A stretch of DNA of 64,000 nucleotides, taken from Hydra vulgaris (Eukaryota > Cnidaria > Hydrozoa > Anthoathecata > Hydridae). The stretch is from assembly GCF_038396675.1 (NCBI RefSeq), contig NC_088920.1, positions 64,412,001-64,476,000 on the forward strand. Direction: 5' to 3'. Position numbers and translations under genes: made by a program. Under the pieces are notes generated by a model. It had not been told where the DNA came from. It saw nothing but the letters and a program-made list of their open reading frames with translations, and did no database searches. Below, one piece after another: positions 1 through 64,000 of this stretch (positions are counted from its first letter, which is position 1; each line of letters starts with the position of its first letter).

Positions 1-1403
1 GTTATGGCAGATTAATATATCCTTTCACAATATACTATAAAAAATTGATCAATTGAGTTTCTTTAGGTAATGTTGCCTCACATCATTATCTTTCCATACA
101 ATTAAACTTGGATTGATACCGCAACACAAATCTTTTGCATTTTCTCTTACGAAAAGGTCACAATCATTTCCATGTACAACTCTATGCACTAACAATAGTG
201 CATCATCTTAACTTAAAGTATTAAAGAGCGAATCATAAAACTAAACCCACTTTGAATGTGAAAAACATCAGGACACATCACATAGAAGCACCCATTATAA
301 TATTCGAACATTATTCATTTGCATAAAACTGTAACTTTTTGAAAAAGCACCTGAATTAAAACAACTAAAAATGCACAAAACCCAGATGTTTTAAACTTTA
401 AAACCCAGATATTTTAGAAAACTGATATAAAAGCAAATTTTGTGCTATATCAATCAAGCTGTCATCAAGCCAGCCTGATGGGTTTCTTAAAATATATAAG
501 GCCTTGTCTTTAGACTGTATTGATAAACTTTAGAGAGAACTTTAGAAAACTTTTATTTTCGACAGCCCCTCTTTACAATGATTCTATCATTAACAAACAA
601 CTTTCATCAAAGCTTTACCATTACCAGTTTAAACTCTGAAATTTTTACTTGTTGATTGGTTTGAGGGAAATAAGCAGACTTTATCAAAACAATTTTAAAT
701 TTTGGAGTTTTTTGAAGAATACAAAACCTATAAAGTCATAACATAAATTGTTAACCTTTCAATAAATTTACTTAAATTTTTTTTCCAAGTTTTGTTAAGC
801 CAAGCGGTCCAATAAGGTCTGGAGTCTCGTGTGCCTAGGTCTCGTGTGCCTAGGATCAAAATTTTTCAATGCCCAAATTTAAGGCCCTAGACTTGTTTAA
901 AAATGGGGAAAATGATATGATCACATCTCTAAACTAATTACTTTGTATTAGTATAAGTATATTGGCTTAAATTATAAAAGTACTTGATGGACTTTTATAG
1001 AAAGGGTTTAAAAATTAGTGGGCCTAAGTACAATAAGCTTTATTTGAATTGTACATAGGGTCACTTTCTGAAAATTAGTTTTAAATCCATAATAAATTTA
1101 CAACAAAGATAGACACATAAACTTGTTTAAAATTTTATTTGATTTTAGATTGTTTTCAATAATTTTTAGTGATATTTGATTGCAACACTTAAATATATAA
1201 CAAAATTGGCAAATAGTTCTGAGCAAAATTGACAAATAAGTTTATGCATTAAATGGTGGTCCCAAAACAAATTTGGGTTTTGAGATGCTAAGATATAGTA
1301 CAAATTTAACGTCAGAAGCATAAAATAATATAAAATATACAATAATAAACTCTTTATCATAAATTATATAAAATTTTAACTTAAATAGTGGATTATATAT
1401 GCA
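1..1403. other. AT-rich non-coding DNA, no gene recognised
   Basis: I see no supported gene. The short open frames are AT-rich and match nothing I know. A 15-bp unit, GTCTCGTGTGCCTAG, is duplicated in tandem near 823-854. The stretch ends at the target site of the hAT element that follows. Confidence 0.5.
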
Positions 1404-2847
1404 CATACCATTAGGGATTGCGATTTCCCGGACTTTTTCCATTCCCGGGATAGCGGGACTTATTTACATTGTTCCCGGGATCCCAGGAAATTCCCGGGAA
1501 AATCTTCATCAGAGAAAATATAAATAACTAAATACACCTTTCTATTTTTCTATTTATTTTTTGTAACTGTTTACAACTTTAAAGTGACTTCTGAGAAAAA
1601 CCAGTGCATCGAGATGAATGTCGATCAATCTAGTTCTATAGTTGGTAAAAAAAAATCCAGTTGAACTAAACACCCTTTCAGCCTCTACACTGGAAGGACG
1701 AATAGTTAAAAGCGCATTATAAAGCATATCTAAGTTATGCGATCTTTTATTAGTAGCTTCAAACAGATTGAATTCTTGACGCATAATTGATTTATTGCAC
1801 TTGACTTCAAAAACATCTTTTTTTTTTAAAAATTTTTCTAATCTGGCAGCCATAGGTTCAGATAACTGATTTATATCAATAATACTATTGTTAAGTTTTC
1901 TATTATCTATCTTTTTCTTTTGCTATATTTTCAATTATGGGAAAAAGTCGACCAGCTATTTCAATCGCTAAATTTATCATAACTGCTTTAGATGGCATGC
2001 TAAATAAGTCATCATCCATATCACTTTTTGAAGATTGTGGATTATCTAAAAATTTTAGTAAACCAACAAGATCTTTTTTTCTTCTTTGACATATTCTTTC
2101 AATTAAAGCATTTTTAAGATCTTTTGCTAGGTAGCAATCTTGAACATCAAGTTCTTTAACCATAAATTTTAATGTGTCATCAGCTGTTAATAAAGTTGCT
2201 TCCTTTCTGCAAATCATTTCAGAACCTAAGACAATAAGTTCCAGACTTTTTGCTAAATTTTCAATTACTGTAAGTTCATCATCAGACAACATTAGGTTTT
2301 CTAAACTGAAATCCACGAGAGATTTAAAAACTGCTTTTTTAACTTTAATAAATCTTTGAATCATGGTCAACATTGAATTCCAACGAGTTTTTGAATCCAA
2401 AATTAGCACTAGCTCTTGTCCAAATTCATTTTTAGAATAACGCTTTAAAGAATCCATTTTTAAAGGAGATCTTTTAAAAGTTACAACTATTTTTCTAACT
2501 TTAACAAGAACTTTATGAAGCTCAGGAACAAGATTAGGAACAAGATCAGGAACTTGGTCACTAATTTCATTTTGCTGATCCTCCTCCTCATCATAATCAT
2601 CGTCATCATCAAAGACATCATCTTCAATATCTTTGTCATTAGTACTTTGATTATTTTTTTAGATAAATTTCAATATGTAAACAATATAAATAAGCAATAT
2701 TTCTTATGGTCCGGAAAACAACAAATTCTGACTTTGGCGGGAAAGTTAAAAAATGTGTGTACAAAAATCCCGGGATCCCAAAAAAATTTCCCGGGATTCC
2801 GGGAAATTGGAATAAAATTTTTCCCGGGAAGAATCACTACATACCAT
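1404..2847 (-). mobile_element. Decayed hAT DNA transposon with 8-bp target duplication
   Basis: The direct repeat CATACCAT flanks the element at 1404-1411 and 2840-2847, the 8-bp duplication typical of hAT insertion. The body is 1412-2839, about 1.43 kb. Its ends are imperfect inverted repeats: TAGGGATTGC on the left and TAGTGATTC, read inward, on the right. Both run into repeated CCCGGGA/TTCCCGGG blocks at 1427-1498 and 2766-2830. It encodes a broken hAT transposase on the minus strand. At this length it is an internally deleted or 5'-truncated copy, because a full hAT gene with its BED finger needs more room. The preserved duplication argues for a fairly young insertion. Confidence 0.85.
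1554..2457 (-). pseudogene. hAT transposase, C-terminal part, frameshifted
   Basis: Two minus-strand reading frames join into one hAT transposase tail. The upstream part (2457 to 1903, 184 codons from the first Met) contains the RWNSML-type segment usual in the middle of hAT proteins. The downstream part (about 1920 to 1554) carries the hAT dimerisation domain, with the signature SSVEAERVFSSTG. The frames are offset: the first reaches a stop at 1903-1905, while the second is open through the same region, so a single-base indel near 1905-1930 separates them. No N-terminal BED zinc finger is visible. The protein would bind transposon ends and cut DNA in the nucleus; this copy cannot be functional. 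Confidence 0.8.
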
Positions 2848-3280
2848 TAAGTTGACATTTTTTAATCTTAATGATTTATTTTTCTATTAGAGACATACTG
2901 CTAAACATCTTCATCAAAGTAATTATAGACTGGCATTTTAATTATATAGCTTTAAAAAATTAAAAAACATAGTTATCTTTGTTTATTGTGTTTATACCTA
3001 ACGGAAACAAGGCTACTTATTTAACGAAAGATTTAACCTACCCAATAGAAGCTTTACGCTATACCTGCGCATGCGTCACGCTTGCGCAGAACTGATTGTC
3101 TACTTATTTAACGCTCCGCATCCATTTTGTTTTTCGTACTTAACAAAAACCTGTTTGTAATAAAACCCGCTTTAGTTGAATTGATTTTGTAACATGTTAC
3201 TACAAAGGCAGTTCGAATATTATTTCACTTATAATGCCATTTTATTATGGAAAATTTATAACAAGTAAAAAACATGCTTT
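2848..3280. other. Intergenic, no gene recognised
   Basis: There is no coding potential. It includes a locally GC-richer patch around 3057-3110 with GCGCATGCGTCACGCTTGCG, which contains short palindromes but matches nothing I can name. Confidence 0.4.
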
Positions 3281-4219
3281 CTCTATAGTAGGGTGTCCCA
3301 AAAAAAATGTTTTTTTTTGTGCGCCATCTAAAATATCGTTTTTATATAAAGCTAAATAATATAATTTAACGACTAAATACATTAAAAATATTGATCTGAA
3401 ACAAGTGTAAGAGCTTTGTGTAAAACCTTAAAATTTTTAATATTGTTATTTTTTGTCATACTTTTAAATGTTTACTTATTTTTATTTTAGTGTTCACTGC
3501 TATTTGTTATTTAAAATACTTTGATTCATTTTGTATTCATATGATTTAAATGGTTTCGATATTTTCAGCTTCATAAATAAATAAGTATATTAAAAAAAAA
3601 TAGGTTGAACAAAAAAATGATCAATCGAAAAAGGATCAGAGGAAAAGAAAAAGTACACTGTTATAAGCAATTTGAGACAATTTCTATATTTACTAAAATA
3701 TTCCATAAATGAGTTTCCAATTAACCAGATGCCTAGTATCAGAAATATTCTGTGATATTCTCAAAAAAATTCAAGGTAGTTCTAACATTTAGTTTTTATC
3801 TAAATGTTTTACAAAAATATTTTTACGCTATGCTTTGCAAATGTACTTTTTTAGTAACTTCAGCTATGTAATTTTTTTCAATTTAAAGATCCTAAGACTA
3901 ACGGAGAAATACAATAAAATAAATGATTGAATAAACTAAACTGCAGTTCCAGCAAATCAAACTGAACTCATAAATGTTAAATTAGCTCATGGAGAACATT
4001 AAGTTGTTTGATATTTCTGTTCCTCGTCTAATTAACATGAAAATGAAAAGCATGCGGAATCATAACTGGTATTTAAGTCAACAGCTTGTTGTAATGTCTT
4101 TTGCTGATGATGATGTTGAGGAACACGAGAAGATTCCTATTTCTGAGTTTAATTAATAAGAGTTTCCTATTTCTATGTAGCTCATGTAGGGACATTTTTT
4201 GGGACACCCTACTCTGTAG
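3281..4219. mobile_element. Non-autonomous hAT-like element, 923 bp
   Basis: The termini are perfect 17-bp inverted repeats beginning TAGGGTGTCCCAAAAAA, at 3289 and, inverted, ending at 4211. They are flanked by 8-bp direct repeats that differ by one base: CTCTATAG at 3281-3288 and CTCTGTAG at 4212-4219. Terminus and duplication length fit hAT. There is no transposase domain, but a 55-codon open frame is kept near the right end. A TA-target (Tc1/mariner-like) reading is also possible because TA flanks both ends. Confidence 0.7.
3989..4156 (+). CDS. 55-codon relic ORF inside the hAT-like element
   Basis: The frame starts with ATG at 3989 and ends with TAA at 4154-4156. It encodes a 55-residue peptide containing NWYLSQQLVVMSFADDDVEE. 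I recall similar Trp-Tyr-Leu plus acidic segments from proteins of cnidarian transposons but cannot name the family. The position just inside the right terminal repeat suggests the remnant C-terminal end of an element-encoded protein. It may simply be a relic without function. Confidence 0.4.
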   Translation: MENIKLFDISVPRLINMKMKSMRNHNWYLSQQLVVMSFADDDVEEHEKIPISEFN

Positions 4220-4365
4220 TAACATGCTCCAATTAATCAATCTTTACGGACCCACAAAACAATGATCCAAACATTTTTTTTTTCTTTTCTCAGTTTGTAA
4301 TTTACAAAGTATATCATTGCTTTGAAAATATACAAAAAAAAATTAAGAAATTTGAAAATTATCAT

Positions 4366-4534
4366 GGGGGTTGTCCATAAATTACGCCACGCTATAGGGG
4401 GGTGAGGGTTGAGGGGAGTGGTTTTATGACAACTCATACAAGATTTATTACAAAAGTGTTACATTGTTGTGACGAGGGGAAAGGAGAGGGTCAAAATGAT
4501 CAGGAATTGTTAGACGTCATTTATGAACAAACCC
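4366..4534. mobile_element. MITE, about 170 bp
   Basis: The two ends are inverted repeats. GGGGGTTGTCCATAAATTAC on the left pairs with ATGAACAAACCC on the right (right end read inward: GGGTTTGTTCATAAATGACG). The CCATAAAT-TACG/GACGTCA end motif recurs in animal MITEs. No coding capacity. The superfamily is not determined because the duplication is too short to be sure (possibly AT or ATG). Confidence 0.65.
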
Positions 4535-5452
4535 ATATGTAATATAAAGATTTAGTGCAAATTTAATGCGCCGTTTCGCTACATTGGCATTTTTTAGGCT
4601 CCTATGTACACCACGATTTTGAAAAATTAAACTTCTGTTGTTGTATAAAGCACTACTTAACTGCCTAAAAGACCATTTTTAACTTTAAAGCATGTTTATT
4701 TTGTTTTTTATTGTATTATCTTTTATTGATTCTTTAGTACGCGCTTTAGTAGAGATCAAATTTAAAGATTATGATTTCGAAAGTCAAGTCATTCTTCAAG
4801 CCATTCTTCCAGGTATATTTCGAAATTAAGATATATTTTGCACCATACTTGTTTTCTTTGCTAAGCTGTTGTCTCCAAATTTATATTTGTAGATACCAGT
4901 AGGTGATCAGAAATATTAAAAGGTGATGGGGAAACAAATTGACAGTTCTTAAAGCATAGTACTGCTTGTCTTTTTTTAAAGATGCAATCTGGCCAATTTA
5001 AGAAGTGTTATAAAAAATTAATCAGAGTTTGGTAAAAACACTCCTGTTTTTTTATTTCTTTTTTTGTAAAGTAAGGTGGGATAATTTCGCCAATAATTCT
5101 TTTAATTTAAATAACTTGAGAACCAAAAATGAAAATCGAATTTTTTTTTTTATTGTTTATAATATTTTTATAAACTTCACATACTTCTTTTTTTTTTTTT
5201 AAATAATTAAAACAGAAAAAATGGGATGGCGAAATTACTCCAATAAAATCTAATTTGGGGAAATTTCGCCACCTATATTATTTTCATTACATAAATTTTT
5301 TATTTTAAATTATAAATTTTAAAAACACATTCACAATCAGTCAAAACAAGAAGAAATCTAACAATATTCAATAAGTAGGGGCAGGGACATAGCAATAATA
5401 CCGATAGGTATTATCGGTATGTCAACCCTCCACCTTTTTTTTTCTTCTCTTT

Positions 5453-5668
5453 TTATTCTTCAGTCACATAGCTAAGATTTGTTAATGTACCAGGCCCAGC
5501 TATATTTTCTGGGTATTGAGTTCTTCCTCCTAGTGTCTTACGAGGTATACAGTATAATTCTGAGGCTCGCTTGCGACTCAGTTCGCCAGCTTTAACTTTT
5601 GCAATGGCTTTTTCCATTAGCTCTTCGCTATAATTGGTGACAGATTTTCTCTTGTAGTTTCGCCGCAT
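5453..5668 (-). pseudogene. pogo/Tigger-type transposase N-terminus (psq HTH)
   Basis: A 71-codon frame begins MRRNYKRKSVTNYSEE, followed by an amphipathic helix, KAIAKVKAGELSRKRASELY, then IPRKTL. This is the Pipsqueak-type helix-turn-helix used by pogo/Tigger and CENP-B-related transposases to bind DNA. The expected continuation (second HTH and DDE catalytic region) is missing; after the HTH the frame runs about 25 unrelated residues and stops. It lies between the inner inverted repeats of the surrounding element. It is a relic, not a working gene. Confidence 0.7.
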
Positions 5669-6324
5669 TGTTGCTGAATATTGATCGATTTAATTAATTT
5701 GCACAAATTATAAGACCAACATGGCCTGAGAAATTAATTTTCAAAACAAGAAGATGAGGATGATATTAATTATCTAATCAAAGCGCATACTAATTTTTTT
5801 TTTACTTTATTTATTAATTACTTTCGTGAATTATTTTAATTAGACATATTAATTAAATTATCTAGTCAAAAGCGCATAAGACCAACATGACCTGATAAAT
5901 TAAATACTAAAACATAAGGAAGGGAAATAATATTAATTATCCAATCAGAGCGCATTTCTATTTAATATAAATAGGTGGCGAAATTCCCCCAATTAGTATT
6001 TCCGTAATAACTTTGGAACCGATCAAAGTTTGGTAGAAAAAAACAATACAAAGATTCTTTGAAAAATTTCTAATACTTTAGTTTTTATAAATTTTTAATA
6101 GAAACAAATAATTTGATTTTTATGAGAATTTTAAATTTCCTGTTTATTTATAGATTATTTTCGTCAATTAATTTTCTTATCAAGTTTTCACAAAAAGAAG
6201 ATTTTTTTTCACATAATTTGATAAGAAATTTGTTTATTTTTTTAATAGAAATTTGACTTATAAAATAATCTTTTTCTTGAGTATAGTTATAGTGATAGAA
6301 GTAGATATACACCAATTGGTAGAA

Positions 6325-6360
6325 AATTTCTATATACACCAATTGGTGTATATAGAAATT
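6325..6360. repeat. 36-bp perfect palindrome
   Basis: Bases 6325-6360 equal their own reverse complement, centred on ACCAATTGGT. Next to it, TATATGACCA and TGGTCATATA at about 6367-6388 form a second near-palindrome. Related ACCAATTGGT-containing copies occur at 6311-6320 and about 7343-7366. This cluster is the insertion target of the hAT MITE. Confidence 0.85.
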
Positions 6361-6380
6361 AGTGTATATATGACCAGTTG

Positions 6381-7319
6381 GTCATATATAGGGTTAGGAC
6401 TATTGTAATTGTAATGAAAACAATAACAGTAACAATAATTATTGTTATTGTATTAACTTAATTTAGTAATAATAACAATACTTGTGATTTACAACTATTG
6501 TAATTCTGTAATACAATAACAATAAATATTGTAATGCAATTCATCTTTATAAAGCAATAACAATATCTGAAAAAAAATGTATTGTAATGACCCACTACAA
6601 TAACAATAAATATTGTATTGTAATTCGTCTTTGTAATACAATAACAATATATTTTTATTGTGATAAAGACATTAACATTTTTATTTAAGAAGAATTATTA
6701 TGTTTAACTGTTCGTGTTACTAAACTTAGTTTTCATATATATTTTAATTTCCTTTGCATAATTAAAATCAAGAGGAAAAAATTAAAGGGCTGAATAAAAT
6801 AATTTATGAATGTTATTTTTCATAATAGTAAGGCTATCATCAGACAGGCAATATTTTGCGGCCATTTAGAGGTTGGAAATACATAACAAGATAGGATATG
6901 CGAAATCTAAATATGTAAAAAAAAAATTTGCAATATATTGCAAATCCGTAAATAAAAAATAGCAAAAATAATAGTAAGTTCGTCAGAGATGAATATAAAT
7001 ACGTTAGCTTTTCTACTTTAATGTAAAGTAATACACTACAATAGTTATTGTAATTGTTTTCATCAAAACAATACAATAGTTATTGTAATTTTATTTCATT
7101 AAAACAATGCAGTACAATAGTTCTCGAATTTTATTGTATTGTTAGAAAAAAAACAATACAATACTTATTGTAATTGTTTTTCATCACAGCAATACAATAC
7201 CAAAATAAATTTCTTTTATTGTTTCTGTAATATTACAATACAATATTGTTGTATTGTAATGTGTAATTGTATTTAATTTTTACAATTACAATTACAATAG
7301 TCCTAACCCTAGTCATATA
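6381..7319. mobile_element. hAT MITE, 923 bp, nested in the pogo-like element
   Basis: Perfect 8-bp duplications GTCATATA lie at 6381-6388 and 7312-7319. The terminal repeats are perfect for 27 bp, beginning TAGGGTTAGGACTATTGTAA, at 6389 and ending at 7311. The interior is built of many degenerate copies of an ACAATAAC/ATTGTAATTGTA unit in both orientations, so the whole element could fold on itself. There is no coding capacity. The identical ends and duplication suggest a young insertion. Confidence 0.9.
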
Positions 7320-7445
7320 TACACTAATTTTGTATATATGAAAATTTCTATATACACCAATTGGTTGAAAAGTTCTAAAGTGGCGAAATTACCCCATTTT
7401 ACTCTATTTTTAGTTTTTTGGAATTTATTACACAGTTTTTGATTC

Positions 7446-7563
7446 CTTTTTGAGCATTTCACAAGCAATTTCTTCGTCCACCGATTTTTGAGCATTTCAC
7501 AAGCAATTTATCCGCCCACCGATTTTTGAGCATTTCACAAGCAATTTATCCGCCCACCGATTA
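7446..7563. repeat. Minisatellite, 38-bp unit, 3 copies
   Basis: Three tandem copies of a 38-bp unit containing TTTTTGAGCATTTCACAAGC. Copies two and three are nearly identical; the first differs at a few positions (CTTCGTCC for ATCCGCCC). Confidence 0.9.
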
Positions 7564-8649
7564 GCTATTGGTTTATTTTATATGCTCATGCGAACTTTTT
7601 TTATTAAAGTGGTCTAGTAATTTATTTAAATAAATCTTTAAAGCTTTGTTAATTTTTTGACATATGCATTTCTTGTTTTAATTTATATCTTAATTTGTTA
7701 GTACAACTTGTTTTTAGGTGAAGTTTTTTCAAAGCTTTAAAAAATTACTTTAGGTTGAGTATTCGGAATAGCTTTTAGAAATTATATAAATATTTATATG
7801 ATGTAGGGGAAAGTTGTGTAAGATGAGCAGGTTTCTAAGATGGTATAACCTCTTTTACGGGTAGACTAATGATTTTTTCGCGAACTTTTTTGGTTAAGAA
7901 TATTCATACAAGTTCGACGGTGTTATTTGTTTTAATTTCTTGGTTTTATAGTTAGTATTCTTTGATTGTTTTACTGTTATAAAAATTTACCATCCCTGTT
8001 ATAATTTTTTATTATTCAATATTTTGTAATTGCGTCAGAACGAAACAAGATCTTCAAAAATTTATTACATCCTCAATATTTTATGCTTACCTGCTGCTAA
8101 TTCCATGGGTTATATGAGATAACACATAAGATGTTGTCGTGCTATTTAAATTATGATAGACTTGGTGAAGTTGCTTAAGATGATACATTTTTAGAAGCTC
8201 AAGAAAAGATGCAGCTTTTTATTAAGAAAAACACGTTTTTCTAAAGTTAATCTCCGGGGAGCTTTATTTCAAGAGCAAAAGTTTTTTCAAAAAATTGTAT
8301 TGTTAACTTTTTTAGAGATAGGAAAGATTTATTATTATTTCTTTTTTATGGTTGAGATAATTACTTTTTACTTAAGTATAAGCCTTGAAGATACAATTTT
8401 ATATAGGGTTTTTTTGGGATTACTTTTTCGTTATTTTGAGTTTTTTTGAGTTCCATTAAAAAAGCTCATCTTGGGAAACTGATTTCTGAGATGAGCTTTT
8501 TTTGATTGGGTGTGTTGAAAACAACGCAATTTTTGGCATAAAGATTTTTTTTATATGAACTGTTCATTTCTTTAAGAGGAATGATTAAATTGTGATAATC
8601 TGCAAAAAATAAATATTATTAGTATAATATTTTGCCTACAAATTAGCAA
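7564..8649. other. Intergenic with one strong hairpin
   Basis: No gene. The motif GGGGAAAGTTGTGTAAGATG at about 7806 looks like a transposon end, but I could not find a convincing partner. A hairpin at 8458-8502 has 14-bp perfect arms, AAAAAAGCTCATCT and its complement, around a 17-nt loop. Confidence 0.5.
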
Positions 8650-9138
8650 TAGGGGAGACCGGGGCTAGTTGGCCGCAGGGGTAAGTTGACGAACTGCGTT
8701 TATCTTTAGAGCCTTTCATCAGAAAGTGACAAAAATTACTCAGAAACTTCCTCATTGACCATTTCATCATTCACTGTAGTATTGTCAGGATTTGCGCATG
8801 CGCATGGGAGATATTGAGATTTATGCGTTTTTTGGACAAAAACGTAACTTTTAGAACATCGCTTCCTTTTTACTCTACAAAGAAAATATTTAGTCGTATG
8901 AAAAAAAAATTATTGTAAAAACTTACCCCGTGGTGGGGTAAGTTGGCGCAAATTTTTTTTTTTTTTTGAGGGTCCGGAAAGGCCCCAAGAATTTTTTTTT
9001 TTAAATGAATGCAAATTTTATAAGATACCCTAATCCATACTCTTTAAGACTACACTTTAATATTTTTAAAAAAATGTACTGTTAGGGCTACACAGCTCAT
9101 AGAGTAAAAACCGAGCCAACTAGCCCCGGTCTCCCCTA
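8650..9138. mobile_element. pogo-like MITE, 485 bp, TA target
   Basis: Perfect inverted repeats GGGGAGACCGGGGCTAGTTG then GC start at 8652 and end at 9136, with TA at 8650-8651 and 9137-9138. Further internal copies of GGGGTAAGTTGRC occur in both orientations (about 8680 and 8925-8955). There is no protein-coding capacity. End sequence and TA target fit small pogo/mariner-type MITEs. Confidence 0.85.
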
Positions 9139-9289
9139 CACTGTTAACATGCTCAACATACGAAACCTTACCCTATACACGACAGACAGTTATTTAAATG
9201 TAAACTATTGTGAACTGTCGAAAATTGAATTTAGGTTTTTTTTATTAAGTATAAAATAATAAATTAATTAACAATGGCTTTGTGATGAG

Positions 9290-9650
9290 AAAAAAGTGCT
9301 CTCTTACTTAGCTAAAATGGGTCATTCCATTAGTTACGTGGCAATAGCCATACGACGCAGCCGAACTGTGATTAGTAACTATGTTAACAATCCTCATACG
9401 AATGGAATGAACAAAAATATCCCGAAGTCTATTAACATTAAGTGACCATAATAGTCAAAAATTGTTGAGACAATTTCTTCATTAACTGCCCGTCAAATTA
9501 CTGCAGAGGCAGATGTGATCGCTAATTTACGTACAATTAAACGAGTTGTTCATAATGCTTTTCACCTTTCGCTGAAAAAACTTCGTGTTTTCAGCGAAAA
9601 AACGAAGCATTTTTTTTTAGTTATTATGAGCAGACAAAGCTGAACCAGCT
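9290..9650 (+). pseudogene. Tc1/Tc3-type transposase N-terminus, degraded
   Basis: One plus-strand frame from about 9296 reads VLSYLAKMGHSISYVAIAIR then RSRTVISNYVNNPHTNG, the first helix-turn-helix of Tc1/Tc3 transposases (RSRTVI followed by a short linker and Asn/Pro). It meets TGA, TAA and TAG at about 9443-9454, then continues in the same frame with SLTARQITAEADV and a second HTH-like segment. No DDE catalytic domain is found. It ends near an inverted repeat (TTCGCTGAAAA, 9568-9600). Dead copy. Confidence 0.65.
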
Positions 9651-9659
9651 CTTTGTAGT

Positions 9660-11890
9660 CACCTCATATGAATGATTATAAAAGAGACTCCCAAAAAATT
9701 TAGCCATCTCTTGCTGGCATTCTGCTTTAATAGGTATCATATGAGGGTGCTAATACTATGCTAGTTGATCTGAGGATAGTTGAGGGAATCCTTTTTGAAC
9801 CTAGAAATGTGAAAAAGATATAGTAAATAAATGTTAATTGTTGTAAGTTAAAATTATAAGTAGTAATTTTCTACTTTCACTACTTTCCAATTATAAAAAG
9901 TAGCACTTTACTATTTTTTGTATAATATACTAATTGTAGGTAAAACAAAAGGTATAGCCTTTTGGAGTCACCTTTGAAGAATTAAAATATTTGTACTAGC
10001 TAATGTCTTGACTTTCAAACTTTTCCAACAAAAGAAATTTATCCACATGCCTACGACAAGCAAACTAGAAAAGGGCACAATCTAATTCTTTTTCTAGAGA
10101 CACACATGCAGTGGTTCTCTTTTTTGAAAATGTATATCAATACAGTGTAGTTGTATGATTTTCATTCAGATATTTTATATTTAATTGGGCTTACCTGTAT
10201 TTGATGAAGTTGTATTGAAAACCATGCCAGATACATTTTTTTCACACTTTCATTCTCTAAGAAGTTTGTTATTTGCCTTAGCTATGGTGTTTTAAAAAAC
10301 TTAACCAGTTTCTTTAGTTGATTTTAGAGGTGGGAGAACGCCAGGGAACTTTGCTCGATCAGCCACACACCAGAATTTGCAATTGGTCATCCGTTACTTT
10401 GGAATGAGTGTTCATAAGTTTTCCATTCGAACGCAACAGCATTTTTGGCGCATTCATTTTTCTTTGATCTTCACTTTTATGTTGGATACAATGACAGTTT
10501 TATACCAATGGGCTGTCCTTGTTTTTAAGCATAGCTTTAAGACTGACCCCTTGTATGCTGCTACAAGAGAATACAGTATTGGCACTAATTTGGGTTGATT
10601 AGATGTTGTTACAGATACTGCATGAAACAAAGTCAGAGATTTTCAATATATCATGAAGAACAAAGATATCTATGCTAGATTTAACTATTTTTCTGTGTTT
10701 CCTATTCCTTGCTCTAGTTTCCTATTCTGTGGTCTAGCGCAAACTTCTTCAATGTACTCATCCTCATAAGAGCTCCTGCCTGGTTTAAGATTTATCATTT
10801 TAAACTTACGTTTACAAGGGTTCATTTTTTCTTACTTCAGATTATTTTTTTGTCTTTCTATTTGCTTTTTTTTTTTTTCTGTGACTACCTTGTCCTCCCC
10901 AGAATATGTAGTTATTCTATAACACAAACTACTTTTTATAAATTTAATGTCAACATCAATGGCATCTTGCAGATACGTAACAATTTCATACATTTGTTGC
11001 GACCCTTTCATCCATTATTAAATACTAAAAAATACAACCTTACATTTCTTAAAAAAAAATGAATATGCTTATATTTCTGAAAAGAACTCTTTATACTTTA
11101 TACATAGTAATAAACTAATCTGAAGTAAAAATCTGATTTTTATGACATTAATATGCAGTAATATAAAAAGGAAAACAGTATTAACTTCAATACTTATTAT
11201 ATTATACAAAATTAAAGACATTTTTTCTTCATAGTTAAATTGTTTTTACTTACTATAAAAATAACTTTACAAAAAATACACGTAATCCAAAAAATATTAT
11301 TATACATAAATTTTATATATAGCTCCACATAATTCACGTAACACATAAACTACTAAATTTTAAAAAAGGTCCGGTACAACAAAAAACAAACAAAACTAAT
11401 AATAGCAACAAAAAAGTTTGACCCACAATCCCAACAAGTTGAATAAAAATGATTAAAAAAAAACGAAATTCAGTGTTAGAGCTACCACAAATATTGCACA
11501 AGCTTTATAAAATACATTAGTTTATTACATTAAACATTCAACTACATTAAAATATTATTCTTCATGAAATGCATTAATTAGTTAAAATAATTAATAGTAT
11601 AAATTGCGCATTCTATCATTCAGTCCAATTCTGTCCGTTTTCTTTATGCTATCTTTCTAACTCAACATCTTCTGACTTTTGCACTAACTTCTTCTTTCTT
11701 TTTAAACTCACTAACTCTAGGTCAGCAAAGCGAGTGATGATTCTCTTTAGTGAGCTGAACCTGTCTTCGCAGGCCCAGTTATGTTGACTCTCTATGGCAA
11801 TTAGCCGGACGAGGATAAACCACAATACCCAAAATTTTCATGAAATTTCACAGAGATGCTTTTTAGACCAATATGCAATACTAAAATTAC
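9660..11890. other. Long stretch without a recognised gene
   Basis: A 73-codon open frame at 10377-10598 and a 70-codon frame at 10850-11062 match nothing I recognise and have no splice or start support. About 11690-11800 is locally less AT-rich and reads on the minus strand as a short Cys/His-containing peptide interrupted by stops; I cannot name it. The rest is AT-rich spacer. Confidence 0.4.
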
Positions 11891-11896
11891 GAAACA

Positions 11897-12526
11897 TTGA
11901 CGTTGACGTTTACGAAACATTTCATTGACGAGAACATCACATGGAAACATCATATTAACTATGTCTGCTCGAAAGTTTCAAAAAGTATTGGAATTCTATA
12001 TAAGGCGCGTACTTATTTAGATAAAAATAATTTAACTAAACTTTATTATTCTTTTATTCATAGTTATATAAGTTATGGAATTATTGCCTGGGGTAGTACT
12101 GATCAAAGCAATTTACAATGTCTCCATCGCCGTCAGAAACATGCGATCCGTGTAATTAATTTTGCGGATCGGTTCTCAAATTCCTCAATATTTTTCAATC
12201 AAATGAAAATCCTCAATGTTTATAAACTAAACGTATATAAAAATTTATCTTTTGTTTATATGTGGAAGTATGATTTATCTCCTTTAATTTTTAAAGACCT
12301 TTTTATTTTGAAACCTCTAAGCAAGTTTAACATGAGGAATAATAACTATTTAAATAAACCACTCTGTCGAACAAAGTTCAATCAATTCTGTATCACTTAT
12401 CGTGCAGCTCATCTCTGGAACAAAATTATTTTGCCTAACTTCGGCTTACCCCTAACTTATTCTGTTTTTAAAATTAAATTAAAAGATCTCATTCTCTCTA
12501 TTGAAAATATCTTAGAATATTTTTAA
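11897..12526 (+). pseudogene. Non-LTR retrotransposon ORF2, C-terminal end (5'-truncated)
   Basis: Homology starts near DENITWKHHI (about 11925), the segment just after the RT palm in CR1/L2-like LINEs, and is open to the natural stop at 12524-12526. Recognisable blocks are ISKSIGILYKA-type thumb sequence, LYYSFIHSYISYGIIAWGST and a C-terminal AAHLWNKIILP block. All are shared with the LINEs at 59.4-62.2 kb and 63.1-64 kb. The palm (FxDLSKAFD, FADD) is absent, as in a 5'-truncated insertion that kept an intact 3' end. The first codons of the frame are chance sequence upstream of the truncation. Confidence 0.85.
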
Positions 12527-12780
12527 TTTGTCTTATGATATATAATAATTTTGAAATGTATGTTCAATCTTTGTTTTATACTTGTTGACAATTTGTTTCT
12601 ATTTATCTAAGTACTATTTTAATATTTTTATGTTAATTTTTTACGTTCTCTTATTGTAAAAAGGCGTTTTTATAATACTTTATGTACTCAGTTTTGTAAA
12701 AGGCTTCTGACGATAAGATCATTTGATCTTCTTTTAGAAGCCTTGTTTGTATTTGAAAAAAATATGTAATTTATATATAT
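12527..12780 (+). mobile_element. LINE 3' untranslated tail with terminal hairpin
   Basis: The UTR follows the ORF2 stop directly. Near its end GATAAGATCATTTGATCTTC forms a small hairpin (AAGATC / GATCTT, 4-nt loop), enclosed by a longer repeat AAGGCTTCT...AGAAGCCTT (about 12700-12746). The same hairpin plan recurs at the end of other LINEs and SINEs in the window. In L2/CR1-type elements such a 3' stem-loop is the known reverse-transcriptase recognition signal; applying that here is inference. Confidence 0.7.
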
Positions 12781-12969
12781 ATTACGTCAAATGTAAACAA
12801 AAACTTACGAAAAAAAAAAAACAAAAAAAAAACAGCCTTCTACAGTAAAAATTTAACATTTATATATATATTTAAATTGTAAAACAGATTTTATAATAAT
12901 AATAATTCAAACTAACTTTAGAAATAATTTTTACAAATTTAAACAAACAAATCAGGAGGTTTCACACGA

Positions 12970-13080
12970 ATATTGACTAAAACAGTAAGAATATGAACAA
13001 TATTCAAAAACAGTAAGAACAACCATGAACAATATTCAAAAACAGTAAGAACAACTATGAACAATATTCAAAAATATGTT
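12970..13080. repeat. Short minisatellite, about 33-bp unit, 3 copies
   Basis: Tandem copies of AACAATATTCAAAAACAGTA followed by AGAACAAC(C/T)ATG. No further structure is seen. Confidence 0.75.
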
Positions 13081-13190
13081 CTTCAAGTTATTTCTTATGC
13101 ATCAAACATCTTGTAACATAAAAGAAAAAAAAAACACATTAAAAAAATTTGCATAAATTATAATGCATACATTCTTTTTGTGTGGTTTTT

Positions 13191-13354
13191 AAGGTGCTCC
13201 TAGAAATCCTTACGGTCTTATCACAATATACCGCAGAAGAGAAATTTAACTCGGAAGTTTACGCCTTCTTCCTTACAAATGTTGCTTATTGGGTTCGAGC
13301 CGGCGTTGAACTTTGGACCTTTGGTTCTAAGCCTGAACAGCGCCATAGCTGTAC
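13191..13354 (-). repeat. tRNA-derived SINE, degenerate copy
   Basis: On the minus strand the copy begins with a decayed tRNA-like head. A box B-like AGTTCAACGCC is visible, while box A is poor. It ends with the conserved tail hairpin region (plus-strand GTCTTATCACAATATACCGC, 13215-13234) and a GGTGCTCC end. It is the same family as the copies at 13.5, 44.4 and 49.4 kb. Confidence 0.65.
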
Positions 13355-13498
13355 AGATATAAATATAAAATATATAAATATTAAATAAATAACATATAAA
13401 GTTAATAACACAATAAATGAATGGAATATGTTATCTAGAAATACCTCCAAACATGTGTCTGGTACTGCCAATTCATACTTTTTTTTCAATTTTATTCA

Positions 13499-13656
13499 GG
13501 CGCCCAAAGAAGTCCTTACGGTCTTATCATAGAGCACCGCGGATGAGCATTTAATTTGAAGTTCACGCCTCCTTCCGAACTGATGTCGCAAAACTTGCTT
13601 AGAGGTAGGGCAGTGGTAGCGTACTTGCCTCAGAACCACGGATCCTTCGTTTCGTT
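13499..13656 (-). repeat. tRNA-derived SINE, rearranged copy
   Basis: The tail (CGCCCAAAGAAGTCCTTACG on the plus strand) and the core (13521-13540) are in the usual minus orientation. The box A-like stretch GGGCAGTGGTAGCGTACTTG at about 13607-13626 lies on the plus strand, opposite to the rest. The adjacent ACCACGGATCC is again in minus orientation. The head seems to have been inverted or patched from another copy. Confidence 0.6.
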
Positions 13657-15240
13657 ATAAAAAATTTGTTTTTATAAATACTTTAAATTAATATCTACCA
13701 TAAATAGATAAAAATTATATTATATATAAAATTAAGAAAAATAAGCAAACCAAATACGGTGATACTTGGCTATTCTATTTGGCTCATGAACATGAACTTT
13801 TACAGGATTTTTTAATTTTTCAGAAATGACACTTTCTGGCATTGTTCAAAAATCTTAAAATGCACAAAAGTTATGACCATGGAAAATTTAAAATGGTGAG
13901 GAAAGAAAAAATTTTGCAACTTTAGAAAGTTACAAGATTTTTTAATGAAGTTTAAAACCTGTTGATGAGTTTAAATTTAGAATAAAATAATTGTGTGGAA
14001 AATATACTCATTGCCATCACGTTTTATGGTCAAACGTTTTAAAATATTTTTGTAAAGCATAAGCATACTAAGATATTTTTGCAAAGCATAAGCGTTTGGA
14101 GTTAGCAGCTGAAAAGTTTGGAAAATTGCGACCTGAAAATTATCTTATGTTTTGACTTTTTGAGCAATTGATAGCATTATGTGTCCAAAATGTTTTTCTA
14201 TTGTATTGAAGCCTAAGTTATAAGTAAAAAAGGAGCGAAGAAAACATAAGTTATAAAATAGTATATAAAGTTTTGTGTTTTTTATTCATTTTCCTCTCAA
14301 AACTGAAAAAAAGATAGAATAAGATAATTCTAGCCTCGCGAAATGGCTGCGAGTGTCATATATAAAGCATCAAAAAATCTTGCGGCCGTCCAAGCACATA
14401 TGACAAATATTTTGCGCATGCCATAAATTCACTTGAAGAATGTTTTTATAGTATTCAAAAAGATAATTAATTTAGCTTCCTGCACATTACGTGTTCGACA
14501 TTTTCCTTTTGTCGTTACCGAATTTTCTTCATTGGTTTAGCATTTGAACCACCTTTCTTTAATTTTCTATTCTTACTGTTTTTTAATTTCTTTATAATCG
14601 TTACTATTTTTTAATTACTTATTCTTTTATTGAAACTCTTTAAAAAAATTATACATATTTTGAATTTTTCAGTTACAACGCACACGCCGATTGCAAAGAT
14701 TTCACGAGCTCGTTTGGTACTTCAAAAATTTTAAAAAATTAAGTATATTTTTGCAAGTGCTTACTCGAGACTCGAAAAAGCCCGTGGTTTAAATCCCTTT
14801 TTCGAGCCGAAAAGCGGAAGCGATAAATCTTTTTATTATAAACCATAGTCAACCATAAAATCTTTTTAGAGTTAAAATAAAAAAAATTGAGCTTTCCAAA
14901 AGCTCTCTTGTTTATTTATAAATTTTTTTAAGGATACTTTCCAATAAAAGTAATTATGCAAACTTGTATTATACTACAGTAGCGGTACACGAAAAAGTTA
15001 AAGATAAATTATAGTTTTAAAATAAATTTAAATTTTACCCGATTAAACTTACTTTTTCAACAAACAAAAAAATTGAATTTCAAAACAAGTACTCAATTAA
15101 ATGTTTTCTTCATTAAAGAAAATTTAAATTGTTTAAATACATTTCCAGAGTGGCTTAAACATCTGTACTAATAACACACAAAAAACATCTGTCTATTTTA
15201 ATGTTCGTCACGTTAATTGTTCAAACAGACTTAGTTTACA
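13657..15240. other. Intergenic, no gene recognised
   Basis: AT-rich spacer. A direct repeat of about 30 bp containing GCAAAGCATAAGCRT occurs at about 14052-14095. Around 14680-14830 base composition is more balanced (CGAGCTCG, CTCGAGACTCGAAAAAGCCC), but I see no long reading frame or RNA gene. Confidence 0.4.
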
Positions 15241-15262
15241 TTATATATATACATATATATAT

Positions 15263-15356
<94 letters not shown>
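15241..15356. repeat. (TA)n microsatellite
   Basis: About 115 bp of nearly uninterrupted TA dinucleotides with a few C substitutions at the left edge. It lies about 0.95 kb past the stop codon of the SOX gene. Confidence 0.98.
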
Positions 15357-15359
<3 letters not shown>

Positions 15360-16296
15360 TAGTAATAAAATATATTTTCAGTTTTTATTTATTAACTAGA
15401 TAATAAATAAAAAAATAAAACCACAATATTCTGATTTAAATTGAAAAATATTATTTATATAAAAATAAAAATTTCTCATTTTTTAAATTTATTTTCGTTT
15501 ACAAAATTTATTTCACAAATATCGACAGCACATTAGTTTTACAACAGAAAACATGAACTGAACCTAAAAAAATAATGTGAAAAACATTTAAAAAAATAAT
15601 AATTAGTTTTCACATCTCAAAAGTTCTGTTAAAAAAGGCTTGCAAAGACAAACCAATTTTTTAAAAATTAGATAAAAAAAAAAAAAGTTTTAAAAAATCA
15701 ATGTAAAAAATGATATTGCATCTTCGAAAATAATTAAAACCTCTGAGAGTAAAAACACAAAGTAAACAAAATAAAAAGTATTTTTATTCTAAGAAAAAGA
15801 AAGAAAATCATAAAAAACATTTCCTTCCAAGATTTAAGCACTTTATTGAAGGAGATTACTTAAATAGAAATACATAAAACAACAACAAATATAAAAATTA
15901 ATTCCAATGGTCATATAATTTTTAGTAACTAATCAAAACCAAAATTAAAAATCAAAAAACTTAGAAATATATGCTCACGTATCTAGCTCAGTATATACAT
16001 ATAAATTCTTAATACGATTTGAAGATTGTTCAAAACTATATGTTTAAAAATATGTTTCTACAAGCAAATTAAAAAATAATAATAAATAACTTTACTTGTT
16101 TACACACCAAGTAGATTTTGTTTCTTTAGCAATAAAAGAAATTATAAATTTAGATTTATATCTGTACAAAAGTTTCCAAGTTATTTCAGTTGAGCTTTTT
16201 AACTCATATTAACTTGAGGCAGTTATAATAGCATTTTAAGTATGATATCACAATTATTATGACAATCGATATGTTTATTTAGTTCAGAATAATTTT
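15357..16296 (-). other. 3' flank / probable 3' UTR of the SOX gene
   Basis: Repeat-poor, A-rich sequence downstream of the SOX stop on the minus strand. It holds several AATAAA signals on that strand, for example at 16274-16279 (only 18 bp after the stop) and 15842-15847 (about 450 bp after). The second distance is more usual for a 3' UTR. No other gene is visible. Confidence 0.45.
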
Positions 16297-17460
16297 TTAC
16301 TGCGTTGCAGTGTTGGACGAAATAGAGTATGTTGGTGTATTAACTCTTCTACTTTGGTGATCATCTGAAATATTTCGTGTTGTACCCTCACGAGTTTGTT
16401 CACGTTTCACATTTCCATGAGGTTGTTCTAATATAGTCATTGTTGCATATGGTATTTTTGGATCATATGTTAGGTTACAATTATGATCAACAGCAGTTGG
16501 ATAAATACCAATCGGGTAATAAACACTTGGTGCAATTGTTGAACGAACAGCATCATGATGCATTGATAAATGACTAGTTGCTTTTTCTGTAGATACAGTG
16601 ATAGATGATGTGTCTGGTTTAAGTGTTAAAGCATGTGAATAAGGCTGCCCACTATATGTACCCATAGCAGCACCATTAAGATATGGAAATCCTAACGGAC
16701 TATACATGTAAGTTGGAGTACCTGAATGTACAACACTGTATTGGGCAGATAAACCAGTTGCAGCTGTTACTGAGGAACTTGACGAAGAAGATAATTGTGA
16801 TTGTGATATAGTACTGGTCACTGCAATGGCTGCTCCATGTGGAAAGCCATAGACAGCTGATGGCGATGTATTACTTGCATATGCTTCATGTCCATTTACT
16901 AGTGCAGATAAATAGCCATTAAAGGGGTAATTAATACCTCCTGTTATTGCATAACCAGAAGTGTACTGTGTGGGCATGAAAATTTGTTTCCCATCAGTTG
17001 TTATTACATGAGGCATCTTCTGTTCATTCTTTTTTGATGAAGTCTTAGCTTTACGACGTGGTCTATACTTGTAATCAGGATGTGATTTCATATGTTCAGC
17101 TCTTAAACGCTTTGCTTCAAAAACAAAAGGAGCCTTTTCATCTTCAGTTAAAACTTTCCACTCGGCTCCCAAGCGTTTGCTTATTTCACTGTTATGCATT
17201 TTAGGATTTTCATGTGCGAGTCTTCGTCGCTTCTCGCGAGACCACACCATGAAAGAATTCATCGGTCTTTTGACCTTATCAAAATCTTCTTGTTTAGAAG
17301 TTTCATGATCGGAAACAAGAGAATTAGATACACGATTTGATAGGTTTAAATTTTGTGGAACAAGCATGGATTGCGAAGTGTTGTAACCTACAACTTGCTT
17401 AAAATGAGCATCATTATTGGCGTCAGAGGGATGTTGAATAACATTAATTGCAGTGGCCAT
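16297..17460 (-). CDS. SoxB: SOX group B HMG-box transcription factor
   Basis: An uninterrupted 387-residue protein in one exon. The HMG box spans about residues 62-131 ([12 protein letters not shown] through [11 protein letters not shown]). The segment [17 protein letters not shown] and the RPRRKAKT tail are group B hallmarks, rather than the E/F-type PDLHNAELSK. The box binds the ACAAT-type site in the minor groove and bends DNA, so the protein acts in the nucleus, typically in stem or neural cell fate in animals. The basic RPRRK stretch is the usual nuclear localisation signal. Residues about 219-232 are a Ser run. The remaining C-terminal half is Tyr/Ser/Thr/Pro-rich and probably the transactivation domain. 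VKRE (351-354) fits a SUMO consensus. The start is the first ATG after an in-frame TAA five codons upstream (17473-17475), with G at +4. It could be a close paralogue within group B. Confidence 0.95.
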
Positions 17461-18100
17461 AACCGCAAAAAATTAAAAGCGTAAACTATTCCAAAATAAT
17501 TCAATGTAAAAAATTAAAATTAATAGTCGCGCTGTTAAGTTGTTTTTTGAAATATATGGTTTATTGTTTTTAAATTTTATTATTTAGTTACAACTCCAAC
17601 CTCGTGGTTTAATTTTCGGTTGGTTTACGAGTTCCAAGAACTTCTCCGATTTCTTTTAAAGCCACTTCTATAAATCTCTTGTTCGGTACCAGTTATAACA
17701 AAGTAAAACAACAACGACAATAATTTCTGAATGAAAAGACGAATAATAGTCACCTATTCAGAATCCGTTTCCAAAGCACGACATGCACATTGCTTTCGTA
17801 TCAAATATTGTGTATGGGATTTATTGTCTTTGAGTAATTAAACACGCTTGATTGACAGCTAAATCCCCAATCAAAATTAAGTTCAGGCAACCTCAACCGC
17901 GTTCTCTTCGTAAGTTTTCTAAAGAAGAATAAGTACTATATGTCGAATGCTAATATAAAAAAAACTGTCGAGCAGTTGTTTTGATTAAAGCAGATTATTA
18001 AGTTAAACTATTAAAGCACGCGCTTATCGCTCTCCATTGCAGATATTAAAAAAAAATTTTCTGGCTGTATAAGTTTTACTACTTTAACGAAAAAACATAA
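17461..18100 (-). promoter_or_regulatory. Upstream / 5' UTR and promoter-proximal DNA of the SOX gene
   Basis: Base composition is less AT-rich here than in the surrounding spacer, and no transposon ends are seen. TGATTGACAG at 17849-17858 exactly matches the PBX-PREP/MEIS (TALE homeodomain) composite site. TAATTA (17835-17840) is a homeodomain core, and ATTGTGT/ACAAT-type SOX-like sites lie nearby. Promoter function is inferred from position only. Confidence 0.45.
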
Positions 18101-19190
18101 ACTGAAATAATTTTTGGAAAAAAAACTTAATTAAAAATAAAATTACCAAAAAGCTTTAAAAACTTTTAAAAATGAAATACATATTTAACGTGCGGTAAAT
18201 CAAATATTTTAAACTTTTAAAAGTTTACTGCGTTGAATTAACAAACTTTTTTCAATAAAACAGTTGAAAACTTGATTTTCCAAAGAGTTCATAACATAAT
18301 CACAATCATAAACAAATTTGCAAATTTAAAAATTGGTATATGACCGACCGCTAATACAATACCGATAAGACTTTTTTTGTGTGGATAAAACTGAAACTTT
18401 TGTGGATAAAACTGAAACTTTGAGCAATTGAAGTTGAGATATTAGTTAATTTAAAGTTTTGTATCTTATTTTACACAGCTAAAAACATCGCGTTAAAAAT
18501 GTTTTACCTGTATCAATTTAATAGAGAGAGAGAGAGATTATAGGAGCGCATTTTTTTCTCTCAGTGGTTTTTATCAAGTTTCTTATCGGCTACTTAATAA
18601 CCTATTTTCATTCTTATTCCCAAATTTTTTTTGCTTAGCTTGAATTTTAAAAAACGCATTGTTGTTTCTGAAATGGTGAAACGGTATCGTACAATCATAG
18701 GAATATTTGTTATTACCATTTTTATTTATTCGTAATAAGTCATATATTTTTAAACAGTTGTATGACTCTGTTCATTGCTATTATTAATGTTACCTTTTTT
18801 TTTTTCAGCAATGTCATTTTGTCGGATCACTATTTTTTTTAAATTAATATCAATTGTCGTATTACTACTTTTGGGCCTTATAAAATTGAAAAGATAAAAT
18901 ATGAACTTATTTTTTTAATAGGTTTTTTGGGAAATCAGAATAGTACCGAAAATCAACTGCTTTTTTTAATGATTAGGTCGAAAAAAAACCCTGATGGAAA
19001 CTCATTTTAATGGTTGAGATCGAAATTATAATTTTCTAATTTATGTCGAAAAGTATCAATTTTGAAATTCACAAATGTAGCTCATTATCGAAAACGGGGA
19101 AAACAAAATAGTATTGAAAAATAGCTGCTTGATAAAACTGATGTCTAATCAACGTATTATAATTTTTATTACCATGCGAGGAGTGTTGCT
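18101..19190. other. Distal upstream region of SOX, no gene
   Basis: AT-rich and non-coding. It contains a GTGGATAAAACTGAAACTTT direct repeat (about 18381-18420) and a short (AG)n run at 18524-18537. Confidence 0.4.
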
Positions 19191-19530
19191 ACATAGGCTT
19201 ACAAAAAGAACACTCAAGGAGTGCTGCTACATCGACTGACAAATAGGCTTACAAAAAGAACACTCAAGGAGTGCTGCTACATCGACTGACAAATAGGCTT
19301 ACAAAAAGAACACTCAAGGAGTGCTGCTACATCGACTGACAAATAGGCTTACAAAAAGAACACTCAAGGAGTGCTGCTACATCGACTGACAAATAGGCTT
19401 ACAAAAAGAACACTCAAGGAGTGCTGCTACATCGACTGACAAATAGGCTTACAAAAAGAACACTCAAGGAGTGCTGCTACATCGACTAACAAATAGGTAG
19501 AACATGCATCGAGTGTTGCTACATCTACTG
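19191..19530. repeat. Minisatellite, 50-bp unit, about 6 copies
   Basis: Almost identical 50-bp units containing GGAGTGCTGCTACATCGACT and GACAAATAGGCTTACAAAAA. The final copy diverges to ACAAATAGGTAGAACATGC. The same unit, more degenerate, forms the array at 40.74-40.95 kb, and both arrays end with a similar ACTGAGG...ATCAATTAAAAAAAA flank. They are therefore two copies of one dispersed repeat with a variable internal array. Confidence 0.95.
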
Positions 19531-19625
19531 AGGATTTGATTTTTTTCTATCAATTAAAAAAAATTTCATCATAATCATTTTCTTGTTTTCAATTTTTAAT
19601 TTCGATATTAGTCATTTTCTGCTAA

Positions 19626-19749
19626 TTTCGATCTTCTTCAGCTTTCGATCTTCTTCAGCTTTCGATCTTCTTCAGCTTTCGATCTTCTTCAGCTTTCGAT
19701 CTTCTTCAGCTTTCGATCTTCTTCAGCTTTCGATCTTCTTCAGCTTTCG
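19626..19749. repeat. Minisatellite, 17-bp unit, 7 copies
   Basis: Seven near-perfect copies of TTTCGATCTTCTTCAGC. Because 17 is not a multiple of three, the reading frame shifts at each unit. A 72-codon open frame across it (19583-19801) is a by-product of the repeat. Confidence 0.95.
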
Positions 19750-20164
19750 GGATTTTCAATGCTATTTACAATTTCGGTTTTATTTCCTATTTCGATATTA
19801 ATCCGGAAAGTCACTTTTCGAATTAAATTAGTTTTTGTTGTTTTTGATACTATTATTACTCCCCTTATTGTTAAGAAAAATGTTACATTTGTACTATAAG
19901 TTTACATTTTTATATTATATTTTTAAATTGGAAGCTTTAAATCTTAAAAAGTCGAAATGAGTGTCAATTTTACATTATTTATCAACAACTCTAGTTAAGT
20001 AGTTTGTTTACTCTAATAAAAAAGTTCTAAAAGATTTTTTAAAAAAACAAACTTCTGCTAAGAACTCTCATAAATAAAACTGTATCTGGGTATAGGATAA
20101 TATACTAGCCGCTGCTGTTCAGTTATATTTTTTTTTTTACAGAATGTAAAAATAGCTTGCAGGC

Positions 20165-20300
20165 TGGAAATTCAGCTAGATATACACGCTTAAATTCACG
20201 CTGGAAATTCAGCTAGATATACTCGCTTAAATTAACGCTGGAAATTCAGTTAGATATACACGCTTAAATTCACGCTGGAAATTCAGCTAGATATACATAA
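20165..20300. repeat. Minisatellite, about 37-bp unit, about 4 copies
   Basis: Tandem GCTGGAAATTCAGCTAGATA followed by TACACGCTTAAATTCAC, with single-base differences between copies. Confidence 0.9.
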
Positions 20301-20364
20301 AATAATAAAAGAACTAAAATGAAAAGTTTGGACTTTCTACCTCACTGATTATATTCTTTCAATG

Positions 20365-21247
20365 TGGATTTTTATACATCCAGCAAGTTCTGAATGTAGC
20401 AGAGCTTTTGACATAAGCCAAAGGTCGATTTATTTGATGCGTTTATGCGAACAACATCTTTCAGGCTTAAAAATATTTTATTAGCTTGTGGACCTTCCGC
20501 ATCCAATGAGCAAAAACACTTACACTAAAATTGTTCGAAAAAATGCTACTAAAATTGCCATTGCAGGAGAAACTATTGTTTAAAAAATTAATATAGCGAA
20601 AGCTAATGTTTCTTGTGGTTTTCTTCATACAATGGTGTTTAAACTTTTGGATTACAAAGTATTATCCATATATTGAAATTAATATTTGTTGATTGGAAAG
20701 AAGAAAAATACAAATCCTGATGCATAAAAAATGTTAAAAAGTACATACGTTTGTAACCTCACCTATGCTGGCCAAATCACTGTTATGAAGGTTGCTGGAG
20801 CAAAATCTCATTTCAAATGCTCGAATTTGAAAAAAAGTGTTGGCACACAAATAAGAAAATCAAAAAAAGAAAGATGTCTAGGAGGTAAAGAAGGACTTAT
20901 TGATGCAGCAATTGAACGTTTGCAGAACTATTTTTGAACTGCAATAAGAACCAAAAATTAGTCTGTTAATAAAATGCGCAATGTAATGCTTCAATGCTTC
21001 AATGTTTCATGTTGCTTCCTTAAAATAAAAAAATTATGACAAATATGGTTCGAAAGCTGAAAAAAGTTGGTGCTACTAAAACTTTGATCGGACACATCCC
21101 AACCATCCTTCTCTCTATAAACCTGGACCTGGATTGTCACATGGTATTATCGAGCTACTAAAGCCAATTTATGAAGAACTCAGCATTAATGAGTTACTAG
21201 CAAAATGTGTGCATGGAAAAACTCAGAACCAAAATTTGAAATATTGA
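20365..21247 (+). pseudogene. Mutator-like (MULE-type) transposase relic
   Basis: Three in-order segments match the Mutator-like transposase domain proteins found in many invertebrate genomes. (a) 20365-20630, one frame with two stops: SRAFDISQRSIYLMRL, then LVDLPHPMSKNTYTKIV. (b) 20731-20990: KKSVGTQIRKSKKERCLGGK, then LQNYF, a stop, and TAIRTKN in the same frame. (c) 21095-21247: LLKPIYEELSINELLAKCVH then GKTQN. The central portion with most of the catalytic region is missing between (a) and (b). The stops and frameshifts make it a dead copy. Family assignment is from memory of the motif order. Confidence 0.65.
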
Positions 21248-21249
21248 GA

Positions 21250-22120
21250 ACCCTCAAGTCTACGCATTATCGATTTCCAAATACAATTTGCGTGGACATT
21301 ATCTTCGACTTGAACGTCAAAGGGTAAAAAACTGCAAAGAAAAATTTAATTTCATTACTAATCAAATCGTCAATGTATGGAGCTACCTTTAGATGCCATA
21401 AATTTTGAATCAGTCTACTGAATATATAAATGTGATGTATGCATATATAATTGATTTCTGAAATACATAAACTCAAACTCAAAATTAGAGAAAGTATGAA
21501 ATATGAACGAGGATTAAAAACTAAACTTTGATCCATGTTTTACTTTAAAATTTGCAACATTCGGGGCTGTTGCAAACTTTATTGTTGGAAGAAAACAACA
21601 TCAGTGATGACTTTTAAAACACTTAAAATGAGTGCTGGAAAGTTTATGGTAGATGTCTGCAATAAAAAATCTTAAGTATGTTTATACCATTCATCATACT
21701 TTATAATCTTTTCTTCTCTTTTGGGTAAATCATATACAAGTACACTTCTTATCGTTAAATATATAACAACAATATATAAGTATATAATCAAAATAGTTTT
21801 TCAATAAAAAATCTATTATACAATATTAATTAATTTTTTTCCAAAAATAACCAGACCTGTGATAATACCTAAAGTAGGATAACGAAAGAACATTTTGTCA
21901 TTTTATTATTATTTTGTTATTTTTAAGAGCTTTTATTTTCAAGAATTAAGAATCTGCAGTTTTGTTGGCCTTTCAAACGTAGATGTTTGTTGTCCATTTA
22001 AATTTTGAAAATTTTTAAACGTGGGGCCTTGTGACTTATTTGAAATTCTGTTAACCAGCTTTAAGTTATCTTAGGATAATAGTCATAGAAACTGTTTGAG
22101 TTATAATTTTTTTTTTTTTG
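21250..22120. other. Intergenic, no gene recognised
   Basis: AT-rich spacer after the Mutator-like relic. No terminal inverted repeat for that relic could be identified. Confidence 0.4.
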
Positions 22121-22175
22121 TTATAGTTATAAGTTATAGTTATAAGTTATAGCATATAAGTTATAAGTAAAGTTA
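22121..22175. repeat. TTATAAGTTATAG short-unit tandem repeat
   Basis: Irregular tandem TTATAGTTATAAG units following a T run. It is followed to about 22740 by T-rich low-complexity DNA whose long open frames are compositional. Confidence 0.7.
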
Positions 22176-22904
22176 TAATTTTGCGTAAATGTTGTTGAAT
22201 ATTTTGAAAATAATTTGGTAGCATGTTATTTTTCTGTAGGAAAATATCTGTAAGAAAATAAGTAAAAAAGTAATGAAAATAGAAGTTAAAAAAAAACGGT
22301 AATGAATGAAATATATAAAAAGAATGGCAAAGAAAGAAAAAAAACCTTTAAACATCGGAACCACGATCGGCAAATCAAGATATTTATTATTTTTTCATAT
22401 ATTTCTTTAGTTTTCTTTCATATATTTCTTAGGATTATTTATTTTATTTTTCTTCAGTTTTATTTATTTATTTTTCTTCAGTTTTTTAGCGTACATAGTT
22501 TTACTTATTATTTTTTGTTAGTTATTTATTTTTATTTTTTTAGTTATTATTTACTTTTAATGATATATAAATTGTTTATTTTTTTGCCAAAGGTAATTTT
22601 TTGTTTTGTTTGTAATGTTTGTTGTAACTTTTGTTTTGCTTTGATTTTCTCAGTGTTTTACTGTTTATATTGTATTTATTTATTTGGTCATAATATTTGC
22701 AATATATTTTGATTATTATATTATAGCAACTATGATTATATTAATATACTTACTAAATCTTTATAATTTTTTTAGCAATAGTCGTTTTTATGTCATTGTC
22801 AGTTGTTACGTTTTGTCAGTTTATTACTGTTTGTAACTGTTACTTTGTAAGTAAAAACGATTGCTGTATGAAAAGTAATACCGATTTATTTAAATTATTA
22901 TAAT

Positions 22905-22980
22905 TATTTTATTATTGTTATTATTATTATTGTTGTTATTGTTATTGTTGTTATTATTGTTATTATTATTATTATTATTA
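22905..22980. repeat. (TTA/TTG)n microsatellite
   Basis: A trinucleotide run of TTATTATTG type, about 75 bp. Confidence 0.95.
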
Positions 22981-23271
22981 CTAAGATTAACTGTATATAA
23001 ATAAACTATTTTTTTAAGGTATTTACTTGAGATTAGTATTTCAATACTATTTGTAAATAGCCGTGAAAATTTATTTTCAGAATTTATATGATTGATTGAT
23101 TGATATTTTTAATTTGAACATAAAAATTAGAACCTAATACGAGTTAAGTTTTTCCAAGTTGAAGACTCTCATACTTTTTCATTGAATAACTAGGATCATC
23201 CATTCTACTTAGATAATGAATTGCATTAGGTATAGTTTTGCTAATTTTGTAATTTAAAAAATTTTGTTATA

Positions 23272-23340
23272 GGTATGTCTATGTGTATCAGCCAATGTGC
23301 CTATGTGTATCAGCCAATGTGCCTATGTGTATCAGCCAAT
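23272..23340. repeat. Minisatellite, 22-bp unit, 3 copies
   Basis: Three copies of CTATGTGTATCAGCCAATGT plus GC, the first with a T for C change. Confidence 0.9.
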
Positions 23341-23454
23341 ACAATATTAGAATATGAGAAATGATTATGAATTAGACTAAAATAATTTTTTTTTTTGGGG
23401 AACTTAATTAAAGAAGTGATCAAGATTGTTATAAAATACCTATCCCATACGATA

Positions 23455-23650
23455 TTTTTGATTCAATTTGGCTTTCATGGTTACTCCATGACAAATTTTT
23501 ATCTATTTGTACACTAAAAAACTTTGTATAATTTTACCGTTTTATTGTTTGATGATTAATGAGCAACTCTGGAATTTTTAGCGGAAGATTTATTGGTTGA
23601 CCGGATTTATGAAATAAAATGCTGCGAGGTGATTTTATATCTTTTGCTTT
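23455..23650 (-). pseudogene. LINE reverse transcriptase fragment
   Basis: Minus-strand translation gives FHKSGQPINLPLKIPELLIN, a stop shortly after, then KFFSVQIDKNLSWSNHESQI. These align with FHKPSKAENIPLKLPNLLIN and NFLGVLLDEKLSWKFHI of the LINE at 59.4-62.2 kb. It is the post-palm region of ORF2, isolated, with at least one stop or frameshift. Neither the catalytic palm nor a clear 3' tail is present. Confidence 0.65.
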
Positions 23651-24655
23651 GATCTTTATATACATTGTTTATATTTTTATTATTTTATTGCTATTGCTTT
23701 ATCTTGTTAAATTTTTAAAGTTTAAATATTTTCAATGTTTTTTTTTAAGTTTTTTTTAATCTCTTGTCACAATTGTTTTAACTTTTTAGTCATCAGTCTT
23801 TAACCAAAATTTCAGCAACGATGCGTTTTTATATGATGTATAAAGCCTGCTTAAAGTAATTTTATAACACTTTAAATTTTAGGATATTGTATTTTCAGTA
23901 ATGAAAAATGGCTAATTAAAAAATATTGATATTCCGTTTAATCCTACATGAAAATCAAAATCCGATTTAAAACGTTTGGCAAGTTGAATAGATCATAATA
24001 TTTTTTATAATTACTTAAAGCTTTATTTTAAACGCTCCATTAGAATCTGAGACTTTTTGAACAGTGCGAAAGGCATATTTTGTTATATCCGGTATTTCAC
24101 GCGGCTGTCATTACTGCATAACTACTAATTTTATTTCGTTTAGTATGATCTTTTGTAATGTCAATTTCAATTTTAACAATAAGATTTCACTTAAAATATA
24201 TATTTTGAGAGGGTATGCCACCTTAATGGGTGTTTTAAACTAAATTAGGGTGTCGTAAGTGAGTTTATTTGTTTTTTTACTAAAATGGTAAGAAATTTTT
24301 TGATTAAAGCATTTAAAACTTAATTTTATATACTCTTAGCAACAAAAAAAATCTAGAAAAATTCTACTAAGGCAAAATTACTTAAACTGCTTTGTGTGAC
24401 AATTACTTTTCGATTAAAAAAAAGTAATTCTTTTAACTGTATTAATGATAAATATTAAATACATTACAAGAGGTTTTAAATATTTCAACATATCTAGTTA
24501 CTATTAGAAAAAAAATCTTTTATGATTTATAGCGGTGTATTTTGAAATCCTAACTTTAGCTTTAATTTCCGAACCTGCAAAATCTCAAGTTCTTAAATGT
24601 TATTTTTTACCGACAAATTTGCTCGATGTTGGAATTTTTTTTTTTTTTTTATGTT
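23651..24655. other. Intergenic, no gene recognised
   Basis: AT-rich spacer. No reading frame or repeat family identified. Confidence 0.35.
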
Positions 24656-24657
24656 TT

Positions 24658-24745
24658 AAGGCTCGGTCTTGGGCCCATCGCTCTTCGTAATCTTCATAAA
24701 TGACCTGTGTCACTCATCATATAAAACTGTACGCCGACTGCAGTA
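24658..24745 (+). pseudogene. Second-type LINE reverse transcriptase palm scrap
   Basis: The plus strand reads GSVLGPSLFVIFINDLCHSS, the RT block preceding the catalytic YADD box. One base later, in another frame, KLYADC stands where YADD belongs, so the second catalytic Asp is lost and the frame is shifted. It is more like the 36.6-kb LINE than the FADD-type elements at the right end. Confidence 0.6.
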
Positions 24746-24808
24746 AAAATATCATTTATTAAACACCTGCCTATGAAAATTGACTCCATCGGCTTGGTCT
24801 AACAAGAC

Positions 24809-25141
24809 TTGAAGAACGCCGTAAAAGACCAGACTTTGTCAAGCAATTTAAAACCACGCGTCAACTTGAACTTGTCAGTTTTTTTGTCCCGCAAAAACTT
24901 TCGAACAGTAAAGTATATTTTGAGAGAGCATAACCATAAACCAAAACGCCAGCTAGTAAGAAATCGGAAGAAAGACATTGAATGCGTTTTCCCAAACAGC
25001 AGTGAACGCTCCATCAATCAATGCTTTCAAAGTCAGCATAACAAAGTAACTTTTAGAGACAACGTTGCTGCTTTGTCTGTAGCGTCTGTGTTTTCACATA
25101 GAGGGGCCTGGTGTAGTACCTCTTCATCAAACTATAAATAG
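24809..25141 (+). CDS. Unrecognised 110-codon ORF
   Basis: Open from ATG at 24809 to TAG at 25139-25141. Composition is clearly less AT-rich than its surroundings. The peptide is basic (KPKRQLVRNRKKDIE) with no signal peptide or membrane segment. It directly follows an RT scrap, and its first residues (QDLKNAVK just upstream and at the start) could be the post-palm part of that RT, so it may be retroelement debris rather than a host gene. I do not recognise a domain. Confidence 0.3.
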   Translation: MKNAVKDQTLSSNLKPRVNLNLSVFLSRKNFRTVKYILREHNHKPKRQLVRNRKKDIECVFPNSSERSINQCFQSQHNKVTFRDNVAALSVASVFSHRGAWCSTSSSNYK

Positions 25142-25787
25142 TTCTACTGTGTTTATTTTTTTGATCACTAAATGAAAATAAAAAATACTTCAGAGTCTCT
25201 AGTGGCGAAAGTGAACTTAGTGACTTCAAAGCAAATTTAAGCATGAATAAATTTATTATTTGAATAATTACTTCATAAAAACTATGTATGGCGATAAAAA
25301 TTTGTTTGGTAAACATTCGGAATTTCAGATTACTAAGCAATTGTTGAGAATGCGAGAGACGATATGCATTGAATATTATTCTAACTGAATCCTTTTGTTT
25401 GTTGAAAAATATTTTAATTTTTGTTTTATTGGTGCTGCACCATTTGCAAGTTTAGCACTAGCAAAAATGAATAAAAAAGAAATAGATGTGTTTAAAACAT
25501 ATTTAATTTAGGTAAGTTTTGCTTTATAAAGTATGCCAATATAAGTATAAAATTTCTAAGTATAAAAAATGATGTAAAACAATTTTTGTTTTTAGGCTTC
25601 AAAGTATTTCAATTGCTTACGCCGGCTGTGATAAATAAAATGAAGAACTGTGATGAAGAAACTGAAGAAATTTTTTTTTTAAATCTTAAAATATTACGTT
25701 AATGTTTCATAAAATTTACAAGCTAAAATAAAATAATATAAACAATTATAAGTGAAGATATTTAATATATATATAAAAAAAGAACGC
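25142..25787. other. Intergenic, no gene recognised
   Basis: AT-rich. GTGATGAAGAAACTGAAGAA at about 25651-25670 is a single copy of the unit that forms an array at 28.43 kb. Confidence 0.4.
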
Positions 25788-25920
25788 GGAAACTCGTAGA
25801 TGACCGTAAGGTCTTGTCGTTGAGTACCGCTGGCATATTTTGAAACCTTATACAGGCTCAGAATAGGCAGAATTATGAGCAATCTGATTCGCTGATTTTG
25901 AAAGAGAGGCAAGTGCGCAT
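25788..25920 (-). repeat. SINE-like repeat with conserved tail hairpin (copy 1)
   Basis: Plus-strand GTCTTGTCGTTGAGTACCGC (25811-25830) is the conserved core. On the minus strand the tail reads GACCTTACGGTC, a perfect 4-bp hairpin, then ATCTACGAGTTTCCGCG. The remainder (TGAAACCTTATACAGGCTCA and beyond) is shared with 27.95 kb in opposite orientation. Confidence 0.65.
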
Positions 25921-28430
25921 TTGTTGAAAAATATAATTAAAATCAAAACAAGCAGGTTTTTGAAATAAATTTCAAAGTAATGATAAACTAAGTTTATCAA
26001 TATAAGTCTTGTGTTACTATCAACACAGGAAATTAATTTTATTTTAGTTCACTTCAGAGCATTTAAAAAGTATCAAAATACAAGAGAATTTTCATTCGTA
26101 AAAATCTCAAAATGTCAATAAGGTGATCAAAATGTCAATAAGGGGATCAAAATGTCAATAAGGTCAATCTTAGTGATGGGAACTTCATCTGCTGTTAATT
26201 TAAAGAGATGGAAAAAAAAAAACTTATTAAAGTAAATTCGAAAAGATCTATAAATGTGTTTCTCGTAAAAATTTAATGTCCTTGGCTTTAAAGCATACTC
26301 AAACACAAAGTTTATATGCAGTTGCACGAGACTACTGTTGAAGAAATTTATTTATAAATTGGTTTTTATGTTAATTACGAAGAGTTATACATTAAAGTTT
26401 TTAAAAAAGAAAATTTGTACTGATTGCAATTCTACATGTTTCATGTCAATATATGAACTCTAACGAGATTTTTTTGTTCATGTTTTGTTTCAACATTAGT
26501 TTGAGAAAACTGATATTTTTTTATCACATAACTCTAATAAAACTTCGTACTGAAACCCTTAAACACTTTTCAAAGGTTTAGAAATAGTTCGACCGACTAC
26601 ATTAATTTGTCACAATATATAAAAGATGATAATTGGATATTAATACTCTGTTTGAAATTTTTAACAAAAAAAGAAAATTTTTTGTACTGTTACATATAAA
26701 CACTGACATTACAAGCAAGAAAAAGTATTGTAAGTTAAATAATTTAAAAGTAATTTAAATAATTTGACCAAATAAAAGTGGATTGTGGCATCAAAAAAAT
26801 GCAAATTAGTGTGGCATTTGTTTTTATTGTAATAATTGAAAAAAAAAGGAGAACAAAATTAAGTGGTAAAAATTAAGTATTTTAATGGAAAAATAGTAAT
26901 CAAGAAAAGAAAAGGAGATTTTTTAGAAAAATGAAGTCAGTTGTCATGCTATGTGTTTTTGTTATTATAAAATGTTTTTGTTTAAACTCTTGAAATATTC
27001 AACGTGAATTTGCATGTTTCTTTTTTCTACCTCTTTACCCTTGGTTCTCCATTAAGATGTGGTACAATGTTTTGTAATCTATTAATTACTAGATAATCCT
27101 GCGTTTAAAGCTAAATTGTAAATGTGAAAAAATTTCTAAATACAAAAGAAGTGATATTTGTTTAGGTATTCACAGAAATTCAAAAAAAGCGCCTTGATTT
27201 TATTGGTTATACCAAAAATAACATAAAGAAACTATTTATAAAATTTGTTACGAAAATACATTTCAAAAGTTTTTTTTTTTTCATTTTATTAGAGCTAACA
27301 GATTTTTTTTTCTTCAGAAGTATTTAGCTTACAATTGCTTTTACTTTGAGAGTGTTGCAAATTACCTGGGTTAGCTATAACAACCAGTGAGCAATATTCT
27401 CAAACCTAAAATGTTTTAGTAAGGTATATAGTTTGTATATGAGAGTAATTAGTATAAAGTTTTGGAAAGAAATTAGGGAATTTTTAAAAATATTTTTCTA
27501 GCTAAATGATAGGATTAATCAAAAACTTGATGTGAAAGAAATCATACCAAGTTATCAATATTTTATGGATATTACAAGATAAATTATAAAACTGTTATAA
27601 AAATCTATCATATGAAAATCACAGCATAGTCAAGTTTCACTATCTGGTTAGTAGTAGTTTGTTACAATGGTTATCTTTTTTAAGTCTTAGAGTTATAAAA
27701 ACCATTAGGAAAACAAACTACTTCTTTTAAATCTTTATTTTTGAAAAATTATTATGAAAATCGCGGTTGTTTTGAGTTGTGAAGTTTTGTAAAAGTGTAA
27801 GTACTATATTGTACAGATGTTGATAGAAAAATCATACTTTTTATGTAATTATTATTTGATTTTTTAATGTAATTATTCAATTTCGCTTTTATTATCTCGC
27901 AAGCCTTTTGACATTTGTTTTGACTATAATATACACACAAAAGCCTCTATTTCAAAATCAACCAATCAGTTTGCGCATTATCTCCGCCTATCCTGAGTCT
28001 GTATAGGGTTTCAAAATATGCATACCGCTGTAAAAAGACGTTGTTGCATTTTAACATGTTAAATATTTTACGTCGTAAATAAAAAAGTTAGTGTTTTCCA
28101 ATAATAAAAGAATAACAAGATTTAAATTAAAAAATTTACAAAAAAATAAAAAGTTCACGAAAAATTTCTTAAAGATAATTTGACAAATAATATATCAGAA
28201 ATATAGGCTTGCAGATCGTAAATAACTGAATTACAAATCATATCAAGAAAAAAGAGATTTAAATAAAAATAAAAAACTACAAAAAATATTACAAAAAAAT
28301 ACTTATAAATAATATAGACAGACAATACAATAGCAATACAGGCTTGCAGATCGTAAATAATTGAAATACAAATCGTACAACTAAAATCATACATTAAAAA
28401 TCATTTAAACCAATATAAATAATTGATAAA
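25921..28430. other. Long intergenic stretch, repeats only
   Basis: No gene is recognised. It contains a 20-bp tandem repeat AAAATGTCAATAAGGKGATC (3 copies, 26110-26165) and the inverted SINE-like copy listed separately. The many short open frames are AT-rich and unsupported. A directly repeated segment, AGGCTTGCAGATCGTAAATAA, occurs near 28206 and 28341. Confidence 0.4.
27945..28030 (+). repeat. SINE-like repeat fragment (copy 2, inverted)
   Basis: Plus-strand TTTCAAAATCAACCAATCAG ... GTATAGGGTTTCAAAATATG ... ACCGCTG is the reverse complement of the body of the 25.8-kb copy, with about 80% agreement by eye. It stops before the hairpin. Confidence 0.6.
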
Positions 28431-28432
28431 CT

Positions 28433-28522
28433 TTGATGAAAAAACTGAAGAACTGTGATGAAGAAACTGAAGAACTGTGATGAAGAAACTGAAGAACTGT
28501 GATGAAGAAACTGAAGAACAGT
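28433..28522. repeat. Minisatellite, 24-bp unit, 4 copies
   Basis: Tandem GAAGAACTGTGATGAAGAAA plus CT. A lone copy of the unit is present at 25.65 kb. Confidence 0.92.
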
Positions 28523-28796
28523 GGAAAACAGCTACTTTGATTTTTACAAACTTTGATTTTATGAATGAAAAAGAAAAATTCCATATTTCCGTTCATTCGG
28601 TCTTGTAAGAAACAAAATTTGCATATTGAATAGACAAAAAAAAATTAATTTATTTACATATTCTTTGTCAAAAGTATTAGATATGAGTATATTTTCTAGA
28701 TTTGCAAGTGTACTGTAAATCACTATTTCAAAGTAGCCACCATATGTATCTCCCCATCATGTTTTCGTAATACTGTTCTTGATATCGACGTTCTGA

Positions 28797-28840
28797 GTCC
28801 AATATATTCAGAGAGCGCTCGCTCTCTGAATATATTGGAC
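28797..28840. repeat. 44-bp palindrome, 21-bp arms
   Basis: Arms GTCCAATATATTCAGAGAGC(G) and their exact complement are separated by only CT. The left arm contains the CCAATATATTC sequence of the adjoining array in the opposite orientation. Confidence 0.93.
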
Positions 28841-28975
28841 ATACGAGAACATATTGAATATATTGGATATACGAACATATTGAATATATTGGATATAAAC
28901 ATATTGAATATATTGGATATATAGAACATATTGAATATATTGGATATATCCAATATTGAATATATTGGATATACG
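28841..28975. repeat. Minisatellite of GAATATATTGGATAT units
   Basis: Irregular tandem array of ATTGAATATATTGGATATAC with GAACAT or AAACAT spacers, about 5-6 copies. It starts at the 44-bp palindrome and is itself rich in dyad symmetry. The YIQYIQY-type open frames across it are repeat artefacts. Confidence 0.9.
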
Positions 28976-28999
28976 AGAACTTACTCTCATCCGATAGTT

Positions 29000-30487
29000 C
29001 TCGTATTTTCTTAAATTTATTGACGTGATTGTTGAGGATATGGACTTCGAGTAACATTATGCATCTGAACTAACTCCAAATAGTTTTGAGCCTTACGATT
29101 AATCACGAAACCAATAACAACTGCATAAAAGCTGTTTCTTAACCTTTTTAAACCTTTTTGAGACAATTTCCATACAAGTCATTAAAATTAAGATAAGATA
29201 ATATCGAGAAGACTTGCAACTTTCAAATTTTGCACATTGTAGTTTTATGGTCTCATTAGGATACTCTCGCTTAAAGTAACTGATTTTTCTAAAAAAAAGT
29301 TTAAACTGCTGATGCCTACTACTAGGCAAGGCAATACCATGCCTCAAAATACAGACCATACCTTCATCTGGTTGAAAGTTTATTATACTTATCAATTTAT
29401 GATAAATTAATTAACGAACTTCTACTTAACTATTAAAAAAATTATCTTTATGATCTTACCTAAAATAACTATAAATCTTTAACCAAAAGGTTTTTTAATT
29501 TAATTTGTTTCTTTCAATGCAGCTGCCCGTTTTAAGCTTGATAAACAAGCAAGTCTCTCAAACTTGACAAGTTTGAGATACTTGCTTCAAACAGTTTTTT
29601 TGCAGTTGTTGTTGGCTTGATTGATCTGTCGGTTGTCGCATTTTGCGGGATTTGAATTTGAAAGCAAATTTCATGCATTACCTCATACAGGATGTACTAC
29701 ATATATTTCTACAGTGTACTGTAAATAAATATCCAATAGTTTTTTTGTTTTTTTTTGCTAATTGGCTTTAAATTTAATACTTAGGAATATAAAATTTTTT
29801 ACAAAGTTTAGTTTACTCTAAAAGTAGTAAAAAGTGTTTTGTTATCGAAATTAAATTTTAAACTTTTTTTTAATTACTCTTTTTCTTTTGGTCTTATATT
29901 AATATTTAATATAAATTTAAATAATAATATTTACGCTAATATAAATTTAAATATTAATATTTACACAAATATAAATTGTTCTGATATCTCATTAATAAGA
30001 GAAGTCTAGAGCAAAAAAATAATATACACTGTCTATTTACAAACTCTTCTATTAATACCAAACTCTGAATTTTTCAAGTTTTGTCCGGGCTAACTCTACA
30101 TTATTAGTGTAGTCTGTTTTGAGAACACTAGTAGGAAATATATTCTTAAAAATTTTGTTTAAAATGCTAATCATGTTTAAGCTAATCATGTTTACGCAGA
30201 TATTTAAAAAAAGCTGTACAAGAGTTTGTTTTGTTTTTTTACTTTATTAGGAGTACATTTTTTTTGCATAAGAAATACACGTTTTTTTTTGTTTTTTCGT
30301 TTTATCGCGTAATGTTATCGTTTAACTTTATCACATTTAAGATGTCATAAAAATAGATTAAAAAAAAAATTTTAACTTTAAATAAAATTTTGTTAATGAA
30401 CAAATATTTCTAATGTTCTCATTAAATAATAGTCTTTTTGTTTTGTTTATTTTTTTTTATACATGTTTATTTTAAATAACTACAAAG
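29000..30487. other. Intergenic, no gene recognised
   Basis: AT-rich. CAAGT, TCTCAAACTTG and CAAGTTTGAGA, ACTTG form a hairpin at about 29552-29586. No gene or transposon end is recognised. Confidence 0.4.
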
Positions 30488-30745
30488 CAGGGGAGGCGCC
30501 AGCATTTTTTGGTCTTCGAGATATCTAACTTCCAGACATGGAGCAAACTCCAAACATTTATATGTTTATACTTATGTCGAATAAGGATGCTTTGCAAAAA
30601 ATTGCGATGATTGGACCCTGGGATCAAAAAAGCAATAAAATTTCACCCCCTGCCCCCATGCCCCAAACGTGAGAGCAACAAGTTGATAAAATATTTTTTG
30701 TACTATTTTCAACTAGACCTATATTTATCGAGAAATTTTAAGTTT
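30488..30745. mobile_element. Fragment related to the subterminal region of the 31.6-kb element
   Basis: The segment with TTCGAGATATCTAACTTCCA ... GGATGCTTTGCAAAAAATTG ... CCCCTGCCCCCATG parallels 31800-32000 (AGATAGGTAGCTAATAAGCA ... GGATGACTTGCAAAAAATTA ... CCGCCCCGATCCC). It is probably a decayed relative or MITE of the CACGGTG-ended element. No end can be fixed. Confidence 0.45.
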
Positions 30746-30749
30746 AAAT

Positions 30750-31045
30750 ACAACATAACAATGTGAACGTAAAAAATAATCCGAGAAATATATCTCTAAA
30801 TTCTTCCAATTAAAATAAAAAAATACAATAAATAAAAATGAATCTGATAATTTTTGAAGGTGTTATAAGATGTTTACCTATTGTTTATTTACCAAGTTCC
30901 AAAATAATGTTTGTGTATAAATATGATAAAAACGAAATTTGTATAAATTTGATAAAAAGAATTATTGATCTGTAGTTATAGGAAGCTCGCAGATGACTGT
31001 AGTCAGTCTTGTCATCAAGTACCATTTTTCCAGACGTGTAATACA
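30750..31045 (-). repeat. Dispersed repeat with tail hairpin (copy A)
   Basis: About 295 bp, clearly homologous and colinear with 51499-51800. Both contain AATCCGAGAAATATATCTCT, AAATATGATAAAAACGAAAT and GTCTTGTCATCRAGTACC. On the minus strand GACTG-ACTA-CAGTC forms the hairpin. The family is unnamed by me; it shares only the hairpin core with the tRNA-SINEs. Confidence 0.75.
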
Positions 31046-31097
31046 CATAAAAAAGCTGTTGCAAACGTGTTATATATGTATGTGTTACACATATGCC

Positions 31098-31121
31098 TTA
31101 TTATTATTGTTATTATTATTA

Positions 31122-31172
<51 letters not shown>

Positions 31173-31186
31173 GTATTGTTATTATT
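31098..31186. repeat. (TTA)n microsatellite
   Basis: About 90 bp of TTATTATTG/TTATTATTA triplets. Poly-Leu and poly-Ile open frames over it are artefacts. Confidence 0.97.
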
Positions 31187-32101
31187 TTATTTTAATCGAT
31201 TTCTATTAAAAGTTAAGTTATATTTATATTTAAACTTTAATTAGAATTTAAAGAAATTTCTTAAAGTTGTTTAATTTAATTATTGTAGATTTTAGCTTTA
31301 TTTTCAGAGAGTGTTTGTTGTTGAAATTTATTAGCGTTTCTGGAAATTATTTTGTTAAATAAATAGGGACCACGATATGTAATTGAGAATTTTGAGAATC
31401 TTGTTGTTTCAAATGGTATCTTAAAGTTGCCTGTTGCTCTTGTATTGTATTTATTTATTTTGTTTTTATAAAAGTGTGCTGTAAAATGTTTTGAAACCAG
31501 ACTTTATATTTACTTTCCATGTTTATATTTAAACATGGAAAGAATATTTTGATAAATATTTATTTGAAATATATTTAGTGCGTTTATTTGTTCTAGTAAG
31601 GGTCTAGCCTGAGTAAATTTGTTTTTGTTGTACTCTAGTCTTCACGGTGCATAGGAACATACTCTAAGACCTTGCAACACATCCCCAGAGATTTTATTTT
31701 TGATTATCATTAGAAAACATTTCCTCATTCAAAAAATGTAAACGACAACTTTTTTTAGTGGGGGCCTGGGGAGAAAACACACATTTTAGGGCAGTGCCCA
31801 GGAATTTTGTTGTTCAAGATAGGTAGCTAATAAGCATGGGGCATACTCAAATTTTTAGTATGTTGATACTGGTAGCAAATGAGGATGACTTGCAAAAAAT
31901 TAAGGTAATTGAATCTAAACCAACCCCGCCCCGATCCCTAACTGCCCCCTTCCTAGAACTACGTCTCCTTTATTCGTAAATTTTTTTTTTTTGTTCTATC
32001 ATAAAGTAGATCAAAATTCATCGACAGATTTCAAATTTCATCAAAAAATCTCTTTTCGTTTAAGATTTATAACAATGCAAAGCCTAAAATTACCCCCTGA
32101 A

Positions 32102-32250
32102 ATAACCTTAAATGGTCTCAACTTTTAAACGAAAAATTTTTTTTTGATGTAATTTGAAATCTGTCGATGAACTTTGATCTAGTTTAATATAAAACAAGCA
32201 AAAAGTTGAAAAGTGTTTTTTGGAACCATACCCTAGGGGGGATTTGGGGA
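32102..32250. repeat. Subterminal inverted repeat, left arm
   Basis: AATAACCTTAAATGGTCTCA ... TGGAACCATACCCTAGGG is the reverse complement of 35360-35505 with very few differences. The left arm lies about 430 bp further inside than the right arm. The inserted 31665-32095 carries a partial inverted copy of the same sequence (AAAATTCATCGACAGATTTC, about 32013). Confidence 0.85.
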
Positions 32251-32663
32251 ATCTTCTCGAACACCACAAAATCATGCCCATGCCCCATATTTAGATTTTC
32301 AGAAATATTTGTGATAGATTTATCAATTTTTTTTTAAAAGTTTTTAAAAATTTTTGCTTAACATTAAAATTTACAGACGGATAAGTAATTTTTATTACTT
32401 TCTATTTACATTTTTATTGAAATAAAAACAAAGCAAAGCAACCTTTAATTATTAACAATTAGTAAAAGTTAGCAGTTGCTAATTGTTAACAGTTGCATAA
32501 TAACTCTTTGAACGCGTTGATATACAAACTGAAAGCATGTTTTTAGCCATTATATTGACATGTGTTTATACGCATTATATTGACATTTGATTGATATAAC
32601 CGATATATCATGCCAATATTATCAATCCATATCAGAAGTTTTTATTTGAAGCATTCATTTAAA

Positions 32664-35183
32664 ATGCCTAAACATGCAAAAGAACATAGTGATTTTGTAA
32701 AAAAATTGTGCATTTGCTGCTTCAGGAAAGGCACGGATTTAAGACCAATAAATAACCCTGAAACAACTTATTTAAATCTAAATAAAAAGAAAAATGACTA
32801 CTCAAACCTTATCAAAACTATATTCTGGAAAGATTATTCAGCGGATAATCCTGACCTTCCTACCATGCTTTGCTCAAAATGTAGAAAAAAGCTTGCAGGG
32901 ACTGATCCTTACTTCATTATGCGGCCGTGTTATGAAGGTAATTATAACTATATTGATGTTTAATTTACTTCATTTAAAATTTAGTTTCGCTATTTTAGTT
33001 ATTATAGTTGTCATACAAGTGCTATAAAATTTAGACCTGAATACCAGAGTTATTAGAGGGAAAAAATGTGAATGTTTTATTTGTGAATATGGGCGCAAAT
33101 CAAAAATGGAAAAAATATTGGCCCCAACGGTTGATTGTGTTTCGGGAAAGCTTGTTTATCAAGGCGCTGAAGATGTTTCAAATAAACCTGCAGAAAGACT
33201 AGTTTGTCAACATTGTTATGCCCGAGTGGGACAGGGAATTCCACATCCCTGTACGAAATTAGAAAGACAAAAGAATTTGACTGCCATTGTAAAATCAACA
33301 TCCCCAACAACGCAAGGAAAAGTTCTGTCCAGCTTTATCAAAGATTTCAGCACAAATGACTCAGAGAACACCTTAGTTTTGAAAACCTTTGGTCCGAAGC
33401 AACTCACTGTCTCTTTCGGAAAGACTGAGGTTAATAAACCTTTCTTTTCTTTAGATAAATTGAACAAACTTCAATTAAAACTACATTTCAGGTAAATTTT
33501 TGTTGCTTAAAAATACTTTTAAAAATAAATTTGTTATGAGTTTAAAGCCAATTTTTGTAATAACTTTATTATGATTTATAAGTAATCGCAACATGATTGA
33601 AGTTGCACGATTTCTGAGAAGTGAGGCAGGACGAAAAAGTGTGGAATCCGGTTTCAATATTAAACTGATTGAGAACAACGAAATAATTGGAAATTTATTC
33701 AATTGTGATAAACTCCGATTGCTATTAAAATTAAAAGAAAGCGAAGAGGTAAGTAAACTATTTCCAAAAAAATTGTTTTATAACTAGATTGCAATTTGTA
33801 TTATTCATTTTGATTTTTTATGAATGTATAGTTGGTAGAAAAAGATACTCCTATTGTGTATTGCAATGACATTGAAGAACTCGTAGCAATGGTACTTCAT
33901 CACAGAAGTCAAGAAACAAATGATGTTGATATCAAATTAGGTGTAGATGGAGGGCAGGAATTCCTAAAAGTTACACTGTCAATAACCCTAAAACCAGAGT
34001 TAAAAAATAATAAAATTCCAGAGAAACTGAGCAAGAGTGACGGATATGCGTGCAAACATTTTAAAGATTCAAGCGTCCACAAAACTATTATATTGGCCAT
34101 TTTGCCTTCATTGAACGAAAAATACCATAACTTGCGGGTAATATTGGATAAGCTAAACATTTCATCCTTAGATTACACAGTATCTGAAGATCTAAAGATT
34201 TTGCTTCAAATGGTTGGAAAACAAACTGCAACATCAAAACACCCTTGTCCGTATTGCATGACGTCATCTCCTGACTTTCAAAAAGCTGATCATTATACTC
34301 TAGAGTCTTTGTGTACATTGTACGACCAATGGATGGCTGATGGTGCAAATTTAAAAAAAGCTAAAAAATACACTAATGTTGTTAACTCCCCTTTATTAAC
34401 AGGCAACAAAAACAAAAAAATACTAGAACTTGTAAATATTCCTGGACTACATATACTGCTAGGTGTTGTAGACAAAATTTTAAAAGAGATTGAAAAAAAT
34501 TTATTTGAAAACAAGGAGTGTGGGTTACAGTTTGTTAATCAATATCTGTCTAAAATAAACATCTGCAGAGTGTCCTACCAAGGGCAGCACCGTTTGGAAG
34601 GCAATGCTTGTCATAAATTGCTTAAAAACATAGACAGCTTTGAACTGTTTTTTCAAGAGTTTAGTCTTGGAGTTTCCGCTGCCAAATATATTAAGGTACT
34701 TAGAGATTTTGAAAAAATAGTCCATGGTTGTTTTGGAAAATCATTAAGCTCCACGTATGTTAAAGATCTAGAGGAGTTCTCTACGAGCTATAAAAATCTA
34801 AGGGCTACAATTCCTTTGAAGGTACACATAATTGAGCAACATGTTATTGAATTTATCAACATGAAAGGTGGAGTCTTTGGTATGATAAATAACTTTTAAA
34901 TTTGATTAAAAATAATTTATAATTTTAGTAATTAAATACTCTATTTCAACAGTTGAATCGTAAAATTTGCATAATTTACGACGAATATTTATTAAATAAA
35001 CTTGCATTTCTTTTGCACTTCTACTGTTCTATAGGCTTAGGTTACTGGACTGAACAAGCTCTCGAATCCATTCATCAGGATTTCAATCAGTTTTGGCGAA
35101 TGAGAAAAGTTGGAGAGCACAGCCCAAACTATATTGAGGCGCTGAAAAACGCGGTTGTTGCTTACAACTACAAGCACTTTTAA
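32664..35183 (+). CDS. CMC/Chapaev-like transposase with RAG1-type N-terminal zinc pattern, five exons
   Basis: Spliced exons: 32664-32937, 33035-33491, 33583-33748, 33832-34879, 35035-35183. All four introns (82-155 bp) start GT and end AG, with phases 1, 2, 0 and 1. The sum is 2094 nt, 697 codons plus TAA, with no internal stop. N-terminus: C16-x-C-C, then a DYSNLIKTIFWKDYSADNPD segment, C70-x2-C73, and C103-x-C-x2-C108. This order resembles the zinc-binding region of RAG1. A further cluster follows: C149-x2-C152, with PHPC ending at C164. Catalytic core candidates: D338 in LGVDGGQEFL, D419 in TVSEDLKILL, and E655 or E659 in GLGYWTEQALESIHQDF. A C438PYC441 pair and H631/H636 lie between. 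An alternative upstream ATG at 32610 adds 18 residues. It should cut and paste the element in the nucleus. Family placement rests on motif memory; the gene structure is read directly. Confidence 0.85.
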
Positions 35184-35359
35184 AGTAGCTTTCTATTTGC
35201 AGGAATGTAGTTTTAAAAAGTAAAGTGTTAAATCTCCTATGAACAAACTTTTAGTATGACTTTGAAATGTAAAATATCAATCATAATGTAAGCATAAAAA
35301 TCAAAGTTTTTTTTTTTACTGTAATAAATAATTGTAGCAAACCCTTCTCGACCCCTTAT

Positions 35360-35505
35360 AGCCCTCCCCAGGGTATGGTTCCAAAAAACACTTTTCAACT
35401 TTTTGCTTGTTTTATATTAAACTAGATCAAAGTTCATCGACAGATTTCAAATTACATCAAAAAAAAATTTTTCGTTTAAAAGTTGAGACCATTTAAGGTT
35501 ATTTC
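35360..35505. repeat. Subterminal inverted repeat, right arm
   Basis: Partner of 32102-32250. From here the sequence runs almost directly into the right terminal repeat at 35510-35531. Confidence 0.85.
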
Positions 35506-35535
35506 CTATGAGTATGTTCCTATGCACCGTGTCTT

Positions 35536-36595
35536 GAAGCGTGTTTTTGACGTAAGTAAGTGTTTCTAATTTAGGTTTGTGGGTACACCCCATGCTATAT
35601 TGGCATACATAAGATAGCTATTTATGAAAGAAAAGTGAACCATTGAGCTTCTTTTAGTGAAAATTTGAGGAGAGTTTCGTTCACAGATTCCAATCATAGC
35701 AATCTTTTTCTCAGAATTCTCTTTTGTCATAATTATAAACAATTGAAGCTTAATCCATGCCTGAAGGTTAGCTATCTAAAACACAAAATTTACGCGAGCG
35801 CACGCGCGTGTGTATTAGGTTCCTGCATTACAAAGTTTTAATATCGAATCAAATTTCGAATCAAGTCACTATGATACATAAGAAAAGATGCTTAACTATT
35901 TTTTAAATTACATTTTGTCGTGTGGTTCAATTACTTTATAAAGGAAAAAAGAAACTACCGTAAGTTCAAGTACACTCCCTAATGAAAAAATATCAGACGA
36001 GAAAAGTACACTACAATGAAAACCATAATACCTTGTGCAGTTATAACCTAAATTTTAAAAATATTCTACCCGTACCTAAAAATTCAAAATGAATTAAACA
36101 AGCATGCGCAGAATTTTTAGTATTCAAAATAGATAACTTCCGAAAAACGTACTCGTCTTAAATTTTGAATACTAATGACATATATCGTTTTAGAAAAAAT
36201 TGCTACGATCGGAACATGAAAACAATATTAAACCTTAAATTTGGTTCTTTCTATTCCTATTAGGGTTTCTATCAAAAAAGTTTTTTTTCAGAATATAATA
36301 AAATAGTTCAAAATTAATATATTAAACTTTAATAGATTAAACAAAATTAACAGATTTAAGCTTTTATTGAGAAATCTCTTTTTGTTAAAAAGTTAAAAAT
36401 TATCTTCAAATCTTACGGATTAACTTTCATTTATAATTTTAATTTACAAAGTAATTTTTTTAAACATTATCTTCTTATGTGACTGTTTTTATCTTTAAGT
36501 TATATATGTAAATTTTATATATTATATTTTAAATACAATATTATATATTTATTTGAAAATTAGAATTTTTAGGTATTATATTTTGGATTTTTGTG
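35536..36595. other. Intergenic, no gene recognised
   Basis: Repeats only. GGTACACCCCATGCTATATT ... ATAGCTATTTATGAAAGAAA at about 35580-35645 has a weaker relative at about 55630-55690. A short run of CGCGAGCGCACGCGCGTGTG lies near 35794-35813. Confidence 0.4.
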
Positions 36596-37304
36596 ACTAT
36601 TCATATATGTGGAGTTTCTCAGGGCTCGGTTATCGTTCCACTTTTGTTTTTAATTATTATTAATGATTACACGGATCCTTTGTTTCTGAGGCATGTGCGC
36701 TACCACTGTGCCACGACTGCGCCATGGAAAAATAAATAGTTTATGGTGGTTTTGATGTTTTAGACTACTCTTTTGGTATGCTTAACTCATCAAACACTCT
36801 TATTACTTTTGAAAATGCCGATATTGATAAGTCACTAGGAATTTATTTCAACAATAAACTTAAGTGGTCTGATCAAATAAATAAGGCAGTATTAAAAGCT
36901 AACCAGATGCTTGGTATTCTTAAAAGAACTTTTATTAACTGGAATCCTATTATGTTTTTAAAGCTATATACTACCTATGTTTACCGCTGCTTGAGTTTTG
37001 CGCTCCAGTATGGAGCCCCTATTTAAAGAAAGATTTTGAGAGACTCAAAAAAAATCAATGCAGAGCAACTAAACTTGTTGCTCAATTAAGAAAAATGAAC
37101 TACGAATCTTGATTGGCAAATTTGGGATTAACAACACTTTCAGAAAGACGAATGAGAGGCAATTCGATTCAGTATTTCAAAATCAACTAGAATTTTAATG
37201 AAGTCAAGATCCTAAATCCAAATATTACACCTACTTGTTTTTCAAATTGTCCTGCAGGAAACTTACGAAACAAAATCCACAACCATGTCATTAGAACTGC
37301 ATCC
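36596..37304 (+). pseudogene. LINE reverse transcriptase relic (second LINE lineage), interrupted
   Basis: 36605-36665 encodes CGVSQGSVIVPLLFLIIIND, the RT block before the catalytic box. The catalytic Y/FADD segment is lost, replaced by a SINE head at 36670-36727. From about 36778 the frame resumes with SLGIYFNNKLKWSDQINKAV, LKRTFINWNPIMFLKLYTTY (to a stop at 37024-37026), then in shifted frames YLKKDFERLKKNQCRATKLV and LTTLSERRMRGN. The KANQMLGILKRTF / RRATKLV signature differs from the FADD-type LINEs elsewhere in this window. At 37305 it is cut by a DNA element. Confidence 0.8.
36670..36727 (-). repeat. SINE tRNA-like head fragment
   Basis: On the minus strand CGTGGCACAGTGGTAGCGCA is a good tRNA box A with a following CATGCC, then AGAAACAAAGGATCCGT. 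Box B and the tail are missing. It sits inside the LINE relic. Confidence 0.75.
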
Positions 37305-39475
37305 CAATGCACAGTGGGCCGGATATTAGACATATGGTGGACAAAATTATTTTGATCTTTTTTTTTTTTTACTAAAACCCTTTATATGTTCAAAGAATCA
37401 CTTTTTATTAAGATATATTTACTTTTATTATAAATTTTAGTTAAATAGTTGCCAATACTAAAAATTACTTAACAAACTTTATAAAACTTTAGAAACGCGG
37501 ATTTAAATTTTTTTAATTTCAAATCATATAACTTCTCAAAATGGTGGAACTGAACAACAAACTCTTCTGATGGATAAACTTAAAATAAAAATTGATGCAA
37601 CAAACTTTAAAAATAAAAATGCGCACTTACTTCGGAAAAAATGAAAATTTATCACTAGATTTGAAACTCTATTATCGATATTATTATATAATCGATTTGA
37701 AATATATAAATACATATCTAGGAATAAATAAAAAATATAAATAAGTGAACAGATTTCAAACTCTATTATTGCTATTATTAAATGTTCACGACGTTTTGAA
37801 TAAGTCTGTAGATTATTTATCATCTCCGTATATAATAATGTATTATTTTTATTTTTAATATATTGGCCGCAGATTCTGGGTGAATGATAATACAACGTTT
37901 TTATTATTATAAAGTCTACTGAGCTCTAAAGGTACTATACAAATAATCAACAGGCACTCTTCATTTGTCACTATTTTCATTTTAACTTACCTGTTTGTAA
38001 ACACTATATCTTGTAGCACCATCAAAACCAGCCTTGCATATAAACGTTAGTTTAGTTAATTCCTTAACATTGTGATTAGCACAGTAGTTTGTATATCACA
38101 TAGCTTTCTAAGAGTGTGTTTTAGAAGATCTTTTACCGATATTTGTACTGGCAAGCCATCTATTTGAATGTATTTGGGATAGCATTTAGCTTTTGAAGAT
38201 TTATACCATTATATTAAGGATATTTTTCAGCCGTTTTTTTCAGCACCATTTTTTAGAAGCTGGTATGTTGATTTTGATGTATCACTATTAATAGTTAATG
38301 ATAAAGTTTCATCAAGTGAATATATCTAAGCAGGTTTAATGGGGGTTTTATTTCAAATTTCAGAAATTTTTGTGCCAGTTTCGTACTTAAACTCACTTCT
38401 TAGTTTTAATTTTACTGCATGAAGTAATTTATGGCTAAATAAAATATTACAAACATTCTTAGGCTTATTCTTTTTGTTCTCTTACAAGTTTTTCAAAAGA
38501 GCCATTTGGTTTCCATGGTTTCCCAACTTCATTAACTGATGATGTAGCATATAATATACCGTAGGTGTATTAAAAATCTTAAGCTAGCCAATTTTCATTA
38601 CTTCTCTCAAAATGAGTATTATCATTGTTTGCAGCTATTAACTTTTTACAGTATAATTTTATAAAGTTTTTCACTCAGAATCCTCTAGTTTAATATCTGC
38701 AGAAACTAGAACAGTTAATTTCAATGAAAAGAATGGTATATCATTAGGAACTAGTTTATTTTGTTGTAAAAGTCCGTAAATATCACCAATTTTTATTTTA
38801 TTACTAAACAAAAAAACAAAAAAGTTGTTAAGTAAACAGTGTAACATGTATTGAATTAAATAACAAACAAACATGTATTTTTGTTTACAAGAAATAAAAG
38901 TTGATTTCAAGCAAATAACATAAGTTACAAGTCATTGTTTTAAAATGTTAAAGAAACCCAAAAGGGGAAGTTAGGGCCAATGTATTTAGTTCAAATTGGT
39001 TGTATGCATAGTACATTTACTAGTTCAAGTATTTAACATAGGCTCTCGTAGGTTCCCTAATTTATATGACACTTTTTGTACAAAATAAAAGTAATAAGTG
39101 TTAAAAATTCACCTCGTTATTTTAAAGCTAGATTATAAGTGTATCATAAAGACTGATCTTTATTTTAGATTTTTTTACTGTTAAATATTTTAAATATATA
39201 AACTAATTCCGTAAACTTATAAAATTTTAAAAGTTACTGTTTGTTATAGCTATGTATAAAAAAAAAAAATTTCACGTTTTTTTTTAAAAAAAAAAAGGTT
39301 TTCATTATACATGATACCGCAACTAATTTTTGTGGCTTTAAAAAATACTATTATACTCAAAACAATTTTCAAAACTTTAAATTAGAGTATTACAAAAATG
39401 TTTTAATATATGGTTTTGAACATAATAAATATTTATTTTTTAGGTTTTGTCCACTACCTGGCCCACTGTGCAATG
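37305..39475 (-). mobile_element. DNA element with CACAGTG ends, 5-bp duplication and 23/12-spaced terminal motifs
   Basis: Body 37310-39470 (2161 bp), flanked by CAATG at 37305-37309 and 39471-39475. The terminal inverted repeats share CACAGTGGGCC. Left end: CACAGTG, 23 bp, then GACAAAATT (37340-37348). Right end read inward: CACAGTG, 12 bp, then GACAAAACC (39443-39451). A 5-bp duplication plus CACAGTG is the Transib/RAG-type pattern. The boundary is slightly ambiguous because the inverted repeat extends to TGCACAGTG; other readings give shorter duplications (4-bp TGCA). Inside is a degraded minus-strand protein, not obviously a Transib transposase. It interrupts the LINE relic. Confidence 0.7.
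38060..38550 (-). pseudogene. Degraded element protein (unclassified transposon family)
   Basis: Minus-strand frames give VNEVGKPWKPNGSFEKLVRE, FSHKLLHAVKLKLRSEFKYE, YSLDETLSLTINSDTSKSTY, then AKCYPKYIQIDGLPVQISVK and LLKHTLRKL. DxxLSLxI, YQ and CYPK are repeated in the frame at 51129-51310, so both derive from one protein family. I recall this family as abundant and unannotated in Hydra and insect genomes; I cannot assign a transposon superfamily. Several stops and frameshifts. Confidence 0.5.
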
Positions 39476-40688
39476 GTATGAAAAAAAGCAATAACTTTTG
39501 TTGCTACGCTAGAATAAAGTCTACAATAGCAGGGCATCGTCCAGTTCATAACTCCTTCTATTGTAGATTATTTATAATAATAATGGTTGTAATTCAATTT
39601 CACTTTTTGTGAAAAAGAATTGTAGTTTATAGTAACAGAAAAATAAAATATATAAAAAATTTAAGTTTTAGAATATTTCTTGGACAATTGAACACCTTGT
39701 GACTATTTGTGTAACACCTTGTTAGCATTGCAGATAAACTGATATGTCTTTACTGTATTTAGTAGGCAGTTACTACATCCAGCGTCGTTTTTTATTATTT
39801 TGTTTGAAAAATATGTGTTTCCTTGGTTGAAGAACTTTAAAGTTATTACTCAGGTCAGAGAGGTTCTGAAATTTAGTTTAGTCTAAGAAAATAATATCAT
39901 ACATTCGTCCAGGAGTCGAGAGTAAACCCATATATGATATTGTGTGAAGAAAAAAAAATGATTTGATCCCCAAAAAAAATACGGCCTAAGAGTTTGATTA
40001 CTAAGTGAGTAGATTTTTGAAACTTTTTCTCATACACCTTTGGAGCCTCTTTAATCCAGTGGACCCGTATAAACGATACGGCTGATTAAAGATTACTATA
40101 CCTTCCTTTTTGTTCCGATTTAAACTGTTAAAACTCTTCGTTATTAGAGTTAGAGAAAGAAAAGGCATAACGACGAACTTTTGAAAATCTTAAGTTTTAT
40201 TAAAACTGTTTATTGTGAAGCAATAATATTTTGTCAGTGTGTTTGTTTTATCATAATGATTCGTTGTATACATGCGTTTTTAGTTTGCAAGTAAAAAAAT
40301 ATGTAATATTAATTCAAATGTATAATGCATAAATGTCATCTGATCACATGATTGCGACAGGTTGACTTTTTCCATCTCCAACTTTATAAAATTCTAGAAA
40401 CTACCTACTATTCTAAATATTGCATAAAAGACAAAAGTATCCCAGAACACTGCCTTTTAGGAATTACCCTGACCGTTATATTTTTAAGGCGAAAAGAATA
40501 AAACTTAGGCGTATAAAATTGTCGCAGAAAAAATCCTCCCAAAAATATAATTTTTTTACAGTGCATAAAAATTTCTTTATATCTATAAAATAGTTGTTTA
40601 TAATACAAACATTTTATACATACATATTATGTTACAAGCATATTATGTTAAAACAAATTATCATAGAAGCAAAACCTTAACTGTTCAC
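39476..40688. other. LINE tail debris and intergenic DNA
   Basis: 39476 onward probably continues the interrupted LINE's 3' end. TCTACAATAG and CTATTGTAGA pair across about 39519-39566. Beyond about 39650 nothing is recognised. Confidence 0.35.
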
Positions 40689-40755
40689 TTTTCATACATC
40701 TACGTAGATGTATGAAAAATTTACCTATTTGTCAGTATACTGACAAATAGGTAAA
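40689..40755. repeat. Two adjacent perfect palindromes (30 and 36 bp)
   Basis: 40689-40718 is a perfect dyad centred on TACGTA. One base later 40720-40755 is a perfect dyad centred on AGTATACT. The second contains GACAAATAGGTAAA, the start of the adjoining minisatellite unit, in both orientations. Confidence 0.92.
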
Positions 40756-40955
40756 ACCTACGAGAAGTGTACATACATCGAATGACAAATAGGTAGAACA
40801 TGCAAGGAGTTCAACTATATTGACTGACAAAAAAGTATAAAATGCGATGAGTGCACATACATCGATGAAAAAATTGGTTGAACATGCCAGAAGTGTCGCT
40901 ACATTGAATGACAAATAGGTAGAACATGCAAGGAGTTCCGCTACATTGACTGAGG
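40756..40955. repeat. Degenerate minisatellite of the 19.2-kb family
   Basis: About four diverged units of TCGAATGACAAATAGGTAGA followed by ACATGCAAGGAGTKC. The end, ACTGAGGG ... CAATCAATTAAAAAAAA, also matches the flank of the 19.2-kb array. Confidence 0.8.
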
Positions 40956-42020
40956 GTTTTGGTTTCTGCAGGCAATCAATCAATTAAAAAAAAATGATAA
41001 TAAAAAAATAATATTTTCTTTTAGGAGATTTTCTGAGGGGATTTGGAAATTTTTTTCGGGGGTATTTTATCATGGGAGATTATTTCATAAAACCTATAAA
41101 ACCCCGTTAACAATATTTTAAAATACAAGCTATATATACAGTTTCGTTCGCACCATTAATCTTTTTTTTTTCTTGCTGAGCCGCTTTATAAAAAGCCATC
41201 TTGTCCGATTCGCTATCTTGCCCCGTTTTCCCTACTAATATTAATCATGATACAGGTTTGATATTACAATATACATCTAAAATTCTTTATAATATACAAT
41301 ACGCCTCTAAACATTCTTTAATATAAATTAGTAAACCACGGTCTCTTTTTCTATTTTTACGTTTTAAAGAAAATTAATTGAAACATGGTAAACAGTTATT
41401 TGTGTAAGAAATTACGTCATCAGAGCTACACCGAGTTTCAGACTTTAAAAATTAAAAAAAAATGCTAAAAGATTTTTTTATTTTTTGTTCATTTTTACTG
41501 AAGTTTTCAAACTTTTTTCTGTAGTGCGAAGTGTTAAGATTTTTGTAATTCTTGTATATCATTGAAATATAAAATGAAGTATTTGCTTTGCAAAGTATTG
41601 ATAATTTAAATCCTGATTTAATTCGTTGTTTAGTATAAAGTTATCCGCTTGAAAAAAGTAAAAAAGGTTAACTTAAAATTGTTAGAACCAATTAAATCTA
41701 TTTTTGTTTGTATCTTTTATTTTATTATTATTAGACTGAAAAAAAAAATGTAATCTTATAGAGATAAGGTTTTTTTTTTCTATAGCCTTAAAATTTTTAC
41801 ATTTTTTTAGTTTCTTATAAATATCTTTAACACTTTTACATTTTTTTATTGAAAAATAAAAGAAAAAAGTTTCTTATAAATATTTTCTTATATAATAACA
41901 ATTTTACATTTTTATCTTTTGCGTCTGTATACAAAATTTTCTCAAAACGTATTTCGTTCAAAAAAATCTTATCAAAAAGGGGTTGACTTAAGAGTTTCAT
42001 TTTGATGCATGACCGTAGAC
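40956..42020. other. Intergenic, no gene recognised
   Basis: AT-rich. GATTTTCTGAGGGGATTTGG near 41028 starts a GGGG/GGGAGATT-containing short segment. No gene. Confidence 0.35.
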
Positions 42021-42032
42021 AAGTGGGAACTT

Positions 42033-42070
42033 GGGGAAGGGGAGGATGGGGGAAGACGGGGGAGGAGGGG
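42033..42070 (+). other. G-rich tract with strong G-quadruplex potential
   Basis: Five runs of 4-5 G (42033-36, 42039-42, 42048-52, 42058-62, 42067-70) are separated by 2-5 nt loops, in otherwise AT-rich DNA. Confidence 0.8.
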
Positions 42071-43340
42071 TTTTTATTTTAGTTAAGCCTCTTATTAAAT
42101 ATATTTATATACAATTTGAAAATTTTTTAAAAAATTTCGTTTTTTAATTACCTATTAAAAATATTTCGCTATTAAACTAAAGATAAAAACAAAAATGCCC
42201 TAAATAGTTATAAACGCACCGATTCTACACAAAAACAATTCGACGCGCCTCGATGTTTAGCTTTTATCTAGAAAATGCAGTTTTACATTATCTATATAGA
42301 TATAAAAAATTTTAAATTTATATTATTTGAATCAAAAATGTATTTATTTATTTTTATTTACTCTTTTTATCACCCAAACTACAGGTAAAACAAACATAAT
42401 GTATAAAACTAATAGTTTATATCTTCATTCTAAAGTCTAATTTAAATTCTTCTTGGAATATTTTTCTCCATCAAATTGGTAATTTTCAGTCTTTGTTCTC
42501 TGATATTCCAGAATTCAAAGGAATGGTTCAAAATTGCCGTTATATTGTCTACGTCATCATAGCGACGCTTAGTCGTAATTTTTTTTCGTTATATTAATCA
42601 CTAGGCGAAGTTTAGCTCAAGTTGATTGCACATTTTTATTACTTTGTTGATAAATAGGTTATCTTTAGTAACATCAGATATTTGAGTCAAAATCAGGGAA
42701 AAACGAGTCGGATTGTTCAGTAGTCTGATAAACAGATTTAATTTGTTTCAAATAGATATGTCATCAATTTTAAAGAATGGATGCAGGTAATTTTTGCTGA
42801 TTTTTGATATATTAAAGAGGAAATTTTTATGCTGACCTTCCAACAGCGTCCACTTTATTAAGAAGTGAATTTTTATAACAACAAGTTTCTAAGCCGTATG
42901 ATTCGGTACAGCCAGAGATTTGGTATATGATGTATGATAGATTCGGTACAGCCAGAGATTTGAACAAATGTACTATAGTTAATGGTTATAGGAGTATTTA
43001 AGATGTTCTGCAGTAATTCCTCAGGAATCACGTGATCTATTAGATCTAAGCTTAAGAATACAAGTTTCGAAGTTGGAAGTTGATACAAGTATTTTATTAG
43101 CCTCATCTATGAGTTGTGAAATATGACGGTGTTTGTAATTGTTGTTAGTAACCGTGCGAGTGTTGAGAATGGTGCAAAAGTTTTTTCTAAATTCTTCTAC
43201 AATTTTTGTCTAGTTTTTTATTAATAGTGAAAATGCGAGTGTTTGGATTTGATTTAATTCTTCGGAAGTTGTTCCTATTGTGGATTACTTTTTTGAAGGT
43301 ATTCAATATTTTTGGTGATTTTATTGATTTTTAAGTTATG
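42071..43340. other. Intergenic / decayed LINE spacer
   Basis: A direct duplication of GATTCGGTACAGCCAGAGAT lies at about 42900 and 42940. The minus-strand sequence just 3' of the endonuclease relic might be the linker to a lost RT, but I cannot align it. Confidence 0.35.
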
Positions 43341-43348
43341 ACATGCTT

Positions 43349-44045
43349 TTACAATTTTGCGGAAATTTTTAGATTTAGAGTAAACTTTTGATTCTTTTTT
43401 TGGAAACAGTCTTCCATTGCTAAAATAGCAGCATTTTGTATTTTCTTCTCCAATAAAGGTGTAATTTTTGAAAAATCAGAGAAACTCTTATTATAAATTT
43501 TTATAAAGTTGTCATCATTCCATGCATACTTTGAGATTGTATTATATTTTTTAAGAATACTATTTACAACTGGCGATAGACTTTTATTTTGAAGATTAGT
43601 ATTCGTAGTGATGGGTAAGTGATCACTCATGTTAAGATGTGAAGACGGAATAACACGACAGTTAGTAAAGCATATTGTTGATTCTTTTAAGACTGCAATG
43701 TGATCGATGTAAGATGAATTATTCAGCATTTTATGTTTATAGATATAGGAAAGACCATTACTATTAATTATATCCAAAAACAAAAATTCATTTAATTCAA
43801 GAAAATTGTACAAAGGCTTAGAAAAATTATTTCATGTTTTATGGTTTCGGGCTTCCGTACCATATATATTTTCTGGAAATGACAGAAAATCTCCGACAAT
43901 TATACATTCTTCTTCATACTCATATGTGTTAATAATGGAGGTAATCAAACTTATTTGAGATATATATTTTTCTAAGAATTCAGAAGTATTTCTACATGAA
44001 GTAAGATAAACTCCAATAAAAATAGAAACGCTGTTGACATATGCT
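43349..44045 (-). pseudogene. LINE AP-endonuclease (EEP) domain relic
   Basis: The upstream part (about 44045-43830) reads SVSIFIGVYLTSCRNTSEFL, then IIVGDFLSFPENIYGTEARN, where GDF is the EEP Asp block that normally reads GDFN. The frame ends at a stop near 43828. The downstream part (43813-43349, 154 codons) has SYIDHIAVL and LNMSDHLPI, the C-terminal SDH catalytic block. The reverse transcriptase that should follow is not recognisable. A 5' piece of a LINE on the minus strand; inactive. Confidence 0.75.
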
Positions 44046-44364
44046 CTTTAGGATAAGTTTTTATCTACTTTTTACATTCTATTTTATGAGTTATTGCAAA
44101 AATAATAGCGTCACAGCGTTGTGACGCGCGTATTTTGAGCTATATCTGTCAAAATATAAATAAAAATCATGAAAAAATTAGATTTTATAATGCAGTTTGT
44201 TTATTACAATACTATGATAAAAATTATTTTTTTATTTTTAAAATGTAAATTGCGCAAACTTTTGTTTACTTGATTAAAATCAGTAACGGATAGCTGGCCA
44301 TCGTTTATGTAAATAAATAGAGCATGCCATATTAAAAAGTCATATATTTTTTTAAATTTTATTT
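44046..44364. other. Intergenic, no gene recognised
   Basis: AT-rich spacer between the endonuclease relic and the SINE. Nothing else recognised. Confidence 0.3.
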
Positions 44365-44505
44365 AGGTGCCACAAGAAGTCCTTTCAGTCTTATCAAAGA
44401 GCATCGCGCATGAGCATTTAATTGAAATTTCACGCCTCCTTCCCAACCGATGTCGCAAAACTTGCCTAGAGGTGGGGTTTGAACCACGGATCCTTTGTTT
44501 CTAAG
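44365..44505 (-). repeat. tRNA-derived SINE (box A part missing)
   Basis: On the minus strand the box B-like GTGGTTCAAACCCC precedes the body (TTGCGACATCGGTTGGGAAG) and the core GTCTTATCAAAGAGCATCGC (44388-44407, plus-strand reading). It ends GGACTTCTTGTGGCACC. The 5' box A is absent. Confidence 0.8.
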
Positions 44506-44664
44506 ATGAGTTCATATTGAACTCGTGTTAATAAGAGACATTTTTTTAAAGTAATTTGTATTTCTGGTGTGTTTTTTTCTGCTTTTATTTTAACGCGATT
44601 CTTATCTTCCCCTTCCAATCAAGGAAAGATTGTAAGAGGAAAAAAGATTGCATTTTTTTCTTTG

Positions 44665-44895
44665 CAAGTTTTATCAACTTCTTCTAGCACTGCCTTAACT
44701 GTTTAGAATACATCTTTTGGTAACCAAGCAGCTACCGCTTCTACTGCTTTTTTAATAGATACTACTTCAACTTCAAGTGGTTTTGACACTGGTTTTACTA
44801 GTGCATCTCTTGCTGATCTTGTCACTACTGCTAATAATTCTTCTTCTGTTGACTTTGCATCTACTGTTACTTCGGAAATCTTGAGTTTTCTATAA
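44665..44895 (+). pseudogene. Ser/Thr-rich coding relic
   Basis: A 77-triplet frame with a single internal TAG (at about 44704) reads QVLSTSSSTALTV, stop, NTSFGNQAATASTAFLIDTT, then SGFDTGFTSASLADLVTTAN and SSSVDFASTVTSEIL, to TAA at 44893-44895. The strongly biased Ser/Thr/Ala codon pattern looks like former coding sequence, not AT drift. SFG/GF motifs recall nucleoporin-type or mucin-like low-complexity proteins. It has no ATG in a good place and no splice evidence. I cannot identify the parent gene. Confidence 0.35.
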
Positions 44896-45236
44896 TGTTT
44901 TATAAAGTTTTTATACTCTATAAAACTTATTTTTCAAAAGCAAATTTTGTTTGCCGTTTCTAATTTTTTTAACTTTCCGCATCACGTACGCATTTGACAA
45001 TGTTATATTTGAAGGCCATGTTTTGTATCATACCATAAAAAATATTTTTAAATAATAATTAACACAAAAATCTTATGTGAAATTACAAGAAATTACGGGA
45101 AAAATAGGAATTTGTGTTACCAATTTGTTGAGCAACATAACTTATATAGAAATGTTCTAAAAACTATTCAATTAATGTTATCTTCCCAGCCAACTTTCAC
45201 ATTCGGGTACCGTACGGGGCCCATAAGGGTCGTCAA

Positions 45237-45270
45237 CTTGAATATTATAATATTTATTATAATATTCAAG
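45237..45270. repeat. 34-bp palindrome
   Basis: 16-bp perfect arms, CTTGAATATTATAATA and complement, separated by TT. Confidence 0.92.
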
Positions 45271-45510
45271 CGGTGTGCATCCCATGTATAACGTACCCAT
45301 AAATGGGCTGCAGATAAACATATCTCCCATATATACATTTAAATCTGCGTTTGTTTTAAGATTTTTACCTTTTTTATTTGAAAAGAGTTATATTATGAGC
45401 AATACGACTACGAACACAGCATATTTGATACTTAAAGGAATTTTCATTGAACCCCTAAACCATATAATATGCTATAACAAACTGCTTTATAGTTTAAATT
45501 TTATTTTCAG

Positions 45511-46439
45511 TAGGGTAGAGCGGGGGATAGAGCGGGGCTCGTTGAGCATAGTTGCAAGTGGGGTATCTCAAAAACTACGCATCACATGAAAAAACATCTT
45601 ACAGATGAAAGTTAAGGAATTAGAATGTTAACACAATGCACAAAAAAAGATTGCTGGAAAGCAGTTAAGTAAGATACACGGGTACTTCTCTACTTTAGAC
45701 AAAAAAAGTAAAAAAAAAATATATTTTCTCTTGGATGCTTATAAATTTCTTTATCTGCCATTGCTAAAGTGTTGATATTTTACCAATTGATCGGACTTTC
45801 GATTAAAATTTGCTGTTATTTCCTATGCCTTATTGTTTTCTTTAAAACCTGACAAATGTGTCACCTTGTCTAGTAGGGGTAAGTCAAGCAGCTTTAAAAA
45901 AAACTAAAAAAAACTGTACTTTCGAACGCAAAGAAATTACTTTGATAAGAAATAATAGATTATTTATATTTATTTTTAAAACTATTAATTTTTAAATCGG
46001 GCTTCAAAGTTCAGGATAGTTATATAAAATAATATTTTTATATTTTATGACAATTTCTTACTATTAAATTTTTTCTCTTTTCTTACGTCATTAAAGTGTA
46101 TAAAATAAAAAGTTATATAACTTATACACACGCTTACTGTTAGTGAAAGTTTTATTGATGATTCACCCAAGTTTAATACCATGCGTATTCATTTATTTGT
46201 TGATTTTTCAACTTACCACACACTATTGCTCAACTTGCCCAGCTGAGGCAGGTAGAGCAGCTCAGCAAACTTTAGGCAATATCTTTTTTAAAAAAATCAA
46301 AAACTATACTTTTTTCTTAACAAACTTTTAGCAGGTTAAATTATCAATCAAATGTTGATAAAACTATGTAAATCCAACGCACCTTTTATGAAATCTGTTA
46401 GATTTAGTAAAAATTACAAAAGTAGCCCACTCTACCCTA
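45511..46439. mobile_element. pogo-like MITE with TAGGGTAGAG ends
   Basis: The left end TAGGGTAGAGCGGGGG at 45511 pairs with the right end read inward, TAGGGTAGAGTGGGCTA, ending 46439. TA lies at both ends. Internal segments such as GCTCGTTGAGC, GGGGTAAGTCAAGCAG and TTGCTCAACTTGCCC repeat in both orientations, as in the 8.65-kb MITE family. No transposase. Confidence 0.65.
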
Positions 46440-46489
46440 TATTTTGAACTGTATTGTTACAGTGTTTCTAGGTTTTATTTACCGATTAC

Positions 46490-46550
46490 TTAATCCCTTT
46501 TATTCTCGAACTGTTACGCTTTCATTCTCGAACTGTAACGCATACTTCTA
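46490..46550. repeat. Direct repeat ATTCTCGAACTGTWACGC, 2 copies
   Basis: Two tandem copies about 23 bp apart. No further meaning assigned. From here to about 46900 the DNA is AT-rich and no gene is recognised. Confidence 0.7.
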
Positions 46551-46908
46551 TATTTAAATTCTGCCAATTTATCCTTCATGGTTTTTGTTTTTTTTTAACA
46601 TTATTTTCTAAATTCTTTAGTTTATTGTTTACTGTGCTACAGGCTTACTTATAGCATATTCAACTAAAACTTTTATCGTATTTTTGCTAACAAAATCAAA
46701 ATTTTTTGCTAAACCGCTAATTTCGAGTTTGAGAACATTATTTTCATCTATTAAATGTTTCATTTGTTTCTCTAAACTTTCATTTTTGTTGTTAAATGTT
46801 TTAACATTATCATGATAATCTAAAATATCTTTTAATTTAACAAAAAAAATTTTTTGTTGCCATTTTTAACTTTCTTGTTTAGTAGTTCAAACATCCATTC
46901 AAACCGAA

Positions 46909-46996
46909 TCTGTTTGAACGTCGTCAGATGTATATAACGAATATGTTTGAACGTCGTCAGATGTATATAACGAATATGTTTGAACGTCGTCAGATG
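46909..46996. repeat. Minisatellite, 32-bp unit, 3 copies
   Basis: Copies of GTTTGAACGTCGTCAGATGT followed by ATATAACGAATAT. Units are nearly identical. Confidence 0.93.
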
Positions 46997-47309
46997 TGAT
47001 AAAATTGTTACAAAGGTAATCACTTAAAAAACAAAACCGTTTACAAGATAATGTTAAAATGTGTAGCTTATAATACAAAAAAATTTTTACAAACTGGTAT
47101 CCAACTTTTAAATGCTCCAATTATCACAATTATTTGCAAAGCATTTTTATTTGACATAAGTATAAACAAATGAATACTTAGAGTTTGCACCAGCGGGTAT
47201 AAGACGTATTTTAGATGTTTACGATTCATATTAATAGGTTATTAATTAATATTTTAATACATTTTATACTCAAACACCGAAAAATGCAGGGGAAATTCTA
47301 AGAATAAAA

Positions 47310-47342
47310 TGACGGGGAGAGAAGGAGGGGGGGGGGGGGAGC
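47310..47342 (+). other. G-rich tract
   Basis: ACGGGGAGAGAAGGA followed by about 13 G residues. Possible G-quadruplex, and also prone to sequencing or length error. Confidence 0.7.
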
Positions 47343-48449
47343 AAAACCTAAAAAAAGTACCGATTGTTTTAAAAGCAAAAAAAGTCTTCAAAACTTAAAA
47401 TCACCCGACTGAAATGAGTCAAATGCCCGACTAACTGATTATACTCCTTAAAAATCCAGCTATAACTTGAAAATTCCCTTCTTTGAGTGTGCTTGTGTGT
47501 ATGACAAGATGAGTGACACCCCCATACCCTCCGTATAAACATCCTCGTAAAACTTTAGGTAAAACTTGTTATTTGTCAAATATTCTGGCAAGTAAAAAAA
47601 GTTATCCATGATCATTCTGTCAAGGAAGATGAATTATGATGGTTATTCTGACTCTGGTCTGTTATAAAGTACAAAAGCCATAACTTTTTTGTTACCGTCT
47701 GTCTGTCTTTGGTCAATTGAAAACTAAATAATCGAAGGCTTATTTACTTTTGAAACAGTCCTCAATGCCCATATATAGCAAAAGAAAAGAAGTTGCATTA
47801 CCTGTATTAATGTTTAGCTTTTTAATAAGTAAGGGATATATATTAAGATAATAATTAATATATATCCCTAATTAAAATATATTCCTAATAAATAACAGTT
47901 GATTAAGATGTACAGCGTGGTATAAAAGAAATTATATCGGGCATAAGACATAAGCTCTTGAATGGTTTCTGGAATATTAACATAGACATAGCCCTTTAGC
48001 TAGATCCTACGAAAAAAATTGTGATCATCAAAGTATGGCGAACCCAGCGAACAGTTAAAAACATAATTGCTCAATGTTACTTAAATACCAAATAATTTGC
48101 GCAAGAGAACCATAGTTGGAAAAGTATGAGCAGTGGCTCCATCTTTTTGAAACAAAAATTCTGGTTGTTCTCTCCTCTGGTCTTAAATAATTTTAAATTG
48201 TTGCACGGTATTTAACGTTATTTACATTACATGTTTGTCATTTTTTTAAAAATATGGTTTTGAAGTTATTCCACACCATACTGTGCATTTAAGTGGGTGC
48301 ATTTAATTTTTAACAATTAATCTAAAATTTTGGATGCCCCATATTCATAAATTTTTTTTATTCACTTAACCATTAAGTTTAAATTACCATTGTAAAGGTA
48401 TCAAATTATCATGCTTTATAAATTTATAAATAAATTCGTTGTTTTCTTG
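47343..48449. other. Intergenic, no gene recognised
   Basis: AT-rich. The dyad TATATATTAAGATAATAATT / AATATATATCCC at about 47836-47872 suggests a short inverted repeat. No gene. Confidence 0.35.
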
Positions 48450-48453
48450 ACGC

Positions 48454-48542
<89 letters not shown>
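48450..48542. repeat. (TA)n microsatellite
   Basis: About 90 bp of TA dinucleotides with one TT interruption near 48502. IYIYIY open frames over it are artefacts. Confidence 0.97.
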
Positions 48543-48546
<4 letters not shown>

Positions 48547-48740
48547 AGAGTTTTAAGATGCCAAAAATAATTTTGGTAATTAAAAAAAGCTTGCTTGAGT
48601 TATTTCTATACAAAAGTAGAAGAGTAAGAAAGTTCCGTTTGATCCAGGATATAAAAGATAAAAAAAAGTCATTTATTATACGTGGAAGGAAGTTTTTTAT
48701 ACAAGACACTAACTTTTGCTAATCTTTAGATTGAAATAAA

Positions 48741-48848
48741 ATGCGGCACTCTACTTTTTTCTACTTTTTAAGTGGATATACAGATTACCGAACAATAGCC
48801 AATTTATTCGGCTTGGGAAAATCAACTTTTTTCAAAATTGTTCATTGA
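48741..48848 (+). pseudogene. Harbinger/PIF-type transposase HTH scrap
   Basis: A 35-codon frame from ATG at 48741 contains DYRTIANLFGLGKSTFFKIV, matching the helix-turn-helix before the DDE domain in Harbinger/PIF proteins (YRTIANLFGxGxSTxxxIV). It stops immediately after. No catalytic residues are present. Confidence 0.55.
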
Positions 48849-49304
48849 TTCATTTGTAATGACATGATAAGTTCATAATGGCTAATTTATAGATTAAGTA
48901 TTTACTTTTGTCGTATAAACGTCTTTTTTTTAACTTATATTTTTTCAAAATAGAGTTAATTTTATTGCAATATTCAAGTATTATTCGTAACTGTATCTAT
49001 TTGAAATTTACTATTCTTAGTTGTACCTGAATCTAATTTTTAGAAATAAACAACAGTTTTCAAATAAATTCATTTGGCAAAAATAAAAATAAAAATCTTT
49101 ATTTATTTTAAGTAACGCTTGATCAATTTTTATAACATCACATCTTAAAACTCTTCAACATAAGAGTAATTAACAAATCTTCTGGCCCAATAGATACGTT
49201 AATCTGGACTTTTTTGGAACTAGCCTGTGCTTACGTTGCGAAAATCTATTTTTCTTATACTGGGCAGTGCCAATGATTGCCTTTTTGCTGAGGATTTTTT
49301 TTTT
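48849..49304. other. Intergenic, no gene recognised
   Basis: AT-rich. No feature beyond the SINE that follows. Confidence 0.35.
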
Positions 49305-49478
49305 AGGTGTCCCAGGCAGTCTTTACAGTCTTATTACAGAGCACCGTGGAATAATATTTCAAAGAAAGTTCATGCCTCAGTCCTTACCGCTGGTATAAAA
49401 CTTGCCCAAAAGCGGCGTTGAACCACAGATCTCTTAGGCTTCTTAGGCTTGCTAACCGCTGCGCTACGACTGCTCTAG
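49305..49478 (-). repeat. tRNA-derived SINE, most complete copy
   Basis: The minus strand begins GCAGTCGTAGCGCAGCGGTTAG (box A: TAGCGCAGCGGTTAGCAAGCC, about 49452-49472). Box B GTGGTTCAACGCC follows at about 49413-49425, then the body with the core GTCTTATTACAGAGCACCGT (plus reading, 49328-49347) and the end GGGACACCT. Spacing and promoter boxes are right for a Pol III-transcribed SINE. Confidence 0.85.
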
Positions 49479-49886
49479 TTTATATAAACTTTGACTATTT
49501 TCTGACTGAAAATAATTACTCTTAAGAATAGAGAAAGTTAATAAAATCTTGTTTTCAAACTTCTCAATTTTATCAAAGGAAATTACAGTTTATTTATTTG
49601 GCAAACTTATCATAATTAATTTAATAAAGTTATTGATCTTAGTAAAATAAAAATTGTTTCAATAAATCATTCAAAATTCAGGATCAGCTTCTTTATTTGG
49701 AATTGATTTGAAATGTTGTGAAGTGTCAAAGATATAAAAGGATCCTCATTCCTAGCATTCGGTAGTCAAAACCACGCCTCAGCTATCAGGCAAGTAATTC
49801 TCTAATTCTGTTGTCAAACTCCCCCTCTTTCTTCCCTCATCGCCGCATTGTTGAAAAAAATGAGTTGAACCTCTTAATTGTAGATG

Positions 49887-50190
49887 GATCCTTAATTGTC
49901 ACCTTTTTTCCCAGTAAAAATATTTCTGTAGAATTTCTATAAACTTTTGAAACATTTGACCAATTAGGGACTTCTATAGAATATCAATTAATTTCTATAG
50001 AAATTGCTATAAAACTTTGTTTTCTATAGAAAAAAAGGTAGAGAAAAAGAAATTTTTATAGAAATTAACAAAGATTCTATAGAAATTATATAGAATTCTA
50101 TAGAAATTCTATAGGCCATATGTTTCAAAAGTTTATAGAAATTCTATAGAACTTTTTTTCCTGGGGTGACAAAAGGTCACAGTTAAGAAT
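49887..50190. mobile_element. MITE-like inverted repeat element, about 300 bp
   Basis: The outer repeat GGATCCTTAATTGTCACCTT pairs with GGATTCTTAACTGTGACCTT (right end inward). Then GTAGAATTTCTATAAACTTT followed by TGAAACATTTGACC pairs with AGAATTTCTATAAACTTTTG followed by AAACATATGGCC. The interior is repeated TTCTATAGAAATT palindromes. No duplication could be fixed. The whole unit can fold into a long hairpin. Confidence 0.75.
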
Positions 50191-51128
50191 CCAAAAAGGC
50201 TAGATCAATTGAAAATTCAAATGTTAGTCCTGTGAAAAAAAATTAAAATTCTTTTAAATTGTGAATTGCTGGTGGATTGCTGTTTGTTTGGTGAACTCAG
50301 CAAAGTTCGTGCTTGGTTTTCAAGTGATATCTGGCACGTCACACTCTGTGAGTCTAAATCTCGAAAAAATGGCCAAAGCTTTTTTCCCGGTTTTTTTTTT
50401 TTTTTAATAGAAAGTGAGATTTAATCACTTTTTTTCTACTACCTTATTTAAACTTAATTAAATTGAAAAAATAATCCTTTTCTGTAAAGAAAAATATTTA
50501 TTGTAAAGAGTAAAGAATATGTTTGCAAGATTATTCAAGTGCTTTTTTGTTTGTTTTTGATTAAAAATGAAAAGATTTGAACTTTTAAATACAGTTGAAG
50601 AAGTTGAAATCAATAATGTAAATTTAATAATAATTAATAATAGTAATTAATAATGTAAATTTGCTAGCTGTTTTAGAAGCTGAAGCAAAAAAATTAGTGG
50701 TTAGTGGGTGACTTCCAGAATAAAAAAGCTGAGCCTGGTTTAGCTTTAAAACCCGGAAGAAAAAAAATGGACAGAGTATTCATTAAGAACAAAAAGTAGG
50801 AATGTTTCAAAGTATTATATAAAGTTTATTCTTTAGAATTAATTATTGTATTTATATTAAAAAACCTGTGATAAAAAAACTTGCATTGTCATAATGGAAA
50901 TTCAATTATGGTTATTGTTATTTAAGACTATCAAAAACCCAAAAACTGAAGAGTTATCAAAAAGCTGCTGTTGTACATTCAAAATCAAGTTCTAGAGAAT
51001 CAGATTTGGGAATGAGTATTAAAATGTTTCAAAAAAAATTAAACAAGCAAAACAAAAAATAGTGGTAACAACAGCCAAACATGGATGTCTGCAGATCAAT
51101 TATGATTTCTGCAGATTAATTATCAATT
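50191..51128. other. Intergenic, possible transposon debris
   Basis: About 50680-50815 reads on the plus strand with broken frames (KKLVVSG, stops, FKTRKKK), perhaps the upstream part of the element protein at 51.1 kb. GATTTCTGCAGATCAA is repeated three times at about 51091-51145. Confidence 0.35.
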
Positions 51129-51498
51129 ATGATTTCTGCAGATCAAGCTTTGTCACTTAAAATTGATTGTGATTTGAGTGATTCACAATATCAGAATATT
51201 CGAAACTCATCTCTGATGCAAAATGCTGACCCGTTAAAAACAATCCTAAAATCAATAGTAGATTGTTACCCAAAGTGTTCGCGTATTACAGAAACATCTG
51301 CAAAGTGTAGTTCACAGAGGATGATTTATTTTTTTCTACATATTTATTTTACAACTAGAAAGTATTTACAAGTGACCAATCAAAGATCGGCGGTAAAGAT
51401 ATACAAATATAAATCATAAATATAAAGTTCGAAAAATACGAGGTAAGTAAAAACATAGTTGCGTACAACTCCAAGACATGAATAAAATAAATACTAAT

Positions 51499-51800
51499 TA
51501 CAACAATATAATAACGTGTAAGTAAAAATAATCCGAGAAATATATCTCTCTATTATTCCAATTAAAATAAAAAATATAATAAATAAAAATAAATCTGCTG
51601 ATTTTTCGGAGGAGAGTTTAGATGTTTCACTATAAGTTTATTTACCACATTTCAAAATAATGTTAGTGTATAAATATGATAAAAACGAAATTTGTGTAAG
51701 ATTAATAAAAAGAATTACTTATTTGTAGTTATTGGAAGCTCGCAGAAGACTTAAGTCAGTCTTGTCATCGAGTACCTTTTTCTTAGACGTGTAATACACC
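51499..51800 (-). repeat. Dispersed repeat with tail hairpin (copy B)
   Basis: Colinear with 30750-31045. Conserved core GTCTTGTCATCGAGTACC at 51759-51776. It inserted into the element-protein relic. Confidence 0.75.
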
Positions 51801-52636
51801 AATTGATTAACCATACTATGTACTATAAAAATAATAATAATTTTTTAAATAATAAAAACCATAAAAGTGATTAAACATACTATGTACCGAAATTTGAAAC
51901 TAAATCCTGAGCAGCTTCAGAATTAAGACGAAACGAAGTATACAATCAAAGATTTGATGGTTTTAATCTTACTACTGGAATGCAGAATGAACAATCAGTA
52001 TTTCAAATTGTAATAGTTAATTTGAAGTTAAGAATTGGGGATATCAATATCTAAAATAATCCGAAACCATCTAGCCCTCATTTCTGTTGATGTCTTCAAC
52101 TACTATACTAAAGGAAAAAGTGAACTCATTGCAGAAGATATATTGGATTTCGAAGAGTTATTCCTAGAAACCATTATTGAATTTTAAAGGTTTATTTACA
52201 AAAATTGTTATTGCATATCAAAGGGTTATTTCCAGTAGCCATTATTGAGTTTCAAAGTATTATTTCCAGGAACCATTGTTGGGTTTTGGTTTGATGGTTA
52301 TTATTTGCTATTTTAAATTTAAAATTTTGGAACAAGTATTTTTGTCTATAAAACTATAAGCTTTATTTTTCCTTATGACCTCAGTATTAATAATGCAGAC
52401 AGACAGAGTTGTTTTTCATTGAAATAATTAACAAAACGTACAAAAATTTTAAGAAAAAGTTACTCTCTAATGCTGCTTTCTTTTAAAAACAAGTTGATGA
52501 AAAATTTATCAGCAAAACAGATGAATACATTTCTCTTGTTTCTCAGCCTACTTGAAACTTTAAGCCATTTCACTTCTGATAAAGGATCACATTCAATAGC
52601 TACGTGCATTCTTGATTTTTTGAAAGCCTAAGAGAC

Positions 52637-52878
52637 ATAAGGCCGGGTGAATAAAAATGAGCAATTGCTTTTACTCAGTAACTGGTTAGCTTTACGCGAA
52701 TAAAAACTTCAGCAGTTTTGGTCAAACTTTTATTCACTTAAAGTTAAGCGTTTTTCTCAGTATTTGCATAGCTTTACGTGAGTAGAAACTTAAATAAAAT
52801 CAGTAAAGTTTTTATTTACGTAAATCTGACCAAATACTGAGTGAAAGCAATTGCTCATTTTTATTCACACGGCCTATA
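52637..52878. mobile_element. MITE, 236 bp, ATA duplication
   Basis: The ends AGGCCGGGTGAATAAAAATG (52640) and, inward from the right, AGGCCGTGTGAATAAAAATG (52875) continue as GAGCAATTGCTTTYACTCAGTA, over 40 bp of near-perfect inverted repeat. Direct repeat ATA at 52637-52639 and 52876-52878. A 3-bp AT-rich duplication suggests Harbinger-type mobilisation, though it could be chance. Confidence 0.85.
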
Positions 52879-53080
52879 GAAACATAAGCATAGAAATCAC
52901 CATCTTGAAAGTTTCATTGGTTGAGCACTACTATGGAAATATACCTTCTAAATGCATATTGCTCCTCAGAAATCTTTTAGTAGAACTTAATGGTCAAAAA
53001 TTTGGGGCGAACTCTTTATTAAGACCAATCGGTAATCTGTTACCAAATGTTACAGAGATGTCCATTGTGTATTTTTAACA

Positions 53081-54170
53081 ATTTTATCAACCAGAACCTC
53101 TTTTAACAATACCAGAGAGTATTTGAAAAGATTAAAGAAACATGTGAATAATAGTATTGATCAAATGGCACACATCACTAGGGAATTATCCCAGTGAATA
53201 ATACCTTATACCATTATTGGATTTCAAAGTGTCGTTTCAAAGTTTTAAGTTTTAAATTTTAACTAGGACCTAAAACTATTTAGGATTGGGCCACATAGTC
53301 ATTGTCGTCGGTTGACCACTACATGTCAGCTGTGAGCTTCAACAACAAAGAATTCTGAAGTACTAACCATTCTAACTTCTTGTATTGTCCATTTTTATGC
53401 TCTAATGTGGTTCCAAGTAAATTAGCATGAACTTGTTATCTACGGTCCATAGAATCTCTTCTTTTTGATAAAAAAAAGCAAACTAACTAAGAATATTAAA
53501 GCATAGAAAATTGCTCAGAACTGCATTCATCAAAATTCCTTTATCATACTTTAAGAATATTCTGCTTGCTCGACTGGCCTCCTCCCATAAAACAAACCGA
53601 ATAAATATTGTATTTATCATCATGGATGCAAGTACATGGAAGCAGGATCCTGGTTTTCTTACTAAACTTTGTATCCAAGAGATGATACCTTATAATCAAG
53701 TAGAATGATGTATGTAAGATTCCTCTAGTAAGGAAAGCGCCAAAGATATTTTAGCACTTGTCGCCACACCGATGCTCGTACCAACGTTTAAATGTCACAC
53801 CCACATTGTGAACACCCAGACAGTTGAACAAGCAATAAAAGAAGTTTCAAAAGCATTAGAGATTTTTAGCCCCGAGTGACGTGATGCTACAATCAAGACA
53901 ACAGTTCAAAATCGGGAAATATTTCCTAAATAAGAAATAAAGAAATGTTTTTAAGTATAATAATGAATGATTTTTAACACTAACCCTTATTTTGCACAAA
54001 AAAAAATCATTTTATATGAATGTTGCACAATAAACTTTTACTATAATATTCAATAAAGCTATTATAGTAAACATTTGAAGTTACCATTTTTAAGACCATT
54101 TTAATTGATGATTATAGTTAAATAAAGACGGTATGCAACGACATTCTATTTCTACGCTGTGACGTAAGGA
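53081..54170. other. Intergenic, no gene recognised
   Basis: The frame at 53511-53708 (65 codons, DASTWKQDPGFLTKL) and following pieces could extend the element protein relic, since composition is less AT-rich to about 53935. I cannot name it. Confidence 0.35.
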
Positions 54171-54177
54171 CAATCCA

Positions 54178-54262
54178 GTTATATACTAATTATATATCCC
54201 ATTATATATCCAATTATATATGGCGCTATCCAATTATATATCCGCGCTATCCAATTAGGCAT
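54178..54262. repeat. Irregular tandem ATCCAATTATATATCCGCGC units
   Basis: Four or five imperfect copies of (TATCC)CAATTATATAT, two of them with the GCGCTATCCAATTA variant. Confidence 0.65.
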
Positions 54263-54598
54263 TGTTTACTATACAATTAGACATAATTATCCTATTTCAG
54301 TTTTATTCTCCTTCACATAAAGCTAATGGAGATGGAACTTTGAAAAAAAAAAAAATTTTATTACCCCTTTATGCAAACTATTATTTGCTATCAACTCAAA
54401 GAAAAAAAAATTTTTTGGCTTCAAATATCATTAAATGAAAAGAAAAAACTTTCTTTTAATTTAGAGCTAATTAATGCATCAACAGTTATTTTTAAAGCCT
54501 GTGCTAATGTATTACGTGTTACTTAACATATTACTCAATTTTATCAAGACCCAATTTTACGCTAAAACTAAAAAAGGTAAAAATTTCTAACTTAGGGT

Positions 54599-54762
54599 AG
54601 GATATGTACTATGGCCTTAGTAAGGTATAATTTTCTACCTTTTAAGGTAGAAAATTATATTAAAAACAATGATTAATCGTAGAATTTTTTACCTTGAGAA
54701 ATAAATTTTTTGCCTTAAAAGGTAAAATATTTCACCTTACTAAGGGTATATTACATATCCTA
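54599..54762. mobile_element. MITE, about 165 bp
   Basis: The left end TAGGATATGTACTATGGCCT followed by TAGTAAGG pairs with the right end inward, TAGGATATGTAATATACCCT followed by TAGTAAGG. The interior holds further (A)AGGTAAAAT/ATTTTACC palindromes. No coding. Confidence 0.8.
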
Positions 54763-55375
54763 ACTTTATTCTTTTTTTCTATGCGTAGGAAACTGTGTAA
54801 AGTTTTGTCATCGAAAACCATTATTATTTATTAAAAATAACATATATGTATATACATACACATATGTATATATGGACATTAGCCATAAGTCATAAGCTAA
54901 ACCAGCTAACTCCAACTTTTGCAAATTTTCTTTTCAATAAATTTTAAATCGGCACGTAAGATCTCATTGAAAAATCTTTTTTTTTTATATTTATTTTTGG
55001 CATTATATACTAAAAATATAAAAACTCATTGAAAGAATTAGAACTCCTTGAAAATTCATTTTTAATTCATAATTTTGGTATTAAATACCAAAAGTTTAAA
55101 TTAAAAAAAAAGATTTTACAATGAGTTCTTAAATGACGATTTAAAAATTATAGAAAATTTTTTTATTGATTTAAAAGTATTTAGAGATGAGTTGTTTAAG
55201 TATTTTTGGTAACTCATTTGTTAAACGGGTTAGGACGACGGTATGTTATAGAGAGTTTTATTTTTTTAAAGTTACTGTAAAGCGTAGTTACTTTGGTGCT
55301 AAATTTATTTTATTTTCAAAAACTTTATTTTTAAATTGAGTTGGGGTAGCTCTTATTCTATATTTAAACTTGAAC
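54763..55375. other. Intergenic, no gene recognised
   Basis: AT-rich. ATATATGTATATACATACAC/ATATGTATATAT at about 54841-54877 is a short palindromic run. Confidence 0.35.
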
Positions 55376-55475
55376 TTGTTCAAACATAGAATGGGAGTGA
55401 TGTTGTATGTTCAAACGTAGAATGGGAGTGATAACTGTTGTATGTTCAAACGTAAAAAGAGAGTGATATTGTATG
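55376..55475. repeat. Minisatellite, about 32-36-bp unit, 3 copies
   Basis: TGTTCAAACRTAGAATGGGA followed by GTGATRTTGTA. The second copy has a 4-bp insertion (AACT). Confidence 0.85.
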
Positions 55476-56540
55476 TTTGTAGAATATTTTGCATTATGTT
55501 GATTTTTTATGTGTTTAATGCATTCCCTACTTAAGGGGTTCCCTACAGTGGGTTGGCATGCCTAAATTTATTTTAAAAAAATATAACTTTGAATGTTTTT
55601 ATTTTTGATAAGGGCAACTTAATACAGTTTTATGGGTGCTTGCTCATGGCGTATATTAAATAGCTATTTATAAAAGAAAAATAAACAAAGTTTTAATTAT
55701 TTTTATAATAAAAAAGATTTTGTTTTAAGAAGCAGTGTTATATTCTCTTTATATCTCTTATGTTCTGTGACATTTTTGTATTGATGGCATTTATTTTAAT
55801 ACTCTATAATGAATCCTGATTGATAAGCACAACAAGAAATTTTGACGATAGGGTTCCTTCAAAAACAGAGTTGCCTAAACTTGGTAAAAGTTGTACAGTT
55901 AAAGGTGACAGTTTTTTATCTTTTTTTTTATTTTTATTTTTCAGTAGTATTATAGATTTTTCTGTATCGGACGTCATTGTTAGAAAAAAATTAAAAATAC
56001 AACTACAAATTATATAACTTTTAGAAAAAAGTTAAGTTCTTGCGCAAAAATTCGAAAAAAAATTTTAATTTTGTTTTAGAAGATAGTATTTTTAAAAAAA
56101 TTAAGAACTAAAATTGACTAATATTTAAAATAAAACAGAAAAATATATTAAAGTCCATAAAAAAAAGTCTAGAAAAAAGCTACAAATAGGGTCCTTATCG
56201 GAAAAGTAATTGTTTTTCGCTTGTTTGAAACAAACGTATAGTTGTGATTGTTTAAAAAGCACTTTAAAAATTTTTATATTTTTGTCTTTTTAAGGGCTTT
56301 TTTTTTTTTAACAATTTTGCTTATTTTGTTTTACCTTTAGAAGAATAGAAGAAAAAAAACTTCAAAATAACAAACAAAACTCTGTTTTTAATGATCACTG
56401 CAATTTTTCAATTAATAATAACAAAGATTCTATCGATCTAATGGAAACTGTTGATTTAAAAAATCTTTAAAACTGTCTTTCTAAATAACTTATTTGCAGC
56501 GGTTGTTTTTTTCGTTGTACATTTAGGTAAAATCATAATT
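55476..56540. other. Intergenic, no gene recognised
   Basis: AT-rich. GGGTGCTTGCTCATGGCGTA ... ATAGCTATTTATAAAAGAAA near 55634-55685 is the weak relative of 35.58 kb. No gene. Confidence 0.35.
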
Positions 56541-57007
56541 GGTCTTTTACCATCTACAACACACTTTGATTTGACGCACCAACTTCATAACAATTTTACA
56601 CATAGGGCATTGTTTAAGCTTTGCAATTACTTTTGCCTGAAATGCATCTATAGAATAACTTTCTTTAAGTGTTTTTTTTTTCTCCTTTGAGTTATTAACA
56701 GACTTTACAAGTTTTAGCACATCTTGACTTTCCATGAAGCCATGGACTTAAGTTACTTATAGTTGGTTTTTGTCTTTCATTTCTTTTAGACGACTTAATT
56801 TTTTAAATTGTCAATAGACCTGACATTTAATTAAGAATAATGCTTTTTTCATATAAGTCCGTAATCGTTATCTGTAGTGACAAACATTTTTCTTTCCAGC
56901 TTGAAGCTTCTCTTTCCAATTTATTTGGCTATTTTTTTGTTTCATTGATAAAGGAGAACTTATTTTGCCATTTAGAACTGATGGAATATTTGTAACATTA
57001 GGCTAAG

Positions 57008-57034
57008 CAGCTGATAAATATAGTTTATCAGCTG
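57008..57034. repeat. Short palindrome bordering the satellite
   Basis: CAGCTGATAAA and TTTATCAGCTG around TATAG. The satellite's first units follow directly. Confidence 0.85.
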
Positions 57035-57035
57035 T

Positions 57036-57685
57036 TAAACAACATCACAGTTAAACAACAGTTTAACTGTGATGTTGTTTAACATCACAGTTAAACTGTG
57101 TTTAACATCACAGTTAAACTGTGTTTAACATCACAGTTAAACTGTGTTTAACATCACAGTTAAACTGTGTTTAACATCACAGTTAAACTGTGTTTAACAT
57201 CACAGTTAAACTGTGTTTAACATCACAGTTAAACTGTGTTTAACATCACAGTTAAACTGTGTTTAACATCACAGTTAAACTGTGTTTAACATCACAGTTA
57301 AACTGTGTTTAACATCACAGTTAAACTGTGTTTAACATCACAGTTAAACTGTGTTTAACATCACAGTTAAACTGTGTTTAACATCACAGTTAAACTGTGT
57401 TTAACATCACAGTTAAACTGTGTTTAACATCACAGTTAAACTGTGTTTAACATCACAGTTAAACTGTGTTTAACATCACAGTTAAACTGTGTTTAACATC
57501 ACAGTTAAACTGTGTTTAACATCACAGTTAAACTGTGTCTAACATCACAGTTAAACTGTGTCTAACATCACAGTTAAACTGTGTTTAACATCACAGTTAA
57601 ACTGTGTTTAACATCACAGTTAAACTGTGTTTAACATCACAGTTAAACTGTGTTTAACATCACAGTTAAACAACAGTTGTTTATT
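57036..57685. repeat. Palindromic satellite, 23-bp unit, about 25 copies
   Basis: The unit is TTTAACATCACAGTTAAACT plus GTG, of which CACAGTTAAACTGTG is a 15-bp dyad. Copies are almost identical; two have C for T (GTGTCTAACATC, about 57536-57563). Both edges carry variant AACAACATCACAGTTAAACA and ACAACAGTT units arranged as inverted repeats. A single strand could fold into a chain of hairpins. Confidence 0.97.
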
Positions 57686-58110
57686 ATTAAGGTGCTTTTT
57701 TTATTGAACAGTCTTTTTGAATTTCCTCTACTAACATTCACCCTATTGGAGTTAATCATTTTGCATAAATCCAACGTTTAAGCTTTTATTAGTAATACCG
57801 ACCTTCTTATCAGCTTTCTGTATCGACTCTTGCGCAGCCCACTTGTCCCACGCACTTGCAAGAGATAACATAAAAGCTTTTCTATCAATTGTTTGATGTT
57901 GACTAAAAAAATTTTCTTGTCTTGCTGATTTGATCGAGAAGTTGCGTTAACCCAGTGGTTTCTGGAGGGAAGATATATAAATGTATTTCTTTTTCTCTAA
58001 GATATCGAAGTAAGGTATATTGAAAGCAAGAATTGTGACCATCGCTCACATCAACAGGACAAAGTATGCCTCTTGAAATTAAGTGTCGAACAAATAATTT
58101 ATAAAATTAA

Positions 58111-58985
58111 GTAAAAATTTGTGATCTTTTGATCCATTCACTTTTGTCAAAACCAATAAGTTTGGAATACTTCGAACATCATTTAGTGGAGCCATCTGGA
58201 TAGCAATTTCTTGAGTACGAAATATTACATGGCAGATGCATTATTCACATAAATAATTATTTAAGGAATAAAAATGTGTCTGACGTTTCAAAATTTAAAA
58301 CTATGTTGTCTTAAAATATATTTATTTTCAAATTAGTCATTTTTTGACAATATCCACTTATACTAATAAGCACTTTTATTTATAGAAATTTATTTTCTAT
58401 ATATAAAAAAAAATTTATATATAAAAAATTAAATTTATGAAATAGGTTTCAATATCTAGTTTTACATAGCATAATATAATAGTTTAAAGTTTAAAATTGT
58501 TTTTAGTATAATGTACTCGATAATGACACCCACCAAATACTAATCCGGTAGCTGAACCATTAACACCATAGTTAACTAACTGTGGTGTTTTATCTTGATT
58601 AATAAGTCAATTTGACTAATCCGATAACGAAATTCTTCTTAATTTTCTTCAATCACGATGCCGCAAACCACCAATTCTTTTGCAAGATCATCTAAAATTT
58701 AGTAAACACTCTTTCAAATTCTCCTTTAAAAACTATATTCGACTAAATACACATTTCATATTTTTTAATCTATTTTACTGACTTATTTCAATAAAGTAAT
58801 TTAATCTGATTCCAAACTCCTGTAAAAACAAACTGTTTACTTTTGTGATACTTAAAATTTGTTATAACCCATTTCACGAGTGCAATTCATTGATCTATTT
58901 TTTTTTTTTTTTTCATTTTTATTTTTTTTATTTTTTTTTATTATTTATTTATTTTGCCGTTGACAAATATTACAAAAAAGATATT
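58111..58985. other. Intergenic, no gene recognised
   Basis: AT-rich. ACACCATAGTTAACTAACTG then TGGTGT at about 58564-58590 is an imperfect hairpin, and a T run of about 15 lies at 58898-58912. Confidence 0.35.
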
Positions 58986-61900
58986 ACAATAAAAGAAAAA
59001 TCCTGGCCGGTGCAAGAAGAAGACAGGTTGTCTTATCACAGAGCTCCGTCACACAAAAATTTACATGCACAATAAATGATAAAAGACAAAAAGACAGTAT
59101 AAATACAAAAAAAAAAACAAATCAAATACTTCAGCAATAAAATAATTTGTTGCTAACGATCTTCCAGCAGAATAATTTTAAAAATAAAAAAGTAAAAACG
59201 ACAGAAAATCATGAAAGTTATAAAAACACAAAAAAAAATGCGTTGTTTAATTAAAAAAAAAAGCAATATATGTAAACATAAGTATTTGGGCTGATTATTT
59301 AATATCATCAAAAATATGAACGAAAAAGACAATTTTATTTTCGTTATCTTTTCTACTAATGGTTAGAAACCATTTTAATAAAAGCTAAAGAAAGTGATAA
59401 AGATTTAATTTATTTTCAAGCGATTCAGTCTAAACCTTTAAATTGTTTTCAAAAAAGGTATTTGAAATCTAATATATCGAATTCCATGTTCAGTAAATAC
59501 CGTTTTGAATCATCCTTAAAAATTTGCAAAGTGCAGTTTAAAACGAAGTTTTGTTTTTTACTGAAGATTGAAAGAAATTTTTTCCAAACTAAAGGTCCCC
59601 GATATTGAATTTGGTACGAACTTAATTTAAGAAGGTTTATGGGAACCACAAAGTTATTCAGTGAAAATTAGGTTGGATATTTATGGGAGATTTCATCAAA
59701 GTAGGATTGAAATATTACTGGAGAAAACCCAAGTTTTGCTTTAAACATAAATAACATAACTTGATGAATATTTAGCTTATAAATATTTAAAGCTCCAAGC
59801 TGATGTAAGAGAGGTTTGCATTATGTTTTTCTATTTGCCCCAAATACTATCCTGCAAGCATGTTTTTGTTTACTATAAATTTTTTTTAGTTTAGTGTGAT
59901 TAGTGCTACCCCAGGAAATGTTACAGTATGAAAGATAACTGTGTATAAACGAAAAATAAAATTTTTTTAAAGACTCGTTATTAAGAAAAGGTTTTGTTCG
60001 GTATAACATGGCAATATTTTTTGAGATCTTACCTTCAATATATTTAATATGAAATTTCCATGACAATTTTTCATCTAAGAGCACTCCCAGAAAGTTTGTA
60101 GTCAATTCCCTTTTAATTATTTTATCATTGATTAAAAGATTGGGTAGTTTAAGAGGAATATTCTCGGCTTTACTAGGTTTATGGAATAGGATAAATTTTG
60201 TTTTCTCTACATTTAATGATTGTCGGTTACTTCTAAACCACTCGTTGATCTTATCTAATTCTTCGTTAAATATTTTAAAAAGAACAGTAATATCTTTGTG
60301 AGAATAAAACAAATTAGTGTCATCTGCAAATAAGATAGTATTTAATACTTTTGATGATAAATATAAGTCATTTATATAAAGTAAGAACAATAATGGTCCC
60401 AAAATAGAACCTTGGGGTACTCCACAAGTTATTAAGTTGTTTTTTGAGTCTTTTGTTTCTTTAAGTACAAACTGCTTTCTGTTAGTTAAGTATGATCTAA
60501 ACCAAAGTAAACTTTGATTTTTAACACCATAGTTTTCTAATTTTTTCAAAAAAATTTCATGATTTACTGTTTCGAAAGCTTTGGATAAATTAATAAAAAC
60601 CCCTATTGTATAGCAATCACTATTAAATCCATTTGATATATGCTTAACTTATTCAATTATTGCATGGTTAGTAGAATGATTTTTTTTAAAACCGTATTGA
60701 TTTTTATATAAAATCTTATTTTCAGATATTTATAAAGTCTGTTGTACATAATGCGTTCAATTAGTTTAGAAAAGCAGGGTAAGACTGAGATTGGTCTGTA
60801 GTTTGAAATATTGGTCTCATCGCCAGATTTGAAAATAGGTGTTATTTTTGCAATTTTTAGTTTATCTGGAATATGACCCGATTTAAGGGAGAGATTAAAA
60901 ATATGGAATAATGAGGGTTGGATAATATCAAAAACAGATTTAATTACATTAACATTAATTTGATCTATACCTGCACTTTTATTTTTTTTCAGACTATTAA
61001 AAGCAGTATGTAGTTCACTTTTGGTTAAAATCGGTTCTTCCATAATTAAATCAGTTATTGCAAGATATGAATCAATTTTTTTTTGACCAACTGGAATTTT
61101 CGCTGCTAGGTTTGGGCCAACATCAAGAAAAAAATTGTTTAATTTCTCAATAATAACTTCTTTATGATAAGTCATTTTTCCCTCAATAATAAGTTTTTGC
61201 GGTAAGTTATTTTTTTCAATTTTATTTTTCCCAATTAAGTCTCTAATAACACTCCATGTTTTTTGAGGGTTTCCTTTGTTTTTTTCAAGCAGTTTAGCAT
61301 AGTAATTTACTTTTGATCGTTTTTTAGTTTTTTCAAATAAACTTTTATAATTTTTGTAATTAGTTTCATTTTTATAAGTTTTATTTTTTAAATATTTATC
61401 ATAAAACTTTTGTTTTTTCCTTGATGATTTTAGTAGGCCTTTGGTCATCCATGGGGATACAACCGACTTTGAGTTTATTACTTTCACTTTTAAAGGAAAA
61501 ATGTGCAATGCCTTATCATACATTTTAGAAAATTGGTTTAGAAATAAATCAAAAGCATTATTTACATCGTGTGATTGCAGTACAAGATTCCAATCGACGT
61601 AATTATTTAATAAATTTTTAAATTGGCATATGGAACTTTCATTGATTAGTCTCATGAATACTGTTGATTTGTGGGTAGCATTATTTAGAGTAACGCTCTC
61701 AGTAATAAGGAATATAGGAAAATGATCGGTTAAATCAGTCTTGATTATACCAGTTTTAAAACGGCTATTATGAAAATTGTTAGTTATAACATTATCTAAT
61801 AATGTCGATGATATTTTAGTTACTCTTGTTGCTTTGTTTATAGTTGGGATAAGGTTGTATTCGAGAAGAATATCAATAAAAGTTTTTGCTTCACTATTTA

Positions 61901-62220
61901 AGGCTTTTAATGGTTGAGTAAGTCAATGTTGATATCCCCAACTACGTAAACATGCTTTTGCAATATATTTTTTGTGTTTAGGAATGTGCGCAGATAAGTT
62001 TTGAATGTTTTTAAACTACTAGCTGGTGTTTTATAAATAGCATTAATTATAAAATTATTAGCTAATTTATTTATTATCTCAACGCATAATGCCTCACAAT
62101 CTGTATTGTTTACATTAAGATCTTTACGCTGAATAAAATCAATAGAATTGTGAACGTATATGATCTATTCATAGTGACAATTTCTTGTCTTTTTAAAGAA
62201 ACATTGACATGTTTAGCGTC
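58986..62220 (-). mobile_element. CR1/L2-type LINE, long decayed copy
   Basis: Minus-strand order is 3' part of the endonuclease (about 62165-61660), RT (61655-59821), C-terminal region (59815-59449), a UTR of about 400 bp, and a 3' hairpin at about 59050-59000 (GATAAGACAACCTGTCTTCT). The 5' end is missing: the endonuclease begins in mid-domain, as in a 5'-truncated insertion. Protein and 3' end match the plus-strand LINEs at 11.9 and 63.1 kb. Confidence 0.85.
59449..62165 (-). pseudogene. LINE ORF2 (endonuclease-RT), broken
   Basis: Endonuclease C-terminal part: HVYVVGDINIDLLNH, frameshift near 61918, then LLDNVITNNFHNS and LTDHFPIFLI. RT fingers (61655-60657): KKNKSAGIDQINVNVIKSVF, then SNYRPISVLPCFSKLIERIM. 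A frameshift near 60710 and a TAA near 60637 follow. RT palm: motif A reads VFINLSKAFETV, so the first catalytic Asp is Asn (codon at 60589-60591). Motifs further on are intact: GVPQGSILGPLLFLLYINDL and FADD. Another frameshift near 59825, a stop near 59675, then QIQYRGPLVWKKFLS to the end. It would nick DNA and prime reverse transcription; this copy is dead. Confidence 0.85.
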
Positions 62221-63070
62221 CCATTGTTTCCAAAACGGCTTACTCAGGCTAGAAATAAAAATACAAAAATAGTAAAGCTAACTTTTCAATACTGTAGTAA
62301 AGAAAAAAAAATTGTCAATACAAGTAAGACTTTGCATTATTGATTTTCTTTTTCTGTAAATTTGTTTGAAACTGACATGGACACAGAAACTTACAACTTC
62401 AATATTTAATAATACAATAACATTTTTTTACCTTTTCTTCAAAATACCTTTCCTTCCATATGCAGTAAAAGTAATAAACTTTCTTCTATCTTTTTGTTAA
62501 CATGATCTCGAATTTTTAACACACCCATAATAAAATTTGATATTGCAGAATATCCTCGTTTTCCATCAATTTTGCACCATTCTACAACTTTGTTTATCTG
62601 TTTGTTTCATCTTTATTTTATCTTTAATTACTTTATAATTGCTTTAGATTTTTTCCTTGGCTTTTTAATTACAGAACGTGCAATCGTTGCTACTCTTAAA
62701 GTAAACTTTGGCATCATTATTATTTTTATCTTTAATAACAAACAGTTTAAACGTTTGCAACAATTACTGTACAAATAAAAAAATTTAAAAACACAGAACA
62801 GCAATTTTCTTATTATTAAGTCTTTTTTTGAAATTGTTAAATATGAAGCCATTAAAGCTAAAAGTTTTTAAAAGAAATTGAACTGTTATAAGAATTACTT
62901 CCATCATTCAAAATAAACTTTAAGATATAAAAGGAAGAAGAAAATAAAATATTATTAAATAATTTTAATGCATTATTTGGGTGAAATAAAATGATTTTTA
63001 TATTTATTTTAAAAAACCATTAATTAATTCCAGATTTCTTACTATTATATAATACTTATATAAGACAGAT
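62221..63070. other. Intergenic, no gene recognised
   Basis: AT-rich spacer between two LINE copies in opposite orientation. Open frames on both strands at 62.57-62.85 kb overlap each other and look compositional. Confidence 0.4.
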
Positions 63071-63074
63071 AATA

Positions 63075-64000
63075 ACATGCAAGAGTTATACCAGTTAAAA
63101 CTGCAAGAGTTATACCAGTTCTCAAATCGGGTGATCCTTCTAATGTCTCTAATTATAGACCTATCTCCATTCTTCCTTGCTTCTCTAAAATACTGGAACG
63201 AGTAATGTAAATAGACTATTCTCTTTTCTAGAAACAAATAATATTTTATACAACAAACAATTTGGGTTCAAAAAAGGTCATTCAACTGATCATGCTATTC
63301 TTAAACTTGTTCATGATATTTTTCGAGCCTTTGATAACAAAGAGTATACATTAGGTATTTTTATAGACCTTAGCAAAGCCTTCGACACAGTTGACCACCA
63401 TATCTTAGTAAAAAAACTAGTAAATTACGGAGTTAAGAATGCAAATATAGTTTGGTTTAAAAGCTACTTGTCTGATAGAAAGCAGTATGTTTCTTATGAT
63501 GGTAGTAAAACTGACAATAGGACAATCACTTGTGGAGTTCCTCAAGGATCCATTTTAGGACCGCTTTTGTTTTTAATTTACATTAACGACTTAAGCAGAG
63601 CTTCGAATATTTTAGACTCTGTTTTGTTTGCTGACGATACCAATTTATTTTATTCCCATAGTAACATAAAAACTCTATTTAAAACAGTCAACGAAGAACT
63701 GTTAAAAGTAACTGAATGGTTTAATACAAATAAATTGTCATTAAACTTAACCAAAACTAAGTATATTTTTTTTCATCGCTTTTATCAAAGAGACGAAATT
63801 CCTCTAAAGCTCCCAAATATTAGCATCGGGAATCAATTTATAAAAAGAGAACACTCAATGAAGTTTCTAGGTGTTCTTCTTGACGAAAATATCACCTGGA
63901 CAAACCACTTAAAACTAATCGAAAATAAAATTTCTAAAAATATTGGCATACTTTATAAGGTAAAACCTTATCTAAATCAAACTTGCTTAAAATATATCTA
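63075..64000 (+). pseudogene. CR1/L2-type LINE RT, 5'-truncated, continues past window
   Basis: It starts abruptly in the RT fingers (ARVIPVLKSGDPSNVSNYRP, LPCFSKILERVM). A one-base frameshift follows at about 63205. From 63210 to the window end the frame is open for 263 codons: FGFKKGHSTDHAILKL, motif A GIFIDLSKAFDTVDHH with both Asp present, GVPQGSILGPLLFLIYINDL, FADDTNLFYSH, and FLGVLLDENITW. A 20-bp segment, CTGCAAGAGTTATACCAGTT, is duplicated at the 5' junction (about 63078-63121). The catalytic palm is intact, unlike its minus-strand neighbour, but truncation and frameshift prevent autonomous function. Confidence 0.85.

Follow-up and report, generated by a model that had tools for sequence, protein, structure and literature searches.

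A 64,000-nucleotide stretch of the Hydra vulgaris genome (contig NC_088920.1, positions 64,412,001 to 64,476,000; hereafter the window) very probably carries a structurally complete and apparently autonomous cut-and-paste transposon of the CMC/Transib/RAG1 clade, which is best filed as Chapaev-like. Complete ends, a target duplication and a full reading frame are present in one defined element, and its transposase is directly assayable. The element is a well-preserved member of an already known transposon type, and its transposase shares both fold family and active-site layout with RAG1, which assembles antibody genes and probably arose from transposons of this clade. To the same family of RAG1-fold transposases belong some proteins of Hydra and of insects that are described as 'uncharacterized' or ZAD-like.

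Element Boundaries and Subterminal Repeats

The first-pass annotation had described identical 22-bp ends of the CACGGTG type, TCTT direct repeats and a long subterminal inverted pair, and all of these were located: the two ends are perfect reverse complements, TCTT lies directly outside both of them, and the inverted pair is 143 nt long and 99% complementary (Table 1). The span given there, 31639 to 35535, holds with both duplications counted in, whereas the element proper lies between them. The duplication, known from this one insertion, measures 4 bp and not 5, with flanks that read GTCTT on the left and TCTTG on the right. Base composition gives a chance expectation of about 2e-5 perfect inverted pairs of 22 bp for 3.9 kb, or about 2e-7 when matching 4-bp flanks are included, and an 18-base end piece with up to three mismatches is found in the window only at the two ends of the element (0.01 expected), hence the ends are unlikely to have arisen by chance. 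The 22-bp end had no exact match in viral contigs.

The two ends are laid out unequally, which counts against reading the element as complete and Chapaev-like, as one arm of the 143-nt pair lies 4 bp inward of the right end and the other 434 bp inward of the left end. The near-perfect identity of the pair stops abruptly, and the extra stretch on the left resembles a diverged repeat at 30489-30821, so that part of the left subterminal region is a dispersed repeat, with diverged copies elsewhere in the window. Weaker pieces of the same region lie at 13935-13972, 29470-29507, 36350-36398 and 47118-47192. A dispersed repeat may have inserted into the left end; alternatively, the left end may have served for a recent rebuilding of the right one. 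Under both readings, the duplication directly flanks the present ends, and the present form therefore integrated as one unit.

Table 1. Features of the Hydra vulgaris element, in window positions.
Feature	Position	Strand	Remark
Whole element, 3,889 bp	31643..35531	+	inverted ends and flanking duplication
Left target-site duplication, TCTT	31639..31642	.	
Right target-site duplication, TCTT	35532..35535	.	
Left terminal inverted repeat, 22 bp, CACGGTGCATAGGAACATACTC	31643..31664	+	
Right terminal inverted repeat, 22 bp, perfect	35510..35531	-	exact reverse complement of the left repeat
Left stretch similar to the diverged window repeat 30489-30821	31788..32136	.	pairwise alignment
Older copy of the subterminal repeat, 84% complementary	31984..32068	-	faces 32120-32204
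Left arm of the 143-nt subterminal inverted pair, 99% complementary	32099..32241	+	
Right arm of the 143-nt subterminal inverted pair	35363..35505	-	
Exon 1: start, N-terminal C-x2-C / C-x2-C zinc motif	32664..32937	+	start matches P0018
Exon 2: CECFIC and VCQHC..HPC zinc motifs	33035..33491	+	
Exon 3	33583..33748	+	
Exon 4: D338, E395, D419, C438/C441, H506, H631/H636	33832..34879	+	
Exon 5: putative catalytic E659, C-terminus, stop	35035..35183	+	

Transposase Gene and Its Relatives

The 697-codon frame in five exons that had been proposed for the transposase was borne out, as four GT-AG introns in phases 1, 2, 0 and 1 leave 697 amino acids followed by a stop. Splicing of the five exons is predicted from the genomic sequence. 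The junction between exons 1 and 2 matches the Hydra vulgaris model P0018 (YEGLNTRVIRG versus YEDLNTRVIRG), that between exons 2 and 3 matches P0001, and across that between exons 4 and 5 P0001, P0015, P0016, P0017 and others continue without a break; P0002 and P0004 extend beyond the end of exon 4 into other residues, like the unspliced window frame. Support is weakest for the junction between exons 3 and 4, where conservation is poor, while the C-terminal AYNYKHF is matched by P0015, P0016 and P0017.

Among named relatives, the best match is a Hydra vulgaris protein annotated as uncharacterized, 56% identical over 71%; this and the G+C content of the window (28%) are in keeping with a Hydra-like host. 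An ORF in the JGI record P0004 is 98.9% identical to the exon 4 ORF (355 residues), three further ORFs are 85-87% identical, and on a tree of 37 rows (36 of 144 proteins and the window protein) the window protein pairs with P0004 (99/98), all of the difference being on the window branch. The alignments comprised 24 of 25 matches (A2, with P0025, 22% identical, left out), 9 of the 25 (A3), 39 of 144 proteins for the zinc-rich N-terminus (A4), and an 82-row set in which 72 proteins of 640-830 aa and 10 chosen shorter ones were taken from 144. A wider search with nine diverged members returned 159 proteins, and the 120 listed include proteins of Psylliodes, Brassicogethes, Leptopilina and Eretmocerus; among the names shown for these 120, none says transposase and one reads ZAD domain-containing. 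No relative was confirmed among 62 pattern matches in viral contigs or among 21 in genomes of bacteria and archaea.

P0001, P0005, P0018 and P0038 (Hydra vulgaris LOC124812537, LOC124811278 and LOC124812416, and an insect 'ZAD domain-containing protein') are members of the transposase family and look mis-annotated. The three Hydra vulgaris loci are direct relatives of the window protein, at best 56% identical over 71%, but they are partial gene models, and P0001 and P0018 finish in unrelated C-terminal residues, unlike the window protein.

Active Site and Predicted Fold

Among the 82 aligned relatives, D338 (79/79), E395 (79/80), D419 (80/80), C438 and C441 (79/80 each) and H506 (81/82) are nearly invariant, as are H631 (81/81) and H636 (79/81) in the rows having the position. 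The block in the last exon that had been thought to hold the final catalytic glutamate contains E659, conserved in all 75 rows having it, and its neighbour E655, which is less conserved (68/77), hence E659 is the likely catalytic residue. The C(2)C, LH and H(4)H motifs are present as CPYC, GLHI and HIIEQH, and the distances from D419 to C438, C441 and H506 (19, 22 and 87) are the same as those from D708 of RAG1 to C727, C730 and H795. In an HHalign alignment with mouse RAG1, motifs of the family are paired, in unbroken order, with D708, C727/C730, H795, NGNFARKL, H937/H942 and the block around E962 of RAG1. D338 and E395 were equated with D600 and E662 of RAG1 by conservation and order rather than by the HHalign path.

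The alignment with the single RAG1 core sequence is colinear yet not significant (p 0.056; none of 40 full shuffles and 2 of 40 local ones attained its score), which weighs against the preferred reading, and with the larger family set of 82 rows the score was lower (p 0.15). Among PDB chains, the single window protein had no match at E up to 10, and a 24-row profile had two, both at chance level; in Pfam, the 24 rows gave scattered matches of single members. Since such sequence-only links to RAG1 and Transib failed, the placement in the clade rests on fold and residue conservation. For the 56%-identical relative, the first 35 of the 50 listed structural matches (VIA-align) of its predicted fold are RAG1, RAG1L or HzTransib, so that the transposase family is predicted to have the RAG1/Transib fold; that the model is of this relative rather than of the window protein itself is a further point against the preferred reading. 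No solved Chapaev structure is among the 50 listed matches, hence the fold cannot separate Transib from Chapaev. Taken with the conservation of the DDE residues and of the C(2)C, LH and H(4)H motifs in the 82 relatives, these structural matches uphold the RAG1/Transib/CMC placement made in the first-pass annotation.

In transposition by RAG and Transib, the DNA is nicked at CAC, hairpins form on the flanks, and the freed ends are joined to a staggered target. In the present element, the spliced protein of 697 aa would recognize the 22-bp CACGGTG ends, where its N-terminal zinc fingers and the subterminal repeats may assist, and would cleave at the CAC boundary with its putative RNase-H-fold DDE site (D338, D419 and E659; E395 and H506 lie close by). 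If it works as RAG and Transib do, a nick at CAC may be followed by hairpins on the flanks, and joining of the freed ends to a new target, staggered by 4 bases, would produce the TCTT duplication. The element is presumed to be autonomous.

Intactness and Possible Mobility

Among 24 relatives, 36 columns reach 90% conservation or more, and the window protein keeps all of them, as it does all 43 that are invariant among the 16 closest relatives. Of the 77 columns that pass the 90% level in the 82-row set it keeps 72, departing at F11, V12, F20, F283 and T305. It differs from the near-identical P0004 at four residues (G342E, D375H, L402V and R620K). These five departures and four differences count against the reading as a complete element, and the copy may well be dead, although we lean slightly away from this: it would then be complete in outline but inactivated by point changes, and would formerly have been moved by a better copy. 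The four residues all changed on the window branch, and G342E lies only four residues past D338, both of which would fit inactivation, whereas the full retention of the 36 and 43 conserved columns argues against it, as does the occurrence of E at position 342 in 3 of the 82 other relatives. The first-pass annotation had taken the element for a recent, perhaps still mobile copy; its frame is intact, and mobility is a possibility. In Hydra, CMC-EnSpm and CMC-Transib are listed among the putatively active elements, and CMC-Chapaev-3 expression is cell-population-specific, in the excerpted text of PMC12220107, hence an intact copy is plausible and unsurprising.

Classification

The CMCT clade (EnSpm, Mirage, Chapaev, Transib and RAG1) has a DDE triad, C(2)C and H(3-4)H between the second D and the E, and a further histidine, which makes a set of three acids, two cysteines and three histidines, as given in the available portion of PMC12730594. 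In the window protein, this set is found as D338, D419 and E659, C438/C441, and H506 and H631/H636; the element has 5'-CA..TG-3' termini and a duplication within the 2-5 bp range of the clade, and a RAG1/Transib fold is predicted from the model of the 56%-identical relative. With Chapaev, it has in common 5'-CAC...GTG-3' termini, a 4-bp duplication (3 to 4 bp in Chapaev; TCTT at the one insertion here), a DDE site with C(2)C, LH and H(4)H, and a zinc-rich N-terminus. CAC termini and 4-bp duplications, taken as CMC/Chapaev traits in the first-pass annotation, are consistent with Chapaev as characterized in the consulted part of PMC4079192. The filing is by such published descriptions (PMC4079192, PMC4411706) and not by direct comparison with reference Chapaev proteins in a tree, which is a point against it. 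Chapaev3 (Merrow, Garfield, Conan) agrees with the element in its CAC ends and in its C(2)C, LH and H(4)H motifs, but was ruled out, as it duplicates TWA (3 bp) and not 4 bp such as TCTT; the Merrow transposase has 556 aa and two exons, against 697 aa and five exons here (for Chapaev3, extract of PMC4079192).

It is unlikely, though worth weighing, that the element represents a separate lineage within the clade, outside both Chapaev and Transib, that is common to cnidarians and insects and lacks a Pfam model. Neither the window protein nor any of 10 scanned relatives has a Pfam match that passes the cut-off (zf-AD and others fall below it), and the absence of the word transposase from the relatives' names shown would fit such a lineage as well. 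However, many transposases are without a Pfam model, and all of the end and motif traits tested are those given for Chapaev.

Before the core, the family has the motifs C-x2-C, C-x2-C, CxCxxC, C-x2-C and HxC throughout, and part of this zinc-rich N-terminus resembles zf-AD. In alignments with the RAG1 N-terminus, 71-78 columns align in order, with a score reached by 0-3 of 100 shuffles. Chapaev and RAG1 have a common N-terminal zinc domain, Chapa, in the quoted section of PMC4411706, and the presence of a Chapa-type domain in the window protein is suggested by its sequence. A bolder proposal, which we regard as speculative and probably incorrect, is that the window protein belongs, together with its relatives in cnidarians and insects, to a large lineage of RAG1-fold transposases without a Pfam model, whose members are annotated only as uncharacterized or ZAD-like, with a RAG1-type zinc N-terminus and core and with 4-bp duplications, which would link Chapaev and RAG1 and would make the window copy a ready candidate for an active element.

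That the element instead belongs to Transib or RAGL themselves, sharing their fold and chemistry but duplicating an unusual 4 bp, is improbable, even though HzTransib and RAG1 are its best structural matches. Transib (HzTransib) and the RAG1 core or RAG1L (ProtoRAG) have 5-bp duplications, and identity to RAG1 and RAG1L is 12-16% in the structural alignments. A RAG2-like partner, encoded convergently in RAGL, is not apparent here, the longest minus-strand ORF inside the element having 98 aa. Duplication length speaks against RAGL, for which, as for transposition by RAG and Transib, 5 bp is given in nearly all cases in the portion of PMC7204232 that covers them. Several conserved zinc motifs precede the core here, whereas Transib transposases are without extra N-terminal domains in the corresponding part of PMC4411706. 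Finally, a host gene domesticated from a transposase, as might be imagined from the annotation of related Hydra vulgaris proteins as ordinary uncharacterized genes, is highly improbable and was rejected, since intact ends and a target duplication enclose the gene and the family includes further, diverged ORFs.

Other Elements in the Window

The statement in the first-pass annotation that all other elements of the window are broken or empty was addressed by a spot check of seven long ORFs, among which one hAT dimerisation domain, one reverse transcriptase and one HMG box were found and four had no match. On the minus strand at 1554-2658, two adjoining ORFs in different frames, the first with the hAT dimerisation domain, look like a broken hAT transposase, and at 59821-61922 on the same strand, two adjoining ORFs, one with the reverse transcriptase domain, look like a broken retroelement. 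A single 391-aa ORF with the HMG box (E 1.2e-25), which looks like a Sox-type gene, lies on the minus strand at 16297-17472.
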